Shown here piece by piece: positions 1 through 64,000 of a stretch of 64,000 nt of DNA. The number at the start of each line of letters is the position of its first letter. Position 1 is the first letter of the stretch. The notes beneath the pieces are model-generated. The model made no database searches, was not told the origin of the DNA, and worked only from the letters and a program-made list of their open reading frames with translations. Origin of the DNA: Kitasatospora fiedleri (lineage in GTDB: Bacteria; Actinomycetota; Actinomycetes; Streptomycetales; Streptomycetaceae). Location of the stretch: assembly GCF_948472415.1 (NCBI RefSeq), contig NZ_OX419519.1, positions 2,294,001-2,358,000 on the forward strand, read 5' to 3'. Both the position numbers and the translations under genes were made by a program.

Positions 1-1169
1 GACTCGTCGGTGCGGCCGTGCACGAGTTGCAGCAGCTGGACGGCGAACTCGACGTCGCGCAGGCCGCCGGGGCCGAGCTTCAGCTGCCGGTCGAGCTCGC
101 CGGCCGGGATCGCGTCGACCACCCGGCGGCGCATCTGCTGCACGTCGGTGACGAAGTTCTCCCGGGCGGCGGCCTGCCACACCAGCGGGGCGACGGCCTC
201 GGCGTAGGCCCGGCCGAGCTCGGCGTCGCCGGCGATCGGGCGGGCCTTCAGCAGGGCCTGGAACTCCCAGGTCTTGGCCCAGCGCTGGTAGTAGGCGAGG
301 TGGCTGGCCAGGGTGCGCACCAGCGGGCCGTTGCGGCCCTCGGGGCGCAGGTTGGCGTCGACCGGCCAGATGGTGCCCTCGCCGGTGGTGTCGGAGCACA
401 GCCGCATGGCGTGCGCGGCGAGCCGGGTGGCGGCCCGGGTCGCGGTCTGCTCCTCGACGCCCTCGCGGGCCTCGGCGACGAAGATCACGTCCACGTCGGA
501 GACGTAGTTGAGTTCCCGGCCGCCGCACTTGCCCATGCCGATGACGGCGAGCCGGCAGGCGGCGGACGCGTCCGGGTCCTGCTCGGCGGCGAGGTCCAGG
601 GCGGTCTGCAGGGTGGCGCCGGCCAGGTCGGCGAGTTCGGCGGCGGTCTGCGGCAGGTCGGTGGTGCCGGACAGGTCGCGGGCGGCGATCGCGAGCAGGC
701 AGCGCCGGTAGGCGGCGCGCAGCGCGTCGGCCCGGTCGGCGTCCGGCTCGGAGCGGACCCGGCGGGTGAGCTCGCCGAGGAAGTCGCCGCGTCCGGGGTG
801 GATGTCGCGCAGCTCGAAGGAGACCAGGGCGTGCCAGTCCCGGGGGTGCCGGGCCAGGTGGTCGGCGAGCGCGGTGGAGGCGCCCAGGACGCCGAGCAGC
901 CGGTCGCGCAGCGGCTTGGAGGTGGTCAGGGTGTCGCGCAGGGTGTGCCGCTCGTGCGGGTCGAGCGCCTCCAGCAGCCGGGCCAGGCCGAACAGCGCCT
1001 GGTCCGGGTCGGCGGCGGCGCCCAGCGCGTCCAGCAGCACCGGGTCGGCGGCGAGGCCGTGCAGCGCCGGTTCGTCCAGCAGCCGCACCGCCTGGTCGGG
1101 GTCGGAGAACCCCCGCCGCACCAGTCGGGTCTCCAGCCGGCTGACCCGGCTCCCGGCCCGTTCCTCCAC
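1..1169 (-). CDS. glnE: Bifunctional glutamine synthetase adenylyltransferase/deadenylyltransferase, N-terminal part
   Basis: The minus strand reads open from a GTG at 1169 to the window edge, giving about 389 N-terminal residues; the rest of this usually ~1000-residue enzyme lies outside. The N-terminus contains the GlnE-like stretch RLETRLVRRGFSDP, followed by segments such as LLDALGAAADPDQALFGLARL and LADHLARHPRDWHALV, typical of the first nucleotidyltransferase half. GlnE adds and removes AMP on GlnA-type glutamine synthetase in response to nitrogen status. The GTG start has a GGGAGG-type ribosome site just upstream. The glutamine synthetase homologue lies in the same orientation about 15 kb away, the distance enlarged by the inserted element. 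The family call is firm; the start codon is moderately firm. Confidence 0.85.
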   Translation of the reverse strand, partial: MEERAGSRVSRLETRLVRRGFSDPDQAVRLLDEPALHGLAADPVLLDALGAAADPDQALFGLARLLEALDPHERHTLRDTLTTSKPLRDRLLGVLGASTALADHLARHPRDWHALVSFELRDIHPGRGDFLGELTRRVRSEPDADRADALRAAYRRCLLAIAARDLSGTTDLPQTAAELADLAGATLQTALDLAAEQDPDASAACRLAVIGMGKCGGRELNYVSDVDVIFVAEAREGVEEQTATRAATRLAAHAMRLCSDTTGEGTIWPVDANLRPEGRNGPLVRTLASHLAYYQRWAKTWEFQALLKARPIAGDAELGRAYAEAVAPLVWQAAARENFVTDVQQMRRRVVDAIPAGELDRQLKLGPGGLRDVEFAVQLLQLVHGRTDE

Positions 1170-1352
1170 CGCGCTCCCGCCTCCCACGCCCGATCCCTGC
1201 CCGAAGGACCCGCACCCCGTCCGCGGGGCCCGCTCCCTGCCCGAAGGGTACGTTCCCACCCGCCCCGCACGCGCCCCGTGACGCACCGTCGGCCGGGCCC
1301 CGTCCCCTCGCCCGCCCGTGACACCCCCGCCACCCGGCTCGTTGGCCACGGG

Positions 1353-2570
1353 GTGACACCCTTCCTCCGCCCCTCCCCCGCTCCCTCCGCCCTCCCCTCC
1401 CTGCTCCCCTCCTCCTGCCCTTCCCCTCCCCCCTCCTCCTTCCCCACCCGGCTGCCCTCGCTCACCGGGCTGCGCTTCCTCGCCGCGCTGCTGGTGGTCT
1501 GCTACCACCTCTCCCGCCAGGTCGGCGCCCTCCCGGTGCTCAGCCCGCTGGCCTGGTACGGGCGTTCGGGCGTGACGTTCTTCTTCGTGCTCTCCGGTTT
1601 CGTGCTCGCCTGGACGTACGCCGACTCCCCCGTCCCCGCCCGCCGCTTCTACCGCCGCCGACTGGCCCGGATCTGGCCGCTGCACGCGCTCACCACCGGC
1701 GCCTCGCTGGCGGTCTTCGCCGCGGTCGGCGCGGCCGTGCCGGTGACCGCCGCCCTGTGGTCGCTCCCGCTGCTGCACCCGTGGGACCGCACCACCGTGA
1801 TGGGCGGCAACCCGGCCGGCTGGTCACTCGGCGACGAGGGCTGGTTCTACCTGCTCCTCCCCCTCCTGCTGCGCCTGCGCCCCGGGCTGCGCACCGCCGC
1901 GCTGTGCTGCGCGAGCGGCCCACTGCTCTGGCTGGCCGGCTCCGCCGTCACCGACCCATCACTGCGCAGCTGGCTGCTGGACTACCTGCCGCTCAGCCGC
2001 ACCCCGCAGTTCCTGCTCGGCGTCGCCCTCGCCCTGGCCCTGCGCCGCGGCCGCCTGCCCACCCTGCCGCTGCTCCCCGCCGCCCTCGCGGTCGCGGTTT
2101 TCCACCTCGCCCTGATCCCCTGGCACCACGCCGTCCCCGACCCGGCCTGGCACAGCCCCTACATCGCCTCCCAACTCCTCTCCGCCCCGCTGTTCGCCGC
2201 CCTGATCACCGCCGCCGCCCAAGCCGACCTCCGCCACCCCGGCGGCCCGCTCACCCGCCGCCCCTGGACCCTGCTCGGCGACTGGTCCTTCGCCTGGTAC
2301 CTGATCCACGAAATCACCTTCCGCCCCTGGCTCCACCACTACGGCCACCCCGCCCCGGGCCTCCCCACCGCCACCACCTGGCTCCTCCTCCTCACCACCT
2401 CCCTCACCCTCGCGGCCGCCCTCCACCACTGGGTCGAACACCCCCTGGAACGCCTCCTCCGCGACCACCCGACCCCGCCCGCCTCCACCTACCTGCCGCA
2501 CCCCCGCCCCACCGACGGATCGACCGGGCGTCAGGCCCCCGAAGCACCGTCCGCACCGCGACAGCGGTAG
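1353..2570 (+). CDS. Acyltransferase 3 family membrane protein (OafA/YrhL type)
   Basis: From the GTG at 1353 the product is about 405 residues, normal for integral-membrane acyltransferase-3 enzymes that O-acylate extracellular polysaccharides or other surface molecules. The family opening LTGLRFLAALLVVCYHL holds the conserved H, and WSLGDEGWFYLLLP corresponds to the usual WSL..E..FY motif. About ten hydrophobic segments follow. The open frame runs back to the start of the window, but the upstream part is only the complement of glnE, so the GTG after that overlap is preferred although its ribosome site is weak. The gene is divergent from glnE. The acceptor substrate cannot be told from sequence. 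Confidence 0.78.
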   Translation: MTPFLRPSPAPSALPSLLPSSCPSPPPSSFPTRLPSLTGLRFLAALLVVCYHLSRQVGALPVLSPLAWYGRSGVTFFFVLSGFVLAWTYADSPVPARRFYRRRLARIWPLHALTTGASLAVFAAVGAAVPVTAALWSLPLLHPWDRTTVMGGNPAGWSLGDEGWFYLLLPLLLRLRPGLRTAALCCASGPLLWLAGSAVTDPSLRSWLLDYLPLSRTPQFLLGVALALALRRGRLPTLPLLPAALAVAVFHLALIPWHHAVPDPAWHSPYIASQLLSAPLFAALITAAAQADLRHPGGPLTRRPWTLLGDWSFAWYLIHEITFRPWLHHYGHPAPGLPTATTWLLLLTTSLTLAAALHHWVEHPLERLLRDHPTPPASTYLPHPRPTDGSTGRQAPEAPSAPRQR

Positions 2571-2694
2571 GCCGAGCCGTCGCGAGGCAACGCTCTTGTG
2601 CAGCACGGCAGTTCCGCAACCGCCACGACGTGACCGGCAGCGAAGTCCGCGGCCTTCCGGACAATGCGCTTCCGGCCACCGCCCGGGCTCCGCG

Positions 2695-3116
2695 CTACAC
2701 CCGCCGCCACGGCTGCGCGAACACCGTGTAGAAGTACGGCAGGTTCTCCTCCGGCCCGTTGTCCATCCGCTTGAACACCTTCCCGATCGGGTTGCACACC
2801 TGCCCGCTCGGCAACTGCACCACCAGCGGGAACCCGAACATCGGCGCCTCCTCCCCGCCCACCTCCCGCCAGGCCGCCCCGCCCTGGCGGACCATCACCT
2901 CGCCGACGTAGCAGCCGAACGCGAACAGCGTCTCCCCGACCTGCCCGCTGCCGATGCCGCTCCCCGGAAGTCCTCGATGATCTCGTCGACCAGCGCGAGG
3001 CTCCCCACCGAGTAGTCCAACCGCACCCCGCTGACCTGCGCCGCCGACGCCACGATGTCCGCCGCGAACCGCCCGGCGTTCGCCGCCTCCGGCGCGTACC
3101 TCAGCCGCAGTTCCAT
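2695..3116 (-). pseudogene. Conserved small protein, interrupted by one missing base
   Basis: A minus-strand frame starts at an ATG at 3116 behind a GGGAGGG site and reads MELRLRYAPEAANAGRF and onward to DEIIEDFRG near 2966. There it shifts frame; the continuation in another frame (GSGQVGETLFAFGCYVGEV, then PMFGFPLVVQLPSGQVCNP, ending PYFYTVFAQPWRRV) runs to the stop at 2695. Adding one C to the run of four at 2962-2965 would join both halves into one protein of about 140 residues. I recognise the style of a conserved actinobacterial protein of unknown function but no named family. It is probably an intact gene hit by a sequence error rather than a true pseudogene. Confidence 0.6.
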
Positions 3117-3210
3117 CTGCCCTCCCACCTCTCGCCCACCGGTCCAGAGGACTGCTTTCCCCCCCCCCACCCCGTACACAACCCGGAACCGGCCGCCGGT
3201 GAAAAGCCGG

Positions 3211-3244
3211 GGCCCCGGCCGAGTACCCACCTCGGACCGGGGCC
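3211..3244. terminator. Original terminator of the glutamine synthetase homologue, now stranded left of the element
   Basis: GGCCCCGGCCGAG (3211-3223) pairs with CTCGGACCGGGGCC (3231-3244), with one bulged A and a 7-base loop. It lies 20 bp beyond the left copy of the glnA2-like stop codon, where the terminator of that gene would be in an uninserted chromosome. This supports the left flank being the ancestral downstream sequence. Confidence 0.55.
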
Positions 3245-3264
3245 TGACGGAGCGTCAGTGGCTG

Positions 3265-3349
3265 CTACAGCACCTGGAGCACCTTGCGCAGCTCGAACGG
3301 CGTGACCTCCGAGCGGTACTCCTCCCACTCCTGGCGCTTGTTGCGCAGG
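3265..3349 (-). repeat. Left attachment site (att repeat copy 1), a glnA2-like gene tail
   Basis: This 85-bp block matches 15484-15568 with a single difference (C at 3310 against G at 15529). It encodes the last 27 residues and the stop codon of the glutamine synthetase homologue. Here it is detached from its gene and preceded by element DNA. Identity stops abruptly after 3349 and before 3265, as expected for a site-specific crossover within the block. Confidence 0.9.
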
Positions 3350-4041
3350 TTCTGGCGATGCTCCATACCAAACTGCAGCTACACCTGGCCAACCTGCCCT
3401 GACCTGGCGGGGAGGCCGCGGCGCCTGTCGACGGTGGTCAGCCTCGGCCTACTTCGCACGGCCCACAGGCGGCCCGAGGCTGGACTCCTGCTTTACAAGG
3501 ACAGGCGTTCGACACCCAGCGTGACCTGGGGAGCTCCCCGCCCTGCCGGCTCCCCGGCCCTCGCACCGCCAGCGCTCGCAACTGACCGCCACGTACCGCC
3601 CGTTCTGGCACGCCTGTGGCATGGTCGCAGCCACAGCACATTGGCGGACAATTACGATCAAGTTGCCGTGGGGACGACTCTGTTGTCGCCCCTGGGAGAG
3701 CGGGGCTTGTTGTCTTATATCCTCCGCCGCCTAGGCCGCTGGCCCACATCGGCCACCCGACTGAGCCATGGCCATCGGCGACTACGGGCCACCCAACGCA
3801 GCTTGGCCGCGGCAGAGCTTCAACAAGCTGCCGCCGAGCTGACTCAAGTGCTACTCAAGATGGCGCGTCCCGCATACAGCTTGTCAGGCGCCTGTCCATC
3901 AAACTGGTCAGACTGATTGCAACTCCTCCAATCCATACCAAGCAGCAGGCGACATGAGTACCTTTAGCCTGTACGGCATGGCATGACTGTCGAGCACGAG
4001 TCGATCAGCCAGGCCGCCCCAGGTGACCGAAGGGAAGACGC
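3350..4041. other. Left end of the element, no convincing gene
   Basis: About 690 bp of intermediate G+C lie between the left attachment repeat and the DUF262 gene. Short open frames occur on both strands, but none has a good ribosome site, Streptomyces-like third positions or a recognisable domain. The last 90 bp hold the upstream region of the DUF262 gene, with GGGAAG a few bases before its ATG. It may hold degraded cargo or arm-type integrase sites; I cannot show either. Confidence 0.4.
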
Positions 4042-5145
4042 ATGACCCTTGAGGATCAGATCAGCTCATATCGTCGACAGATCGCCACAGATTCTTACCC
4101 AATGTCGATCGGGGAAATTTCAAATCTGTATCGAGATGGCGAAATAGATATCCATCCTGAGTTTCAACGAATCTTTCGGTGGAGGGAAAGTCAGAAGAGC
4201 CGACTAATTGAAAGCATTTTGCTGGGAATCCCACTCCCCAGCGTATTTGTTGCTCAGAACGAAAATGGCGTATGGGATGTCGTTGATGGGGTTCAGCGCC
4301 TCTCGACCATCTTTCAGTTCATGGGGATTCTAAAGAACGAGGACGGAGGTCTTCACGAGCCATTGGTTTGCTCGGAGGCACCTTTCCTTACCCAGCTGGA
4401 GGGGTGCTCGTATTCACCGACACAAGGGGCACCCAGCTCACTTTCTCCGACTCAGCGCCTAGACTTCAAGAGGGCGCGAGTCGATATGAAAATTATCAAG
4501 CGGGAGAGCGACAACAGGGCGAAGTACGATCTATTCCAGCGACTGAACTCATTCGGCACAGTAGCCACCGAGCAAGAATTGCGCAACTGCTTGATTGTAA
4601 GCATGAGCAAGAAGCACTTTGAATGGCTTCTCGGAATTTCCGCAGACGAAAACTTCAAGAGTTCGATCGATCTAGCATCTCGGCTCATCGAAGAGCGCTA
4701 CCACATGGAACTGGCACTCAGGTTTGTATTCTTGCGGACGATTGAACCCGAAGACCTGGCCTCTATTAGGAATATTGGCGACTTCCTGACCTCTCGACTG
4801 GTTGCCTTCGCAGATTTCTCCGATCAGCGACTCGAAGAGGAGAAAGAGGCGTTCACAAGGACATTTCAAGCCATCGCATCCGCAGGCGGCCCTGACATCC
4901 TGCGCAGGTGGAACCACACAAAGGCGAAGCCTGAAGGATCATTCTCGCTGACCGCCTTCGAGGCCATTGCGCTGGGAATTGGCCACCACTTCCCCGATCA
5001 ATTTCCATCACCTTCTGAAATCACTACACGCCAGAGCGAACTCTGGTCCAACCCGCAATTCTCGGCTGGTCACGCTACCGGACTGCGCGGCGACCAGCGG
5101 ATGAAGAAGGCCATCCCGTTTGGACGAATGCTCTTCTCGAAGTGA
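4042..5145 (+). CDS. DUF262 (GmrS-type N-terminal) protein, first gene of a candidate defence/toxin pair
   Basis: The 367-residue product shows the DUF262 hallmarks: RIFRW near residues 43-47, the DGVQRLSTI box near 82-90 (the DGxQR motif of this ParB/sulfiredoxin-like fold) and FQRLNSFG...TEQELRN near 165-182. In the GmrSD family such a domain binds and hydrolyses NTP and can nick DNA, usually with a C-terminal DUF1524 HNH nuclease; no such domain is present here. The next gene, 15 bp downstream, encodes a HEPN protein that could supply the nuclease. G+C is visibly lower than in neighbouring genes, a sign of separate acquisition. The ATG has a GGGAAG site. Domain call firm; role inferred. 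Confidence 0.85.
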   Translation: MTLEDQISSYRRQIATDSYPMSIGEISNLYRDGEIDIHPEFQRIFRWRESQKSRLIESILLGIPLPSVFVAQNENGVWDVVDGVQRLSTIFQFMGILKNEDGGLHEPLVCSEAPFLTQLEGCSYSPTQGAPSSLSPTQRLDFKRARVDMKIIKRESDNRAKYDLFQRLNSFGTVATEQELRNCLIVSMSKKHFEWLLGISADENFKSSIDLASRLIEERYHMELALRFVFLRTIEPEDLASIRNIGDFLTSRLVAFADFSDQRLEEEKEAFTRTFQAIASAGGPDILRRWNHTKAKPEGSFSLTAFEAIALGIGHHFPDQFPSPSEITTRQSELWSNPQFSAGHATGLRGDQRMKKAIPFGRMLFSK

Positions 5146-5160
5146 GGGTGGCCGGAAGCA

Positions 5161-5802
5161 TTGGACCTCCAGGGCTTTACCGATAAGATCGACAAGGATC
5201 TCACCAGGCGAAAGCTAGAGCTTTCTCGACTTACCATTCTCGCCAAATCTCAGCATCCAGACACGGCCCAGGAGGCGCTCTCATTTCGGGCTTCAGTGGC
5301 ATTTTCCTATGCTCACTGGGAAGGCTTCTCCAAGAACGCAAGTATGCTTTATGTGAAATTCATCAATAGCCAGAAGGTCCGAGTCACAGACCTGAAGCTG
5401 TGCCTCCAGGCCGCACATCTCCATTCTTCACTCAGGAGAGCTGGAGCTAGCCCGAAATTGGGATACCTCGGGGCAATCCTTGAGGAGCTAGACGTGAATA
5501 GGTCGGCGATATTCTCTGCGACTCCAGAGAAGTGCGTTGATACCGAGAGCAACCTTTCATCGGAAGTTTTTAAATCCCTAGTCCTGGGCCTTGGGCTGCC
5601 ATATCTTGACGCCTACTCAACGCGACAAGCTTTCATCGATGAGAAGATAGTCCACAGCAGGAACCAGGTGGTCCACGGCGAGCTGATCCCATTCAGTCGC
5701 GACGAAGCGCTAGAACGCCTAGAGACCGTTCGCGAGCTAATCGATCTCTACGGGCAGCAACTTATAGATGCTGCAAGAGATCAGCTCTACCTCGCACCTT
5801 GA
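5161..5802 (+). CDS. HEPN-domain protein (MAE_28990/MAE_18760-like), candidate RNase toxin or effector
   Basis: The 213-residue product has the HEPN signature in its C-terminal half: R167-N-Q-V-V-H172, the RX4H active-site pattern of HEPN ribonucleases, followed by a long helix. Near residues 50-56 is YAHWEGF, a motif I associate with MAE_28990/MAE_18760-type HEPN proteins that are often found beside DUF262 genes. The start is TTG at 5161: the upstream stop codon is in the same frame 15 bp earlier and no ATG or GTG intervenes; CCGGAAG serves as ribosome site. The gene forms one operon with the DUF262 gene and shares its low G+C. Abortive-infection or toxin activity is inferred, not shown. Confidence 0.8.
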   Translation: MDLQGFTDKIDKDLTRRKLELSRLTILAKSQHPDTAQEALSFRASVAFSYAHWEGFSKNASMLYVKFINSQKVRVTDLKLCLQAAHLHSSLRRAGASPKLGYLGAILEELDVNRSAIFSATPEKCVDTESNLSSEVFKSLVLGLGLPYLDAYSTRQAFIDEKIVHSRNQVVHGELIPFSRDEALERLETVRELIDLYGQQLIDAARDQLYLAP

Positions 5803-6283
5803 TTCTGCGGCTCGAGATCTGTCAGCCAGCGGGTGGTGGAGCGGTTTTGGCCGGTGTCCTGCCCGGTCTGGGGTCGAGCATGATCGGGGGGCCGTAAGCT
5901 GTTGCGACTCGGTCAGGGCTTTTTGGGCCTGACCGCAATGTGGCCGAGTGGCCCCCCGTTCTTGCTCGACGCGGGGCCCGGTCCTGGCAGGTGGGTAAAA
6001 CCGTGGAGCCGCCCGCCCCCAGCCCCGGCGGGTTTGGGGCCTCTGCCCTCGCTCTCGGACTTGCCGTGTGCGTGGCTGGGCCGCCGCCGGCGCGGGGCGA
6101 AGACAGGAGCGGAGGCGAGCGGCCAGGGCCGCGCGCTGGCGCGCTGTGCGCGCCTTGATGAAGTAGCGAAACTCGTAACACCCCCCATCCCTCCACCTCA
6201 CTCACCCCGACGGAACTTGGCTCAGGGCATGGGCGTGCCGATGGGTGACCACCATTAGGTTCTAACGATGCCGGTGGGCCTGA
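5803..6283. other. Gene-free stretch of the element between the cargo and the Nudix gene
   Basis: About 480 bp lie between two convergent gene ends. I see G-rich and C-rich stretches and a short inverted repeat (GTCAGG near 5917, CCTGAC near 5930) around a T-rich loop that could terminate the cargo operon. Open frames on both strands look like chance frames in G+C-rich DNA. An origin or a small RNA could lie here, but nothing shows it directly. Confidence 0.35.
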
Positions 6284-6754
6284 TCAGCTTGCTGCTGCAT
6301 GCTCGGTGAGCCACTGTCGGCCGTCGTGGGTGCGGATGCTCGGGGCCACCTCGTCGTTGAGCGCGTCCAGGACGCGGACGGCGAACACCTCGGCCATGCG
6401 GTCGGAGACCTCGGCCGGGGTCAGCCACTCGATCGCGGTGGACTCGTCGGACAGCTGCTCGTTCCCGCCTTCGAGGTGGCACCGGAAGACCAGGGCGACC
6501 ACGCCGCGGGTGACGTTCTTGTAGACGCCGGTGAGCCGTTCGACGCCGACCTTGAGGCCGGTCTCCTCGTAGATCTCGCGGCGCACGCCGTCCTCGACGG
6601 TCTCCGTCAGCTCCAGGACGCCGCCGGGGGGCTCCCAGGTGCCGTTGTCCGCGCGGCGGATCGCCAGCACCCGGCCGTCTTCGCGCACCACGGCTCCGGC
6701 AACGGACACGGAGTGGAGGGGCGTTGACTGCGGCTTCGGGGCGCTGTTACTCAT
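6284..6754 (-). CDS. Nudix hydrolase, probable Pif-type transfer-immunity protein
   Basis: The 156-residue protein contains a full Nudix box starting GGVLELTE and continuing through RREIYEETGL, which fits GX5EX7REUXEEXGU and gives the metal-binding glutamates. In the AICE pSAM2 the Nudix protein Pif blocks redundant transfer between cells already holding the element, and the gene sits by korSA as here. The gene is divergent from the GntR repressor with only 29 bp between the start codons. A copy of the putative repressor box ATGTACAGGAG covers its own start codon, so repression by the neighbouring GntR protein is likely. Enzyme class firm; the immunity role rests on synteny. Confidence 0.8.
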   Translation of the reverse strand: MSNSAPKPQSTPLHSVSVAGAVVREDGRVLAIRRADNGTWEPPGGVLELTETVEDGVRREIYEETGLKVGVERLTGVYKNVTRGVVALVFRCHLEGGNEQLSDESTAIEWLTPAEVSDRMAEVFAVRVLDALNDEVAPSIRTHDGRQWLTEHAAAS

Positions 6755-6763
6755 GTACAGGAG
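6753..6763 (+). promoter_or_regulatory. Putative KorSA-type operator, copy 1
   Basis: ATGTACAGGAG lies between the divergent Nudix and GntR genes, overlapping the Nudix start codon and 20 bp before the GntR start. The same 11-mer recurs twice upstream of the transfer operon. Position and recurrence suggest autoregulation by the GntR repressor. Confidence 0.5.
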
Positions 6764-6783
6764 AATAGGAGCCCTGAAGGACT

Positions 6784-7566
6784 ATGGCGAGTAGTGAGCT
6801 GGCGGGGTCGGCGAAGGCGAAGAAGTACTTGCAGATCGCCGATGACCTGGCCGCAGAGATCAAGGCGGGCACCCTTCGTCCGGGTGACTCGGTGCCGAGT
6901 GAAGCCGACCTGATGGAGCGTTACGGGGTGGCCTCGGGCACCGTGCGCAACGCCATCGCCGAGCTGCGGACGGCGCAGCTCATCGAGACCCGGCACGGGA
7001 AGGGCTCCTTCGTCCGCTCCCGTCCCCCGGTGCAGCGCAAGTCGTCCGACCGCTTCCGGCGGGCCCACCGCAAGGCGGGCAAGGCGGCCTACATCGCCGA
7101 GACCGAGGCGTCCGGCAGCAAGCCCTCCGTCACGGTGCTGTTCATCGGGCCGACCGAAGCGCCGGCCGACATCGCCGAGCGGCTCCAGGTCCCCGCGGGC
7201 ACCCAGGTCCTCGCCCGGCGGCGCCGGTACTTCCGGGACGGCGTGCCGACCGAGGAGGCGACCTCGTACCTGCCATGGGACGTGGCGAAGGACATCCCGG
7301 AGCTGTTCGCGGAGAACCCGGGCGGCGGTGGCATCTACCAGCGGCTGGAGGACCACGGCTTCACGCTTGCCGAGTACGGGGAGACCGTCCGGGCCCGGCT
7401 GGCGACCAAGGCTGAGGCGACCGCACTGGCACTGAGCCCTGGTGCGGCGGTGATCCACCTGGTGCGGGAGGCCGTCACCACCACCGGCCGCGTGGTGGAG
7501 GTCTGCGACACGCTCATGGCCGCTGACCAGTTCGTTCTGGACTACCGGTTCGCCGCCACCGACTGA
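6784..7566 (+). CDS. GntR/HutC-family repressor, KorSA-like
   Basis: This 260-residue protein has an N-terminal winged-helix GntR domain (about residues 12-80, with GTLRPGDSVPSEADLMERYGV and GTVRNAIAELRTAQLIETRHGKGSFV-type features) and a C-terminal UTRA ligand-binding domain (about 95-255). In pSAM2-like elements KorSA holds the transfer and replication genes silent. The start is supported by AAGGA six bases upstream. A hairpin terminator follows the stop at once, separating it from the downstream operon. Three copies of ATGTACAGGAG flank the gene. The domain call is firm; the KorSA role follows from gene order. Confidence 0.85.
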   Translation: MASSELAGSAKAKKYLQIADDLAAEIKAGTLRPGDSVPSEADLMERYGVASGTVRNAIAELRTAQLIETRHGKGSFVRSRPPVQRKSSDRFRRAHRKAGKAAYIAETEASGSKPSVTVLFIGPTEAPADIAERLQVPAGTQVLARRRRYFRDGVPTEEATSYLPWDVAKDIPELFAENPGGGGIYQRLEDHGFTLAEYGETVRARLATKAEATALALSPGAAVIHLVREAVTTTGRVVEVCDTLMAADQFVLDYRFAATD

Positions 7567-7584
7567 CGGAAGCTCAAGTTCCGT

Positions 7585-7616
7585 AACCCGTCGCGAGTTT
7601 CTTCTCGCGGCGGGTT
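7585..7616 (+). terminator. Hairpin terminator after the GntR repressor gene
   Basis: AACCCGTCGCGAG pairs with CTCGCGGCGGGTT around a short T-rich loop, 20 bp after the repressor stop codon. One central pair is mismatched. Confidence 0.6.
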
Positions 7617-7621
7617 TACTT

Positions 7622-7665
7622 ATGTACAGGAGTCGGGCACTCTTCTACTCGTAACTCCTGTACAT
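7622..7665. promoter_or_regulatory. Putative KorSA-type operator pair, copies 2 and 3 (inverted)
   Basis: ATGTACAGGAG at 7622-7632 and its complement CTCCTGTACAT at 7655-7665 face each other with 22 bp between them. They lie about 40-80 bp before the first gene of the transfer operon (start 7704), between the repressor's terminator and the ribosome site. This suits an operator for repressor dimers controlling transfer genes. Confidence 0.55.
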
Positions 7666-7703
7666 GAGTGCAGGAGGTCACCTCATATAGAGGAGATGCA
7701 GCC

Positions 7704-8045
7704 ATGGCTGTGTTCAAGGTCGACACCTCCACCGCCTTCGTGTTCGTCGCCGTCCCGCCCGCCCCGAAGGTCGTGAACCGGCAGACCGGCGAGATCGCCG
7801 TCGACCGGGAGACCGGCGCGAAGATGATGACGGTCGGGCTGACCATCGCCGACGAGGGCGAGGCGAACCTCTACACCGTCTCGGTGCCGGAGGCCGGCCT
7901 GTCGGAGTCGCTGGCGGTCGGGATGCCAGTTGCCCTCACCGGTCTCAAGGCGCGGGACTGGGAGAACGAGTTCAACGGGCAGAAGCGGCACGGGATCTCG
8001 TTCCGCGCGGCGGCCGTCACCTCGCTCGTCCCGGTTCAGGGCTGA
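7704..8045 (+). CDS. SCO3933-like small regulatory protein of AICEs
   Basis: The 113-residue product starts at ATG 7704 behind an AGGAG site. It resembles the conserved small AICE protein family named after SCO3933: the opening residues FKVDTSTAFVFVA, a central NRQTGEIAVDRETG segment and a C-terminal part rich in V and A ending ITSLVPVQ-like. It lies first in the transfer operon, just downstream of the paired operators and before the FtsK gene, as in related elements. No catalytic motif is visible and the exact biochemical role is not known to me; the call as a regulator follows family naming. Confidence 0.65.
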   Translation: MAVFKVDTSTAFVFVAVPPAPKVVNRQTGEIAVDRETGAKMMTVGLTIADEGEANLYTVSVPEAGLSESLAVGMPVALTGLKARDWENEFNGQKRHGISFRAAAVTSLVPVQG

Positions 8046-8049
8046 CGTC

Positions 8050-8186
8050 GTGTCGGGAGCTCTGGCACTTGCTGAGGTGGGCGTCCCGCTCGCCGCTCTC
8101 GGGGCGGGGCCGCGTACGCCCGGGTCAAGGCTCCGGCGCTGTACTGGTCGGCCATCGGCCTCCCGATCGCCACGACGCGCTTCTCC
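8050..8186 (+). pseudogene. 5' part of the traSA-like gene, shifted out of frame
   Basis: From the GTG at 8050 the sequence reads SGALALAEVGVPLAALGAG, then shifts out of frame; the other frame continues AAYARVKAPALYWSAIGLP and leads straight into the FtsK-like protein at 8187. Adding one G to the run of four at 8106-8109 restores a continuous gene starting at 8050. The N-terminal hydrophobic segment expected of a membrane-bound TraSA is encoded here, so the true protein probably begins at 8050. Confidence 0.55.
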
Positions 8187-9437
8187 GTGACGTACGGCAG
8201 CACCATGGACGCCTGTGGCCTGACCGTCGCCCCGTCCCCGCTGCGGATCGCCATCACCCGGGCGACCACCCGGCGGGAGATCCGGCCGGTGCCGCCCCGG
8301 ATTCGCCGCATCCGGCCGACGACCACCGGTCTCAAGGTCAGGCTGCGGCTGGCTCCCGGCCAGGAACCGGCGGACCTGCTGGCTTCGGCCGAGCGGCTGC
8401 GGCACGCCTGGGGCGTCCACAGCGTTCACGTCGCGGTGGTCAAGCCCGGCGTCGTCGAACTGCGGATGACCGGGTACGACGTGCTCCGCAAGGTGCGGAT
8501 GCCGCGCACCCCGCTGACCGGTGAGCTGGTCGTCCCCGTCGCCCTGCGCGAGGACGGCACGGCCTTCGTCCGCGACTACCGGGCGGTGCCGCACGCGCTG
8601 ACGCTCGGGGCCACACTGTCCGGCAAGTCGATGTACCTGCGAAACCTGGTCGCCCAACTCGCCCGCACCGAAGCCGCGTTGGTCGGCATCGACTGCAAGC
8701 GCGGCGTCGAACAGGCCCCGTTCGCCTCCCGGCTGACGGCGCTGGCGACCGACCCAGTGCTGGCAAGTGACCTCCTGGACAACCTCGTTGAGCTGATGGA
8801 GCAGCGCTACGACCTGATCCGCGCCCATCAGAGCATCCCCTCTGCGATCCCGACCGAGGACATCACCTCGGACGTCTGGGGCCTGCCGGCCAAACTCCGG
8901 CCGGTACCGGTCGTCCTGCTGGTGGACGAGGTGGCCGAGCTGTTCCTGGTCGCCAGCCGCAAGGACGAGGAACGGCGGGACCGAATGGTCACCCAGCTGA
9001 TCCGCCTCGCCCAGCTCGGCCGGGCCGCGCACATGTACGTCGAAGCCTGCGGCCAGCGCTTCGGGGCCGAGCTGGGCAAGGGGGCGACCATGCTCCGGGC
9101 CCAGCTCACCGGCCGGGTCGTGCACCGCGTCAACGACAAGGCCACCGCCGAGATGGGGCTCGGCGACGTCTCGCCGGACGCCGTCTTCGCCGCCACCCAG
9201 ATCCCGCCGGACCTGCCCGGCGTCGCGGTGGCCGGTGACTCCTCCGGCGGCTGGTCTCGCATCCGGACCCCGCACCTGACGCTCGCCGAAGCAGCCGCCA
9301 TCTGCCGGGCGAACGCCCACCGCGCACCCGTGATCGACCAGTTGGAACGGTTCCGCCCCTACGTTCCACCCACGGCTGTCGTCCCGCCGAAGCCGTCCTT
9401 CCCGCCGCGCTTCTCGGCTTCGCCGGTCACCGAGTAA
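8187..9437 (+). CDS. FtsK/SpoIIIE-type DNA translocase, TraSA-like conjugation protein
   Basis: The intact frame gives 416 residues with an FtsK motor: Walker A GATLSGKS near residue 148, Walker B VPVVLLVDEVAEL near 245 and a sensor-like arginine-rich stretch QLIRLAQLGRAAH after it. In actinomycete conjugation this single protein pumps double-stranded DNA between hyphae as a hexamer. The GTG at 8187 is only the first start in this frame; the likely true start is the GTG at 8050, separated by an apparent one-base loss. Spread genes follow within 100 bp, consistent with one transfer operon. Family firm; start uncertain. Confidence 0.85.
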   Translation: MTYGSTMDACGLTVAPSPLRIAITRATTRREIRPVPPRIRRIRPTTTGLKVRLRLAPGQEPADLLASAERLRHAWGVHSVHVAVVKPGVVELRMTGYDVLRKVRMPRTPLTGELVVPVALREDGTAFVRDYRAVPHALTLGATLSGKSMYLRNLVAQLARTEAALVGIDCKRGVEQAPFASRLTALATDPVLASDLLDNLVELMEQRYDLIRAHQSIPSAIPTEDITSDVWGLPAKLRPVPVVLLVDEVAELFLVASRKDEERRDRMVTQLIRLAQLGRAAHMYVEACGQRFGAELGKGATMLRAQLTGRVVHRVNDKATAEMGLGDVSPDAVFAATQIPPDLPGVAVAGDSSGGWSRIRTPHLTLAEAAAICRANAHRAPVIDQLERFRPYVPPTAVVPPKPSFPPRFSASPVTE

Positions 9438-9534
9438 CACACCTGCATCCCACGGTCGGCGCGACCGCTCCGCGCCAGATCCCTACCCTCGCCATGCCCG
9501 AATCCGGGCCCAACTGCAAACGGAGGAAAGGACG

Positions 9535-10221
9535 ATGCGTCTCCCGCGCCCGGACGCCGTACTCATCCAAGCCGCCATCGCCGGTGCGCTGTCCTTCGCC
9601 CATCTGCACGACGTCGCCGAAGCCGCCGGCCAGCACGACTGGAAGGCGTGGGCGTACCCCGTCTCCGTCGACCTGCTGCTGGTCGCGGCCTGGCGGCGGA
9701 TGCGCCACCTCAAGTCCGCCGGGGAGCCGGTGGGTTCGGCCTGGACCTGGTTTGGGATCGCGCTCGCTGCCTCGCTCGGCGCGAACGTCGCCACCGCCGG
9801 ACTGCTCGACCTCACCGACGTCCCGGCCTGGCTCCGCATCCTGGTCGCCGGTTGGCCCGCTCTCGCGTTCTTCGGCGGCACCCTGCTCGCCCACGGGAAC
9901 AGCACGGCGACAGAGCCCGAACTCACCCCCGAAGAAGTCGACTTGCCGGTGTACGAGCCCGATCTGCCGACCGATCTTCCGGACGCCGAACCCGAGCCCG
10001 AAGCCGTCGAAGCACCTCCGGCCCCCGCCGCTCTGCCGGCCGCTCCCGCCCCGGCACCCACACCCGCCGTCGCCGTCCCGGCCGCGCTGGTCGACCACGC
10101 CCGCAAGGTCGCCGACGACCACCGGGCCCGGACCGGCGAGCCGATCGACACCGAGACCCTGCGCGTCCGGCTCGGCGTCCCACCGCACTTCGCCACCGCC
10201 ATCGCCGCCCAGCTCACCTGA
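9535..10221 (+). CDS. DUF2637 membrane protein, SpdB-like spread protein
   Basis: The 228-residue protein has four hydrophobic segments in its first 125 residues (including VSVDLLLVAAWRRM and FGIALAASLGANVATAGLLDL), the DUF2637 pattern, then a long acidic and proline/alanine-rich linker and a C-terminal region resembling a small helix-turn-helix (about 180-228). Such Spd proteins help spread the transferred element from septum to septum along the recipient mycelium, giving pocks. The ATG is preceded by GGAGGAAAGG, an excellent ribosome site. It lies between the translocase and a small transfer gene in the same direction. Confidence 0.75.
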   Translation: MRLPRPDAVLIQAAIAGALSFAHLHDVAEAAGQHDWKAWAYPVSVDLLLVAAWRRMRHLKSAGEPVGSAWTWFGIALAASLGANVATAGLLDLTDVPAWLRILVAGWPALAFFGGTLLAHGNSTATEPELTPEEVDLPVYEPDLPTDLPDAEPEPEAVEAPPAPAALPAAPAPAPTPAVAVPAALVDHARKVADDHRARTGEPIDTETLRVRLGVPPHFATAIAAQLT

Positions 10222-10231
10222 GAGGTCACCC

Positions 10232-10423
10232 ATGCCCCGCCCGATCCGCCTGCGCAACGTGATGCGCATCGGCCCCGTCCAGGTCGGCACCTACTTCGAC
10301 AACCGTGGCCGCGAGAAGCACACCGCCGCCTGCACCGCCCCGCGCTGCGGCTTCTCCGCCGACTACGACAGCCGCCCCGCCGCCGAGATCGCCGCCCGCA
10401 CCCACCGCTGCACCGTCCGCTGA
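10232..10423 (+). CDS. Small mobile-element transfer protein (SpdA-like)
   Basis: A 63-residue protein starts at ATG 10232, 10 bp after the spdB-like gene, with GAGAGG as ribosome site. It has the look of the small AICE transfer proteins: a basic start (MPRPIRLRNVMRIGPVQVGTY), a pair of cysteines (C..PRCGF) and a final HRCTVR. Two-cysteine pairs suggest a small zinc-binding or DNA-binding fold. Identification rests on size, position and general resemblance. Confidence 0.6.
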   Translation: MPRPIRLRNVMRIGPVQVGTYFDNRGREKHTAACTAPRCGFSADYDSRPAAEIAARTHRCTVR

Positions 10424-10436
10424 CAGGAGAACCGCC

Positions 10437-10634
10437 ATGAACGTCACCCTTCCGCTCGTGTTCGTCCTCGGCGTCGGTGCCTGGGCCGTCGTCCGCTTCC
10501 TCAACATCCGTATCTGGGTCGCCGTCGTGATCGGCCTGTTCGGCTTCTACCTGGCGAACACCTTCCTCGCTCCGGTCATCGACGGCACCACCCGCTCCGG
10601 CGTCGACGTCATCAACACCACCCAGCAGAAGTGA
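10437..10634 (+). CDS. Small two-helix membrane protein of the spread operon
   Basis: The 65-residue product starts at ATG 10437 behind ACAGGAG. It is mostly hydrophobic: a first helix around LPLVFVLGVGAWAVVRFL and a second around IWVAVVIGLFGFYLANTFL, followed by a short polar tail. It sits in the run of spread genes with 13 bp to its upstream neighbour, and small membrane proteins of this kind commonly accompany SpdB. No specific family is recognised. Confidence 0.6.
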   Translation: MNVTLPLVFVLGVGAWAVVRFLNIRIWVAVVIGLFGFYLANTFLAPVIDGTTRSGVDVINTTQQK

Positions 10635-10647
10635 CCGGGGGCCGACC

Positions 10648-11184
10648 GTGAACGCCACCCTCCTGCTGCCGGACTCGCTGTCGCTCACTCCCGAAGGCTC
10701 GGCCCTGGTCGCGGAGATTGAGGCGTACCTCGCCACGCTGCCTGTCCAGGCCCGCGCGGTCATGCCGTTGATCTGCAACTACGGCAGCACGGTCCAGCGG
10801 TGGAACGCGGGCTTCCCACAGCCGCGGCTGTCCGTACTGGACCGGCTCGCACACCGCCCGGCTCGCCCGGTCGCCGTCACCGTCGCGGACCACCTGCGGT
10901 TGACCTCCCGCTACCTCGCCGAAGTCGGCTGGGTACAGGGTGCCCTATGGGACTCCGCCGGCCGCGTCTGCCTCCTCGGCGCCCAAGCCGCCGTCCTGCT
11001 CAACGGCTACGGCACCCCGTACACCGTCCGCCGGGCCCGCACCCAGGTCATGGAAGTCCTGCACACCACCGGACGGCCCGTCGCCTCCCCGGACGCCTTC
11101 AACGACGCCTCCGGCACCCGCCAGGCCGACGTGCACCACCTGCTCGACCGGGCCTCCGCCCGCGCCCTCTCCCTCGGCATCTGA
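10648..11184 (+). CDS. DUF6197-like protein
   Basis: The 178-residue product starts at GTG 10648, 14 bp after the previous gene. Its second half has the DUF6197 pattern: GWVQGALWDSAGRVCLLGA, then a FND motif (DAFNDASG) and a final helix ending in ARALSLGI. The first half (QARAVMPLICNYG, WNAGFPQPRLSVLDRL) is less clear. Proteins of this type are common on actinomycete plasmids and AICEs; their function is unknown. It may be translated by coupling to the upstream gene, since its own ribosome site is weak. Confidence 0.55.
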   Translation: MNATLLLPDSLSLTPEGSALVAEIEAYLATLPVQARAVMPLICNYGSTVQRWNAGFPQPRLSVLDRLAHRPARPVAVTVADHLRLTSRYLAEVGWVQGALWDSAGRVCLLGAQAAVLLNGYGTPYTVRRARTQVMEVLHTTGRPVASPDAFNDASGTRQADVHHLLDRASARALSLGI

Positions 11185-11236
11185 ACCGGTCCCCGGGACG
11201 GCAGCAAGCCGCCAAGCATCCCGCCGCCCCGGAGAC
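11183..11236 (+). repeat. Intergenic hairpin element, copy 1
   Basis: GAACCGGTCCCCGGGACGGC and the adjacent CAGCAAGCCGCCAAGCATCC recur almost unchanged at 11806 onward. The outer arms GGTCCCCGGGACG and CGCCCCGGAGACC pair imperfectly. This copy starts at the stop codon of the DUF6197-like gene and ends before the ribosome site of the GGDEF gene. Confidence 0.55.
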
Positions 11237-11261
11237 CTCGACCCGCTCCGGAAGGACCGCC

Positions 11262-11801
11262 ATGGAACTCGCCCCGCTCCTCGCCGCCGGTGTGCCCCTG
11301 CTCGGCTGGACCACCCACAGCACCGTCCTCGCCCGCCGCCTGGCCACCGCCCGCCGCGACCCGCTGACCGGGCTACTCACCCGCGACGGCTTCACCACCC
11401 GCGCCGAACGCCTCATCCGCCGCCACCCCGAGCGCACCACCGTCCTGCTGATCGACCTGGACGACTTCAAGGCCGTCAACGACACCCACGGCCACGCCGC
11501 CGGAGACGCCGTACTCACCGCCACCGCCCACCGCCTCGCCACCTGGTGCGGCACCGACGGCATCGCCGCCCGCCTCGGCGGAGACGAGTTCGCCGCCGTC
11601 GTCCTGGATGCCGAACACCGCGTCCCCGACCTGCGCGGCCTGCTCCACCACCCGGTCCCGTACGGCACGCAGTTGCTGGCCGTCGGCGCGTCCGTCGGTA
11701 CCTCGCACCCGGCCACGCTGCTGCTCACCGAAGCGCTCTCGGCGGCCGACCGCCAGATGTACGCCGCCAAGCCCGGCGCCCGTACCGCGCGCCGCCGCTG
11801 A
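11262..11801 (+). CDS. GGDEF-domain protein, putative diguanylate cyclase
   Basis: The 179-residue protein starts at ATG 11262 behind GGAAGGA. After a short hydrophobic N-terminus (LAPLLAAGVPLLGW) a GGDEF domain runs from DPLTGLLTRDGF (about residue 33) through LLIDLDDFKAVNDTHGHAAGD to an intact RLGGDEF (about 107-113). The metal- and substrate-binding residues of an active cyclase making c-di-GMP are present; no RxxD inhibitory site precedes GGDEF. There is no sensory domain. In streptomycetes c-di-GMP controls development through BldD, so the element could influence its host, but that is inference. Similar hairpins precede and follow the gene. Confidence 0.8.
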   Translation: MELAPLLAAGVPLLGWTTHSTVLARRLATARRDPLTGLLTRDGFTTRAERLIRRHPERTTVLLIDLDDFKAVNDTHGHAAGDAVLTATAHRLATWCGTDGIAARLGGDEFAAVVLDAEHRVPDLRGLLHHPVPYGTQLLAVGASVGTSHPATLLLTEALSAADRQMYAAKPGARTARRR

Positions 11802-11805
11802 AAAC

Positions 11806-11861
11806 GAACCGGTCCCCGGCACGGCAGCAAGCCGCCAAGCATCCCGTCGTGCCGGGGACCT
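11806..11861 (+). repeat. Intergenic hairpin element, copy 2
   Basis: This copy has perfect 13-bp arms, GGTCCCCGGCACG and CGTGCCGGGGACC, around a 24-base loop whose sequence (GCAGCAAGCCGCCAAGCATC) is shared with copy 1. It lies between the GGDEF gene and the next ribosome site. It could act as RNA structure in the long transfer/replication transcript. Confidence 0.6.
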
Positions 11862-11902
11862 CAACCTTCCCCGAACCGAAGTCCGCGAAGGAGACCACCA
11901 TC

Positions 11903-12085
11903 ATGACCCAGCCCCGCCATGCCCAGGGCCGCATCTGCCCGAACTGCGACGGCTTCCCCCGCGTCGCCATCGCCACCGGCACCCGCCGCCCGGACGGCAG
12001 CCGCACCACCGCCCCGGTCACCTGCCCGGCCTGCCAGGGCAGCGGCACCGTCCGCCGCGCCGCGCTCACCGCCGTCCAGAGCTGA
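11903..12085 (+). CDS. Small CxxC zinc-ribbon-like protein
   Basis: The 60-residue product starts at ATG 11903 with GAAGGAG upstream. It has two paired-cysteine motifs, CPNC and CPACQGSG, spaced about 30 residues apart, as in DnaJ-type or small zinc-ribbon proteins. It lies just before the replication initiator gene. A nucleic-acid or protein binding role is plausible; no specific family is recognised. Confidence 0.6.
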   Translation: MTQPRHAQGRICPNCDGFPRVAIATGTRRPDGSRTTAPVTCPACQGSGTVRRAALTAVQS

Positions 12086-12159
12086 CCAGCCCCACCGACC
12101 CGCGCCCGGGGCTGACACACTCCGCAGGCCCCGGGCCTTCCCCGTCAAGGGAGGTGCCC

Positions 12160-13572
12160 GTGAAGAACCAGCTCACCGAGCGACCCGACCTCGCTCTCCT
12201 CGACCTCGCCCGGCTCGCCGCCCGCGGCGACCTGCCCCGGCTCGAAGACCAGATCCGCCGGACCGGCGGGTGCGCCAACCCGATCCACCTCAAGGGCTTC
12301 CGCACCCTCCTGCACGCCCCCACGAAGGCGGTGTGGCACCGCTACTCGACCGACCAAGAGCCCGGCCACCGGCTCAAGGTCGCGTGCGGCAACCGCCGTG
12401 CCTCCCGCTGCCCCGCCTGCGCCCGCACCTACTCGGCCGACACCTACCACCTGATCCGCGCCGGGCTCGCGGGTGACGACACCAAGGGCGTCCCGGAGAC
12501 GGTGCGCTCACACCCCCGCGTCTTCGCGACCCTCACCGCCCCCTCGTTCGGCCCCGTCCACAACCGGCCTGACCATGGTCACTGCCGCTGCGGCACCGCC
12601 CACCTGGCAAGCTCGCCCCTCCTCGGCAGCCCGCTCGACCCGGACACATACGACTACGCGCACGCCGTGCTCTGGAACAACCACGCCCCCGACCTGTGGC
12701 GGCGCTTCACCATCTACCTGCGCCGCGAAGTCGCCCGCCGCGCCGGCCTGACACTGCGTGAGTTCCGCGAGACGGCCAAGGTCTCGTTCGGAAAGGTTGC
12801 CGAGTACCAGCGCCGGGGCGCGGTCCACTTCCACGCCGTGATCCGCCTCGACGGGCCCGATGGCGCCGACACCGCCCCGCCCTCCTGGGCCACTGTCCCG
12901 CTGCTGGACGACGCCATCCGGGCCGCCGCCCGCCGCGTCGGCGTCCCCCTGGCCGCCGCCGGTGACCTGCCTGCCCGGGTGCTGCGCTGGGGCAAGCAAC
13001 TCGACGTCCGGCCCATCGGCGCGTTCGGCTCCGGCGAGATCAGCGAACAGGCCGTCGCCTCGTACGTGGCCAAGTACGCCACCAAGAGCGCCGAGACCAC
13101 CGAGACCATGGACCGCCGCGTCCTGGAGCGCCACGAACTCGACCGGCACGACCTGCCGGACCACACCCGCCGCCTGATCGAAGCCTGCTGGGACCTCGAC
13201 TCGCTCTACCCGCAACGGCTGCTCGCGCACTGGTCGCACATGCTCGGCTTCCGCGGCCACTTCTCGTCCAAGTCGCCCGGCTACTCGACCACCCTCGGCG
13301 CGCTCCGCCAGGTCCGCGCAGACTTCCGCGCCGAGCAGGCCCGCGCCGACCTCCGCGCACGCCTCCTCGCCGCCGGCCTTCCGGACCTCGACGACCTGGC
13401 CGACGCCGAAACCCTGGTCGTCGCCCACTGGTCCTTCGCCGGAGCAGGCAACTCCCCCGGCGAATCCATGCTCGCCGCCTCGATCGCCGCCGAGCTGCAC
13501 GAACGCCGCACCACCGACCGACAGGAACTGCACGCGCAACTCGCGTGGGAGGAGAACGACACATGGCTGTGA
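12160..13572 (+). CDS. RepSA-like rolling-circle replication initiator
   Basis: The protein is 470 residues from GTG 12160, which has AAGGGAGG six bases upstream (GTG 12154 is possible). An N-terminal Cys-rich zone (CGNRRASRCPACARTYSADTYHLI) is followed by the HUH metal motif in GAVHFHAVIRL and, further on, YVAKYATKS with the tyrosine expected to nick and bind the origin. This is the replication initiator family of pSAM2 and SLP1. The excised element needs it to replicate and to provide copies for transfer. The gene overlaps the start of xis by 10 bp, so rep, xis and int form one translationally coupled operon. Confidence 0.88.
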   Translation: MKNQLTERPDLALLDLARLAARGDLPRLEDQIRRTGGCANPIHLKGFRTLLHAPTKAVWHRYSTDQEPGHRLKVACGNRRASRCPACARTYSADTYHLIRAGLAGDDTKGVPETVRSHPRVFATLTAPSFGPVHNRPDHGHCRCGTAHLASSPLLGSPLDPDTYDYAHAVLWNNHAPDLWRRFTIYLRREVARRAGLTLREFRETAKVSFGKVAEYQRRGAVHFHAVIRLDGPDGADTAPPSWATVPLLDDAIRAAARRVGVPLAAAGDLPARVLRWGKQLDVRPIGAFGSGEISEQAVASYVAKYATKSAETTETMDRRVLERHELDRHDLPDHTRRLIEACWDLDSLYPQRLLAHWSHMLGFRGHFSSKSPGYSTTLGALRQVRADFRAEQARADLRARLLAAGLPDLDDLADAETLVVAHWSFAGAGNSPGESMLAASIAAELHERRTTDRQELHAQLAWEENDTWL

Positions 13573-13766
13573 GGGGGGCACTGCCCGATCGCTACCTGAC
13601 CCCCATCGACCTGGCCGGGCTTCTAGGCATTCCGGTGGAGACCGTCTACCAGTGGCGGCGCAAGCGCACCGGTCCGCCCGGCTTCCGCGTCGGCCGGCAC
13701 CTGCGCTACGACCCGGCCAAGGTGCACGCCTGGATCGAGACCCTGAGCGAGGAGGTGGCTGCCTGA
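13563..13766 (+). CDS. Excisionase (Xis), helix-turn-helix protein
   Basis: The 67-residue protein begins at ATG 13563 inside the end of rep. YLTPIDLAGLLGIPVETVYQW is the first part of a MerR-like HTH_17 domain, followed by a basic wing (RRKRTGPPGFRVGRHLRYD) and a short helix KVHAWIE. Such proteins bend DNA at the attachment sites and steer the integrase to excision. Its stop overlaps the start of int as ATGA. Call and start are both well supported. Confidence 0.85.
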   Translation: MAVRGALPDRYLTPIDLAGLLGIPVETVYQWRRKRTGPPGFRVGRHLRYDPAKVHAWIETLSEEVAA

Positions 13767-15382
13767 TGGCCGGACACATCCAGGACCGCTGGTTCAAGAC
13801 CGAGCCCGGCCCCGAGGGCAAGCCGCGGCGCGTCAAGTCCGATCGGCACGGCACCGGCCTGCGCTACCGGGCCCGCTACGTCGGCCCGGACGGCACCGAG
13901 AAGTCCAAGAGCTTCCCCGACCGCCAGAAGCGCAAGGCGGACGAGTGGCTGGTCCGGATCGAGGCGGACATGTCCCGGGGCCAGTACATCGACCCGAAGG
14001 CCGCCCGGACCACCTTCCGGCAGTACGCCGAGCGGTGGTTGGAGAACCAGCTCACCAGCGGCACCACGCAGGCGTCAGTGCGGAGCCAGATCAACCTGCA
14101 CGCGATCCCGTACCTGGGCCCGCGGCCGATGGACTCCTTCCAGCCCTCGCACATCCGCGACTGGCTGTCCGCGCTGGAGAAGGCGGTGCCGGCGTCCTCC
14201 TACCGGCGCGTCATCTTCACCAGCGTCTCGGCCATCTTCACCGCCGCGGTCGAGGACCGGATTCTGACCACGAACCCGTGCCGCTCCCGTTCTGTCACCA
14301 AGCCCAGCGCGGCCCGGGGCAGGGTCCGCCCCTGGACGGAGGAGCGGGTGGGTGCGGTGCGCGCTGCCCTGCCCGGCCGGTACCAGGGGATGGTGGACGT
14401 GGGCGGCGGCTGCGGCCTGCGGCAGGGGGAGATCTTCGGCCTGCCGGTCGATGAGATTGACTTCGCCACCGGCTGGGTGCACGTCACCTGCCAGATCAAG
14501 GACATCGGCGGGCACCTGGTGTTCGCACCGCCAAAGCGGGAGAAGGAGCGGGACACCCCGATGGCACCGGCCACCGGCCGGGCCCTGCAGAGCCACCTGG
14601 CGGAGTACCCGCCCGTCGCGGTCACGCTGCCGTGGATGCGGCCCGACGGGCGCATGGTGACGAAGCTGCTGGCGTTCACCAAGGAGGACGGCTCGCCGGT
14701 CCGCCGCAGCGACTTCAACACCTACGCCTGGAAGCCCGCCCTGGTGGCCGCGGGCGTCATCCCCGCGCCCGAGCCCGGCAAGCGGGCGCAGGCGGCCCGG
14801 GAGCACGGCATGCACGCGCTGCGGCACTTCTTCGCGTCGGTGCTGCTGCACCGCGGCGAGAACCCGAAGGCGCTGAGCACCTACCTGGGCCACAGCGATC
14901 CGGGCTTCACCCTGCGCGTCTACACCCACCTGATCCAGGAGGCCGCGGACCGTTCACGCGACCGGCTGGACCAGGCGTTTCAGCCCGATCTGCTGGGCCT
15001 GTACGCGGGCCTGCTGCTCCAGCAGGTGGCGTCCACCACGCTCGACCTCCCGGAGCGGCTGTTCCGCGACGGGATCGCGGTGGTCCACCTGCACGGCGGC
15101 CGGTACGGCGACCGGTGGGTGGTGGGGGTTCAGGAGTCGGCCGGCGGACCGGTGCTCGGCCGGGTCGAGATCTCCCCCGCGCCCGACCAGCCCGGGGCGA
15201 CGTGGTTCGCCCGGCAGTGGCTCACGATGCACTGCGAGCAGCAGGGCCTGGACGTGCTCAGCGTCGAGGACTTGAGCGACCGTTACGGCCCGGCCGAGCG
15301 TGAGCACTTCGTGCTGGGCCGGGTGGTGCTGGCGCGGCCGCAGCCCGAGCCGTGGGGAGCGCCCGCGCTGCCCCCGATCTGA
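13766..15382 (+). CDS. Tyrosine-recombinase integrase with unusual C-terminal extension
   Basis: The 538-residue protein has an N-terminal arm-type/SAM-like DNA-binding domain (about 30-170) and a catalytic domain with R219 (GLRQGE), K258 (PPKREKERDTP), H350 and R353 (HALRHFF), H376 (LGHSDPGF) and nucleophile Y386 (RVYTH). All five catalytic positions are intact. Usual AICE integrases end shortly after the tyrosine; here about 130 further residues follow (from roughly 408), containing a mixed beta-like part (DGIAVVHLHGGRYGDRWVVG) that I cannot place. It sits 101 bp from the right attachment site, the standard position. ATGA overlap couples it to xis. Confidence 0.9.
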   Translation: MAGHIQDRWFKTEPGPEGKPRRVKSDRHGTGLRYRARYVGPDGTEKSKSFPDRQKRKADEWLVRIEADMSRGQYIDPKAARTTFRQYAERWLENQLTSGTTQASVRSQINLHAIPYLGPRPMDSFQPSHIRDWLSALEKAVPASSYRRVIFTSVSAIFTAAVEDRILTTNPCRSRSVTKPSAARGRVRPWTEERVGAVRAALPGRYQGMVDVGGGCGLRQGEIFGLPVDEIDFATGWVHVTCQIKDIGGHLVFAPPKREKERDTPMAPATGRALQSHLAEYPPVAVTLPWMRPDGRMVTKLLAFTKEDGSPVRRSDFNTYAWKPALVAAGVIPAPEPGKRAQAAREHGMHALRHFFASVLLHRGENPKALSTYLGHSDPGFTLRVYTHLIQEAADRSRDRLDQAFQPDLLGLYAGLLLQQVASTTLDLPERLFRDGIAVVHLHGGRYGDRWVVGVQESAGGPVLGRVEISPAPDQPGATWFARQWLTMHCEQQGLDVLSVEDLSDRYGPAEREHFVLGRVVLARPQPEPWGAPALPPI

Positions 15383-15403
15383 GGAGCTGACGGCCCAGAA
15401 AGG

Positions 15404-15454
15404 GAGAGAGGCCCCGCCCTGGTGCGAATCCGCACTCGGGACGGGGCCTCTCTC
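15404..15454. terminator. Element-encoded bidirectional terminator between int and the glutamine synthetase homologue
   Basis: GAGAGAGGCCCCGCCC (15404-15419) pairs with GGGACGGGGCCTCTCTC (15438-15454), and inside it GTGCG pairs with CGCAC around AATC. Int (plus) and the glutamine synthetase gene (minus) converge on it. Since it lies inside the element, it replaces the host gene's own terminator, which is now at 3211-3244. Confidence 0.75.
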
Positions 15455-15483
15455 ATGTCCGCGTATGGGCCGCTGAGCAGGAA

Positions 15484-15568
15484 CTACAGCACCTGGAGCA
15501 CCTTGCGCAGCTCGAACGGCGTGACCTCGGAGCGGTACTCCTCCCACTCCTGGCGCTTGTTGCGCAGG
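15484..15568 (-). repeat. Right attachment site (att repeat copy 2), element-supplied gene tail
   Basis: This block is joined to the complete glutamine synthetase gene and supplies its last 27 codons and stop. The only difference from the left copy changes a serine codon from TCG (left) to TCC (here), so the protein is unchanged. The crossover lay somewhere within these 85 bp. Confidence 0.9.
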
Positions 15569-16845
15569 AAGAAGTCGAAGACGTGCTCGCCCAGGGTCTC
15601 GGCGACGAGTTCGCTGCGCTGCATGAGGTCGATGGCCTCGCCGAGGTTCTGGGGCATGGGCTGGATGCCGAGGGCGCGGCGTTCGGCGTCGGTGAGGGCC
15701 CAGACGTCGTCGTCGGCGCCGGGGGGGAGTTCGAGGTTGTCCTCGATGCCCTTGAGGCCGGCGGCGAGGGTGACGGCGTAGGCGAGGTAGGGGTTGCAGC
15801 CGGTGTCGAGGGAGCGGACCTCGATGCGGGTGGAGCCCTGCTTGCCGGGCTTGTACATGGGGACGCGGATCAGGGCGGAGCGGTTGTTGTGGCCCCAGCA
15901 GATGTAGGAGGGGGCCTCGCCGCCGGCTCCGGCGGTGCGCTGGGAGCCGCCCCAGATGCGCTTGTAGGAGTTGACCCACTGGTTGGTGACGGCGGCGGTC
16001 TCGGCGGCGTACTTGAGCAGGCCGGCGATGAAGGAGCGGCCGACCTTGGAGAGCTGGTACTCGGCGCCGGACTCGTGGAAGGCGTTGCGGTCGCCCTCGA
16101 AGAGGGAGACGTGGGTGTGCATGCCGGAGCCGGGGTGGTGGGAGAACGGCTTGGGCATGAAGCTGGCGTGGACGCCCTGTTCGAGGGCGACCTCCTTCAT
16201 GACCAGGCGGAAGGTCATGATGTTGTCGGCGGTGGAGAGCGCGTCGGCGTAGCGCAGGTCGATCTCCTGCTGGCCGGGGGCGCCCTCGTGGTGGCTGAAC
16301 TCGACCGAGATGCCCATGGATTCGAGCATGGTGATGGCCTGGCGGCGGAAGTCGTGGCCGATGCCGCGCGGGGTGTGGTCGAAGTAGCCGGACTGGTCGG
16401 CGGGGGTCGGCGGGGTGCCGTCGCCGGGGAGGTCCTTGAGGAGGAAGAACTCGATCTCGGGGTGGGTGTAGAAGGTGAAGCCGAGGTTGGAGGCCTTCTC
16501 CAGGGTGCGCTTGAGGACGTAGCGCGGGTCGGCGTAGGAGGGGGAGCCGTCGGGCATCAGGATGTCGCAGAACATCCGGGCGGTGCCGGGGTTCTCGGAG
16601 CGCCACGGCAGTATCTGGAAGGTGGTCGGGTCCGGCTTGGCGATCATGTCGGACTCGTAGACCCGGGCGAAGCCCTCGATCGCCGAGCCGTCGAAGCCGA
16701 TGCCCTCCTCGAAGGCCTGTTCCAGTTCCGCCGGGGCCACCGCCACCGACTTGAGGAACCCGAGCACGTCGGTGAACCACAGCCGGACGAACCGGATGTC
16801 ACGCTCTTCGAGCGTGCGAAGCACGAACTCCTGCTGCTTGCCCAT
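15484..16845 (-). CDS. glnA2: Glutamine synthetase family protein, GlnA2-like (probable gamma-glutamylpolyamine synthetase)
   Basis: The 453-residue protein has GS signatures: FDGSAIEGFARV near the N-terminus, HPEIEFFLLKD for metal binding, HHEGAPGQQEID, GSGMHTHVSL and the NPYLAYA stretch. Size fits a type I-beta enzyme. In Streptomyces coelicolor a homologue near glnE and the NAD synthetase gene is GlnA2, reported to gamma-glutamylate polyamines rather than make glutamine; the gene order here fits that one, but ammonia-dependent activity cannot be excluded. The reading frame is complete although its tail is contributed by the inserted element. The ATG at 16845 has a plausible AGAGGTG site. 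Confidence 0.85.
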   Translation of the reverse strand: MGKQQEFVLRTLEERDIRFVRLWFTDVLGFLKSVAVAPAELEQAFEEGIGFDGSAIEGFARVYESDMIAKPDPTTFQILPWRSENPGTARMFCDILMPDGSPSYADPRYVLKRTLEKASNLGFTFYTHPEIEFFLLKDLPGDGTPPTPADQSGYFDHTPRGIGHDFRRQAITMLESMGISVEFSHHEGAPGQQEIDLRYADALSTADNIMTFRLVMKEVALEQGVHASFMPKPFSHHPGSGMHTHVSLFEGDRNAFHESGAEYQLSKVGRSFIAGLLKYAAETAAVTNQWVNSYKRIWGGSQRTAGAGGEAPSYICWGHNNRSALIRVPMYKPGKQGSTRIEVRSLDTGCNPYLAYAVTLAAGLKGIEDNLELPPGADDDVWALTDAERRALGIQPMPQNLGEAIDLMQRSELVAETLGEHVFDFFLRNKRQEWEEYRSEVTPFELRKVLQVL

Positions 16846-16867
16846 GGGGACAGTCTCACCTCTGCTC

Positions 16868-16883
16868 TTTACGCCCGTGTTAC
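16868..16883 (-). promoter_or_regulatory. Possible GlnR-like box upstream of the glnA2-like gene
   Basis: On the minus strand GTAAC-N6-GTAAA stands 23 bp before the start codon, close to the actinobacterial GlnR consensus (GTnAC-N6-GnAAC) with one mismatch. The position is unusually near the start codon, so it may be coincidental. Confidence 0.25.
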
Positions 16884-17063
16884 GCCGCCCGCACCGGCGG
16901 CCCGGACCGGCGAGGACCTCGCACGGACCGCGTCGCCCCCCATCATGGCGGATCTTCGCCGACTTGCCGACCCCGGGAGGGTCCGGAGGGGAACGGCGGC
17001 GTCCGCCGTGCCGGAGGGGGTCCCCCGCGACATAACGTCAGTTAGACGATTACACTCGGGGGC

Positions 17064-18809
17064 ATGCCGAATCTGCGTCTCGCCCTGTGCCAGATCGACC
17101 CCTGGGTCGGTGACCTCGCCCGCAACAGCGAGGAGGTGCTGCGCTGGTCGAAGCGGGCCGCCGAGTCCGGCGCCGACCTGATCGCCTTCCCGGAGATGGT
17201 GCTGACCGGGTACCCGGTGGAGGACCTGGCCTTCCGGGGCTCCTTCGTCGAGGGCTCCCGCGCCGCCCTGGTGGACCTGGCCGAGAAGCTCCGGGCCGAG
17301 GGCCTGGGCGACACCCCGGTGGTGGTCGGCTACCTGGGCCGCGGCGAGCCGGGCACCCGGTACGCGGGCAAGCCGCAGAACTGCGCGGCGGTGCTGCGCG
17401 GCGGCGCGGTGGTGACCAGGTTCGCCAAGCACTTCCTGCCGAACTACGGCGTGTTCGACGAGTACCGGTACTTCGTGCCGGGCGACCAGCTGACGGTGCT
17501 GCGGCTGCACGGCGTGGACGTCGCGCTGGCGATCTGCGAGGACATCTGGCAGGAGGGCGGCCGGGTGGCGGCCACCGGCCAGGCCGGCGCGGGCCTGCTG
17601 CTGTCGATCAACGGCTCGCCGTACGAGCGCGACAAGGACGACGTCCGGCTGGAGCTGGTCCGGCGCCGGGCCGCCGAGGCGGGCTGCCCGCTGGTGTACC
17701 TGAACATGGTCGGCGCGCAGGACGAGCTGGTCTTCGACGGCGAGTCGATGGTCGTCACCGAGGGCGGCGAGCTGCTGGCCCGCGGCCCGCAGTTCGAGGA
17801 GGCGCTGCTGGTCGTCGACCTCGACCTGCCGGCCGCGACCGAGGACGGCCTGCCGGACGGCACGGTGCTGGCCGACGGCCTCCGGCTGACCAGGGTCGAC
17901 CTGGGCGGCGCGCCGAAGGAGCGGCCCGCCGAGCCGGCCGCGCCGCGGGTCAGCGAGCGGCTGGACGACGAGGCCGAGGTGTACGCGGCCCTGGTCGAGG
18001 GCACCCGGGCGTACGTCCGCAAGAACGGCGCGCGCTCGGTGCTGATCGGCCTGTCCGGCGGCATCGACTCGGCGCTGGTGGCGGCGATCGCGGTGGACGC
18101 GATCGGCGCGGAGAACGTGTACGGCGTCTCGATGCCCTCGCGCTACTCCTCGCAGCACTCCCGGGACGACGCCGCCGAGCTGGCCCGCCGCACCGGCCTG
18201 CACTTCCGCACGGTCTCGATCGCGCCGATGTTCGACGCCTACCTGGGCGCCACCGAGCTGACCGGGCTGGCCGAGGAGAACCTGCAGTCCCGGCTGCGCG
18301 GCACGCTGCTGATGGCGATCTCCAACCAGGAGGGGCAGCTCGTCCTGGCCCCGGGCAACAAGAGCGAGCTGGCGGTCGGCTACTCGACGCTGTACGGCGA
18401 CTCGGTGGGCGCGTACGGGCCGATCAAGGACGTGTACAAGACGCTGATCTTCCGGCTGGCGCGCTGGCGCAACGCGGCGGCCGAGGCGCGCGGCGAGGTG
18501 CCGCCGATCCCGGAGAACACCATCTCCAAGCCGCCGTCCGCCGAACTGCGCCCCGACCAGGTGGACACCGACTCGCTGCCCGACTACGACCTGCTGGACG
18601 CCGTCCTGACCCGGTACGTGGAGGGCGACGAGGGCCGGGACGCGATCGTCGCGGCCGGCTTCCCGGCCGAGGTGGTGGACCGGGTGGTGCGGCTGGTCGA
18701 CACCGCCGAGTACAAGCGCCGGCAGTACCCGCCGGGCCCGAAGGTCTCGCCGAAGAACTTCGGCCGCGACCGCCGGCTGCCCATCACCAACCGCTGGCGG
18801 CAGGGCTGA
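17064..18809 (+). CDS. nadE: Glutamine-dependent NAD+ synthetase
   Basis: The 581-residue protein joins an N-terminal nitrilase-like amidotransferase domain (about 1-265; FPEMVLTGYP with the catalytic Glu, the Lys in RFAKHFLPNYGVFDE, and the nucleophile in AICEDIW) to a C-terminal ATP-pyrophosphatase domain (about 300-575; P-loop GLSGGIDSAL, then PGNKSELAVGYSTLYGDSVG). It makes NAD+ from deamido-NAD+ using glutamine nitrogen and ATP in the cytoplasm. It is divergent from the glnA2-like gene; a TACACT -10-like hexamer lies 10 bp before the ATG, which would make a very short leader. The identification is secure. Confidence 0.95.
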   Translation: MPNLRLALCQIDPWVGDLARNSEEVLRWSKRAAESGADLIAFPEMVLTGYPVEDLAFRGSFVEGSRAALVDLAEKLRAEGLGDTPVVVGYLGRGEPGTRYAGKPQNCAAVLRGGAVVTRFAKHFLPNYGVFDEYRYFVPGDQLTVLRLHGVDVALAICEDIWQEGGRVAATGQAGAGLLLSINGSPYERDKDDVRLELVRRRAAEAGCPLVYLNMVGAQDELVFDGESMVVTEGGELLARGPQFEEALLVVDLDLPAATEDGLPDGTVLADGLRLTRVDLGGAPKERPAEPAAPRVSERLDDEAEVYAALVEGTRAYVRKNGARSVLIGLSGGIDSALVAAIAVDAIGAENVYGVSMPSRYSSQHSRDDAAELARRTGLHFRTVSIAPMFDAYLGATELTGLAEENLQSRLRGTLLMAISNQEGQLVLAPGNKSELAVGYSTLYGDSVGAYGPIKDVYKTLIFRLARWRNAAAEARGEVPPIPENTISKPPSAELRPDQVDTDSLPDYDLLDAVLTRYVEGDEGRDAIVAAGFPAEVVDRVVRLVDTAEYKRRQYPPGPKVSPKNFGRDRRLPITNRWRQG

Positions 18810-18814
18810 GCGGG

Positions 18815-18905
18815 GCGGGGACCGGGCGGGGACCGGGCGGGGACCGGGCGGGGACCGGGCGGGGACCGGGCGGGGACCGGGCGGGGACCGGGCGGGGACC
18901 GGGCG
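18815..18905. repeat. Tandem repeat, 11-bp unit, about eight copies
   Basis: The unit ACCGGGCGGGG recurs at strict 11-bp spacing (ACC at 18821, 18832, 18843, 18854, 18865, 18876, 18887 and 18898), just after the nadE stop codon. It has no coding signal. It may be a simple expansion or a G-rich structure near the end of the nadE transcript. Confidence 0.85.
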
Positions 18906-19011
18906 GGCGGGAGCGAGCTGACAGCGGGGGCGCGAGGGGTTAGGGTGAGCGCCGCAGTGCGCGCCTGATCACGACCGGCGCGCCCGGACCGAGGAGGTGG
19001 GAGAGATCACC

Positions 19012-19056
19012 GTGCAGGTCATCGAGGTGCTCCCCCGCCGCCGGGTCGCGGCCTGA
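19012..19056 (+). CDS. Possible 14-residue leader peptide with an Arg run
   Basis: GTG at 19012 lies behind a strong GAGGAGG site and opens a short frame reading MQVIEVLPRRRVAA followed by TGA. It ends 38 bp before the methyltransferase start. Immediately after it ACGGGGA (19061-19067) can pair with TCCCCGT (19090-19096), covering the GTG start of the next gene. Together they look like a leader/attenuator arrangement, with three arginine codons as possible sensor; a chance frame is also possible. Confidence 0.35.
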   Translation: MQVIEVLPRRRVAA

Positions 19057-19094
19057 CCGGACGGGGAGCCCGCCAGGCTCTTCGAGAGGTCCCC

Positions 19095-19886
19095 GTGTCA
19101 CTCCCCCGCACCCTCGTCACCCACACCCTCGTCACCGACCGGCTGCGCGCGGCCGGGTGCGTCTTCGCCGAGGACGAGGCCCGGCTGCTGCTGGCCGCCG
19201 CCCCCGACCCCGGACAGCTCGACCGGATGCTCGAACTCCGGTGCGCCGGACACCCGTTGGAGCAGGTGGTGGGCTTCGCCGAGTTCGCCGGCCTGCGCGT
19301 GGCGCTCGCCCCCGGGGTGTTCGTGCCGCGCCGGCGCAGCGAGTTCCTGGTCGAGCGGGCCGCCGCGCTGGGCCGCCCCGGCGCGGTGCTGCTCGACCTG
19401 TGCTGCGGCTCCGGCGCGATCGGCGCGGCACTGGCCGCCCGGCTCGGCCCCGGCGTCGAACTGCACGCCGCGGACGTCGACCCGGCCGCGGTGGCCTGCG
19501 CCCGCCGCAACCTGGCCGCGTACGGCGGCCTGGTCCACCTGGGCGACCTGGACGAGCCGCTGCCGCCCGCCCTGCGCGGCCGGGTCGACCTGCTGCTGGC
19601 CAACGCCCCGTACGTGCCGACCGGCGAGATCCCGCTGCTGCCGCCCGAGGCCCGCGACCACGAGCCCGCGGTGGCGCTGGACGGCGGCGCCGACGGCCTG
19701 GCCGTCCAGCGCCGGGTCGCCGCGGCCGCGCCCCGCTGGCTGGCCCCCGGCGGCCGCCTGCTGATCGAGACCAGCGCCCGCCAGGCCCCGGCCACCGCCG
19801 CGCTGCTGGCCGCCCGGGGGCTGGCGGTCGACACCGCGCGGGACGCCGGGCGGGACGCCACCGTGGTGATCGGGAGCCGGCCCTGA
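19095..19886 (+). CDS. HemK/PrmC-like protein N5-glutamine methyltransferase
   Basis: The 263-residue protein has a short helical N-terminus and a Rossmann methyltransferase core: DLCCGSGAIGAALA (SAM motif I, about residues 101-114), HAADVDPAAVACARRNL and NAPYVP, a variant of the NPPY motif that holds the glutamine side chain. FVPRRRSEFLVE matches the loop typical of PrmC. It probably methylates a GGQ glutamine in a release factor or another protein; streptomycetes have a second, canonical prmC by prfA, so the substrate here is open. The start GTG 19095 could be masked by a hairpin. Confidence good for family. Confidence 0.8.
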   Translation: MSLPRTLVTHTLVTDRLRAAGCVFAEDEARLLLAAAPDPGQLDRMLELRCAGHPLEQVVGFAEFAGLRVALAPGVFVPRRRSEFLVERAAALGRPGAVLLDLCCGSGAIGAALAARLGPGVELHAADVDPAAVACARRNLAAYGGLVHLGDLDEPLPPALRGRVDLLLANAPYVPTGEIPLLPPEARDHEPAVALDGGADGLAVQRRVAAAAPRWLAPGGRLLIETSARQAPATAALLAARGLAVDTARDAGRDATVVIGSRP

Positions 19887-19920
19887 GACCTCCTCCGGCC
19901 CCGGGCGCCGCCCTCAGCCG

Positions 19921-20026
19921 GCCCGGCGCGGCCCGACGCGGTTCGGCGCGGTTCGACGCGGTTCGGCGCGGTTCGACGCGGTTCGGCGCGGTTCGACGCG
20001 GTTCGGCGCGGTTCGGCGCGGTTCGG
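19921..20026. repeat. Tandem repeat, 10-bp unit, about ten copies
   Basis: GTTCGGCGCG and GTTCGACGCG alternate at exact 10-bp spacing from about 19941, with two degenerate copies before. Near-alternation gives a 20-bp higher order unit. Next to it, 20030-20320 is a lower-G+C intergenic stretch before the UDP-sugar dehydrogenase gene. Nothing else is recognisable there. Confidence 0.85.
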
Positions 20027-20321
20027 AGACGGAGGACTCTTGGCGTTCAAGGCGGCGCGGGGGTTGACGGCATTCGACGGGCCGACACAGTATGCACACG
20101 CCAACCATTTTCTCTGATCACTTTTCCGTCACACTTCCGCCGGATCTCCGGTCGGCACGGCTTCGCAGGCCGGGGAAAATCCCCACAAAAGCGGGCACTT
20201 CTCCGAACGGGTGAGCCATTTGTCGTCTGTTGAGCGATTTGCTGGCGCGGCCGAGTGAACTCCATTCTTCGGGGATTCCCCGGGTGCTAGTCGTTCTGGC
20301 CCACGAATCCTTGGAAGCGTC

Positions 20322-21622
20322 TTGTTCACAGCTGCACTGCCACGCCCGACTCACCCCACCCTGCCCACCGCCAGCGGAACCGTCGCCGTCGTCGGCCTCG
20401 GCTACGTCGGCCTGCCCACCGCCCTCGCCCTGCTCGCCGCCGGACGGCCGGTCATCGGCCTCGACGTCAGCTCCGCCCGCCTGGAGGCGATCCGCCGCCA
20501 GGACGTCGATCTGCTGCCGAGCGACCTGGCCCGGCTCGCCACCTCGGTCGAAGACCCCCGCTTCGTCCTCACCGACGACCCGTCGCTGCTCGCCGAGGCC
20601 GCCGCGGTCATCGTGTGCGTGCCGACCCCCGTCGACGCGCACCTCGTGCCGGACCTCGACGCGCTGGCCGCGGCCTGCGCCACCGCCGTGGCGCACGCCG
20701 TGCCGGGCCAGCTGCTGATGCTCACCTCCACCACCTACGTCGGGTGCACCCGCGACCTGGTGCTGAAGCCGCTGGCGGCCCGCGGCCTGACGGCGGGCGA
20801 GGACGTGCACGTCGCGTTCTCCCCCGAGCGGATCGACCCCGGCAACGCCCACCACGCTCAGGACACCACGCCCCGCGTGGTCGGCGGTGCGACCCCCGCT
20901 GCACCGAACTCGCCTCCGACGTGCTGCTGTTGACGGCCCCTTCGGTGCACCGCGTCAGCTCGCCCGAGACCGCCGAGATGAGCAAGCTCTACGAGAACAC
21001 CTTCCGGGCGGTCAACATCGCCCTGGCCAACGAGTTCGCCGACAACTGCCGCGGCCTGGACCTCGACCCGCTGGAGGTCATCGAGGCGGCGGCCACCAAG
21101 CCCTACGGCTTCATGCCGTTCTACCCGGGCCCCGGCGTGGGCGGGCACTGCATCCCCTGCGACCCGCACTACCTGCTGTGGCAGCTGCGCCGCCTGCGGA
21201 TCTCCTCCCCGCTGGTCGACACCGCGATGACCTCGATCGCCGCCCGCCCCCGCCAGGTGGTCCAGCGGGTGCGCGAGCTGCTGGGCGACCGGGGCCGGGC
21301 GCTGACCGGCGCCCGGGTGCTGCTGGTGGGCGTCAGCTACAAGCCGGGCGTCGCCGACCTGCGCGAGTCCCCGGCCCTGGAGGTCCTGGAGGAGCTCCAC
21401 GACCTGGGCGCCTCGATCGCCTACCACGACCCGCTGGTGCCGACCGCCCGCCTGCACGGCACGACGGTGCACTCCGTCACCGACCCCGCCGCCCGGGCCT
21501 GGGACCTGGTGGTCGTCCACACCGTCCACCCCGGCAGCGACCTGGCCTGGCTGACCGACCAGGAGTGCGTCCTCGACGCCACCTACCGGCTCGGCGGCGT
21601 CCCCACGAAGGCGGTCCTGTGA
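20322..21622 (+). CDS. UDP-glucose/GDP-mannose-type nucleotide-sugar dehydrogenase (interrupted by one missing base)
   Basis: The first part (TTG start at 20322 behind GGAAG) carries the NAD-binding glycine-rich AVVGLGYVGLPTALAL and ends after FSPERIDPGNA. The second part continues in another frame with SKLYENTFRAVNIALANEF, the catalytic cysteine in GVGGHCIPCDPHY and the C-terminal GVSYKPGVADLRESP. Adding one C to the run of five at 20893-20897 gives one ~433-residue protein, the normal length. It oxidises a UDP-sugar to the uronic acid, probably UDP-glucose to UDP-glucuronate, feeding the synthase encoded next. The stop overlaps the next start as GTGA. Confidence 0.8.
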
Positions 21623-23139
21623 TCCTCGACCAGGCACCGCCCCTCCCGGACGCCGTCCCGGACACGTGGCCGCACGGCCCCGGGCGGGCCCTGCCCCCGC
21701 TGCCCGCCGGCGTCCGGGCCCCGGCCCGCCGCCCGGGCCCGCTCGGCCGCGCGATGGACAGGATGGACCCCGCGGTCCGCGCCGGGGTGCGCCGGGTGCT
21801 GACCCTGCTGTGCATCCTGCCGCTGCTGCTGATCCTCGCCCGCGAGGCACCGCGACTGCCGCAGAGCCCGCTCATCCTCGGCTACGGCTTCGTGGTGCTG
21901 GCCGGCACGATCGGGATGCTCTACATCGCCTACAGCAAGTACGACGACCCCGCCGTGCGCGAACTGCGCAAGCGCCCGCGCCGGCTGGACGACTTCCCGG
22001 CGCTGCCCGCCGTCCCGCGGGTCAGCTTCCTGCTCGCGGTCAAGGACGAGGAGGAGTGCATCGAGGCGTGCGTCCGCTCGATGGCCGCCTCCCGGTACCC
22101 GGACCTGCAGATCGTCGTCGTCGACGACCTCTCCGAGGACGGCACCCGGGACGTGCTGCGCCGCCTGGAGCGCGAACTCGGCATCACCGTGCTGTACCTG
22201 GAGAAGAACCTCGGCAAGAAGCACGCGCTGGTGCGGGCCTGCGAGATCGCCGACGGTGACGTCATCGCCTTCACCGACTCCGACTGCATCCTCGCCCCGG
22301 ACGCCCTGCTGCGCTGCGTCGACGCCCTGGTGCACCACCCCGAGCTGGGCGCGGTCAGCGGGCACTGCCGGGCGCTGAACGCCCCCGTGAGCGTGTTCAC
22401 CCGGGCCCAGGACGTCTGGTACGAGGGGCAGTTCCGGGTCGCCAAGGCCGCCGAGGCGGTCTTCGGCTCGGTGGCGTGCGTCTCCGGCCCGCTCGCGGTC
22501 TTCCGCCGCGACGCGATCTACAACTACCTGCCGGCCTGGGCCGGCGACCGGTTCATGGGCGCCCCGTTCCGCTTCGCCACCGACCGCCAGCTCACCGGCT
22601 ACGTGCTCGGCCAGAAGTGGAAGGGCCGCGCCCTGAAGCGGCAGTACGCCGACTCGCCGTTCGTGACGGCCGAGGACTTCCCGGAGCGCAAGTGGCGCAT
22701 CGGCTACGTGCAGTCCGCCCGGGTGTGGACCAACGTCCCGGCCCGGTTCCGGCCCTTCATGAAGCAGCAGATCCGCTGGAAGAAGAGCTTCATCCGCAAC
22801 ATGTGCTTCACCGGCACGTTCATGTGGCGCCGCGGCTTCGGCCCGGCCGCGCTCTACTACGGCCACGCCCTGTGGGTGGTCTCCGCCCCGTTCATGGCCT
22901 TCCGCCACCTGCTGTGGGCGCCGCTGCACGGCGCCGCGTTCCTGACCCTGCTCTACCTGAGCGGCGTGGTCCTCAAGGGCCTGGTGTGGGGGCTGGCGTT
23001 CAAGACCGACAACCCCGGGGACACCCGCTGGCGCTACCGCCCGGTGATGAGCCTGCTCTCCTCCGTGGTGCTGGCCTGGCTGCTGCCCTACTCGATCGCC
23101 ACCATCCGCCGCGGCGTCTGGTCGAGGAGCGCGACGTGA
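21619..23139 (+). CDS. Processive family-2 glycosyltransferase, hyaluronan/chitin-synthase-like
   Basis: The 506-residue membrane protein has two N-terminal helices (near 60-105), a GT-A domain with VVDDLSEDGTRD, TDSDC (DxD metal motif) and KQQIRWKKSF (QxxRW), then several C-terminal helices. This architecture belongs to synthases such as HasA and NodC that polymerise and export a polysaccharide. With a UDP-uronate-producing dehydrogenase just upstream and a deacetylase downstream, a polymer containing uronic acid and N-acetylhexosamine is likely. GTG 21619 overlaps the upstream stop; its own stop overlaps the next gene. Polymer identity is inferred. Confidence 0.85.
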   Translation: MILDQAPPLPDAVPDTWPHGPGRALPPLPAGVRAPARRPGPLGRAMDRMDPAVRAGVRRVLTLLCILPLLLILAREAPRLPQSPLILGYGFVVLAGTIGMLYIAYSKYDDPAVRELRKRPRRLDDFPALPAVPRVSFLLAVKDEEECIEACVRSMAASRYPDLQIVVVDDLSEDGTRDVLRRLERELGITVLYLEKNLGKKHALVRACEIADGDVIAFTDSDCILAPDALLRCVDALVHHPELGAVSGHCRALNAPVSVFTRAQDVWYEGQFRVAKAAEAVFGSVACVSGPLAVFRRDAIYNYLPAWAGDRFMGAPFRFATDRQLTGYVLGQKWKGRALKRQYADSPFVTAEDFPERKWRIGYVQSARVWTNVPARFRPFMKQQIRWKKSFIRNMCFTGTFMWRRGFGPAALYYGHALWVVSAPFMAFRHLLWAPLHGAAFLTLLYLSGVVLKGLVWGLAFKTDNPGDTRWRYRPVMSLLSSVVLAWLLPYSIATIRRGVWSRSAT

Positions 23140-23240
23140 GGGTCCTGCGCACCGCCGGGCGGCTCGTCGCCGCCGTCCTGTCCGCCGCCGTCGTCGTCGG
23201 CGTCTACGCCGTCGTGCTCTCCCGAGGGAGCCTGCTGTGA
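23136..23240 (+). CDS. 34-residue single-helix membrane peptide inside the polysaccharide operon
   Basis: GTG at 23136 overlaps the synthase stop as GTGA, and its own stop overlaps the GTG start of the deacetylase. The peptide has a basic start (MRVLRTAGR) and one hydrophobic helix (LVAAVLSAAVVVGVYAVVL), then SRGSLL. Overlaps on both sides and G/C third positions argue that it is translated. A small accessory subunit of the synthase is a reasonable guess; no family is known to me. Confidence 0.6.
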   Translation: MRVLRTAGRLVAAVLSAAVVVGVYAVVLSRGSLL

Positions 23241-25360
23241 CCGCCCGCCCCGCCGGCCGCCGCCGGGCCGCCCGCCGCGGCCCCCTGCACTGGGTCGCCC
23301 GGCTGTCCCTGGTCGTCATGGCGCTCTCGGTCCTGGCGCTGCCGTTCTACGCCAGCTGGAAGTACTACGTCTTCCGGCGCGACGTCACCCCGCAGAGCGC
23401 CGTCGGCCCGGTCCGCCTCGACCGGGCGACCCAGGCCGCCTGGCAGAGCGGCTCCGCCCAACTCCCGGACGCCGCGCCGCCGGTCGTCCTGACGTACCAC
23501 GACATCAGCCCGACCAACCGCAGCGAGTACGTCGTCACGCCCGAGCGGTTCGACCAGCAGCTCACCGCGCTGGAGGCCGCCGGGTACCGGACGCTGACCA
23601 CCGACGAGTTCGTCGACTACCTCAAGGGCGGGCCGGCCCCGCCGCGCTCGGTGTACATCACCTTCGACGACGGCACCAACGGCCTGTGGGTGTACGGCGA
23701 CCGCATCCTCGCCAAGCACCACATGCACGCCGCCTCCTACCTGATCACCGGCAAGGTCGACCACAACCGGCCGTACTACCTCTCCTGGGCCGAGGTCTCC
23801 CGGATGGCCGCCTCCGGCCGGTGGGACTTCCAGGACCACACCCACGACCTGCACCAGCGGGGCCAGGTGGACGCCACCGGCACCCAGGCGTCGGCGCTGT
23901 CCAACCGGCTGTGGCTGGCCGCGCAGCAGCGGATCGAGACCGTGGAGGAGTACCAGACGCGCCTCGACACGGACATCGCGCAGAGCCTGGAGGACTTCCG
24001 CGCCCACGACCTGCCGCGCCCGCAGCTGTTCGCCTACCCGTTCTCGGAGATGAGCGAGCGGATCAACGTGCCGATCCCCGGCCCGTCGCTGCAGGGCATC
24101 CTGGAGCGGACGTTCACCGCCACCCTGACCGACCTGGCCCACCGGCCGCTGCCGGCCGGGCGCCGGGCGGCGGCCGCCAAGCAGGTCCAGCGGCTGGAGG
24201 TCTTCCAGACCACCACCGCCGAGGAGCTCCTCGGGCAGGTCAAGCAGTGGACGCTGGTGCCCCCGGCGCTCGACGCGCCGCTGCAGGACGCGGCGTCCTG
24301 GGTGCGCACCGACGCCAGCAACGCCAAGGACGTCGGCGCGCTGACCGGCGCGGGCCCCTACCCGGGGAAGACCGGCTACGTCTCGGCGGACCTGCTCCCG
24401 CTCGCCTCGGCCGACTGGACGGACTACACCGTCACCGCGGACGTCGCCGACCTCGCCGACAGCACCAACAACGTCAACCTGACCACCCGCAACGACAGCC
24501 TGGACCCGATCACCGTCGGCCTCAGCCGGTCCACCGTGACCCTGCTGCGCGGCAGCGGCGACAAGCGCGAGCAGATCGCCGCCAAGCCGCTGGTGGCCGC
24601 GGCCGCCCACCAGCTCCAGGTCACCGTGACCGGCAAGGTGGTCAAGGTGCTGGTCGACGGCCGCACCGAGCTCAGCACGGAGACCGCGCAGAGCGGCGGC
24701 AACGCCACCGGGGGCATCGGCCTGTCGGTGCGCAACGGCTCGGAGAAGACGCCCTGGCCGAAGTTCACCGCCCTGAAGGTCGCCCAGGCGCCGCCCGGCG
24801 CCGGGGTCGCCACCCCGACCACGCTGACCGTGGCCAAGGCGGTCCTGCTCGACCCCGGGGCCAGCTGGGTCACCGCGCCGGGCGTGCCGTCCGGCATGCG
24901 GGTCGGCGGCGACGGGCTGGCCCCCACCGGGCTGGCCCTGTCCGACTACGCCGCGTTCGAACCGGAGCGCACCGAGGGCTGGTCCCGCTACACGGTGCGC
25001 GGGACCGTCCGGCGCCTGAACACGCCGGGCGTCTCCGCGGCCGTCTGGGCCCGGGTCGGCAGCCCCTCCGCGGTCAGCGTCGAGGTGAGCCGCCGCGGCG
25101 TGCGCGTGCTGTCCGGTGCCGCCGACAGCCGCAAACTGGTCGCCAGCCGCGCCCTGCCCGACGCCGACCACCACGACGTGGCCATCACCGTCGGCACCGA
25201 GATGACCTGGGTCACCGTGGACGGCAACGTCAACTTCGCCCTGCCCGCCGCCCCCGGCGGCGGCACCGGCGGCGTCGCCTTCTCCGCCTACCGGGACGTC
25301 ACCAAGAGCTCCTGGCCGACCGTGCGGCAGTTCAAGGTCTTCGAGGCGCAGGTCAAGTGA
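23237..25360 (+). CDS. Membrane-anchored polysaccharide deacetylase with LamG-like repeats
   Basis: The 707-residue protein has a basic N-terminus and one signal-anchor helix (about 25-48), then a NodB/PgaB-type deacetylase domain: PVVLTYHDIS, SVYITFDDG with the catalytic Asp and metal Asp, and a later DHTHDL histidine motif. Beyond about residue 330 two concanavalin/LamG-like segments follow (WTDYTVTADVADLAD..., WSRYTVRGTVRRL...), probably sugar-binding. It would remove N-acetyl groups from the exported polymer outside the membrane, as PgaB does with PNAG. It is coupled by overlap to the small peptide upstream and to the next gene. Confidence 0.82.
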   Translation: MTARPAGRRRAARRGPLHWVARLSLVVMALSVLALPFYASWKYYVFRRDVTPQSAVGPVRLDRATQAAWQSGSAQLPDAAPPVVLTYHDISPTNRSEYVVTPERFDQQLTALEAAGYRTLTTDEFVDYLKGGPAPPRSVYITFDDGTNGLWVYGDRILAKHHMHAASYLITGKVDHNRPYYLSWAEVSRMAASGRWDFQDHTHDLHQRGQVDATGTQASALSNRLWLAAQQRIETVEEYQTRLDTDIAQSLEDFRAHDLPRPQLFAYPFSEMSERINVPIPGPSLQGILERTFTATLTDLAHRPLPAGRRAAAAKQVQRLEVFQTTTAEELLGQVKQWTLVPPALDAPLQDAASWVRTDASNAKDVGALTGAGPYPGKTGYVSADLLPLASADWTDYTVTADVADLADSTNNVNLTTRNDSLDPITVGLSRSTVTLLRGSGDKREQIAAKPLVAAAAHQLQVTVTGKVVKVLVDGRTELSTETAQSGGNATGGIGLSVRNGSEKTPWPKFTALKVAQAPPGAGVATPTTLTVAKAVLLDPGASWVTAPGVPSGMRVGGDGLAPTGLALSDYAAFEPERTEGWSRYTVRGTVRRLNTPGVSAAVWARVGSPSAVSVEVSRRGVRVLSGAADSRKLVASRALPDADHHDVAITVGTEMTWVTVDGNVNFALPAAPGGGTGGVAFSAYRDVTKSSWPTVRQFKVFEAQVK

Positions 25361-26157
25361 GCGGCCGTCCACCCCATCCGAGCCGCCGGGCGCTCCTGCT
25401 CGGCGGCACCGCCCTCGCCGCCCTCGGCACGGGCGCGCTGGCCTGGGAGCTGTGGCCGCACGGCGCCCCCGCCGGGACGGCCTTCCGGCCCGGCCTGGAC
25501 GGCGAGGGGCTGCTGACCAACGAGTACGCCTTCCACAACGAGCAGGCTCCGGACGCCCGGACCAGCCCGGACTGGGTGGCGACCAGCGGTTCCCTGTTCG
25601 CCCACGGCGGCACCGGCTCGACCGGCGAACCGGACGGCGACTCCCCCGGCCCCGACTCCGCCCGGCACACCGGCTCGGCCGTCTTCCGCCTGGTCACCCG
25701 CCGCCGGGACTTCGCGGACTGCCGGGTCACCGCCGAGGTGTGCCTCCAGCCGCCGGTGACCACCGCGCGCACCCCGGCCCAGGACTGGGACGGCGCGCAC
25801 CTGTGGCTGCGCTACCACAGCCCCCAGGAGCTGTACGCCCTCAGTTTCCGGCGCCGCGACGGGCACGTGGAGATCAAGCGCAAGACCCCCGGCCCGGACG
25901 GGGACGACGGCGACGGTGACTACCGGACCCTCGCCGAGGGACGGCACGCCCTCGGCTACGGGCAGTGGCACACCGTCTCCGGCACCGTGCGCGACACCGC
26001 CGGCGGAAAGGTGCACCTGGCCCTCGCCGTCGACGGCAGGACCGTCCTGGAGGCGGTGGACCCCGACCCGGGCCGGCTCTCGGGCCCGGGCGGGGCGGGA
26101 CTGCGGGCCGACAACACCGCCCTGGAGTTCCGCGGGTTCGCCGTCGATCCGGTCTGA
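25357..26157 (+). CDS. Secreted LamG-like (concanavalin-fold) protein
   Basis: The 266-residue protein begins at GTG 25357, overlapping the deacetylase stop. An RRALLLGGTALAALGTG segment looks like a signal peptide (possibly Tat because of the twin arginine). The mature part contains a beta-rich region with WDGAHLWLRYHSPQELYALSFRR and GQWHTVSGTVRD, typical of 3-keto-disaccharide-hydrolase/LamG folds. It resembles the repeats in the preceding deacetylase, so it likely binds or processes the same polymer. It ends the operon; the next gene converges. Confidence 0.65.
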   Translation: MSGRPPHPSRRALLLGGTALAALGTGALAWELWPHGAPAGTAFRPGLDGEGLLTNEYAFHNEQAPDARTSPDWVATSGSLFAHGGTGSTGEPDGDSPGPDSARHTGSAVFRLVTRRRDFADCRVTAEVCLQPPVTTARTPAQDWDGAHLWLRYHSPQELYALSFRRRDGHVEIKRKTPGPDGDDGDGDYRTLAEGRHALGYGQWHTVSGTVRDTAGGKVHLALAVDGRTVLEAVDPDPGRLSGPGGAGLRADNTALEFRGFAVDPV

Positions 26158-26189
26158 GGCCGGGGAGCGCCCGGCGGTCCGCCGGGCGC

Positions 26190-27191
26190 TCAGTACCGGT
26201 AGTCGGCGGCCACCGCGAGGTGGTCGCTGGCGTCGGCCGGGAGGGTGCGCGAGTCGGTGGGGACCAGGCCGCCCTTGCTGAGGATCTGGTCGATCCGGGC
26301 CAGCGGGAAGGCGGCCGGCCAGGAGAAGCCGAAGCCGTCGCCGGCCGCGCCCTGGGCGGAGCGCATCTGCGAGGTGATCGGGGCCAGGCTGCGGTCGTTC
26401 ATGGTGCCGTTCAGGTCGCCGAGCAGCAGCACCTTGTCCAGCTGCTCGTGCTCGATCGCGTCCCCGAGGGCCTGGGCGCTGACGTCGCGCCGGCCGGCCG
26501 TGAAGCCGCTGTCGAACTTGACCCGCACCGAGGGCAGGTGGGCGACGTACACCGCGAGCGGGCCCTCGGGGGTGCTGACCCGGGCGCGGAAGGCCCTGGT
26601 CCAGCCCATCTTGATGTCGACCACGGCGACGCCGTCGATCGGGTAGCTGGACCACAGCCCGACGGTGCCCTCCACCACGTGGTAGGGGAAGGCCCCGGCC
26701 AGCCCGGCGGCGTAGACCGGGGCGGCGGAGGCGGACAGTTCCTCCAGCGCGACGATCTCGGCGCCGGAGCCGGTGAGCATCCGGATGGTGCCCTGCGGGT
26801 CGTCGTTGGCGGCGGCCACGTTGTGGGTGAGGACGGTGAAGTCGCCCGGCCCGCTGCTCTTGTCGACCAGCAGCGCGCCGAACAGGTTCAGCCACACCGC
26901 GCCGGGCAGCAGCGCGGCCACCAGCGCCACCCCGGCCCGCCGCCACAGCGCGAGCGCCAGCAGCACCGGGACGGCCAGCCCCAGCCAGGGCAGGAAGGTC
27001 TCCAGCAGGCTGCCCGTGTTGCCGACCGCGTTGGGCACCTGGGCGTGGCCCACCAGCAGCCCGGTGACCAGCAGGCCGAGCACGGTGAGCGGCCAGCCCC
27101 GGCGCCGGTCGAACCAGCGGCGCAGCCCCTCCCGCCGGGCCGCGCCCCGTTCGTCCCGCGCCGCCACCGCCGGGCCGTCCGCCCGCACCAT
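26190..27191 (-). CDS. Membrane-bound endonuclease/exonuclease/phosphatase-family protein
   Basis: The 333-residue product has three hydrophobic helices in the first ~105 residues and an EEP domain after them: LTHNVAAAND, VALEELSA with the metal-binding Glu, LLGDLNGT and a final SDHLAVAADYRY with the catalytic His. EEP enzymes with such membrane parts are usually phosphodiesterases facing the outside; the substrate is unknown. The gene converges on the polysaccharide operon with 32 bp between the stops. The ATG at 27191 is supported by a GGAGCGGACG upstream. Confidence 0.75.
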   Translation of the reverse strand: MVRADGPAVAARDERGAARREGLRRWFDRRRGWPLTVLGLLVTGLLVGHAQVPNAVGNTGSLLETFLPWLGLAVPVLLALALWRRAGVALVAALLPGAVWLNLFGALLVDKSSGPGDFTVLTHNVAAANDDPQGTIRMLTGSGAEIVALEELSASAAPVYAAGLAGAFPYHVVEGTVGLWSSYPIDGVAVVDIKMGWTRAFRARVSTPEGPLAVYVAHLPSVRVKFDSGFTAGRRDVSAQALGDAIEHEQLDKVLLLGDLNGTMNDRSLAPITSQMRSAQGAAGDGFGFSWPAAFPLARIDQILSKGGLVPTDSRTLPADASDHLAVAADYRY

Positions 27192-27375
27192 CGTCCGCTC
27201 CTCGCCGCCGCACCCGGCCGGCTCTCCCGCCGACCCCGTCCCTGACCTGCTCCGATCCGATTCTCGGCTCAGCCTATGACGGGATGGACGCGGCGAAGCG
27301 CCCCGGGAGTTCCGAGGTGCGCCGAACAGAACGGAAGGGCCGGAGGAAGAACGGGCACGGGCGCGCCGGGACGGG

Positions 27376-28038
27376 TCAGTGCACGGGGGACGGGGCGGGC
27401 CGGGCGCCGATGCCCTGGAGGACGGCGTCGACCATCTGCCGGGGCAGGTCCGGGTCCTCCAGCGGGGCGTCGTCCCACAGGACGGTGCGCACCAGGATCG
27501 GGCCGATCAGCAGCTCGCAGAGCAGCTCGACGTCCAGGTCGGAGCGGAGTTCGCCCGCCTCGACGCCGCGCCGGACGATCTGCCGGACCAGCTCGCGCCG
27601 CGGCCGGACCACCCGTTCCTGGTAGGTGTGCTTGAGCTCCGGCCAGGTGTTCATCTGGCCGAGCGCGGACTTGACGATCCAGCGGGAGCGCTTGAGCAGG
27701 CCGCGCCGGCGCATGTAGTCGACGGCGTTGATCAGGTCGTCCCGGTAGGTCGGGCCGAGCAGCGGGGGCAGCGGCTCCTCCAGCCGGGCCACCACGTCCA
27801 CCAGCAGGGCCTCCTTGTTGGGCCAGCGCCGGTAGATGGTGGCCTTGCCGACGCCCGCCTCGGCGGCGATCCGCTCGATGGACAGCTCGGCCAGGCCGGT
27901 GCCGTCCTCCATCAGCTTCTCGACGGCGCCGTAGATCGCCTGCTCGGCCGCCTCGCTGCGCGGGCGGCCCCGCCGGGGAGCGTCCTGCTCCCCGGCGGGG
28001 CCGTGGCACGGCTGGAGCGGAGTGTCGGCGCTCGTCAT
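27376..28038 (-). CDS. TetR-family transcriptional repressor of the adjacent efflux pump
   Basis: The 220-residue protein has a TetR DNA-binding domain in its N-terminal third (RGRPRSEAAEQAIYGAVEKL, then IERIAAEAGVGKATIYRRWPNK) and a helical C-terminal ligand domain with a TetR_C-type end. It lies 23 bp downstream of an MFS transporter gene in the same orientation, and a perfect 19-bp palindrome lies upstream of that transporter. It likely represses both genes until a drug or metabolite binds. The ATG at 28038 follows directly after the transporter stop. Confidence 0.85.
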   Translation of the reverse strand: MTSADTPLQPCHGPAGEQDAPRRGRPRSEAAEQAIYGAVEKLMEDGTGLAELSIERIAAEAGVGKATIYRRWPNKEALLVDVVARLEEPLPPLLGPTYRDDLINAVDYMRRRGLLKRSRWIVKSALGQMNTWPELKHTYQERVVRPRRELVRQIVRRGVEAGELRSDLDVELLCELLIGPILVRTVLWDDAPLEDPDLPRQMVDAVLQGIGARPAPSPVH

Positions 28039-28061
28039 GGCCCTATTCTCCACCCTCGCGG

Positions 28062-29678
28062 TCACACCTTGGCGGTGCTCGCGCCGGAGCCGGTCCGGTC
28101 CTGCGGGCCGGCCGCCGGGGCGCCCGGGCCGCCGGGGCCGGCCACCTTGCCGGGCAGCAGGAGCAGGGCCAGCACCGCGCCCAGCACGGTGACGCCGGCC
28201 GAGACGCCGGAGACCACGTGCATGGCGTGGATGAAGGCGTCCTTCGCCGGGTCGACCAGGGCGGGCAGGTGGAGCCGCTCGGCCACCCCGAGGGTGGACT
28301 CGATCGACTCGCCGGCCCGGTCGCGGACCGGGGCCGGGACGGCGGACAGGTGGTCGTCCATGCCGTTGCGGTAGACCGTGGAGAGCAGCGCGCCGAGCAC
28401 CGCGATGCCGAGCGAGCCGCCGACCTGGCGGAAGGTGTTGTTCAGCGCGGAGCCGGCGCCGGCCTTCTCGCGCGGCAGCGCGCCCATGATGGCGACCGTC
28501 ACCGGCGGCATCACGTGCGCCATGCCGGCGCCCATCACGAAGCCGAGCACGATCAGCAGCCAGATCGGGCTGGTCGCGGTCAGGAAGGCGTAGCCGAGGA
28601 AGCCGAGGGTGACCAGCAGCATGCCGCCGGCGCAGGTCAGCCGGATGCCGAACCGGTCGACCACCAGCCGGGCCCGGGGCGCGAAGACCAGCTGGGCGAC
28701 GGCCAGCGGCAGCATCAGCTCGCCGGCCTGCAGGGCGCTGTAGCCGCGCACGCTCTGGGTGTAGAAGACGCCGAAGAACGAGACGCCCATCAGCGCGAAG
28801 AACACGATGCCGACCACGGCGATCGAGGCCGAGAACACCTTGTTGCGGAACCAGGTGACGTCCAGCGCCGGGTGCCGGCTGTGCTTCTCGAACAGCACGA
28901 AGGCCACCAGGGCCAGCAGGCCGATCAGGGTCGGGACCCACGCCTTCGGGTCGGTGAAGTCGGCCAGCTCGCCGCCCTTGATGATGCCGTAGATCAGCGC
29001 CACCAGGCCGACGATGGAGAGCAGCACGCCGACCGGGTCGAGCTTGCCGGGGTTGGGGTCCTTGGAGTCCGGGACCAGCCAGCCCATCAGGCCGAGCGCC
29101 ACGATCACGATCGGGACGTTCACCAGGAAGACCGAGCCCCACCAGAAGTGCTCGATCAGCAGGCCGCCGGTGATCGGGCCGATGGCGATGGCCAGGCCGA
29201 CCGCGCCGGCCCAGATGCCGATCGCCTTGGGCTGCTCGTGCCGCTCGAAGACGTTCATGATGATGGCCAGCGTGGCGGGCATCACGAAGGCGCCGCCGAG
29301 GCCCATCACCGCGCGGTAGCCGATCAGTTCGCCCGGGCTGGCGGCCAGCGCGGAGAGCAGCGAGCCGAGGCCGAAGACCAGCATGCCGGCCAGCAGCGTC
29401 CACTTCCGGCCGAACCGGTCGCCGAGCAGGCCGGCGGTGAACAGCAGGCCCGCGAAGACCAGCGTGTAGGAGTTGATCGCCCATTCCAGGTCGCTCTGGC
29501 TCGCGCCGAGGCCCACCGGGGCGGGGGTGGCGATGGTCTTCATCGCCACGTTGAGGATCGAGTTGTCGAGGACGACGACGAGCAGGGCGAGCACCAGGGT
29601 GCCCAGGATCCACCAGCGTCGGCGGTGTATTGCTTCGGGCACCCGGGGTGCCTGGACAGCGGCGGTCGGCGAGGTCAT
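28062..29678 (-). CDS. MFS drug exporter, DHA2 family (14 helices)
   Basis: The 538-residue protein has 14 predicted helices and DHA2 motifs: [15 protein letters not shown] near helix 1, [13 protein letters not shown] (motif A) and a motif-C-like segment [14 protein letters not shown]. These proton-driven pumps export antibiotics and dyes. With the downstream TetR gene it forms a typical self-contained resistance unit. The start ATG at 29678 lies 25 bp from the palindromic operator. Substrate unknown. Confidence 0.88.
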
Positions 29679-29702
29679 ACGAACAGCCTAGACGCCTTTT
29701 CA

Positions 29703-29721
29703 ATACGAGACCGTCTCGTAT
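29703..29721. promoter_or_regulatory. Perfect 19-bp palindrome, probable TetR operator
   Basis: ATACGAGACCGTCTCGTAT has 9-bp arms around a single central C. It lies 25 bp upstream of the MFS start codon, where it would overlap the promoter. Its A/T-rich ends stand out in this DNA. Binding by the TetR protein encoded downstream is the simplest reading. Confidence 0.7.
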
Positions 29722-29891
29722 CGAGGTTCCGGGGGCCAAGGAAAGGCAAAGACTTCCCCAAGGGCCCCCGGCCCCCCGCGCACGCCGGGGCCCCCCGACC
29801 CTTTGCGCACGGCCCGCGGCGTGCAAGCATGGAGCCAGATCCGGGGACGCCGTACGGCGCCACGAGACGACACACACCAGGAGTCTGTTCG

Positions 29892-30767
29892 ATGAACGCT
29901 TCTCCGCTTCAGCCTGCCCAGACGCAGGACGCCCCCGCCGGCACCGCCCTCTACGGCGGCGTCACCAACCGCCGGGTGACCGTCCGGGACCTCGCCAGGG
30001 CCAAGCGCGACGGCGAACGCTGGGCGATGCTGACCGCCTACGACGCCCTCACCGCCGGGGTCTTCGACGAGGCCGGCATCCCGGTCCTGCTGGTCGGCGA
30101 CTCGGCGGGCAACTGCCACCTCGGCTACGAGACCACCGTACCGGTGACCATGGACCAGATGGTGATGATGTCCGCCGCCGTGGTCCGCGGCACCAAGCGC
30201 GCCCTCATCGTCGCCGACCTGCCCTTCGGCTCCTACCAGGAGTCCCCGGCCCAGGCCCTGCACAACGCCGCCCGCCTGATGAAGGAGGCCGGCGTCCAGG
30301 CCGTCAAGCTGGAGGGCGGCGAGCGCAGCGCCCGCAGCATCGAGCTGCTCGTCGAGGCGGGCGTCCCGGTGATGGCCCACATCGGCCTCACCCCGCAGTC
30401 CGTGCACGCCTTCGGCGGCTACCCCGTCCAGGGCCGCGGCGACGAGGCGGCGCACCAGCTGCTGCGCGACGCGAAGGCCGTCCAGCAGGCCGGCGCCTTC
30501 GCCGTCGTCCTGGAGGCCGTCCCCGCGGAGCTCGCGGCGCAGGTCACCGAGCACTCCGCGATCCCCACCGTCGGCATCGGCGGCGGCCCCGGCACCGACG
30601 CGCAGGTCCTGGTCTGGACCGACTTCGCCGGCATGACGGCCGGCCGCGTCCCCAAGTTCGTCAAGCAGTACGCGAACCTCCGCGCGACGCTGGCCCAGGC
30701 CGCGACCGAGTTCGCCACCGACGTCCGCGAGGGCGCCTTCCCCGGCCCGGAGCACAGCTTCAGCTAG
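29892..30767 (+). CDS. panB: 3-methyl-2-oxobutanoate hydroxymethyltransferase
   Basis: The 291-residue protein fits PanB throughout: AMLTAYDALTAGVFDEAG, LVGDSAGNCHLGYETT with metal-binding Asp, VKLEGGERSARSIE, VMAHIGLTPQSVHAFGGY and IPTVGIGGGPGTDAQVLV. It transfers a hydroxymethyl group from methylene-tetrahydrofolate to 2-oxoisovalerate, the first step to pantothenate. The first ~22 residues are a non-conserved tail. ATG 29892 is the first suitable start. It is divergent from the MFS gene. Secure call. Confidence 0.95.
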   Translation: MNASPLQPAQTQDAPAGTALYGGVTNRRVTVRDLARAKRDGERWAMLTAYDALTAGVFDEAGIPVLLVGDSAGNCHLGYETTVPVTMDQMVMMSAAVVRGTKRALIVADLPFGSYQESPAQALHNAARLMKEAGVQAVKLEGGERSARSIELLVEAGVPVMAHIGLTPQSVHAFGGYPVQGRGDEAAHQLLRDAKAVQQAGAFAVVLEAVPAELAAQVTEHSAIPTVGIGGGPGTDAQVLVWTDFAGMTAGRVPKFVKQYANLRATLAQAATEFATDVREGAFPGPEHSFS

Positions 30768-30798
30768 CCGGCCGGCACCCCGGCGCTCCCCGTCAGCC

Positions 30799-30832
30799 CG
30801 CTGTCAGCCCGCCTGACAGCGGGCTGACAGCG
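30799..30832. terminator. Inverted repeat between panB and the ABC exporter
   Basis: CGCTGTCAGCCCG pairs perfectly with CGGGCTGACAGCG across 8 bases. The sub-motif CTGACAG also recurs as direct copies. It probably terminates panB, but since the ABC operon starts at 30864 it could also be an operator. Confidence 0.5.
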
Positions 30833-30863
30833 TCGTGACAGCCGGGCCCGGCACGGTGTTCCC

Positions 30864-31844
30864 ATGACACGAATCGAGCGCAACGCCGTGGAGGTCCACG
30901 GCATCGTGAAGCACTACGGGGAGACGAAGGCCCTGGACGGGGTCGACCTGACGGTGCGCGAGGGGACGGTGCTGGGGCTGCTCGGGCCGAACGGGGCCGG
31001 GAAGACCACCCTGGTGCGGGTCCTGTCGACGCTGATCAAGCCGGACGCGGGCACCGCGTTCGTCGGCGGCTACGACGTGCTGCGCCAGCCCAAGCAGCTG
31101 CGCCGCACCATCGGCCTGACCGGCCAGTACGCCTCGGTGGACGAGCTGCTGTCGGGCTACGAGAACCTGTACCTGATCGGGCGCCTGCTGGACCTCTCCG
31201 CGAAGGACGCCAAGGCCCGCGCCGCCGAGCTGCTGGAGCGCTTCTCGCTCACCGAGGCGGCCAAGCGGCCCGCCAAGGGCTACTCGGGCGGCATGCGCCG
31301 CCGGCTGGACCTCGCGGCCTCGATGATCGGCCGCCCCCGGGTGCTGTACCTGGACGAGCCCACCACCGGCCTCGACCCGCGCACCCGCAACGAGGTCTGG
31401 GACGAGGTGCAGCGGATGGTCGGCGAGGGGTCGACGGTGCTGCTGACCACCCAGTACATGGAGGAGGCCGAGCAGCTCGCGCACGCCCTGACCGTGATCG
31501 ACAAGGGCCGGGTGATCGCCAACGGCGGCGTCGAGGAGCTGAAGACGCAGGTCGGCGGGCAGAGCCTGCAGGTGCGGCCGGCCGACCCGGCGCAACTGCC
31601 GGAGATGGCCCGGGTGCTCCGGGAGGCCGGCGTCCCGGCCACCTTCTCGGCCGAGTCGGAGCTGCTGTCGGTGCACCTGACCGACGACCGGCAACTGACC
31701 ACCGTGATCGGGGTGCTGGGCACCCGCGGCTACGGGGTGGCCGGCATCGACACCAAGCTGCCCAGCCTGGACGAGGTGTTCCTGTCCATCACCGGCAAGT
31801 CCGCCGTCCCCGCCCAGACCCGTGACAAGGAGCCCGTCGCATGA
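30864..31844 (+). CDS. DrrA-family ABC exporter ATP-binding protein
   Basis: The 326-residue protein has Walker A GPNGAGKTT, Q-loop in GLTGQYASVDE, signature YSGGMRRRLDLA, Walker B VLYLDEPTTGLDP and a C-terminal DrrA-type extension (about 230-326). Members pump anthracyclines and other hydrophobic compounds with a DrrB-type membrane partner, which follows with a 4-bp overlap. ATG 30864 fits the family start. The compound cannot be predicted. Confidence 0.9.
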   Translation: MTRIERNAVEVHGIVKHYGETKALDGVDLTVREGTVLGLLGPNGAGKTTLVRVLSTLIKPDAGTAFVGGYDVLRQPKQLRRTIGLTGQYASVDELLSGYENLYLIGRLLDLSAKDAKARAAELLERFSLTEAAKRPAKGYSGGMRRRLDLAASMIGRPRVLYLDEPTTGLDPRTRNEVWDEVQRMVGEGSTVLLTTQYMEEAEQLAHALTVIDKGRVIANGGVEELKTQVGGQSLQVRPADPAQLPEMARVLREAGVPATFSAESELLSVHLTDDRQLTTVIGVLGTRGYGVAGIDTKLPSLDEVFLSITGKSAVPAQTRDKEPVA

Positions 31845-32668
31845 GCGCCGCCACCCTGAACCCCGCCCCGGCACCGGCCGCCGCCACCGAGGACGACACC
31901 CGGATCGGCCTGCGGGCCAACCTGCGCCACCTGGGCGCGCTGACCCGCCGGAACCTGATGCGGATCAAGGCCGACCCGGAGTCGATGCTGGACGCGCTGC
32001 TGGTCCCGGTCATCATGATCCTGCTGTTCGTCTACGTGTTCGGCGGCGCGATGGCCGGCGGACAGCACCAGTACATGCAGTACATGGTGCCCGGCCTGCT
32101 CGGCACCACCGGCCTCAACCTGGCGATGGCGCTGGGCACCGGCCTGAACACCGACTTCCAGACCGGTGTGATGGACCGCTTCCGCACCCTGCCGATCGGG
32201 CGCTCCGCGGTGCTGCTGTCGAAGATGATCGCGGAGACGCTGCGGGCGGTGGTCGCCTTCGCGGTGCTGATCGGCTTCGCGATGGCCCTCGGGATGGACA
32301 TCGACGGCGGCCCGCTGAAGCTGCTGGCCGCGGTCGGCCTGTCGCTGGTGTTCGGCTCCTCGCTGATGTGGGTGTCGATGCTGCTGGGCATGTCGCTGCG
32401 CAGCGCCCAGGCGGTGCAGGGCATGTCGATGATCGTGATGATGCCGCTGCAGTTCGGCAGCTCGATCTTCGCCGACCCGACCACCATGCCGGGCTGGCTG
32501 CAGGCGTTCACCAAGCACAACCCGCTGTCCGCGCTGGCCGACGCCTGCCGCGCCCTGATCAACGACCAGCCGGTGGGGAACTCGGTGGTGACGGTGCTGC
32601 TCTGGGCGGCGGCGATCACCGTGGTGACCGCGCCGCTGGCGGTGGCCCGCTTCCGCAAGCGCACCTGA
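31841..32668 (+). CDS. DrrB-family ABC exporter membrane protein (ABC-2 type)
   Basis: The 275-residue protein has six helices and the ABC-2 pattern: a cytoplasmic N-terminus with LTRRNLMRIKADPESMLDALLVPVI, then GTGLNTDFQTGVMDRFRTLPIGRSAVL and a final pair of helices. It overlaps the ATPase gene by 4 bp (ATGA) and forms the transporter with it. The stop is seven bases from the convergent stop of the BTAD regulator. Confidence 0.88.
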   Translation: MSAATLNPAPAPAAATEDDTRIGLRANLRHLGALTRRNLMRIKADPESMLDALLVPVIMILLFVYVFGGAMAGGQHQYMQYMVPGLLGTTGLNLAMALGTGLNTDFQTGVMDRFRTLPIGRSAVLLSKMIAETLRAVVAFAVLIGFAMALGMDIDGGPLKLLAAVGLSLVFGSSLMWVSMLLGMSLRSAQAVQGMSMIVMMPLQFGSSIFADPTTMPGWLQAFTKHNPLSALADACRALINDQPVGNSVVTVLLWAAAITVVTAPLAVARFRKRT

Positions 32669-32675
32669 CGGTGGG

Positions 32676-35600
32676 TCAGGAGGACCCGGCGCCGAACGGG
32701 CCGGGATCGTTCAACAGGGCGGACGCCTCACGCAGCGTGAGGCGTCCGCCCCGCTCGTACGCGGCCAGGTAGTCGTCCTCGCCCAGCAGTTCGCGGGCCG
32801 CGGCGACGCACCGGGCGTGCTCGCTGCGCTCCATGAACGAGCCGGGCATGCCGCTGATGCCGTCGTGGGCGCCGAGCAGTTCGGCGGCGCGGCGGGCGGC
32901 GGCGGGCTCGTCGAACGCGCGGGCGTACTCGACCAGGGCGCCCGCCACCGGGGTCATCAGCATCATCGCCATGTGCTCGACGAAGACGGTGGCGCCGGCC
33001 TCGACCTCGGTCATCGCGCGGCGCCCGGCCCGCATCAGCTCCAGCCCGGCCACCGGGTCGCCGGCCCGGGCCACCACCCAGCCGCGGATGCAGCCGACGA
33101 TGCCGGTGAACACCGAGGGCACCGGGCCGCGCGCGCCGGGGTCGACCGGCAGTTCGTCGAGCACCGCGAGCGCCCCGGCGTAGTCGCCGCGCCGCGCGGA
33201 CAGGTTGCACAGCACCAGCCGCCCGTACATCCGGGCGCCCTCGGCGTCGGTCCGGTCCTCGGACGCGGCGGCGACCGCCTCGCGGACCATCCGCTCGCCG
33301 GCCTCCGGGTCGCGCTCGGCCAGCACCTCGCCGAGCCGGGCCCGCAGCATCGGGACCTCCTGGTGCGCGCCGAGCTGGACGGAGAGCTCGATGGCCTGCC
33401 GGAAGGCCGCCTCGGCCTGGGCGACGTCGCCGTACTTGGTGGCGTTCTCGGCCTTGCCGGAGAGCGCGTCGGACATGCCCCAGCGGTCGCCCAGCGCGGT
33501 GTAGAGGGCGAGCGCCTCCTCGCTGTCGGCGATCGCCTGGTCCAGCGCGCCGGCCAGGTCGTTGAGCAGCCGGGCCCGCAGTTGCAGGGCGAAGGCCAGG
33601 TCGAGCGGGCCGCCGTGCACCCGGGCGCCGGCCACCGCGTCGTCCATCACCTCGCGGGTGCGCTCCATCTCGCCGGTGAGGAAGACGGTGAACACCCGGG
33701 CGAGCACCGGCTGCCGGTAGGACTGCGGCAGGTCGGGGGTGTAGGTGGCCAGGATGCGTTCGGCGGTGTCCAGCGCGCCCGAGCTGTCGAGCAGGCCCAG
33801 GTCGCCGGAGAACAGGCTGATCAGCCGGTGCAGGCCGAGCTGGCGGCGGGCCTCGTCGAGCAGTTCGGGCGGCATCGGCAGCGGCGCGTCCAGCGGCCCG
33901 ACGGTGAGCGGGACGGCCGGCGGGGCGTCGTCGGCGTACGGGTCGGGGCCGAGCGCGGCGACCGCGTCGTACCAGGCGCGGGACTCGGCGCGGTAGTCGC
34001 GCAGCATCCAGTAGCCGGCCATCGACAGGACCAGGACGAGGCCCTCCTGCTCCCGGCCGGTGTCGACGGCGCGGCGCAGCGCGGCCCGGACGTTCTCCTG
34101 CTCGCGGTCGAGGCGGGCGAGTTCGTCGAGCTGACCGGGGCCGTGCAGGTTCAGGTAGGCGGTGCGGCTGAGTTCGCGGTAGTGGGCGGTGTGGCGGTGG
34201 CCGGTCCCGGGTTCGGCGGCCTCGGCGAGGCGTTCGGCGGCGTACTCGTGGATGGTCTCCAGCATCCAGTAGCGGGGCTGCTCGCCCAGCCCGGCCACCA
34301 GCAGGGACTTGTCGACCAGCGAGAGCAGCAGGTCGGCGACCTCCTCGCGGCGCACCAGCTCGCCGTCGGCGACGACCTGCTCGGCGGCCTCCAGGGTGCA
34401 GCCGCCGGCGAACACCGACAGCCGGCGCAGCGCGGCGCGCTCGCGGTCGCCGAGCAGGTCCCAGGACCAGTCGACGACGGCGCGCAGGGTCTGCTGCCGG
34501 GGCAGCAGGGTCCGGGAGCCCGCCGTGAGCAGGGCGAACCGGGAGTCGAGGCGGTCGGCGAGCTGGCGCGGGGTCATGCCGCGCAGCCGGGCGGCGGCCA
34601 GTTCGATGGCCAGCGGCAGGCCGTCCAGGCGGCGGCAGATCTCGGCGCAGGCGGCCGGGTCCTGGTCGGTGCGGAAGCCGGGGCGGGCGGCGGCGCCGCG
34701 CTCGGCGAGCAGGCGCAGCGCGGTCGGGTCCGGCAGCGGCTCGACCGGCAGCACGGACTCGCCGGGGACGCCGAGCGGTTCGCGGCTGGTGGCGAGCACG
34801 GTGACGCCGGGACAGTCGGCGAGCAGCCGGTCGGCGAGGTCGGCGGCGGCCTGGATGACGTGCTCGCAGTTGTCGAGCAGCAGCAGGACGCGGCGGCGGC
34901 CGAGGTGGTCGACCAGCCGGGAGACCGGGTCCTTGCGGCCGCCCTCGATGGCCTCGGCGACGGTGCCGCCGGTGTGCAGCACGGTCTCGCGCAGGCCGAG
35001 CGCGGAGGCGACGGCGTCGGGGACGGCGGCCGGGTCCTCCAGCGGGGCGAGTTCGACCTGCCAGACGCCGCCGGGCCAGCGGGCGGCGTCCTGCTCGCGG
35101 CGGCCGGCCTCGACCGACAGCCTGGTCTTGCCGGAACCGCCGGGGCCGGTCAGGGTGGTGAGCCGGCCGGCCGCCAGGGCGTCGGCCACGGTGGTGAGTT
35201 CGCCGTCCCGGCCGACGAAGCTGGTCCGGCCGGGGCGGAGGTTGCCGGCCGCCGGGGCGGTCGGCGGCGCGGCGGCGGGGGCCGGGGCGGGGGGCGCCTC
35301 GGCGCGCAGCAACTCCTGGTGCAGGGCGCGCAGTTCGGGGCCGGGGTCGGTGCCGAGCCGGTCGGCCAGGGTGCGCCGGACCTCCTCGTAGCGGTCGAGC
35401 GCCTCGGCGGTGCGGCCGGCGGCCCGCAGGGCGCGCAGCTGGAGGGCCTGGAGCTGCTCGTCGAAGGGGTGGTCACGGCAGAGTTCGGCGAGTTCGGCGG
35501 TGACCTCGGCGGTGCGGCCGAGGGCGAGCGCGGCGGTCAGCCGGTGCCGGCGGGCCTCCGCGCGCTGGTCCTCCAGGCGGGCGGCGGGGGCGGTGCGGTC

Positions 35601-36011
35601 GGGCAGGTCGGCCAGGGCCGGGCCGCGCCACAGCGCGAGCGCGGTGGTGAGCTGCTCGGCGGCGGCGGCCGGGTCGCCGTCCCGGAGGGCGCGGGCGCCG
35701 TCGGCGGCCCGGCGCTGGAACTCGGCGACGTCGGTGCGCGGGTCGGTCAGCCAGTACCCGGCGGGCCCGGAGCCGATCTCGGCCCGGCCCACCGTGCGGC
35801 GCAGCCGGCCGACCAGGGTCTGCAGCGCGGCGGCGGCGTCCTGCGGCGGCTCGTCGGCCCACACCTCGTCGGCGAGCAGCTCGGCGGGCACGGGACGGCC
35901 CTGGCGCAGGGCGAGCGCGGCCAGCAGGGCGCGCAGCCGGGCGCCGCCGAGCGCGACCGGGGTGCCGTCGTCGTGGTGGGCGGTGGTGGTGCCGAGGATG
36001 CCGTAGTGCAC
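32676..36011 (-). CDS. BTAD/NB-ARC transcriptional regulator (AfsR/SARP-like, large)
   Basis: The 1111-residue protein starts at GTG 36011 (HYGILGTT is the usual N-terminal strand of the OmpR-like domain). Order: winged-helix DNA-binding domain (about 1-90), BTAD (95-245), NB-ARC ATPase (about 275-570; Walker A GPGGSGKTRL, Walker B VLLLLDNCEH, then GLPLAIELAAARL) and a long TPR-like C-terminus. Such proteins activate promoters through short direct repeats 11 bp apart. Three 11-bp repeats lie in the divergent intergenic region before the protease gene. It may control itself, the protease or the ABC exporter that converges on it. Domain call firm, targets inferred. Confidence 0.88.
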   Translation of the reverse strand: MHYGILGTTTAHHDDGTPVALGGARLRALLAALALRQGRPVPAELLADEVWADEPPQDAAAALQTLVGRLRRTVGRAEIGSGPAGYWLTDPRTDVAEFQRRAADGARALRDGDPAAAAEQLTTALALWRGPALADLPDRTAPAARLEDQRAEARRHRLTAALALGRTAEVTAELAELCRDHPFDEQLQALQLRALRAAGRTAEALDRYEEVRRTLADRLGTDPGPELRALHQELLRAEAPPAPAPAAAPPTAPAAGNLRPGRTSFVGRDGELTTVADALAAGRLTTLTGPGGSGKTRLSVEAGRREQDAARWPGGVWQVELAPLEDPAAVPDAVASALGLRETVLHTGGTVAEAIEGGRKDPVSRLVDHLGRRRVLLLLDNCEHVIQAAADLADRLLADCPGVTVLATSREPLGVPGESVLPVEPLPDPTALRLLAERGAAARPGFRTDQDPAACAEICRRLDGLPLAIELAAARLRGMTPRQLADRLDSRFALLTAGSRTLLPRQQTLRAVVDWSWDLLGDRERAALRRLSVFAGGCTLEAAEQVVADGELVRREEVADLLLSLVDKSLLVAGLGEQPRYWMLETIHEYAAERLAEAAEPGTGHRHTAHYRELSRTAYLNLHGPGQLDELARLDREQENVRAALRRAVDTGREQEGLVLVLSMAGYWMLRDYRAESRAWYDAVAALGPDPYADDAPPAVPLTVGPLDAPLPMPPELLDEARRQLGLHRLISLFSGDLGLLDSSGALDTAERILATYTPDLPQSYRQPVLARVFTVFLTGEMERTREVMDDAVAGARVHGGPLDLAFALQLRARLLNDLAGALDQAIADSEEALALYTALGDRWGMSDALSGKAENATKYGDVAQAEAAFRQAIELSVQLGAHQEVPMLRARLGEVLAERDPEAGERMVREAVAAASEDRTDAEGARMYGRLVLCNLSARRGDYAGALAVLDELPVDPGARGPVPSVFTGIVGCIRGWVVARAGDPVAGLELMRAGRRAMTEVEAGATVFVEHMAMMLMTPVAGALVEYARAFDEPAAARRAAELLGAHDGISGMPGSFMERSEHARCVAAARELLGEDDYLAAYERGGRLTLREASALLNDPGPFGAGSS

Positions 36012-36210
36012 CCGCCCATTCTGGGGGACGCGCCGGGGGCCGGACGCACACCCGTACGGAACGCCCGTACCGAACGCCCGGCCGGGGGCCGGCCCGGGAG
36101 GCGGTCCGGGGGGCGGTCCGGGGGCGGTCCGGGAGCCTGTCCGGGGGCCCGGCCGGGTGGGACAGTCCGAGGTGGAACGTCCGTCCGCTCCCGTGCGTTC
36201 ACCCGGGGCC

Positions 36211-36243
36211 GCTTGCCTGCCGCTTGCCTGCCGCTTGTCTGCC
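36211..36243. promoter_or_regulatory. Three 11-bp direct repeats, candidate SARP/BTAD binding site
   Basis: GCTTGCCTGCC occurs at 36211 and 36222, and GCTTGTCTGCC at 36233, in exact 11-bp register, between the divergent BTAD regulator and the site-2-type protease gene (start 36306). SARP-type regulators are known to bind repeats at 11-bp spacing. No clear -10 box follows at the usual 8 bp. Confidence 0.45.
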
Positions 36244-36305
36244 GCGCCCGGTCGGCGGCATGATCGGACGCCTGTCCCGCCCCCCATCCCCGGAGCCCTC
36301 TCGTC

Positions 36306-37118
36306 ATGACCTACGCCAGCACCGGCCAGCGCAGCGCGGAGAGCCGGGTCAGCCCGATCTTCCTGGCGCTGGCCGGCACCTTCCTCGCCTCCGGCATCGC
36401 GCTGGCCTCGGGCTGGGGCAACGACCGGATGGGCGTGTTCCTGTTCGTGGTGGCGGGGTGGATGGTCTCGCTCTGCCTGCACGAGTACGCGCACGCCCGC
36501 ACCGCGCTGGCCGGCGGCGACCTCACGGTCGGCACCAAGGGCTACCTGACCCTGAACCCGCTGAAGTACGGGCACGTGGTGCTGAGCTTCGTGCTGCCGG
36601 TGGTCTTCGTGATCATGGGCGGGATCGGCCTGCCCGGCGGCGCGGTGTACATCGAGCGGGACCGGATCTCCGGCCGGCTCAAGCACAGCCTGATCTCGGC
36701 GGCCGGGCCGCTGGTGAACGTGGCGTTCGGCGTGGTGACGCTGGTGCTGATCAGCCAGGGCTGGTTCGACAACCCGGACCTGCCGTCGAGCGCCGACGGC
36801 ATCGAGTACCCGCTCTCGCCGCTGCCGGCCGCGCTGGGCTTCCTCGCCTACCTCCAGGTCACCGCGGCGATCCTGAACCTGCTGCCGGTGCCCGGCCTGG
36901 ACGGCTACGGCATCGTCGAGCCCTGGCTGTCGTACCGGACCCGCCGGGCGATCGCGCCGTACGCGCCGTACGGCATGCTGCTGCTGTTCGCGCTGGTGTG
37001 GCAGAGCCAGGTCGGGCAGTGGCTCCAGGAGGGGACGCTGCACGTCTTCGACCTGTTCGGCGTCGACCCGGTCTACCCGGCGCTCGGCGACCACCTGTTC
37101 CGGTTCTGGCAGAACTAG
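36306..37118 (+). CDS. M50-family site-2-type membrane metalloprotease
   Basis: The 270-residue protein has about six helices, the zinc motif HEYAH (about residues 59-63) in the second helix and the third ligand Asp in LLPVPGLDGYGI. These proteases cut membrane-embedded substrates such as anti-sigma factors. There is no PDZ domain, so it belongs to the minimal type. It starts from ATG 36306 and is divergent from the BTAD regulator. Substrate unknown. Confidence 0.85.
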   Translation: MTYASTGQRSAESRVSPIFLALAGTFLASGIALASGWGNDRMGVFLFVVAGWMVSLCLHEYAHARTALAGGDLTVGTKGYLTLNPLKYGHVVLSFVLPVVFVIMGGIGLPGGAVYIERDRISGRLKHSLISAAGPLVNVAFGVVTLVLISQGWFDNPDLPSSADGIEYPLSPLPAALGFLAYLQVTAAILNLLPVPGLDGYGIVEPWLSYRTRRAIAPYAPYGMLLLFALVWQSQVGQWLQEGTLHVFDLFGVDPVYPALGDHLFRFWQN

Positions 37119-37140
37119 CGGAATCAGCAGGGCCGGCGGC

Positions 37141-37335
37141 TCAGCCCCGGTCGGCGGCGGTCGCGGCGCGGCGCTCGGCGCGGTCCTTGCGGACGTGGTA
37201 CCAGGCGATGTTGCTGGCCACGCCCGCCATCAGAATCCACACCACGCCCAGCCAGTTGCCCTTGACGAAGGAGACCACCGCGGCGGTCACCGCCAGGACG
37301 AGGACGATCGAGGCGTACAGGGCGTTGCGGGGCAT
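37141..37335 (-). CDS. Small two-helix membrane protein
   Basis: The 64-residue product starts at ATG 37335 behind GAGGAG. Two helices (ALYASIVLVLAVTAAVVSF and WLGVVWILMAGVASNIAWY) are followed by a charged tail HVRKDRAERRAAT. It lies between two unrelated genes and converges with the protease gene. No family name comes to mind; the strong ribosome site and coding pattern support it. Confidence 0.65.
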   Translation of the reverse strand: MPRNALYASIVLVLAVTAAVVSFVKGNWLGVVWILMAGVASNIAWYHVRKDRAERRAATAADRG

Positions 37336-37463
37336 GGCGGGGGCTCCTCGGAGTGGCGGTGTGCCCGGCCATTCTCGCCGACCGAACGGGTCCGCCGGGC
37401 CGGGGGGTGGGGCCCGGCGGGGCGCGCGCCGGGGCACGGGCGGGGCCGCGGCGCGCGCCGGGC

Positions 37464-38240
37464 TCACACGTCGGTGATCCGCAGGCCCGCGTGGGCCTTG
37501 TAGCGGCGGTTGACCGAGATCAGGTTGGCGACCAGCGACTCCACCTGGTGGGCGTTGCGCAGCCGCCCGGCGAAGACGCCGCGCATGCCGGGGATCCGGG
37601 AGGCCAGCGCCTGCACGGTGTCGGTGGCGGTCCGGTCCTCGCCGAGCACCATCACGTCGGTGTCGATCCGCTCCACGCTCTCGTCCTGGAGCAGCACCGC
37701 CGACAGGTGGTGGAAGGCGGCGGTGACGGTGGAGTCGGGCAGCAGCGCGGCGGCCTGCTGGGCGGCCGAGCCCTCGGGGACCTGGAGCGGGTAGGCGCCC
37801 TGCTTGTCGAAGCCCAGCGGGTTGACGCAGTCCACCACGATCTTCCCGGCGAGTTCGGCGCGCAGCGAGGTCAGCGTCTCGGCGTGGCCGTCCCACGGCA
37901 CCGCGACGATCACCACGTCGCTGGCGGCGGCGCAGGCCGCGTTGTCGGCGCCGCGGATGCCCAGGCCCAGTTCGGCGGCGCAGGCCGCGGCGCGCTCGGC
38001 GCTGCGGGAGCCGACCACCACCTGCTGTCCGGCCCTGGCCAGCCGCAGGGCGAGGCCGCGGCCCTGGTCGCCGGTGCCGCCAATGACCCCCACCACGAGG
38101 TGGGAGACGTCGGGCAGGTTCCGGCCGGGTCCGGCCGTCGCGTTCGCGGCCGTCGCGCTCGCGGCCGTCTCGTCGGCCGCCGTCGCGTTCACTGCCGTCG
38201 CGTTCACTGCCGTCGCGTTCACTGAATCGGGTTGCGTCAT
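37464..38240 (-). CDS. NADPH-dependent F420 reductase-like dehydrogenase (NpdG-like)
   Basis: The 258-residue protein has a Rossmann start VVGVIGGTGDQGRGLALRLARAG (about 49-71), VVVGSRSAERA for NADP selectivity and VVDCVNPLGFDKQGAY, the pattern of F420:NADP oxidoreductases that exchange hydride between F420 and NADP. The N-terminal ~35 residues are a low-complexity run of NATAV units, encoded by a 15-bp tandem repeat (about 38140-38220), which is not part of the family. The ATG at 38240 is chosen as the first start after the upstream gap; an internal start past the repeat is possible. Confidence 0.8.
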   Translation of the reverse strand: MTQPDSVNATAVNATAVNATAADETAASATAANATAGPGRNLPDVSHLVVGVIGGTGDQGRGLALRLARAGQQVVVGSRSAERAAACAAELGLGIRGADNAACAAASDVVIVAVPWDGHAETLTSLRAELAGKIVVDCVNPLGFDKQGAYPLQVPEGSAAQQAAALLPDSTVTAAFHHLSAVLLQDESVERIDTDVMVLGEDRTATDTVQALASRIPGMRGVFAGRLRNAHQVESLVANLISVNRRYKAHAGLRITDV

Positions 38241-38275
38241 GGCCAAGATCCTGCCAAACCGGGCGTCGGGGCAGC

Positions 38276-38866
38276 ATGCTGTCGCGCATGGACGCGGTGA
38301 GAGTTTCCGCACTCCGGCAGTCGCTGGCCGGCACCGGCTGGCCCGAGCGGGCGGGCGCCTTCGCCTCCGCGCTGCGCGGCTCGGTGACCAGGCGCAGCGC
38401 GACCGGCCTGCTGCTGGTCGGCACCCCCCGCTACGAGCCGTGGCACCTGGCGGCGCACCTGAGCGACGAGGCCGCCTACGGGGGCCTGCCGGAGCTGGCC
38501 CCGACGCTGCTGCGGCACGCCGTCCCGACCGGCGCGCCGGAGCACCTGGCCTGCGGGCTGCCCCGGCTCGCGGAGGCGCGCGCCGGCGCGACGGTGCTGC
38601 TGGTGGCGCCCGGCCCCGCCGACGCGCCGCTGCTGGAGCGGCTGGACGACGCCCGCCGGGCCGGGGCGGTGCTGCTGGCCCTGGACGACGGCGACCCGGA
38701 GCTGACCGACCTGGCGCACGAGCGGCTCACCGTGCCGGAGGCCGCGCCGGAGCCGTTCGAGCTGGTCCAGCACCTGGTCAGCTCGGCCGCCGCGACCGCC
38801 CCGTCGCGCTTCCGGCTGTCCCGGCTGGCGGAGCGGCTGGCCGCCTCGCCGGTGCTGCGCTGGTAG
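38276..38866 (+). CDS. Conserved hypothetical protein
   Basis: The 196-residue product reads LRQSLAGTGWPERAGAFASALRGS near the start and shows no transmembrane segment and no nucleotide-binding motif. ATLLLVAPGP-like and LLALDDGDPELTDLAHERLTVPE stretches suggest an alternating alpha/beta fold. Start ATG 38276 or 38288; neither has a clear ribosome site. It is divergent from the F420 reductase-like gene with 35 bp between starts. I do not recognise the function. Confidence 0.6.
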   Translation: MLSRMDAVRVSALRQSLAGTGWPERAGAFASALRGSVTRRSATGLLLVGTPRYEPWHLAAHLSDEAAYGGLPELAPTLLRHAVPTGAPEHLACGLPRLAEARAGATVLLVAPGPADAPLLERLDDARRAGAVLLALDDGDPELTDLAHERLTVPEAAPEPFELVQHLVSSAAATAPSRFRLSRLAERLAASPVLRW

Positions 38867-39004
38867 CCGGGGCCGTCCGGGCCCGACCGGAGCCGCCCCG
38901 GCCGCGCCGCCACCGCCGCCACCGCTGCCACCGTCGCCCCGCGCCGCCGCAGCTCCGGAAAACCGGTTGCCCCGGCCCGTCCCGGTCGCGCACCATCTGG
39001 CCAT

Positions 39005-40300
39005 GTGACACGTACCGCCCCGTTCCTCCGCAGGCTCCTCCCGGATCTCACGCCCTGGCGCGCCTCCCGGGACTTCCGGCTGCTCTGGGCGTCGGGGTGC
39101 GTGACCGGCTTCGGCAGTTTCCTGTCGTTCGTGGCGCTGCCGATCCAGCTCAAGCAGCTGACCGACTCGACCTTCGCGGTGGGCCTGGTCGGCGCGTTCG
39201 AGCTGGTGCCGCTGGTGGTGTTCGGCCTGTGGGGCGGTGCCCTGGCGGACGCGCTGGACCGGCGGCGCCTGGTGCTGCTCAGCGAGGCCGGGCTGGCCCT
39301 GCTGTCGGCGCTGCTGCTGGCCAACGCGCTGCTGCCGCACCCGCTGCTGTGGCCGATCTACCTGGTCGCGGCGCTGACGGCGGCGCTGGCCGGGCTGCAG
39401 CGCCCGGCGCTGGACTCGATGGTCCCCCGGGTGGTGGCGCACGACCAGCTGCCCGCCGCGTTCGCCCTCAACTCGCTGTACCGCAACGTCGCCTCGGTGG
39501 CCGGCCCGCCGCTGGCGGGCGTGGTGGTCGCGGTGGCCGGCGCCCGCAGCGCCTACGCGCTGGACGTGCTGACCTTCCTGCTCTCGCTGGCGCTGATCGT
39601 CCGGATGCGGCCGGTGCCGCCCGCCGAGAGCGCCGAGGCCCCCTCGCTGCGCACCATCGGCCAGGGCTTGGCGTACGCCTGGAGCCGCAAGGACCTGCTG
39701 GGCACGTACGCGATCGACCTGGTGGCGATGGTGTTCGCCTACCCGGTGGCGCTGTACCCGTTCCTGGCCGCGGAGCTGGACGCGGAGTGGGCGCTGGGCC
39801 TGCTGTACGGGGCGACGGCGGCCGGGGCGCTGGTGGTGGCGGCCACCGGCGGCTGGACGGCCCGGGTGCACCGGCACGGCCGGATGCTGCTGTTCGCGGC
39901 GCTCGGCTGGGGCGGGGCGGTGGCGCTGGCCGGGCTGGTCGGGAACATCTGGCTGGTGCTGCTGTTCCTGGCGCTGGCCGGCGGGGCCGACCAGGTCAGC
40001 GGGGTGGCCCGGTCGACGATCTGGAACCAGTCCATCCCCGACGGGCTGCGCGGGCGGCTCGCCGGGGTGGAGGTGCTCTCCTACTCGGTGGGCCCGCAGC
40101 TGGGCCAGGTGCGGGCCGGCGGGATGGCGGCGCTGGCCGGGGTGCGCGGCTCGATCTGGGCCGGTGGCGCGCTGTGCGTGCTGGGCGTGCTGGCGCTGAC
40201 CGCGGCGATCCCGAGGCTGCTGGCCTGGGACTCGCGCACCGACCCGCACGCGCTGGCGGTGCGGGACCAGCACGAGCGCCAGGCCGCCGGCGTCTCCTGA
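39005..40300 (+). CDS. MFS transporter (EntS/MFS_3-like)
   Basis: The 431-residue protein has 12 helices, with RASRDFRLLWASGCVTGFGSF at helix 1 and LWGGALADALDRRRLVLL carrying motif A. VPRVVAHDQLPAAFALNSLYRNVASVAGPPLAG is the central stretch typical of the EntS-like exporters that export siderophores or drugs. GTG 39005 opens the gene. It converges with a small frameshifted gene. Substrate unknown. Confidence 0.82.
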   Translation: MTRTAPFLRRLLPDLTPWRASRDFRLLWASGCVTGFGSFLSFVALPIQLKQLTDSTFAVGLVGAFELVPLVVFGLWGGALADALDRRRLVLLSEAGLALLSALLLANALLPHPLLWPIYLVAALTAALAGLQRPALDSMVPRVVAHDQLPAAFALNSLYRNVASVAGPPLAGVVVAVAGARSAYALDVLTFLLSLALIVRMRPVPPAESAEAPSLRTIGQGLAYAWSRKDLLGTYAIDLVAMVFAYPVALYPFLAAELDAEWALGLLYGATAAGALVVAATGGWTARVHRHGRMLLFAALGWGGAVALAGLVGNIWLVLLFLALAGGADQVSGVARSTIWNQSIPDGLRGRLAGVEVLSYSVGPQLGQVRAGGMAALAGVRGSIWAGGALCVLGVLALTAAIPRLLAWDSRTDPHALAVRDQHERQAAGVS

Positions 40301-40307
40301 CGGTCCG

Positions 40308-40522
40308 TCAGCCCTTGGGCTCGTCGTCGTTCCAGCGCGGGTCGTCCCGCCACTCCTGGTTCCGCTCGGCGGCGGTCTCCAGGGCGTGCGCGGCCTCCTC
40401 CCGGCTCGCGTACGGGCCGAGCCGGTCCTTGGCCGGGCAGTCCGGGCCCTCCTCGACCTTGCCGTGCTTGATGCAGTAGAACCACTCCCCGGTTGCCCGG
40501 TGGGCTTGCGGCCGAACGCCAT
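40308..40522 (-). pseudogene. Small conserved protein, interrupted by one missing base
   Basis: From ATG 40522 the minus strand reads MAFGRKPTG and then shifts; the other frame continues ATGEWFYCIKHGKVEEGPDC, DRLGPYASREEAAHALETAAERN and ends WRDDPRWNDDEPKG at 40308. One extra C in the run 40496-40498 joins them into about 71 residues. The CxxxH..K...C pattern could bind metal. It resembles a small protein conserved in streptomycetes with no assigned function. Probably intact in the organism. Confidence 0.6.
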
Positions 40523-40650
40523 CGTCTGGTCTCCCGTCCTGGTGGGCGCCGCGGCGGGCGGGCCGCGGCGGTCGGTGGTGATCCTTTCCCGCCGCGGCGG
40601 CCCTACACGCGGCCGGGGGCGGGCGGGCGGCGGCCGATACACTCGCCGTC

Positions 40651-41496
40651 ATGGCTCTGGTACCCGGCACGCTGTCCCCCACCCGCAAGGTCCCCGCGCA
40701 CATCGCGCGTCCGGAGTACGTCGGCAAGCCCGCGCCGACGCCGTACACCGGCCCCGAGGTGCAGGACGCGGAGACGATCGAGAAGATGCGGATCGCCGGC
40801 CGGATCGCGGCGCGGGCGATGGCCGAGGCGGCGAAGCTGATCGCCCCCGGCGTCACCACCGACGAGCTGGACGCCGTCGCGCACGCCTACATGTGCGACC
40901 ACGGCGCGTACCCGTCGGACCTCGGCTACCGGAGCTTCCCGAAGTCGATCTGCACCTCGATCAACGAGGTGATCTGCCACGGCATCCCGGACTCGACGGT
41001 GCTGCGGGACGGCGACATCGTGAACATCGACGCCACCGCGTTCATCCACGGCGTGCACGGCGACCTGAACGCCACCTACCTGTGCGGCGAGGTGGACGAG
41101 GAGTCCCGGCTGCTGGTCGAGCGCACCGAGGAGTCGCTGAACCGGGCGATCAAGGCGGTCAAGCCGGGCCGACAGGTCAACGTGATCGGCCGGGTGATCG
41201 AGTCGTACGCCAAGCGCTTCGGCTACGGGGTGGTGCGCGACTTCACCGGCCACGGCATCAACACCTCGTTCCACTCCGGCCTGATCATCCCGCACTACGA
41301 CAGCGACCGGGCCACCCAGGTGATCAAGCCCGGGATGACCTTCACCATCGAGCCGATGCTCACCCTGGGCAGCTACGACTATGACATCTGGCCGGACGGC
41401 TGGACGGTGGTCACCAAGGACCGCAAGCGCACCGCCCAGTTCGAGCACACCCTGCTGGTCACCGCGGACGGCGCGGAGGTCCTCACCCTGCCCTGA
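40651..41496 (+). CDS. map: Methionine aminopeptidase, type I
   Basis: The 281-residue protein has a short N-terminal extension typical of actinobacterial MetAP1c (with the PxxP-like [19 protein letters not shown]) and the catalytic core: ICHGIPD, the metal ligands in [23 protein letters not shown] and [10 protein letters not shown], and FEHTLLVT at the end. It removes N-terminal methionine from new proteins. ATG 40651. It is followed by a strong hairpin terminator. Secure. Confidence 0.95.
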
Positions 41497-41530
41497 CGCC
41501 CGCCTCGCCGACCGCCCTGACGGCGCGTCA

Positions 41531-41573
41531 CAGCGGCCCGCCACCCCGTGCGGTACGGGGTGGCGGGCCGCTG
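41531..41573. terminator. Strong bidirectional terminator between map and the primase/polymerase gene
   Basis: Eighteen-base perfect arms (41531-41548 and 41556-41573, beginning CAGCGGCCCG) enclose a 7-base loop. The flanking genes converge on it. Confidence 0.8.
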
Positions 41574-41613
41574 CCGTGCGCCGTCGTTCCTGCGGGCCGG
41601 CCGGGCGGCCGGT

Positions 41614-42309
41614 TCAGCCGATCAGCCACTGCTCCTGGGCCACCGCGCCGACCTCGGTGCACGCGTCGGTCAGCACGTCCAGCACCCGCAGCGGGTCCGG
41701 CAGGGGCTGCTCGGGGCCGCGCAGCCAGCGCACCTCGGAGCCGTCCGGCAGCGCGGCCGGTGGGACGAGGGTGTACGAGCCGCGGCAGTGCCAGCGCAGG
41801 CCGGGGTGCTCGGAGACGGTGTCGGGGGTGGAGTCCAGCGCGCTGGTCCACCACTCGTCCTCGTCCTGCGGGGTGCCGCGGGTCGCGGTGAAGAAGAGGT
41901 AGCGGTCGGCGCCGACCGCGGCGACCGGGCCGCCCACGCCGAGCGCGTCCAGCCGCCGCAGGGCGAGCACGCCCGCCTCGGCCGGCACGTCCAGCACGTC
42001 GTGCGCGCGGCCGGTGGCGGTGACGAAGTTCGCCTCCGGCTCCCGGTCGAGCCAGCGCGCCACCTGCTCGGCGTCGGTGGTGGCCTGGGACTGCCAGGCG
42101 AAGGAGAGCGGGTGCTGGGCCGGGGCCGGACAGCCGACCCGGTCGCACGAGCACCGGTGCCCGGCCGGGTGCGCCGCGGGCGCCACCGGGAAACCCGCCC
42201 CGGCCGCCCCCAGCAGCAGATCCAGCCTCGCGGCCGCGTCCCCTCCGGCACCGGGGCGGTCCCGCCGCTCCCGCCGCCACCAGGACGTCCACCTGCTGCT
42301 GGTTTCCAT
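41614..42309 (-). CDS. Bifunctional DNA primase/polymerase N-terminal-domain protein
   Basis: The 231-residue protein begins at ATG 42309 (METSSRW) behind GGAAGGGG. It shows Prim-Pol-like features: HPLSFAWQSQATTDAEQVARWL with the substrate-binding region and RGTPQDEDEWWTSALDSTPDTVSEHPGLRWHCRGSYTLVPP with a conserved GSYTLVPP end, as in AEP-family domains found in Streptomyces chromosomes. It is short and has no helicase part; whether it acts as a primase is unknown. CSCDRVGCPAP adds a Cys cluster. Confidence 0.7.
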   Translation of the reverse strand: METSSRWTSWWRRERRDRPGAGGDAAARLDLLLGAAGAGFPVAPAAHPAGHRCSCDRVGCPAPAQHPLSFAWQSQATTDAEQVARWLDREPEANFVTATGRAHDVLDVPAEAGVLALRRLDALGVGGPVAAVGADRYLFFTATRGTPQDEDEWWTSALDSTPDTVSEHPGLRWHCRGSYTLVPPAALPDGSEVRWLRGPEQPLPDPLRVLDVLTDACTEVGAVAQEQWLIG

Positions 42310-42726
42310 CTGGCCCCTTCCGCACGCACCTGTCCGAGTCGCCGTGCCAGGTACGGCACGGCCACCGACGCAACAACCGACGCCAACGCACGGAGCCGCT
42401 CGCTGCTTCCCGGAGGGGTGCACCGCGCGCGGGGGCGTCCTGCCGTCGACCGGGCCGGGGTCTCCGGGCGGCCGACGTCCGGGGTCGGGTACGGGGCGCG
42501 AGAGTCGCGCCCGGCGGGCGGACGCACCTCGGTGCGCCCCGCCCGACCCGTACGGGCCCGCGGACCCGGGTGAACCCCGGGGGCGTACGTAGCAGGATAA
42601 GGCTCCCGGAACCCTCCGGATGACCGGGAGCGGTGCCGCCCCCGTCACACCCGCCCCACACCCCCGGCCCGGAACGGACGTACCCGGGCGGTCCGCCTCC
42701 CCGGCGGCGCGCCTACCCTTGGTCGG
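42310..42726. other. Intergenic region without a gene
   Basis: About 415 bp between two divergent genes. It holds a hairpin of GCTCCCGG (42602-42609) and CCGGGAGC (42624-42631) in a GC-rich setting; no convincing open frame or promoter could be defined. The minus-strand upstream DNA of the primase/polymerase gene lies here. Confidence 0.4.
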
Positions 42727-42942
42727 GTGAAGAGCGCCGACACCGAGTTCACCGGGGGCCCGCTGGACGGCCGGGTCCTGCCGGTCCTGCTGGGCATGAT
42801 GCACAGCGTCCCCAAGGTCTACCGGGTGCCCGTCCCCGCGCACGGGGACACCCCGGCGACCACCCTGGTCTACCGCCGCGCCAAGGAGCACGGCCCCAAG
42901 GGGCGCTACCGCTGGCGCTACGAGTACGACCCCGAGGGCTGA
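42727..42942 (+). CDS. Small conserved hypothetical protein
   Basis: The 71-residue product starts at GTG 42727. It reads KSADTEFTGGPLDGRVLPVLLG and YRRAKEHGPKGRYRWRYEYDPEG, with no membrane helix. The compact, charged second half looks like a small globular protein. It is close to and convergent with the PadR gene (stop at 42968). Streptomycete genomes carry similar small proteins of unknown function. Confidence 0.55.
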   Translation: MKSADTEFTGGPLDGRVLPVLLGMMHSVPKVYRVPVPAHGDTPATTLVYRRAKEHGPKGRYRWRYEYDPEG

Positions 42943-42967
42943 CCCGGCCCCGCTCGCCCCCGTCGCC

Positions 42968-43669
42968 TCAGTCCTCCTCGGCCAGGATCAGGTAGAGCTT
43001 CTTCTTCGCCTCGGCCAGCACCGCGAGGCCCTTGGCCCGCTGCTCCTCGGTGCCGGTCGTCATGACCTGCCGCACCGCCTGGTCCACCGCCGCGAGCGCG
43101 ATGCCGACCTCCTGCACGGCCTCCCAGTCGCCCTGCCGACCGGCCTCGTCCCACGGGGACTCACCGGCCCGCTCGGCCTCGGCCAGGCCCTGCTCGGTCA
43201 GTTCGAACAGCTTCTTGCCGGACTCCTCGTTGGCCTTGATCAGCCCCTCCTCCTCCAGCATCTGGAGCGTCGGGTACACCGAGCCCGGGCTGGGCCGCCA
43301 GACCCCGCCGGTGCGCTCACCGATCTCGGTGATCATCTCGTAGCCGTGCATCGGCCGCTCCCGCAGCAGCGCGAGCAGCGAGGCCCGCACGTCACCGCGC
43401 CTGGCCCGCCCACCGCGCCGACCACCTCCGTGCCCGCGCGGCCCGTGCCCGCCGAACCCCCGCCCGCGCGGCCCGAACCCGGGCCCGAACGGCGGCATCG
43501 GCCGCCCCGGCGCCCCGAACGGCCCGAACGCGGCCCGCCCCTCGAACTCGTCGACCCCCTCACCGGGCACCCCCGCACGCCCCGGCCGCCCCGGGCCCTC
43601 GGCCCAACGACGCCGGCCTTCTCCACCAAAACGCTTGTCGTAACGCATGACGAACACCTGTCTTTCCAC
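42968..43669 (-). CDS. PadR-family transcriptional regulator with long Gly/Arg/Pro-rich N-terminus
   Basis: The 233-residue protein has about 95 residues of Gly/Pro/Arg-rich sequence, then a PadR winged-helix domain (VRASLLALLRERPMHGYEMI, then GSVYPTLQMLEEEGLI) and a helical C-terminal dimerisation arm with VDQAVRQVMTTGTEEQRAKGL. GTG 43669 or ATG 43648 may be the start; both lie near GGAG-like sites. CGATATATCG, 42 bp upstream of the GTG, is a good candidate for self-regulation. Ligand unknown. Confidence 0.8.
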   Translation of the reverse strand: MERQVFVMRYDKRFGGEGRRRWAEGPGRPGRAGVPGEGVDEFEGRAAFGPFGAPGRPMPPFGPGFGPRGRGFGGHGPRGHGGGRRGGRARRGDVRASLLALLRERPMHGYEMITEIGERTGGVWRPSPGSVYPTLQMLEEEGLIKANEESGKKLFELTEQGLAEAERAGESPWDEAGRQGDWEAVQEVGIALAAVDQAVRQVMTTGTEEQRAKGLAVLAEAKKKLYLILAEED

Positions 43670-43710
43670 AGTGCGGACGCTCCGACTACCGAAGCATCTC
43701 GATACCTCAA

Positions 43711-43720
43711 CGATATATCG
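43711..43720. promoter_or_regulatory. Palindrome CGATATATCG, candidate PadR operator
   Basis: The 10-bp perfect palindrome lies in an A/T-rich island (CTCGATACCTCAACGATATA region) between the PadR gene and the next gene. PadR-family operators are often A/T-rich palindromes of this kind near their own promoter. Confidence 0.45.
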
Positions 43721-44016
43721 CTAACTATCGGATGGCAACCAGTTCCGACGCGCCCGTCTCCGACCTGCGGCAGCGGAGGTGGACGGTGTGTCATCGAAGT
43801 CGGACTGCTGCCGGGAATCGACCGAGGTGACATCGCCCCATGGCCCAGCCGATCTGGTCCTGCCTCTTCGGCCGGCGGTCGGCTCGCCGCTCTGCCGAGG
43901 TGACGGACAGCGAGCTGATCGTTGACCTGCGCGATCGGCAGATCGAGACTCGGGGCGTCTCCGAGGTGATCGACAGCCACGTCCGTTCCGCCTGCCGTCG
44001 TGGGACGATCACGCGT

Positions 44017-44481
44017 ATGACGCCCACCCCGCAGTCACCCGCTGTCGTCCACATACGCCTGCTGGCCGGTCACGCATCCTCCGGGCGCCCGGTGTTCGAG
44101 GTGCTGCCCGCGCGGCCGCGGGAGTCGGGCTCGTTCGAACTGGCCGGCAGCCCGGGCCTGGTGCTCGGATGTGCGGCTGGCGACGTGCTCCGGGTCGGCG
44201 AGGAAGGGGAGTTCGAGGTCGTCGAGCGGGGCGGAAACCTGTGCGTTCAGGCCTATCGACAGGGCCGCTTCACCCCCGAGTCCTTCGCGGAGCTCAGGAG
44301 GGCGGTCGACGTCCTCGACGGCCTGGCCGAGGCACCACCGGACCTGCGCTTCGTCGTCGCCACCGTCAGCCGCTCGGTCGGCCTGCCCGTGATCGAGCAG
44401 CTCATGGACAGCTGGGCCGCGAGCGACCACGGCATCGAGTGGTGGATCGGAAACGGCGACCGGGAGAACGCCGCTCCCTGA
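44017..44481 (+). CDS. DUF4265 domain protein
   Basis: The 154-residue product starts at ATG 44017 (TPTPQSPAVVHIRL); an open frame extends upstream to 43840 without a ribosome site. The fold signature of DUF4265 is seen in VFEVLPARP, SPGLVLGCAAGDVLRV and a long C-terminal helix with FAELRRAVDVLDGL. The family's function is unknown. It stands alone, with a gene remnant beyond it. Confidence 0.65.
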   Translation: MTPTPQSPAVVHIRLLAGHASSGRPVFEVLPARPRESGSFELAGSPGLVLGCAAGDVLRVGEEGEFEVVERGGNLCVQAYRQGRFTPESFAELRRAVDVLDGLAEAPPDLRFVVATVSRSVGLPVIEQLMDSWAASDHGIEWWIGNGDRENAAP

Positions 44482-44981
44482 ACCCGGCGCCGAAGGGCGG
44501 GTGCCGGGTGGCCGTGAGCGGGCTCTCGCAGCTCCCGCCCGCACTCCGGGCCCGCCGCTCGGCGGGTCCTCCCCGGCGGCCTCGGGCAGTTGACGGCCGA
44601 GGTCGTCCCGGGCCAGGCCGCCGGGCGGAACCGGGACGTCTCGAACGCGTCGTTCGCAGCATCCCGGACGCGGCGGTGGTCATGCCGGTGAACTCGGCTC
44701 TGCCGACGGTCCCATGGCCGGGGCTGACCGTGGCGTCCGGGCGGCGCCCAGCCGGTCTGCGTCACCTCGCCCGGCGTGGAAACCGTCAGTTCTCCGGACC
44801 GGCATATGACCGCCGGGCCGATCGCGTGGGGGGGAACCACAGGCGGACACACCTCTACCGGACACGCGCGGGGGCTGCGGCTGAGGGTGCGTCACACTCC
44901 GGGCGGAGCGCGGGGGAGATCCGGTGGCGGCGGGCCGGTCGGGGGGGTGGCCCGGGTGTCGTGGTGGGTGCCCGGCCAGGG
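44482..44981. other. Non-coding or decayed stretch
   Basis: About 500 bp after the DUF4265 gene carry no convincing gene. Several frames stay open because of high G+C but lack ribosome sites and family features. It leads directly into a decayed aminoglycoside phosphotransferase, so it could be old degraded sequence. Confidence 0.4.
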
Positions 44982-45438
44982 GTGCGGTGCACGACGGACA
45001 GCTCGATCGGCGAACCGGCCGACATCACCGCGGAGTTGGTGCGGGCCTGCTGCGCGAGCAGCATCCCGATCTGGCCGGGTTGCCGCTCGTGCTCGGTGCG
45101 CGGGGGTGGGACAACCAGCTTTGGTGGCTCGGTGACGGGCCGGCCGTGCGGCTGCCCTGGGCGACCGGGTCGGCGGACGCGCTGCTGTGCAAGGAGCACG
45201 CCTGGCTGCCCGGGCTCGCGCCGGAGCTGCCGCTGCCGGTGCCCGTGCCGCAGCGGTTGGGTGAGCCGTCCGCGCGGTTCCCGCGGCCCTGGATCGTCAC
45301 CACCTGGCCGCCCAGCGCGCCCTGGTCCGCCTGCTGATCGGGCACGCCGGCGAGCACGGCCGCCCCGGCGGCAAAGCCGGTTGGGGTCCGCCCGCCCACG
45401 CCCCGCTGAACCGGCTGCTCGCCACCGCCGCGGGCTGA
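44982..45438 (+). pseudogene. Aminoglycoside phosphotransferase remnant with internal deletion
   Basis: The N-terminal part is clear (LLREQHPDLAGLPLVLGARG, WDNQLWWLGDGPAVRLPWATG, KEHAWLPGLAPELPLPVPVPQR, FPRPWIVTTW), and the C-terminal end too (QRALVRLLIGHAGEHGRPGG...WGPPAHAPLNRLLATAAG), but the segment between, with the catalytic HxD...N and DxD motifs, is missing at about 45310. Only ~150 of ~300 residues remain, and the two parts lie in different frames. A run GGG at 45043-45045 lacks one G near the start. It cannot be an active enzyme. Confidence 0.7.
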
Positions 45439-45502
45439 CCCGCCGTCCGACACGGGCCCGTGCCACTCCCGCCGACCCGTTCGGACCCACTACCGTGACG
45501 CC

Positions 45503-45901
45503 ATGGCAGCCGAACACGACCTCGACGCCCTGCTCTCCGGCCTGCGCCCCGTCCGCAACCCGGGCCGCTACGTCTACTGCACCCTCCCCGGGCGGGTGCC
45601 CGCCGGGCTGCGGCCGGTGGTGACGGTGGCCGAACCCGAGGGGGTGACCTTCGTGGTCGCCGAGGAGGAGGCCGACGCGCTCGGCCTGCCGTACACGTAC
45701 GTCGCCGCCTGGCTGACCCTGCGGGTGCACTCCGCGCTGGAGGCGGTCGGGCTGACCGCCGCCGTCGCCACCGCGCTCGCCGACCGCGGGATCAGCTGCA
45801 ACGTGGTGGCCGGTTTCCACCACGACCACCTGTTCGTGCCCGTCCACGAGGCCGACCGGGCCCTGGAGGCGCTCAACTCGCTCTCGGCGCCCCGCTCCTG
45901 A
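45503..45901 (+). CDS. ACT-domain protein
   Basis: The 132-residue protein has a short N-terminal part and an ACT-like domain: GRYVYCTLPG, VTFVVAEEEADAL, WLTLRVHSALEAVGLTAAVATALADRGISCNVVAGFHHDHLFV, a pattern of the small ACT proteins that bind amino acids. The ATG at 45503 has no strong ribosome site. It is probably a regulator or chaperone of amino-acid enzymes; the ligand is unknown. Confidence 0.75.
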   Translation: MAAEHDLDALLSGLRPVRNPGRYVYCTLPGRVPAGLRPVVTVAEPEGVTFVVAEEEADALGLPYTYVAAWLTLRVHSALEAVGLTAAVATALADRGISCNVVAGFHHDHLFVPVHEADRALEALNSLSAPRS

Positions 45902-45998
45902 CCCCTCGGACCGGCCGGGCCCCGGCACCCTGGCCCCGGCGGCCGGGGCGGGTGACAATCCGGGGGAAGGCCCCGCCGGTCCGGACGAGAGGGACGCC

Positions 45999-47042
45999 GT
46001 GTCAGCCGATCCGCAGCAGCCTGCCACCGACTGGACCGCCGCCACCGCCACCGCACTGGGGGCCCTGCTCGGAGCGGCGGTGGACGGCGGGCAGTTCCCG
46101 GGCGGGGTGCTGGTGGCCGGTCAGGCCGGGGCGGGCCGGACCGTGGTCAGCCGCGGGGTGGTCGCCCCCGAGTGCGGCGACGCCCGCCCCGACGAGCACA
46201 CCCGCTACGACCTGGCCTCGCTGACCAAGGTGCTCGCCACCTGGCCGCTGGTCGGCACCGCCGTCCGCGCCGGGCTGCTCGACCTGGACGCCCCGCTGCG
46301 CGCCGCGCTGCCCCAGCTGCCTTCGCCGGGAAGCGAGTTGACGGTGCGCCAGCTGCTGAACCACACCTCGGGGCTGCTCCCGCAGACCGGCCTGGCCCGC
46401 TACCAGCACAGCGGGCGGCCGCTGATCGAGCATCTGTGCGCCGAACCGCTGGTCTCGGTGCCCGGCGCGCACCACCGGTACATCGACCGGGGCTTCATCC
46501 TGCTCGGCCTGCTGCTGCCCGAACTGCTGGGCCGACCACTGGCGGTGCTCGCCGACGCGCTGTGGCGCGGACTCGGCCTGGACGCCACCGCGTACGGCCC
46601 GCTGCCGCGCGACGCCCGGCTCGCGCCGACCGAGCAGCGGCTGCGCGGCGCGCCCCGGACCTGGGGCATCCCGCACGACCCGAGCGCGGCCCTGCTCGGC
46701 GGGGTGGCCGGGCACGCCGGGGTGTTCTCGTCCGCCGCCGACCTGGCCGCCTTCGCCGAGCACCTGCTCGCCCCGTCCGGCCCGCTGCCCGAGTGGTTCG
46801 CGCTGAGCCGCCGCCCGCTGGTCCCCGTCGAACCGGACCTGGCCCGGGGCCTGGCCTGGATCGTCACCGCGAAGGGCTCGGTCGCCTACCACCACGGCTT
46901 CACCGGCACCAGCCTCTACCTCGCCCCGCGCACCCGCCGCTTCGTGGTGCTCTGCACCAACGCCGTCTACCACGGCTGGGACCGCACCCGGCTGGCCGAG
47001 CTGCGCGCCCGCGCGCTGCGCTCCCTACTGCCCGGCGGCTGA
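45999..47042 (+). CDS. Serine hydrolase of the beta-lactamase/penicillin-binding-protein-like family
   Basis: The 347-residue protein begins at GTG 45999. It has SLTK (SxxK, about residues 74-77), VRQLLNHTSGLLPQTG, a tyrosine in RYIDRGFILLG at the YxN position, and HHGFTGT (KTG-like third motif). There is no signal peptide, so it is cytosolic or exported in another way. Related proteins are carboxylesterases, D-peptidases or PBP homologues. Substrate unknown. Confidence 0.8.
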   Translation: MSADPQQPATDWTAATATALGALLGAAVDGGQFPGGVLVAGQAGAGRTVVSRGVVAPECGDARPDEHTRYDLASLTKVLATWPLVGTAVRAGLLDLDAPLRAALPQLPSPGSELTVRQLLNHTSGLLPQTGLARYQHSGRPLIEHLCAEPLVSVPGAHHRYIDRGFILLGLLLPELLGRPLAVLADALWRGLGLDATAYGPLPRDARLAPTEQRLRGAPRTWGIPHDPSAALLGGVAGHAGVFSSAADLAAFAEHLLAPSGPLPEWFALSRRPLVPVEPDLARGLAWIVTAKGSVAYHHGFTGTSLYLAPRTRRFVVLCTNAVYHGWDRTRLAELRARALRSLLPGG

Positions 47043-47212
47043 CCGCGCGGCACCCGGCGGCCGGGCGGGAAACGGGCGGGACCGGGCGGGGCCGGGCAAG
47101 AAACGGGCGGGGGCGGACGGGGGCGGGTTCACCCGGACGGAGTCGCCCGAATGCCCGGGGGCGGACGGGGGCGGAGGGTCGGGGCAAGACCTGCTTCGGC
47201 CTAGGAGGTTCC

Positions 47213-47668
47213 ATGAGCTCGTCTGTCGGTCCGACCGCGACACCGCCCGCCGGTTCCCGCACCGGTGGTACCACCGGTGGTCCCCAGGGCCACCGGAACA
47301 AGGGCTGGGTCTCCGGGATGGTGCTGTTCGCGGGTGTGGTGATGCTGGTCAACGGCATCCTCGAGGTGTTCCGCGGGATCATGGCGATCGCCGAGGACGA
47401 CGTCTTCGTCAGCACGCCGCGGTACGTCTTCCGGTTCGATCTGACCTCCTGGGGCTGGATCCACCTGGTGATCGGCGCGCTGGTCGCGCTGGCCGGCTTC
47501 TTCGTCATCCAGGGCGCGGCCTGGGCCAGGATCGTCGGTATCTTCCTGGCCGCGCTGAGCCTGATCGGCAGCTTCCTGGCGCTGCCGTACTACCCGCTGT
47601 GGTCGCTGGTGATCATCGCGCTGGACGTGTTCGTGATCTGGGCGCTGTGCGCCTACCGGGAGGACTGA
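47213..47668 (+). CDS. Small four-helix membrane protein (DUF7144-like)
   Basis: The 151-residue protein starts at ATG 47213, with TAGGAGG upstream. After a Thr/Gly-rich N-terminus it has helices at VSGMVLFAGVVMLVNGILEVF, WGWIHLVIGALVALAGFFV, ARIVGIFLAALSLIGSFL and WSLVIIALDVFVIWALCAY. This four-helix arrangement is common in actinobacterial membrane proteins of unknown function. It ends at a strong hairpin shared with the haem-binding gene. Confidence 0.75.
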   Translation: MSSSVGPTATPPAGSRTGGTTGGPQGHRNKGWVSGMVLFAGVVMLVNGILEVFRGIMAIAEDDVFVSTPRYVFRFDLTSWGWIHLVIGALVALAGFFVIQGAAWARIVGIFLAALSLIGSFLALPYYPLWSLVIIALDVFVIWALCAYRED

Positions 47669-47706
47669 GCCGCCGCCCGGACTGCCCTACGGGTACGCCG
47701 TGGGGG

Positions 47707-47742
47707 CCCGCGGGCCCGCTCCTCCGGGGGCGGGCCCGCGGG
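47707..47742. terminator. Bidirectional terminator between the four-helix protein and the HbpS-like gene
   Basis: CCCGCGGGCCCGC pairs perfectly with GCGGGCCCGCGGG across a 10-base loop; the flanking genes converge. Confidence 0.7.
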
Positions 47743-47792
47743 GTTGTGCGCCGCCGGGTGTGGGGGCGGCCGGCGGCGTCACCCGGGGCGGG

Positions 47793-48350
47793 TCACCTGT
47801 TGAGCACGGCCACACCCGCCTGGGCGAACTGCTCGTCCTGGTCCGCGCTCGGAGCACCGGCCACGCCGACGGCCGCGATCGGGGCGCCCTTGACCTGGAC
47901 CGGGGCGCCGCCGCCCAGGAACAGGGTGCCGGGGATGTCCTTCAGGTTCGGGGCCTGGGCCAGGCGCTTGACCAGCTCGGAGGTCGGCGCGTTCCAGGAC
48001 ACCGCGGTGTACGCCTTGCGCTCGGCCGACTCGAAGGACTGCGGGCCCGAGCCGTCGCCGCGCAGCTCGACGATCACGCTGCCGTTGCGGTCGACGACGG
48101 CGACGGAGACCTTCTGACCGGCCTTGGCGGCGGCGTCCAGGCTGGCCTGGGCGGCCTTGGTGGCGGCCTCGACCGTCAGGTGGGTGGACTGGAAGGTGTT
48201 CTTGTTCTGCACGTCGGCGTGGACGGCGCCGGCCGGGGCCGCCTGCGGGGTCTCGGCGCTGGCGGAGACGGCACCGACGACGCCGGCACCGACCGCGACG
48301 ACCGTGACGGCACCGGTGACGACGCGGGTGCGGGTGCTCAGCTTCTTCAT
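47793..48350 (-). CDS. Secreted haem-binding protein, HbpS/GlcG-like
   Basis: The 185-residue protein has a signal peptide (about 1-32, MKKLSTRTR then a long hydrophobic core ending in ASA) and a GlcG/HbpS domain: LTVEAATKAAQASLDAA, VSVAVVDRNGSVIVELR and IPGTLFLGGGAPV. In Streptomyces reticuli HbpS binds haem outside the cell and modulates the sensor kinase SenS. Here too a NarL-type kinase and regulator are encoded divergently. The ATG at 48350 follows GGAG. Call firm for family, the sensor partner is inferred from synteny. Confidence 0.82.
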   Translation of the reverse strand: MKKLSTRTRVVTGAVTVVAVGAGVVGAVSASAETPQAAPAGAVHADVQNKNTFQSTHLTVEAATKAAQASLDAAAKAGQKVSVAVVDRNGSVIVELRGDGSGPQSFESAERKAYTAVSWNAPTSELVKRLAQAPNLKDIPGTLFLGGGAPVQVKGAPIAAVGVAGAPSADQDEQFAQAGVAVLNR

Positions 48351-48742
48351 TTTCGGCTCCTGTATCGGGTGTATCGGGCGCATCGGGGATCGGGAGGGGG
48401 TTCGTTCGGCGCCGGATCGCGGTGCGCTCCGGCCTCGCCATCCATGTTTCGCCCCGGCACCCCCTCCCCGGATCGGCGAACCGGCTCGCTCTGCGGCGCA
48501 TGATGGACGACATCCGTGTCAACCGATCGGTGGATGTGCGGGCCGCCGTCCCGGTCCACCATCGCTATGACGGGCGTGACGCAGCGTGATGCTCCGCGAG
48601 CGGAGGTGACGCGCCGTGCGCCCGTCGGGAGGCCCGGGGCGTGCCGATGGCACGTCGGCGACACGTCGGCGGCACGTCGGCGACACGTCGGCGGCACGCA
48701 GGCAGCACGCCGCCGGGAACGACGAGGACGAAGGAGGCAGCC
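48351..48742. other. Divergent control region of the haem-binding gene and two-component system
   Basis: About 390 bp with both promoters. Its most striking content is a run of 11-bp direct repeats at 48650-48704. Elsewhere I see no gene; a C-rich track lies just upstream of the haem-binding gene. No clear consensus promoter was found. Confidence 0.4.
48650..48704 (+). repeat. 11-bp direct repeats upstream of the sensor kinase gene
   Basis: GCACGTCGGCG and ACACGTCGGCG alternate at 48650, 48661, 48672 and 48683, with a decayed fifth copy at 48694. The 11-bp period is close to one helical turn, so proteins would bind on one face. The array lies 40-90 bp before the kinase start, a position suited to regulator binding. 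Confidence 0.7.
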
Positions 48743-50017
48743 ATGATGCGTCAACCCCTGTCCCGGGCCGTCGACCCAGACGCGGGCTGGCTCACGGTCG
48801 TCATGCGGCTGGCCTTCGTGCTGCTGCTCGGCACCTCGCTGGCGAGGTACCTGGCGCACCACCTGTACAGCCCGCTGACGCCGTGGGTGGTGGGCCTGAG
48901 CCTGGCGCTGGCCGTGGGCCACCTGTCCGGGCTGTCCGAGCGGCGGCAGCCCTGGCTGGCGGCGGTGCTGGCCAGCTGGGCGGTGCTGGTGCTGATGGCG
49001 CCGAGCTTCGCCTGGTGCGCCGTCCCGCTGGTGTACACGGTGCTCCGGGCGCTGCCGCCGCGGGCCGCGATCCCGCTGGTGACGGCGCTGACGGTGCTGG
49101 TGGTGGTCTCCGAGCTGCGGCTGCCCGGCGGCTTCGACCCGACGATGCTGCTGCTGCCCCCGGCCGTCGCCGCGCTGGCCACCGCGGTGTTCCTGTACAT
49201 GCAGCGGCAGGGCGCCCGGCAGCGGAAGCTGATCATCGACCTGATCCGCACCCGGCGGGAGCTGGCCGCGGTGGAGCGCCGGCAGGGCGCGCTGGCCGAG
49301 CGGGAGCGACTGTCCGTCGAGATCCACGACACCCTCGCCCAGGGCCTGTCCAGCCAGCGGATGCTGCTCCAGGCCGCGGAGCGGACGTGGGAGCAGGACC
49401 CGGCGGCGGCCCGCGGCCACGTCCGGACGGCCGCCGCGATCGCCGCGCGGAACCTCGCGGAGGCCCGCCGCTTCGTCCACGACCTGGCCCCGGCCGACCT
49501 CGCGGAGCAGGGCACCCTGGAGGACGCGCTGGCCGCGCTGGCCGACCGGGAGGCCGCCGAGAGCGGCCTGGCCGTCCGCTTCCACCTGGACGGGGCCCCC
49601 GCGCCGATGCCGGTCGCCGCGCAGTCCGCGCTGCTGCGGATCGCGCAGGGCGCGCTGGCCAACACCAGGGAGCACGCCCGGGCCGAGCACGCCTCGATCA
49701 CGCTGTCCTACCTGGGCGACCAGGCGGTGCTGGACGTCGCGGACGACGGCTGCGGCTTCACCCCGGGCCGGTCCGGGCGGGGCGAACGGCCCGGGCGGGA
49801 CGGGCCCGGCGAACGCGGCGAGCCCGGCACGCCCGGCGGACGCGGCGCGCACGGCGCGCACGGCGGACGCGGCGAACGGTCGGTCGGCGGGAACCGGGGG
49901 CACGGGCTTCCGGCGATGCGGGCCCGGCTGCGCCAGCTCGGCGGCACGCTCACCGTCGAGTCCGCCCCGGGCGAGGGCACGGTGGTCTCCGCGGCCGTCC
50001 CGCTGGAGGGCCGCTGA
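48743..50017 (+). CDS. NarL-family sensor histidine kinase (SenS-like)
   Basis: The 424-residue kinase has several N-terminal membrane helices (about 20-155), a linker, a HisKA_3 dimerisation domain with the phospho-accepting His in RERLSVEIHDTLAQGL, and an HATPase_c domain with VLDVADDGCGF and GHGLPAMRARLRQLGG. Between the last two a Gly/Arg/Glu-rich insert (about 348-385) interrupts the ATP lid. ATG 48743 has AAGGAGG seven bases upstream. Its position divergent from an HbpS-like gene and before a LuxR-type regulator matches the SenS-SenR system. Confidence 0.85.
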   Translation: MMRQPLSRAVDPDAGWLTVVMRLAFVLLLGTSLARYLAHHLYSPLTPWVVGLSLALAVGHLSGLSERRQPWLAAVLASWAVLVLMAPSFAWCAVPLVYTVLRALPPRAAIPLVTALTVLVVVSELRLPGGFDPTMLLLPPAVAALATAVFLYMQRQGARQRKLIIDLIRTRRELAAVERRQGALAERERLSVEIHDTLAQGLSSQRMLLQAAERTWEQDPAAARGHVRTAAAIAARNLAEARRFVHDLAPADLAEQGTLEDALAALADREAAESGLAVRFHLDGAPAPMPVAAQSALLRIAQGALANTREHARAEHASITLSYLGDQAVLDVADDGCGFTPGRSGRGERPGRDGPGERGEPGTPGGRGAHGAHGGRGERSVGGNRGHGLPAMRARLRQLGGTLTVESAPGEGTVVSAAVPLEGR

Positions 50018-50077
50018 GCAGCGACCCGGCGGCGGCGCTCGGCCGCGCCCGCGCAGGCAGTCCGGCGGTGGTCCGGC

Positions 50078-50132
50078 GTCAACCCGGCGTCAACCCGGCG
50101 TCGACCCGGCAGCGAGTCGGCAGCGAGTCGGC
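50078..50132 (+). repeat. 11-bp direct repeats between kinase and response-regulator genes
   Basis: GTCAACCCGGC (50078, 50089), GTCGACCCGGC (50100) and AGCGAGTCGGC (50111, 50122) follow each other in 11-bp steps. The period equals that of the array before the kinase gene. It could be a regulator array or a local repeat expansion. Confidence 0.65.
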
Positions 50133-50245
50133 AACCGTCCCGGCGGCCACCCCGGCCGATAGCGTCGGTCGGCGGGAACGCCCGGCCGAGGGCGACCTCC
50201 GGGCCCGGGGCCCCACGGCGAGGACAACACGGAAGGAGCGGGTTC

Positions 50246-50875
50246 ATGAACGACACCGTCCGGCTGGTCATCTGCGACGACCACGCCATGGTCCGGGCCG
50301 GGCTGCTGGCCCTGCTGTCCAGCGACCCGGCGATCGAGGTGGTCGGCGAGGCCAGCACCGGCGAGGAGGCGGTCTCGTTGGCCGCCGCCCTCCGGCCGGA
50401 CGTGGTCCTGATGGACCTCCAGTTGGGCGGCGGCATCGACGGCGTGGAGGCCACCCGGCGGGTGCTCGCCGGGCCCGGGGAGAGCCACGTCCTGGTGCTG
50501 ACCACCTTCGACACCGACACCGACGTCAGCCGGGCGATCAACGCGGGCGCCACCGGCTACCTGCTGAAGGCCGAGAAGCCGGAGGAGCTGTTCGCCGCGA
50601 TCCGCGCCGCGGCGGCGGGCCGGCCCGCGCTCTCCCCGCCGATCGCCTCCCGGGTGATGGCCCAGATGCGCTCCCCGCTCCCCCAGCTCACCGACCGCGA
50701 GCAGGACATCCTGGACCAGCTCGGCCAGGGCCTGGGCAACAGGGAGATCGCCCGGGCGCTTTTCATCAGCGAGGCGACGGTCAAGACCCACCTCGGCCGG
50801 ATCTACGCCAAGCTCGGCGTGGACACCCGCTCCGGCGCGGTGGCCATCGCCAAGGAGCGCCGTCTGCTGCGCTGA
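50246..50875 (+). CDS. NarL/LuxR-type response regulator (SenR-like)
   Basis: The 209-residue protein has a receiver domain (acidic pocket CDDH, phospho-acceptor Asp in VVLMDLQL, Thr in LTTFD, Lys in LLKAEKPEE) and a C-terminal LuxR-type helix-turn-helix (LTDREQDILDQLGQGLGNREIARALFISEATVKTHLGRIYAKLGV). It would be phosphorylated by the kinase encoded just before. ATG 50246 follows GGAAGGAG. In the SenS-SenR system the regulator controls oxidative-stress genes and hbpS; that is the working hypothesis here. Confidence 0.9.
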   Translation: MNDTVRLVICDDHAMVRAGLLALLSSDPAIEVVGEASTGEEAVSLAAALRPDVVLMDLQLGGGIDGVEATRRVLAGPGESHVLVLTTFDTDTDVSRAINAGATGYLLKAEKPEELFAAIRAAAAGRPALSPPIASRVMAQMRSPLPQLTDREQDILDQLGQGLGNREIARALFISEATVKTHLGRIYAKLGVDTRSGAVAIAKERRLLR

Positions 50876-51158
50876 ACTCCCGCCATCCGTCCGCTCCTTG
50901 ACAACCGAACAGGCCGGCGAGGCACCAGCCGCGCCCCAACAGCCGCCCCAACAGCCGCCCCAGCCAAGGAAACTGACGATCCGGTGACAACTGGGAGGTG
51001 CAGAAGTCCCGGGAGAGGGGTAACCACACGGGGCCCGCCGGTGTGACGCGAACGCGTAAGGAACGCGCCACACCCCGCTCACCCTCCCCTCGCCGGCCTG
51101 TCGTCCGGGCGCGACACGGTGTGGCCGGAACCGACGTCACGAAAGGCGGACGCGCCCC

Positions 51159-52069
51159 ATGCCGACCGCACCACCCCCGCAGGCGCCGCCGCGCCGCCTC
51201 GGGGAGCACGGCCTCGCCTGGGTGTTCCTGCTCCCCTCGGTCGCCGTCTTCGCCCTGTTCATCGGCTATCCGCTCGGGCGCACCCTCTACCTCAGCGCAC
51301 ACGCCAACGACCTGTTCGGCGCGCCCTCGCGCTACGTCGGCCTGCGGCACTACACCGACCTGCTGGCCTCGGCCGAGTTCCGCGACACCCTGCTCACCAC
51401 CGCCCTGTTCGTACTGCTGACGGTGGTGCCCGGGGTGCTCGGGCGCTGCTGCTGGTGCTGCTGCTGGAGAGCCGGATACGTGGCGTCCGGCTGCTGCGCT
51501 CGGCCTTCGCGCTGCCGTTCGCCTTCTCGGTGGCCAGCGCCTCGGTGGTCTTCTCGGTCTTCTACAACCCGGCCAGCGGGGTGCTCAACGGGCTGCTGTC
51601 GCAGTTCCACCTGGGCCCGGTCGGCTGGCTGACCGACTCCCGGTACGCGCTGCTCTCGGTCGCCGCGTCCACGGTCTGGATGAACCTGGGCTACAACGTG
51701 CTGGTGCTCTCGGCGGGCATCGGCTCGATCCCCGCCGAGATCACCGAGGCCGCCCGGCTGGACGGCGCCGCCGGGCTGCGGCTGGCCCGTTCGGTGACGG
51801 TGCCGCTGCTCGGGCCCAGCCTGTTCTTCCTGGTCGTGGTCTCCACGGTGAACGCGCTGCAGAGCTTCGGCCAGATCCACATCCTCACCCGGGGCGGCCC
51901 GGACGGCTCGACCCGCACCCTGGTCTACTCCGTCTACCAGAAGGCGTTCGCCTACGGTTCCAGCGACTTCGGCACCGCCAGCGCCCAGGCCGTGGTGCTG
52001 CTGCTGGTCGTACTGGCCTGCACCGCCGTCCAGTTCGGCGTCCTGGAACGGAAGGTGCACTACGCATGA
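51159..52069 (+). CDS. ABC sugar-phosphate permease, UgpA-like (interrupted by one missing base)
   Basis: From ATG 51159 the first part reads HGLAWVFLLPSVAVFALFIGYPLGRT, the usual start of a MalF/UgpA-type permease. It shifts frame after VVPGVLG near 51441. The other frame continues ALLLVLLLESRIRGVRLLRS and holds the EAA loop EITEAARLDGAAGLRLARSVTVPLLGPSL, the ATPase contact, to the stop at 52069. Adding one G to GGG at 51441-51443 restores about 303 residues with six helices. It overlaps the next permease gene by ATGA. No ATP-binding subunit is encoded nearby; a shared MsiK-type ATPase is usual. Confidence 0.78.
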
Positions 52070-52959
52070 CCACCACGCTCACCGAGACCGGGGCGCCCGC
52101 CGGGGCCGCCCCCGCCCGCCCCGCCCGGCGCCGCGCCCACCTGCGCGGGGTGCCGGCCAGGGCCGTGGTCCACCTGGTGCTGCTGGCCGCCGCGCTGACG
52201 GTGCTGTTCCCGGTCTACTACGTGTTCGCCGGCGCGCTGATGCGCCCGGACGAGATCGCCGGGTACCCGCCCGCGCTGGTGCCGCACGCGGTCACCGGGC
52301 GGAACTTCTCCGGCGCGGTGCACGCGGTGCCGCTGGTCCGCCAGTACGCCAACTCGGTGCTGGTGGCGGGCGTGATCACCGCGGCGCAGCTGTTCACCTC
52401 GGTCCTGGCCGCGTACGCCTTCGTGTTCCTGCCGCTGCGCGGCCGTGCGGTGGTGTTCGGGCTGTTCCTGGCCACCCTGATGGTGCCGTGGGAGGCCGTG
52501 GTCATCCCCAACTACCTGACGCTGTCGGGCTGGGGCCTGGGCAACACCTACTTCGGGCTGGTGCTGCCGTTCCTGGCCTCCGGCTTCGGGACGTTCCTGC
52601 TGCGGCAGTCGTTCCGGCAGTTCCCGGCCGAGCTGCGGGACGCCGCCCGGATCGACGGGGCGGGCCACTGGCGGTTCCTGTGGCGCATCCTGGTGCCGCT
52701 GAACCGGCCGGTGCTGGCGGCGCTCGCCGTCTACGTGTTCCTGTCCGCCTGGAACCAGTACTTCTGGCCGTTGATCATCACCCGCACCGCCGAGATGCAG
52801 ACCCTGCAGATCGGCCTGTCCACGCTGCGCGACTCGGAGATGGCCGACCCGGGGCTGATCCTGGCCGGCGTGGTGCTGTCGCTGCTGCCCACGCTGGCGC
52901 TGGTGGTGTTCGGCCAGCGCTTCATCGTCCGCGGCCTGACCGCCGGAGCCGTCCGCTGA
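52066..52959 (+). CDS. ABC sugar-phosphate permease, UgpE-like
   Basis: The 297-residue protein has six helices and the EAA motif in ELRDAARIDGAGHWRFLWRILVPL. The preceding segment VPWEAVVIPNYLTLSGWGLGNTYFGLVLPF is typical of UgpE/MalG proteins. Overlap with the upstream permease gene by 4 bp and the binding-protein gene 102 bp on give a complete importer less the ATPase. The likely substrate is glycerol-3-phosphate or a glycerophosphodiester by family resemblance. Confidence 0.85.
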   Translation: MTTTLTETGAPAGAAPARPARRRAHLRGVPARAVVHLVLLAAALTVLFPVYYVFAGALMRPDEIAGYPPALVPHAVTGRNFSGAVHAVPLVRQYANSVLVAGVITAAQLFTSVLAAYAFVFLPLRGRAVVFGLFLATLMVPWEAVVIPNYLTLSGWGLGNTYFGLVLPFLASGFGTFLLRQSFRQFPAELRDAARIDGAGHWRFLWRILVPLNRPVLAALAVYVFLSAWNQYFWPLIITRTAEMQTLQIGLSTLRDSEMADPGLILAGVVLSLLPTLALVVFGQRFIVRGLTAGAVR

Positions 52960-53061
52960 CGCCCCGCCGGGCACCGCACCCGGGCTCACCCCCGTACCCG
53001 CATCCGTACCCGCATCCGCTCGACTCTCCCGGCATCCACCCTCGTAGAAGAGAGAAGCCCC

Positions 53062-54453
53062 GTGAAGAAGAGTGCCCGCGCGCTCGCCGCCCTGCTGGTG
53101 TCCGGCCTGGCCCTGACGGGCTGTAGCTCCGGCGGTTCCGGGGGCGGCGGTGCCTCCGGTGACGCCGCCGCGCCCGCCGCCTCCGCGCTCGACCAGGCGT
53201 CCGGGGTGACCACCGTCGAGTTCTGGCACTCGATGACGGGCAAGAACGCCGAGACGCTGACCTCGCTGGTGTCCGCGTTCAACTCCGCGCACCAGGGGAA
53301 GATCGAGGTGAAGCCGGTCTTCCAGGGCAGCTACGACGACCTGATCGCCAAGTACAAGGCGTCGGTGCAGCAGAAGGCCACCCCGGCGCTGGTGCAGGTC
53401 TACGACATCGGCACCCGCTTCATGATCGACTCCAGGCAGACCGTCCCGGCCCAGGCGTTCGCCGACCGGGACGGCTACCCGCTGGACGACCTCCAGCCCA
53501 ACATCCGCAACTACTACTCGGTGGACGGCAAGCTCGCCTCGATGCCGTTCAACTCCTCGGTGCCGCTGCTCTACTTGAACGACGACGCCTTCAAGGAGGC
53601 CGGCCTCGACCCGGCCCAGCCGCCCACCACGCTGGCCGAACTGGGCGACCTCGCCAAGCGGTTGACCAAGAAGGACGGCAGCGGGCAGACCGTCCGGTAC
53701 GGCTTCGGCGCGGCGGTCTACGGCTGGTTCGTCGAGGAGCTGCTGGCCGAGTCCGGCTCGCTGTACTGCGACAACGGCAACGGCCGCACCGGGAAGGCGG
53801 CCAAGGCCGGCTTCGACACCGCCAAGGGCGCCGAGATCGTCCAGTGGTGGGCCGACCTGATCAAGGGCGGCTACGCGGCCAACACCGGCCGGCAGACCAC
53901 CGACGCGCAGGCCGCGTTCAAGGCCGGCACGGTGGCCATGCACCTGGAGTCCACCGGCGTGCTGCGCGGCTACACCGAGGCCGCCAAGTTCACCGTCGGC
54001 ACCGCGCCGTTCCCGAAGACCGCCGCCGGCGACCAGGGCGGCCCGGTCATCGGCGGCGCCTCGCTCTGGGTCTCCGGCCCGGGCCACTCGGACGCGCAGC
54101 AGCGGGCGTCCTGGGAGTTCGAGAAGTTCCTCACCTCCCCCGAGCAGCAGGCCGCCTGGCACGTCGGCACCGGCTACTTCCCGGTCAACACCAAGTCGCT
54201 GGACGTCGCCGCCGACAAGCAGTGGGTGGCCCAGTACCCGCAGTTCCAGACCGCCATCGACCAGCTCGCCGCCACCAAGCCGACCCCGGCCACCGCGGGC
54301 TGCCTGCTCGGCGTGATGCCGCAGGCCCGCAAGGGCGTGGAGACCGCGATCGAGCAGACCGTCTCCGGCTCCAAGACCGCCCAGCAGGCGCTGGCCGACG
54401 CCGCCAAGGAGCTCCAGCCCGCCATCGACGGCTACAACTCCTCGGTCGGCTGA
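53062..54453 (+). CDS. ABC extracellular solute-binding lipoprotein, UgpB-like
   Basis: The 463-residue protein has a lipoprotein signal with LTGC (lipobox) at about residues 18-21 and a Gly/Ser/Ala linker, then a SBP_bac_1 domain: EFWHSMTGKNAETLTSLV, FQGSYDDLIAKYKASVQQ, LASMPFNSSVPLLYLNDDAF and WEFEKFLTSPEQQAAWHVGTGYFPVN. These resemble UgpB, which binds glycerol-3-phosphate. GTG 53062 has AAGAGAGAAG upstream. It ends at a terminator shared with rnpB. Substrate assignment is by similarity only. Confidence 0.87.
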   Translation: MKKSARALAALLVSGLALTGCSSGGSGGGGASGDAAAPAASALDQASGVTTVEFWHSMTGKNAETLTSLVSAFNSAHQGKIEVKPVFQGSYDDLIAKYKASVQQKATPALVQVYDIGTRFMIDSRQTVPAQAFADRDGYPLDDLQPNIRNYYSVDGKLASMPFNSSVPLLYLNDDAFKEAGLDPAQPPTTLAELGDLAKRLTKKDGSGQTVRYGFGAAVYGWFVEELLAESGSLYCDNGNGRTGKAAKAGFDTAKGAEIVQWWADLIKGGYAANTGRQTTDAQAAFKAGTVAMHLESTGVLRGYTEAAKFTVGTAPFPKTAAGDQGGPVIGGASLWVSGPGHSDAQQRASWEFEKFLTSPEQQAAWHVGTGYFPVNTKSLDVAADKQWVAQYPQFQTAIDQLAATKPTPATAGCLLGVMPQARKGVETAIEQTVSGSKTAQQALADAAKELQPAIDGYNSSVG

Positions 54454-54476
54454 CCCCGGGGGCCGGGACACGCCGA

Positions 54477-54508
54477 AGGGCCCGGCCGCGGGTGCGCGGT
54501 CGGGCCCT
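54477..54508. terminator. Bidirectional terminator between the binding protein gene and rnpB
   Basis: AGGGCCCGGCCGCG pairs with CGCGGTCGGGCCCT, with one G-T type mismatch, around a short GGTG loop. Both neighbours converge on it. Confidence 0.75.
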
Positions 54509-54521
54509 GGAGGCGGAGGGC

Positions 54522-54930
54522 GGCGGACGAGTCGGCCTGTACGCCGGGTTCTGTCTCCCAGGTCGCTCGCGCGGCCGGGGGAGGCGGCCATCCATCTAGG
54601 GCTGCCGTTGCCGACAGCCTCGTGCGGTCTACCCGCGAGCTCGGGCGAGCAGCCCTCGAACACTCGCGCACGGTGCCCGGGGGCACCGATCTTGACCTTG
54701 CTCCGAGTGGGGTTTACCGAGCCGGCCGAGTCACCTCGGTCGCTGGTGGTCTCTTACACCACCGTTTCACCCTTACCCGCCGCCGGAGCGGTGGGCGGTC
54801 TGCTTTCTGTGGCACTGTCCCGCGGGTCACCCCGGGTGGGCGTTACCCACCACCCTGCTCTGTGGAGCCCGGACGTTCCTCGGCGGGCCCCGAAGGGACC
54901 CGACGCGACCGCCCGGCCGGCTCGTCCGCC
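54522..54930 (-). ncRNA. rnpB: RNase P RNA (type A bacterial)
   Basis: On the minus strand the block shows RNase P RNA landmarks: GAGGAACGTCCGGGCTCCAC near the 5' side (P4 region), GGTGGGTAACGCCCACC, ACAGAAAGCAGACCGCC, GGTAAGGGTGAAACGGTGG and the 3' P4 partner in GACAGAACCCGGCGTACAGG. The ends GGCGGACGAGCCGG (5') and CGACTCGTCCGCC (3') pair to form the terminal helix. It cleaves 5' leaders from tRNA precursors as the RNA half of RNase P. Ends are approximate to about ten bases. Confidence 0.93.
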
Positions 54931-55066
54931 GTACTGGTCATCGTAGCCGCTCCGGGACGCTCCCCCGCACGGCACCCTCGCGCGGCACCCCTGCCCGGCG
55001 CCCCTGCCCGGCGCCCCTGCACGGCGGTCCCGTACGGCGGTCCCGCACGGCGGTCCCGCGCGCCGG

Positions 55067-56530
55067 TCAGCGGGCGGGGCCGGCGGCGTCCTGGCGGGGG
55101 CGGTCCGGCAGCCGGTCGAAGCGGGCGGCGACCCGGGCCGCGGTGCCGGCCGCCCAGGGGGTGGTGGTGACCAGGCCGAGGACCAGGACGGTCAGGCCCA
55201 GGCCGGTCACAATCCACCAGCCGGCGTGGGTGGCGGGGGCGAAGCCGCCGGCCGAGGCGACCGCGCTGGTCACCACGGTGCCGATCACCGCGACGCCCAG
55301 CGACTGGCCGATTTGCCGGCTGGTGGAGGCCACCGCGGCGGCCACCCCGGACTGGGAGAGCGGCATGCCGGAGACCGCCGAGTTGGTGATCGGGGCGTTC
55401 ACCAGGCCGAAGCCGATGCCGAACAGCGCGTACGCGGGCAGCAGCAGGAGCGCCGGGGAGTCGGCGGCCAGCCGGGTCAGCAGCAGTCCGCTGGCGGTGA
55501 TCGCGGCGCCGGCGCCGAGCAGCGGCAGGCGCGGGCCGCGCCCGGCCACGATCCGGCCGGAGAGCGGGGCGGCGAACAGGGTGAGCCCGGCCATCGGCAG
55601 CGTCCACAGGCCGGCCACCACCGGGCTGTAGTGGCGGACCTCCTGCAGGTACAGGGTGTTGAGGAACAGGAAGCCGCCGAGCGCGGCGAACGCGCACACC
55701 GCGGTGACGGTGGCGCCGGTGAACGGGGCGCTGCGGAAGAACCGCGGGTCGATCAGCGGTTCGGCGACCCGGAGCTCCCAGAGCGGGAAGGCGACCAGCG
55801 CGGCGACGGCGGTCACCGCGAGGGCCAGGATGCCGGGCGAGGTCCAGCCGTGCGCCGGGCCCTCGATGATCGCGGCGGTGCCGCAGCCGAGCAGCAGCAG
55901 CATCAGCAGCTGGCCGACCGGGTCCAGCCGGCGGGGCCGTGGCGCCCGGGACTCCGGCACGTAACGGAAGGTCAGCAGGCAGGCCGCCAGCCCGACCGGG
56001 ACGTTGATCAGGAAGATCGACGGCCAGCCCGCGGTGTCCACCAGGAAGCCGCCGATCAGCGGGCCCAGCGCCATGCTGATGCCGACCACGCCGCCCCAGA
56101 CGCCGATCGCCCGGGCCCGCTCCGCCCGGTCGGTGAAGGTGTTGGTGATGATCGACATCGCCACCGGGTTCATCATCGACCCGCCGACCGCCTGCACCGC
56201 CCGGAAGCCGATCAGCCAGCCGAGTCCGGGCGCCAGGCTGCACAGCAGCGAGCCGAGCACGAACAGCACCAGCCCGGTCATGAACACCCGCTTGCGGCCG
56301 ATCCGGTCGGCCACCGAGCCGGAGAGCATCAGCAGCGAGGCCAGCACCAGCGTGTAGGCGTCGATCACCCACTGGAGGCCGGAGGCGGGCGCGTCCAGGT
56401 CGGTGCGGATGGCGGGCAGCGCGATGTTCACGACGGTGTTGTCCAGGCCGACGATGAACAGGCTGAGGCAGCAGATGGCCAGGATCAGCAGCCTGCGGCG
56501 GCGGTCCGGCACGGTACTCGGTCGACTCAC
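55067..56530 (-). CDS. MFS drug exporter, EmrB/QacA-like (14 helices)
   Basis: The protein has about 487 residues from GTG 56530 (ATG 56554 also fits). DHA2 motifs are present: IVGLDNTVVNIALPAI, GSVADRIGRKRVFM (motif A) and GVVGISMALGPLIGGFLVD (motif C). The region SQSGVAAAVASTSRQIGQSLGVAVIG near the C-terminus is typical. It may export an antibiotic or antiseptic. No regulator is next to it: rnpB lies downstream on the same strand and an RNB nuclease upstream. Substrate unknown. Confidence 0.85.
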   Translation of the reverse strand: MSRPSTVPDRRRRLLILAICCLSLFIVGLDNTVVNIALPAIRTDLDAPASGLQWVIDAYTLVLASLLMLSGSVADRIGRKRVFMTGLVLFVLGSLLCSLAPGLGWLIGFRAVQAVGGSMMNPVAMSIITNTFTDRAERARAIGVWGGVVGISMALGPLIGGFLVDTAGWPSIFLINVPVGLAACLLTFRYVPESRAPRPRRLDPVGQLLMLLLLGCGTAAIIEGPAHGWTSPGILALAVTAVAALVAFPLWELRVAEPLIDPRFFRSAPFTGATVTAVCAFAALGGFLFLNTLYLQEVRHYSPVVAGLWTLPMAGLTLFAAPLSGRIVAGRGPRLPLLGAGAAITASGLLLTRLAADSPALLLLPAYALFGIGFGLVNAPITNSAVSGMPLSQSGVAAAVASTSRQIGQSLGVAVIGTVVTSAVASAGGFAPATHAGWWIVTGLGLTVLVLGLVTTTPWAAGTAARVAARFDRLPDRPRQDAAGPAR

Positions 56531-56598
56531 CGTCCGATCATCCCACCATTTCATGAGCCGACGCTGGAACCGTCCTGCTCCCCCGCCCGGGCCCGGGG

Positions 56599-58053
56599 CT
56601 ACCCGTCGGCCGCCAGCGCGAAGCGCACCGTGCGGGTGACCGGGTCGGCCAGGGTGAGCCGGACGGTGACCCGGTGGCCCAGCGGCAGTCGGTCGGCGGC
56701 GTCGCACTTGGCGACCACCGCCGGGTCGCGCAGCTGCACGGTGCCCACGGCGGGGTGCCGCTCGTCCACGTCGACCACCACCGCCTCGAACTCCTCGCCC
56801 TCCCGGCCGCGCAGCAGCTCGGCCTCCACCAGGTCCACGCAGGCCCGCTCCACCTCGTGGGCCCGCCGGTCGCCGCTCTCCATCAGCCCCGGCACCAGCG
56901 GCAGGGTGTCGCGCACCCAGCCGGGCACGTCGGTGCCGCCCGCCACCGCCAGGCAGACCTCCAGCGCGTACCGGTCGCCGAGCCGCCGCAGCGGCGCGGT
57001 GCAGTGGCTGTACGGGGCGGCCAGCGCGGCGTGGCCCGGGTCGGCGGGCGGGGCGGTGCCGCGGGCGGTGTCGAAGGCCCGGTAGCCGGCGCCGCGCAGC
57101 AGGCCGGTGCACTCGTTGAGGAAGGCGGCGTCGGTGGTGCGGGCCGGGTCGAGGGAGCGGATCAGCGCCGGGTAGGGCAGGTCCTCCGGCCAGTCGACGC
57201 CGAGCGCGGCGGCGGTGCGGCGCAGCCGGGCGTACGCGGACTCGGGGGCGGCGGGCAGGGTGCGCAGCAGGCCGATCCCGGCGTCCAGCATCAGCTCGGC
57301 GGCGGCCATGCCGGTGAGCAGCGAGATCTGGGCGTTCCAGCCGTCGGCGGGGCGGGGGGCGCGGTAGCCGAGCCGGTAGCCGCCGTTGTCGGCCGTCACC
57401 TCCTGCTCGGGCAGCGGCAGGCTGACGCCGCCGCGGTCCCGTTCCCGGGCCTCGCGCAGGGTGCCGATCTCGGCGAGCAGGAGGAGCTGCTCGTCGGCGG
57501 CCCCGGCGTCGATCCGGCCCTGGACGGTCGCGTAGTCGAGCCGGCGGCGGGAGCGGACCCGGGCCCGGCGCAGGTCGGCGAGGACCAGCTCGCCGTCGGC
57601 GTCCAGGTCGAGCTGCCAGAGCAGGGCGGGGCGCAGTTCGCCGGGCAGCAGGCTGGCCGCGCCCTCGGAGAGCCGGGCGGGGTGCAGCGGCACGTTGCCG
57701 TCCGGGAAGTACAGCGTCTGGACCCGGTGCGCGGCCTCGGTGTCGATCGCCCCGCCGGGGGTGACGTACGCGCCGACGTCGGCGATCGCGTAGTGCACCC
57801 GGTAGCCGCTGCCCCGGCGGGAGAGCCGCATGGCCTGGTCGAGGTCGCGGGAGTCCGGCGGGTCGAGGGTGAACAGGTCGAGGTCGGTGGCGTCGAACTC
57901 CGGCAGCCGGGGCAGCGAGGCCGCCCGGTCGGCCTCGACGAGCACCTCCGGGGGCCAGTCGGTGCGGATCTCCAGACGGGTCCTGAGGTCGGCGAGTTCG
58001 GTGTTGATCCTGGCGGTCTGGGCGGCTCGGACGTTGAGGTGTCGGCGCGGCAT
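56599..58053 (-). CDS. RNB-domain ribonuclease (RNase II/R family, short)
   Basis: The 484-residue protein holds an RNB domain with the active-site stretch DPPDSRDLDQAM (acidic metal ligands), then YRVHYAIADVGAYV, LYFPDGNVPLHP and a C-terminal S1-like beta region (VVVDVDERHPAVGTVQLRDP). It lacks the N-terminal cold-shock domains of full-length RNase R, as in the shorter actinobacterial form. It degrades RNA from 3' ends. ATG 58053 is the only start at this position. Family call firm. Confidence 0.88.
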   Translation of the reverse strand: MPRRHLNVRAAQTARINTELADLRTRLEIRTDWPPEVLVEADRAASLPRLPEFDATDLDLFTLDPPDSRDLDQAMRLSRRGSGYRVHYAIADVGAYVTPGGAIDTEAAHRVQTLYFPDGNVPLHPARLSEGAASLLPGELRPALLWQLDLDADGELVLADLRRARVRSRRRLDYATVQGRIDAGAADEQLLLLAEIGTLREARERDRGGVSLPLPEQEVTADNGGYRLGYRAPRPADGWNAQISLLTGMAAAELMLDAGIGLLRTLPAAPESAYARLRRTAAALGVDWPEDLPYPALIRSLDPARTTDAAFLNECTGLLRGAGYRAFDTARGTAPPADPGHAALAAPYSHCTAPLRRLGDRYALEVCLAVAGGTDVPGWVRDTLPLVPGLMESGDRRAHEVERACVDLVEAELLRGREGEEFEAVVVDVDERHPAVGTVQLRDPAVVAKCDAADRLPLGHRVTVRLTLADPVTRTVRFALAADG

Positions 58054-58272
58054 GGTCGCAGCGTAAGTCGTGGCGGCGCAAAAGTCGTACCGGAAACGGG
58101 TTGTGGCGCACGGGAATTGGCAGCGGGGACCGCGCGGGCGGGGTGGGGCGGGAGGCGGGGCGCGGGCAGGTACGGCGGCGTGCGGGCCGGTGGGGCGGGA
58201 TGCGGGGAGCGGGCGGGCGGGTCGTTAGGGTGGTCGGGTTCGGGTGCCACAGCTTGTTGGAAGAGGATCGCC

Positions 58273-59070
58273 GTGCTGGTTCTGCTGCCGCCGTCGGAGG
58301 GGAAGACCGCGCCGGAGGCGGGTGCGCCGGTGGAGTGGGGCGGGCTGTCGCTGCCGGGGCTGACCGGGGCGCGGCAGCGGGTGCTCGGCGCGCTGGTGGA
58401 GCTGTGCGCGGGGGACGGTGAGCGGGCCGCCGAGGTGCTGGGGCTGAGCAAGGGGCTGCGCGGGGAGGTCGGCAAGAACGCGGGTCTGCTCACGGCGGGG
58501 GCCCGCCCGGCGGGCGAGGTGTACACGGGGGTGCTGTTCGACAACCTGGGGCTGGCCAAGCTGGACGAGGCCGCGTACGCCCGGGCCGAGCGTTCGCTGC
58601 TGGTGTTCTCCGGGCTGTGGGGGGCGGTGCGGATCGGCGACCGGATTCCGCCCTACCGCTGCTCGATGGGCGTCAAGCTGCCGCCGCTGGGCGCGCTCGG
58701 CCCGTACTGGAGGGGCGTGCTGGACGGGGTGCTGCCGGAGGTCGCGGACGGGCTGGTGCTGGACCTGCGCAGTTCGGCGTACGCGGCGGCGTGGAAGCCC
58801 GCCGGGGAACTGGCTGGCCGGACGGTGACCGTGCGGGTGCTGCAGGAGCGCGAGGTGGACGGGGTGCCGAGGCGCTCGGTGGTGTCGCACTTCAACAAGG
58901 CCACCAAGGGCCGGCTGGTGCGCGACCTGCTCGCGGCCGGCCACGAACCGGCCGCGCCCGGCGAACTGGTGGACGCGCTGGAGCAGTCGGGCTACCGGGT
59001 GGAGGTCTCGGCGCGCGGCACCGGGCGCAAGCCGTGGCAGCTGGACGTGGTGGTGACGGACGTCCACTGA
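58273..59070 (+). CDS. yaaA: YaaA-family peroxide stress protein (DUF328)
   Basis: The 265-residue protein starts at GTG 58273 and reads VLLPPSEGKT at the N-terminus, LFSGLWG-like LVFSGLWGAVRIGDRIPPYR in the middle and LRSSAYAAAW and VSHFNKATKGRLVR towards the end, the YaaA signature set. In Escherichia coli YaaA limits damage by lowering free iron under peroxide stress. Family identity is clear; the role in this organism is assumed. Confidence 0.88.
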   Translation: MLVLLPPSEGKTAPEAGAPVEWGGLSLPGLTGARQRVLGALVELCAGDGERAAEVLGLSKGLRGEVGKNAGLLTAGARPAGEVYTGVLFDNLGLAKLDEAAYARAERSLLVFSGLWGAVRIGDRIPPYRCSMGVKLPPLGALGPYWRGVLDGVLPEVADGLVLDLRSSAYAAAWKPAGELAGRTVTVRVLQEREVDGVPRRSVVSHFNKATKGRLVRDLLAAGHEPAAPGELVDALEQSGYRVEVSARGTGRKPWQLDVVVTDVH

Positions 59071-59106
59071 CGTCCCGGCCCGGCAGCGCCCGGGCACCGG
59101 CGGTCG

Positions 59107-59158
59107 GCGCAGGTGGTCAGCGCAGGTGGTCAGCGCACGCGGTCAGCGCAGGTGGGAG
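59107..59158. repeat. 13-bp tandem repeat across the end of the RNase H/phosphatase gene
   Basis: GCGCAGGTGGTCA is repeated at 59107 and 59120, with variants GCGCACGCGGTCA at 59133 and GCGCAGGTGGGAG at 59146. The restored stop codon (59143-59145) lies in the third copy. This tail region is likely prone to length variation. Confidence 0.7.
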
Positions 59159-60326
59159 GTGTCGTTGAGCAGCCGCAGCGAGGCGTTGCCGTCGCCGTAG
59201 TACTGGACGGCGCAGAGCGAGGCCGGGGACAGTTCCATCCGGTGCACGGCGTCCGGCGGGGCGCCCAGGGCCAGCCGGACCAGGGTCTTGATCGGGCTGA
59301 CGTGCGAGACCACCAGCACGGTCTGCCCGGGGTACCGGGCGGTGATCCGGTCGCGGGCCCGGGCGACCCGGTCGGCCAGCGCGGTGAGCGACTCGGCGCT
59401 GCCGGTGGGCGCGGCCTCGGCGAGCCCAGCCAGGTGGTGAGGTCGGCGGGGTGGCGTTCCATCACCTCGGCGAAGGTGAGCCCCTCCCAGTCGCCGAAGT
59501 CGAGTTCGCGCAGGTCCTCCTCGATCCGCACCTCCAGGCCGAGCCGGCGGGCGGTGGCCTCGGCGGTCTGCCGGGTGCGCAGCATCGGGGAGGCCACCAC
59601 GGCCTGCACGGTGCCGCGCGCGGCCAGCGAGTCGGCGGCGCGCTCGGCCTGCCAGCGGCCCTTCTCGGACAGGCCCGGGTCGCTGCCGGTGCTGCCGGAG
59701 AAGCGCTTGAGCGGGGTGAGCGGGGTCTCGCCGTGCCGCAGCAGCACCAGGGTGGTGGGGGTGCCGAGGTCGGCGGGCCCGGCCCAGCCGGCCCGGGGGG
59801 CGGACGCGGCGGCGGGCGCGGCGGCGGACGCGTCAGGAGCGGACGCGGCGGGCCCGGGCGCGGGTTCGGCCACGGGCGCGGCGGCCCGGGGGGCGGGCTC
59901 CCACCGGCGGCCCTGCTTCCCGGCGTCCATCGCCTCGTTGGCGAGCCGGTCGGCGTCCTTGTTGCGCTCGCGCGGAATCCACTCGTACGTGACGTTCCCG
60001 GCCGGGAGGACGGCACGGGCCTCGGCGGCCAGCGGACGCATGTCGGGGTGCTTGACCTGCCAGCGCCCGGACATCTGCTCGACGACCAGCTTGGAGTCCA
60101 TCCGGACCTCGACCCGGGCGTCCGGGTCGAGGTCGCGGGCGGCCCGCAGCCCGGCGATCAGGCCCCGGTACTCGGCGACGTTGTTGGTGGCGCGGCCGAT
60201 GTACTCGGCGGCCTCGACCAGGATGCGCCCGGTGTCGGCGTCCCGGACCACCGCGCCGTAGCCGGCCGGCCCCGGGTTGCCCCGGGAGCCGCCGTCGGCC
60301 TCGACGACGTACCTGGCGCCCGCCAC
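59143..60326 (-). CDS. Bifunctional RNase H/acid phosphatase (interrupted by one missing base)
   Basis: From GTG 60326 the N-terminal RNase HI domain shows YVVEADGGSRGNPGPAGYGAVV, NVAEYRGLIAGL and VRMDSKLVVEQM, the acidic catalytic residues. A linker rich in Pro/Ala follows, then a histidine-phosphatase domain with VLLRHGETPLTPLKRFSG (RHG) and DWEGLTFAEVMERHPADL. The frame is lost after TTWLGSP near 59419; adding one G at 59419-59420 restores the end, with SHVSPIKTLVRL-type features and the stop at 59143. Total about 395 residues. The fused form resembles mycobacterial Rv2228c. Confidence 0.85.
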
Positions 60327-60330
60327 CGGG

Positions 60331-61074
60331 TCAGACGCCCGACTCGCCGGTGCGGACCAGGATGCGGCCGCAGTTCTCGCAGCGCAGCACCTTGTCGGCG
60401 GGCTCGGCCTTGATCGCGTTGAACTCGGTGATCGAGAACTCGGTGCGGCAGCCCTCGCAGCGGCGCTGGTAGAGGCGGGCCGCGCCGGTGCCGCCCTGCT
60501 GCTCGCGCAGGCGCAGGTAGAGCTTCATCAGGTCGGCGGGGATGACGTTGGCGATGGCCTCGCGGTCGCGGCGGACCTTGTCGGCCTCGGCGTCGATCTC
60601 GGCGAACTTGGCGTCCCGGCGGCCCTCGGCCTCGGCGACCACCACGGAGGAGTGCTCCAGGCGGGCGGTCAGCTCGGTGACCCGGGTCTGCGCGGACTCC
60701 AGGCGCTCCATCACCTCCAGGACGATGTCCTCCAGGTCGTCCTGGCGCTTGGCCAGCGAGACGTTCTCGTGCTGGAGGTTCTCCAGGTCCCGGGGGGAGG
60801 CGACCGCGCCGGAGTCCATCCGCTGCTGGTTGCGGGCGGCCCGGGAGCGGACCTGCTCGACGTCCGCCTCGGCCTTGGTCTGCTCGCGGGTGGTGTCGCC
60901 GAGCTGGGCCTGGGCGGCGACCACCAGGTCCTTGAGGGCGGTGTGGTCGGCGGCGGCCTTGTCGATCTCGGCGTGCTCGGGCAGGGTGCGGCGCCGGTGG
61001 GCCAGTTGGTCGAGGCGGGAGTCGATGGCCTGCAGGTCGAGCAGGCGGATCTGGTCGGCGGGCGCGGCGTTCAC
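60331..61074 (-). CDS. Zinc-ribbon coiled-coil protein (CT398-like, C4-type)
   Basis: The 247-residue protein has a long coiled-coil (about 5-180) and a C-terminal zinc ribbon with CEGCRTEFS and CENCGRILV. Such proteins sit between the RNase H/phosphatase and Nif3-like genes in many actinobacteria, as here, and overlap or touch them on the same strand: the next gene starts only 5 bp after this stop. Function is unproven; nucleic-acid binding is likely. Confidence 0.85.
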   Translation of the reverse strand: MNAAPADQIRLLDLQAIDSRLDQLAHRRRTLPEHAEIDKAAADHTALKDLVVAAQAQLGDTTREQTKAEADVEQVRSRAARNQQRMDSGAVASPRDLENLQHENVSLAKRQDDLEDIVLEVMERLESAQTRVTELTARLEHSSVVVAEAEGRRDAKFAEIDAEADKVRRDREAIANVIPADLMKLYLRLREQQGGTGAARLYQRRCEGCRTEFSITEFNAIKAEPADKVLRCENCGRILVRTGESGV

Positions 61075-61111
61075 GCGGCGGGCTCCTGTTGAGTTGGTTC
61101 GGCGGGGAAGG

Positions 61112-61948
61112 TCAGGGGGCGTACGGCATCGGCGCGTGCGCCGTCCACGGGTCGGTGACCCGGGTGGAGACGCGGGTCTCCAGCGGCCAGCCGCGCCGGT
61201 CGGCGCGGTCGGTGAGCTCGCGGGCGGCCAGCGCGAGCCAGGGCCACTCGGTGGCCCAGTGCGCGGCGTCGACCAGCGCGACCGGGGCCGCCTCGACGGC
61301 CTCGGAGGCCGGGTGGTGCCGCAGGTCGGCGGTGACGTACGCGTCCACGCCGGCCCGGCGGGCCTCGGCCAGGAAGGAGTCGCCGGCGCCGCCGCAGACC
61401 GCGACCCGGCGGACCAGCCGCTCCGGGTCGCCGGCGGCGCGGACGCCCGCGGCGGTGGCGGGCAGGCCGGCGGCGACCTGCGCGGCGAACGCGGCCAGCG
61501 TCATCGGCTGCGGGAGCTCACCGATCCGGCCGCTGCCGCGGCGGCCCGCCGGGTCGGTCGGGTCGGCCACCAGCGGGCCGGTGACCTTCAGCCCGACGGC
61601 CTCGGCGAGGGCGTCGGAGACGCCGGGGGCGGCGTGGTCGGCGTTGGTGTGCGCGACGTGCAGGGCGACGTCGTGCTTGATCAGGGTGTGCACGGCCCGG
61701 CCCTTGGCGCCGGTCGCGGCGACCGTGGTGGTGCCGCGCAGGTAGAGGGGGTGGTGGGTGACCAGCAGGTCGGCGCCCCACTCGACGGCCTCGTCCACCA
61801 CGGCCTGCGCGGGGTCGACGGCGAACAGCACCCGGCGGACCTCCGCCCCGGGATCGCCGCAGACCAGGCCCACCGCGTCCCAGGACTCCGCCCACTGCGG
61901 CGGGTAGACCTCTTCGAGCACGGCGATGACGTCGGACAGTTTCGGCAC
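61112..61948 (-). CDS. Nif3-like dinuclear metal-centre hexameric protein (YbgI/DUF34)
   Basis: The 278-residue protein reads AESWDAVGLVCGDPGAEVRRVL at its start, LLVTHHPLYLRGTT (HHP metal ligands) and HVAHTNADHAAPGVSDALAE, and ends with a second metal-binding half (VDAYVTADLRHHPASEA, VDAAHWATEWPWL). Family members form hexamers with two metals per subunit. The role is not firmly known; involvement in GTP cyclohydrolase-like reactions has been suggested. It leads the zinc-ribbon and RNase H/phosphatase genes as one operon. Confidence 0.85.
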   Translation of the reverse strand: MPKLSDVIAVLEEVYPPQWAESWDAVGLVCGDPGAEVRRVLFAVDPAQAVVDEAVEWGADLLVTHHPLYLRGTTTVAATGAKGRAVHTLIKHDVALHVAHTNADHAAPGVSDALAEAVGLKVTGPLVADPTDPAGRRGSGRIGELPQPMTLAAFAAQVAAGLPATAAGVRAAGDPERLVRRVAVCGGAGDSFLAEARRAGVDAYVTADLRHHPASEAVEAAPVALVDAAHWATEWPWLALAARELTDRADRRGWPLETRVSTRVTDPWTAHAPMPYAP

Positions 61949-62343
61949 CTGTCGAGACTACCGCGTGCCGCGGCCCGGCCCGGCCCCGCTCCCGGATGCG
62001 GACCGGCCCCCGCCGTCGTACACCTGCGCGTCAACCGGGCGGCGGGGCGCTGCGGCGGGCGGCCCGTCGCCCCCGAACCGTTCGCCGCCCGCCGCTCCCC
62101 GGGCGCACCGGACCGGCCGGGCGCAGGCGAAAACCGCACCCGATCACCCTTACGGGTGAAGTGACCCGGGCGGTGTTGAGTCACACCCGCCCCGAAAGTA
62201 CCTTCTAGTCCTGCGAACGGGAGTTGCTCGACCAGGGGGGTCGAAAAAGGCGACCGGCCGGAATTCCGCCCGGAATTCGGCGGGCGCCGCCGAGCCTCCC
62301 GTGACTTCCGCAGGCCGTTCGGTCGAGTCCACCGCGAAGGGGT
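61949..62343. other. Intergenic region with a likely promoter
   Basis: About 395 bp between the divergent Nif3-like operon and the next plus-strand frame. A plus-strand pair TTGAGT (62176-62181) and TACCTT (62199-62204), 17 bp apart, looks like a vegetative promoter. The 130 bp after it hold small inverted repeats of GAATTCC type but no gene. Confidence 0.4.
62176..62204 (+). promoter_or_regulatory. Candidate sigma-70-type promoter
   Basis: TTGAGT and TACCTT are separated by 17 bp on the plus strand, close to the streptomycete vegetative consensus TTGACn and TAgnnT. It could drive the following hypothetical gene and hydrolase. Confidence 0.4.
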
Positions 62344-63338
62344 GTGGAGCAGATGGGGGCGGACACACCGCTGCGCAGGACAGGGGGGCCGGGTCCGGTC
62401 GACGACGAGCCGGGTGTGGACGGCACGTCGGTGGAGGTGGCACGGGCGACCGCGACCGGCAGCAGGGCCCGGGGAGGCGGCGGCGACCGGACGGTCGCGG
62501 CCGGGGTCCCCTGCTGCACGGTCCGGCCGCCCGGCCGCGAGCCCCGGGGTCGGGCCCGGGACCGTGGTCGGGAGTGGGGTCCGGGTCGGGGTCGGGGGTG
62601 GGACGCCGGCGCGGCCTCCCCGGTGGCGGTCGAGGTGCTCTGCGCGGTCGCCTCGGCCGCCGCCGACCGGGGAATTCCGCGTGACGCGAATGCGCACGAC
62701 GGCGCGCGGAAATCGTCCGGGGAATTCGGCACCGCCCGGATCGGCGACGGGGACGGGGACGGGGACGGCGAACAATTCCGGCGGATCGCTGTGGAAATCC
62801 GTCCGGCCACCACCGGAATTCCCGGACCGGCGATCCCCACCGACCGGGCAGCCGGGTGGGGCACCACTGCGGCGCGATGCTCGGCGGCGGCCCGGGCGAG
62901 CACCTGCCCGACTGCCGACCGCCCCGGGTGGCCGACCCCGTCGAGGGGGCGGGATCGACCACCGGCGGCAGACCGCTGCCACCCCCGGGCCCGGCACCCG
63001 GCACGGCGGCTGCTTCGAAAGCGTACGCGGTGTGGGTGACGGCGGCCGGAGACCTGCGCCCGGCCCGGTGGCGGCCTGCCGGAGGGCCACCGGGACAGGA
63101 CGTCGAGGGTGGGGTGCGCCCCGGCAGCGACCGGGCCACCGCTGCCCCGGGGGCACACGTCGAGGCTGACCGGCACGGCGTCGCGCCGCGCACCCTCTCC
63201 CCCGGCCACGTGCGGACCGTTCCGCACGGCGGCCCGTCCCTGATCGGCCCCCGCCCGCACTCCCTCCCGGCAGGCCGAGGGTCCCGCCCGGGCCGACCGG
63301 CCACGCCGGACGGACCCCTGCCGAAAGGCCACCGATGA
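62344..63338 (+). CDS. Possible hypothetical gene, apparently interrupted by one missing base
   Basis: From GTG 62344 a frame with G/C third positions reads to about 62855 (VDGTSVEVARATATGS, ASPVAVEVLCAVASAAADRG), after which a different frame (GHHCGAMLGGGPGEHLPDC, ASKAYAVWVTAAGDLRPARW) carries the signal to the stop at 63336-63338. One extra G in GGG at 62854-62856 joins them into about 332 residues. The stop overlaps the next start as ATGA, which supports coding. I do not recognise the family and composition is low-complexity in places, so this is a tentative gene. Confidence 0.35.
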
Positions 63339-64000
63339 GCACGCAGACCACGCACCTCGCGCTGCGACGCTTCGGCTTCGCCTTCGCCGGTGACGGCTCG
63401 CACGCCGCGTGCCTCGCGGCCGGGGCCGACGGCGGCTGGTACGTGGAGAGTTGGCGGCTGCCCGACGACGGGCCCGCCGTGCCGACCGGGTTGCCGTTCG
63501 CCCAGGGGCTGCGTGCGCAGGTGGTGGCGCTGCCGGACGGCCGGGTGTTGGTGTGTCGGCCGGCCGGGGAGGGGCACGCGGTGGTGCTGCTGGCGGCCGG
63601 GGAGCCGGAGGAAGTGCCGCTGGCGGACGTCCGGTTGCCGGCGCTGCGGATGCTCGCGTTGCCGGGGGTGGCGGTGTCCGGGGCGGGGCCGGTCGCGGTG
63701 CTGGTGGGGACGGACGCCCGGCCGTGACCTCGGTGTGGCTGCTGGCCGCGGACGGGTCCGCGCCGCGGGCGGTCGCGGAGCTGCCGGGGGTGCACGGCGG
63801 CGGGGTGTGGCTGGACGCGGCGGGACGGCTGCTGGCCCTGGACCGGCTGGCCGGGGGCCGGTTGCGGACCGTGGTGCTGGATCTCGAACAGGGCGTCACC
63901 ACCCCGCTGTTGGAGCTGGGCGAGGACAGCAACGACCGGCTGGTGCTGTTCGACCCGGCGACGGGTTTCGGGATGCTGCGCAGCGACGCCCCGGGCCGGG
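63335..64000 (+). CDS. Prolyl-oligopeptidase/alpha-beta hydrolase-like protein, N-terminal part (interrupted by one missing base; runs off the window)
   Basis: ATG 63335 has GAAAGG upstream. The product reads LALRRFGFAFAGDGSHAACLA, VESWRLPDDGP and QVVALPDGRVLVC, a beta-propeller-like N-terminus found on streptomycete serine hydrolases of the S9 type. After GTDAR the frame stops at 63727, but another frame continues VTSVWLLAADGSAPRAVAEL and stays open to the edge. An extra G at 63720-63721 joins them. The catalytic domain would lie beyond the window, so the enzyme class is inferred. Confidence 0.6.

Follow-up and report, generated by a model that had tools for sequence, protein, structure and literature searches.

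A CdgD-type diguanylate cyclase gene is carried by an AICE in Kitasatospora fiedleri and may hold the mycelium vegetative while the element spreads

The 64,000-nucleotide stretch of Kitasatospora fiedleri DNA analysed here (the window) contains a stand-alone GGDEF diguanylate cyclase gene of the CdgD type inside an integrated element, and the closest relatives of this cyclase are likewise an AICE gene, a linkage observed directly in their genomic neighborhoods and new to the description of these enzymes. We propose, with a probability of about 0.5, that a CdgD-type cyclase of this mobile lineage makes c-di-GMP, loads BldD and keeps the mycelium vegetative during spread of the element. The gene and its conserved leading segment are located as follows.

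11262..11801, plus strand: stand-alone GGDEF diguanylate cyclase gene, CdgD-type, 179 aa
11262..11351, plus strand: conserved hydrophobic N-terminal segment, residues 1-30

The first-pass annotation had placed an intact GGDEF protein here, and its coordinates, frame and motif were right: the Pfam GGDEF family matches residues 31-173 with 97.1 bits against a curated cut-off of 23.8 (E 1.2e-27), and the motifs (I)DLDDFK, NDTHGHAAGD and GGDEF, whose residues have metal- and nucleotide-binding roles, are all intact. Relatives at 64-96% identity in 19 other genomes of the genus show that this is not a chance reading frame. The four residues at -9 to -6 relative to GGDEF are GTDG and do not form an RxxD inhibitory site, in line with the earlier statement; among the AICE-type relatives sampled, the window copy included, all 42 retain both an intact GGDEF motif and a G at -6. 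A sensor domain is also lacking, as claimed, yet residues 1-30 are conserved and hydrophobic, with an L..GW..H pattern that is kept among relatives and missing from one shortened copy (L028); this segment is a possible membrane anchor or dimer helix. The nearest solved structure by sequence is 4yme (E 5.5e-22). Judging from the sequence and from reports on its relatives, the enzyme very likely synthesizes c-di-GMP. The NG86 dN/dS median of 0.57 (RepSA 0.54), an estimate that is unreliable at this G+C, gives no strong signal of constraint, and IMG/VR yielded no close relative of the cyclase, the best match being 49% identical over part of the protein.

The host element is a 12,304-bp pSAM2-type AICE of the RepSA class, bounded by an 85-bp att repeat whose copies are identical at 84 of 85 positions. 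Carriage by an AICE, as originally proposed, is thereby borne out: RepSA, FtsK/TraB, Spd, Xis and Int, the set by which a RepSA-type AICE is recognized, all lie between the repeats. The genes run from the nudix gene to the integrase in the order listed, with the cyclase gene between the DUF6197 and zinc-ribbon genes.

3265..3349, strand not given: attL-side copy of the 85-bp att repeat
6284..6754, minus strand: nudix gene, presumably in a position like that of pif in pSAM2
6784..7566, plus strand: GntR-UTRA regulator, KorSA-like (Pfam)
7668..8045, plus strand: SCO3933-family regulator, Pra-like
8187..9437, plus strand: FtsK/SpoIIIE (TraB-like) transfer protein (Pfam)
9535..10221, plus strand: DUF2637 (SpdB2-like) spread protein (Pfam)
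10232..10423, plus strand: SpdB mobile element transfer protein (Pfam)
10437..10634, plus strand: small hydrophobic protein of the spd cluster, no Pfam family, conserved among related elements
10648..11184, plus strand: DUF6197 gene, directly 5' of the cyclase gene (Pfam)
11903..12085, plus strand: zinc-ribbon-like gene, 60 aa, with CxxC pairs; weak sub-threshold Pfam matches, position conserved
12160..13572, plus strand: RepSA rolling-circle replication initiator, 718 bits, above the equivalog cut-off
13563..13766, plus strand: Xis-like HTH protein (Pfam)
13766..15382, plus strand: tyrosine integrase
15484..15568, strand not given: attR-side att copy, inside the glutamine synthetase gene at its 3' end

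PMC8584621 identifies SCO3933 as a homologue of Pra. Integration (15484-16845) took place in the glutamine synthetase gene at its 3' end, with no tRNA gene involved, and the end of that gene is restored by the att repeat. G+C drops to 0.58 at the element's left end (3349-6280), and the cargo pair there (4042-5802), which encodes a GmrSD_N-like protein and an HEPN protein of the RiboL-PSP type, is possibly a defence module.

Relatives at 64-100% identity are present in 20 of the 70 genomes of the genus, the window's own included, and RepSA lies at most 1.7 kb from the cyclase gene at 19 of these 20 loci, the exception being a 7.4-kb contig. Across the family, at least 120 of 297 genomes match a nine-row profile at E <= 1e-37, a lower bound given that 11 candidates were scored per genome, and the order spd genes, GGDEF, zinc ribbon, RepSA recurs in 19 of 20 loci sampled among the best-scoring outside the genus; the one departure, L219, has a Prim-Pol-type FtsK. 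The first-pass annotation had suggested looking for co-occurrence across AICEs, and these two samples provide it. The gene is nonetheless optional, since only 18 of 82 same-genus RepSA matches of at least 434 bits (counted by hand) carry it; one further cyclase-bearing element of the genus has a split RepSA. Among mid-range loci, FtsK, DUF2637, Prim-Pol, YfjI or Int is nearby in 13 of 20, and any element marker or WhiB, RRQRL or DUF6197-like genes in 18 of 20, with none in L304 and L308. Remoter relatives reside on Prim-Pol AICEs and plasmids; one example is the excised Prim-Pol AICE of the named circular record NZ_CP107792.1, in which GGDEF comes straight after DUF2637. In the contig profile search, the matches listed were mostly generic GGDEF proteins.

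Two observations concern relatives on plasmid records. The linear-plasmid-type relatives L245, L305, L306, L312 and L316 adjoin WhiB-family genes, some of them Lsr2 genes as well, a possible further set of development genes on plasmids. The 27.8-kb "plasmid" record NZ_CP071873.1 (L300) encodes the same AICE proteins twice over and looks like the dimeric form of an excised RepSA element.

A tree of 78 rows places all 53 mobile-context rows, a label that also covers a few rows whose element marks are weak or absent (L304, L308, L309), on one side of a branch of length 0.87 with support 100/99, and 24 other GGDEF domains together with L039 on the opposite side. The branch itself is unsurprising because the rows were picked by similarity to the window protein; the location of the clade members on elements was not a selection criterion. 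As far as these sequences indicate, the cyclase lineage lives mainly on actinomycete mobile elements. Within that lineage the gene shuffles among element backbones, as three results show. Between the window and the elements G023/G024, identity is 96% for GGDEF, 74% for DUF6197, 70% for the zinc-ribbon protein and 54% for RepSA; in 171 pairwise comparisons among 19 elements, the identity of GGDEF correlates with that of RepSA at 0.04, of the zinc-ribbon protein at 0.09, of DUF6197 at 0.22 and of TraB at 0.38; and an exchanged block can be delimited, from about 10951 to 11902 against G023/G024 and from the DUF6197 start to 11902 in G022.

The cyclase gene is flanked by two copies of a 61-nt hairpin, 87% alike over 68 nt and with the conserved loop CGCCAA(G/A).

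11183..11243, plus strand: hairpin 1, with covarying stem and conserved loop; it starts at the upstream gene's stop codon
11806..11866, plus strand: hairpin 2, between the GGDEF gene and the zinc-ribbon/RepSA genes

Both hairpins are found at 19 of the 20 loci of the genus and one only at L028 (39 copies in total). Among 32 distinct copies, both sides change in 9 of the 15 stem pairs, a covariation matched by 0 to 3 of 500 shuffles on four of five measures and by 61 of 500 on the fifth; across family loci, in an alignment that was fitted to the structure and includes five off-target or reverse rows, 92% of cells are paired and 12 of 15 pairs change on both sides. The hairpin model matches in at least 135 of 297 family genomes (E <= 1e-4), and we consider this covarying hairpin to be an undescribed element. 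RepSA lies downstream at 36 of 40 hairpin loci sampled outside the genus and is lacking at the other four, and a cyclase gene accompanies only 2 of those 36. In three RepSA elements of the genus without a GGDEF gene, one of them in a genome of the same species as the window, just one hairpin is present, and it lies between DUF6197 and the zinc-ribbon gene. These single-hairpin elements, together with the association with RepSA, indicate that the hairpin is a feature of the AICE rep junction, with the cyclase gene as an optional insertion that brings or duplicates a hairpin. Many Streptomycetaceae AICEs have the hairpin at their rep junction (L129, L130, L131, L172-L231), and a few copies are close to Prim-Pol or to other large genes (L133, L204, L205). 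In L022 and L023 an extra inverted repeat, TGACGGG ACTTGAA CCCGTCA, which resembles a tRNA T-arm, lies between hairpin 1 and the cyclase gene.

We lean towards reading the hairpin as an mRNA control element, on the sequence grounds that it begins within one base of a stop codon in 59 of 66 copies (counted by hand) and follows the direction of RepSA in all 62 copies with RepSA (five off-target or reverse rows dropped). The types of base pair speak against an RNA hairpin, since sense-strand G.U does not exceed A.C: 15 versus 24 in the A3 alignment (5 rows and duplicates dropped) and 8 versus 38 in the A2 alignment. A c-di-GMP riboswitch or other known RNA was rejected: the only Rfam hits of the hairpin were two miRNA models, with E values of 4.6 and 9.5, and at the gathering cut-off only RNase P was matched across the window. 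A bistable switch was rejected as well, the inner stem showing no covariation, with 0 pairs changed on both sides. Rolling-circle origins with a GGDEF cassette between them find no support as such in the exchange boundaries, which lie near 10951 (inside DUF6197; further upstream for G022) and 11902 (zinc-ribbon start) and not at the hairpins, or in the four sampled hairpin loci without RepSA; in a check for a pC194-type nick site, the lower-strand CTTG was not invariant, some copies having TTTG. A better candidate than the hairpins for a replication origin or clt site, as far as conservation can indicate, is the non-coding block at 5829-6158, which is 88-94% conserved in the 3-4 closest comparisons and 81% in one more, between elements whose proteins are mostly 58-80% identical, and which holds a 32-nt inverted repeat (5862-5893 / 5950-5981) and CTTG.

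Despite being described as a host gene, cdgD of S. coelicolor fits a location on an element. It is SCO5345, and ssfg_02343 is the cdgD of S. ghanaensis, both without RxxD (PMC7911125). The S. coelicolor island Gi-12 spans SCO5327-5350, has pSAM2-like functions and is absent from S. lividans (PMC1934918); an AICE there is named Sco5349 (PMC3218068). SCO5345 falls within the Gi-12 span, and the interval from it to Sco5349 fits the five consecutive genes GGDEF, zinc ribbon, RepSA, Xis and Int seen in the window. The window protein, a stand-alone GGDEF domain of about 180 aa without RxxD, is accordingly CdgD-type, its link to SCO5345 being one of gene order, architecture and literature, drawn without a sequence alignment. 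The earlier statement that AICEs offered no such study needs correction: relatives have been studied, as CdgD, and the searched passages of the CdgD papers present it as a host gene and mention no mobile element. In a literature search covering few subscription journals, no paper joined CdgD with AICEs, GGDEF with AICEs, or pocks with c-di-GMP.

Those relatives bear directly on function. The S. coelicolor CdgD is cited in PMC7911125 as a working cyclase (from Liu et al. 2019) whose overexpression blocks development. Overexpression of the S. ghanaensis gene caused developmental arrest and lowered moenomycin, whereas its deletion left morphology unchanged and raised moenomycin; no soluble protein was obtained for assay, and a local c-di-GMP compartment was proposed (PMC7911125). 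In S. venezuelae, CdgD is reported as least conserved and well transcribed, with CdgD-FLAG hardly detectable and a deletion without developmental effect (PMC6205966). The first-pass annotation had named inactivity in vitro and lack of a developmental effect on overexpression as grounds for giving up the idea; for the CdgD relatives these grounds have already failed, since the protein is reported active and its overexpression arrests development.

BldD had been proposed as the c-di-GMP target, and the host BldD does carry the intact signature, RGDYNGKVLSIRQDD, of the form RGD-X8-RQDD (PMC4151990); the same source reports that an overexpressed cyclase, CdgB, blocks development, and RsiG/WhiG is a second target (PMC13232838). 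Under our main reading, c-di-GMP would be made when the tra-spd-rep genes are expressed, presumably upon activation of the element, and would load BldD and possibly RsiG/WhiG; septation of the mycelium would then be held off and its vegetative growth prolonged during replication and spread of the element. The cyclase would in this way benefit transfer, for which delayed sporulation is a plausible route. A stronger version, which we hold only tentatively and consider rather unlikely, is that the lineage is a dedicated brake: c-di-GMP would rise in the recipient, BldD would be armed and septation postponed, adding to the pock phenotype, and the stop-codon hairpins would hold cyclase and rep back while the element is integrated. 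The unchanged morphology of cdgD deletions in two species and the scarcely detected CdgD-FLAG count against the main reading. The published knock-outs, however, were presumably made with the element integrated and kept quiet by KorSA-type repression, and we infer that they would therefore not test a benefit to the element. If CdgD is an element gene, its patchiness would follow from mobility and its quietness from dormancy of the element. The cause of pock formation is called unclear in PMC8584621, and it would become directly testable with a live versus a dead cyclase.

Other explanations compete with this developmental role. The cyclase could act on an element-encoded partner (Tra, Spd or a regulator) and control transfer or copy number of the element itself, leaving development at large unaffected. 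The hydrophobic N-terminus, which could place it at the membrane, its position beside spd genes in two AICE classes and the compartment proposed in PMC7911125 are in keeping with such local signalling; we judge it improbable, as Pfam found no known c-di-GMP-binding domain in the element's proteins and CdgD overexpression acts globally (PMC7911125). We regard as similarly improbable that the gene is a neutral or silent passenger, barely translated while integrated and with no selected role. Its restriction to a minority of RepSA elements would suit a passenger, as would the deletions without a morphological phenotype and the hardly detectable protein of S. venezuelae, but the motif is intact in 42 of 42 copies, the position is kept across genera, and the moenomycin increase in the S. 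ghanaensis deletion means that CdgD does something.

That increase, with the converse decrease on overexpression (PMC7911125), might instead point to cargo that modulates host secondary metabolism, altering antibiotic output for the benefit of the carrier and not of transfer; an AICE GntR regulator is also reported to bind antibiotic promoters (PMC8584621). The cyclase gene sits in the tra-rep core, however, and not at the variable cargo end of the element, and we consider this explanation the least probable of the three.

Compared with known systems, the window element shares the modules korSA-pra-tra-spd-rep-xis-int with pSAM2 and other RepSA AICEs. To our knowledge, pSAM2 itself carries no cyclase gene. 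Cyclase genes on integrative conjugative elements do exist in SXT-type elements, as the first-pass annotation stated, being found in three SXT/R391 ICEs at hotspot 3 (PMC2791158); these differ in having an unrelated transfer system, Gram-negative hosts and a cyclase that is variable hotspot cargo, whereas that of the window is a syntenic core gene. The plasmid-borne pCdgG (PMC6205966), encoded on a linear plasmid in S. venezuelae and equated here with vnz_RS37870 on NZ_CP018075.1, falls on the same side of the tree and is about 52% identical over the aligned part, but its gene is longer (678 bp), adjoins WhiB and Lsr2 genes and has no hairpin at E <= 0.01. CdgD itself (SCO5345, vnz19760, ssfg_02343) is, like the window protein, a stand-alone GGDEF domain lacking RxxD, and its S. 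coelicolor member is found in an AICE-bearing island in a matching order of locus numbers.
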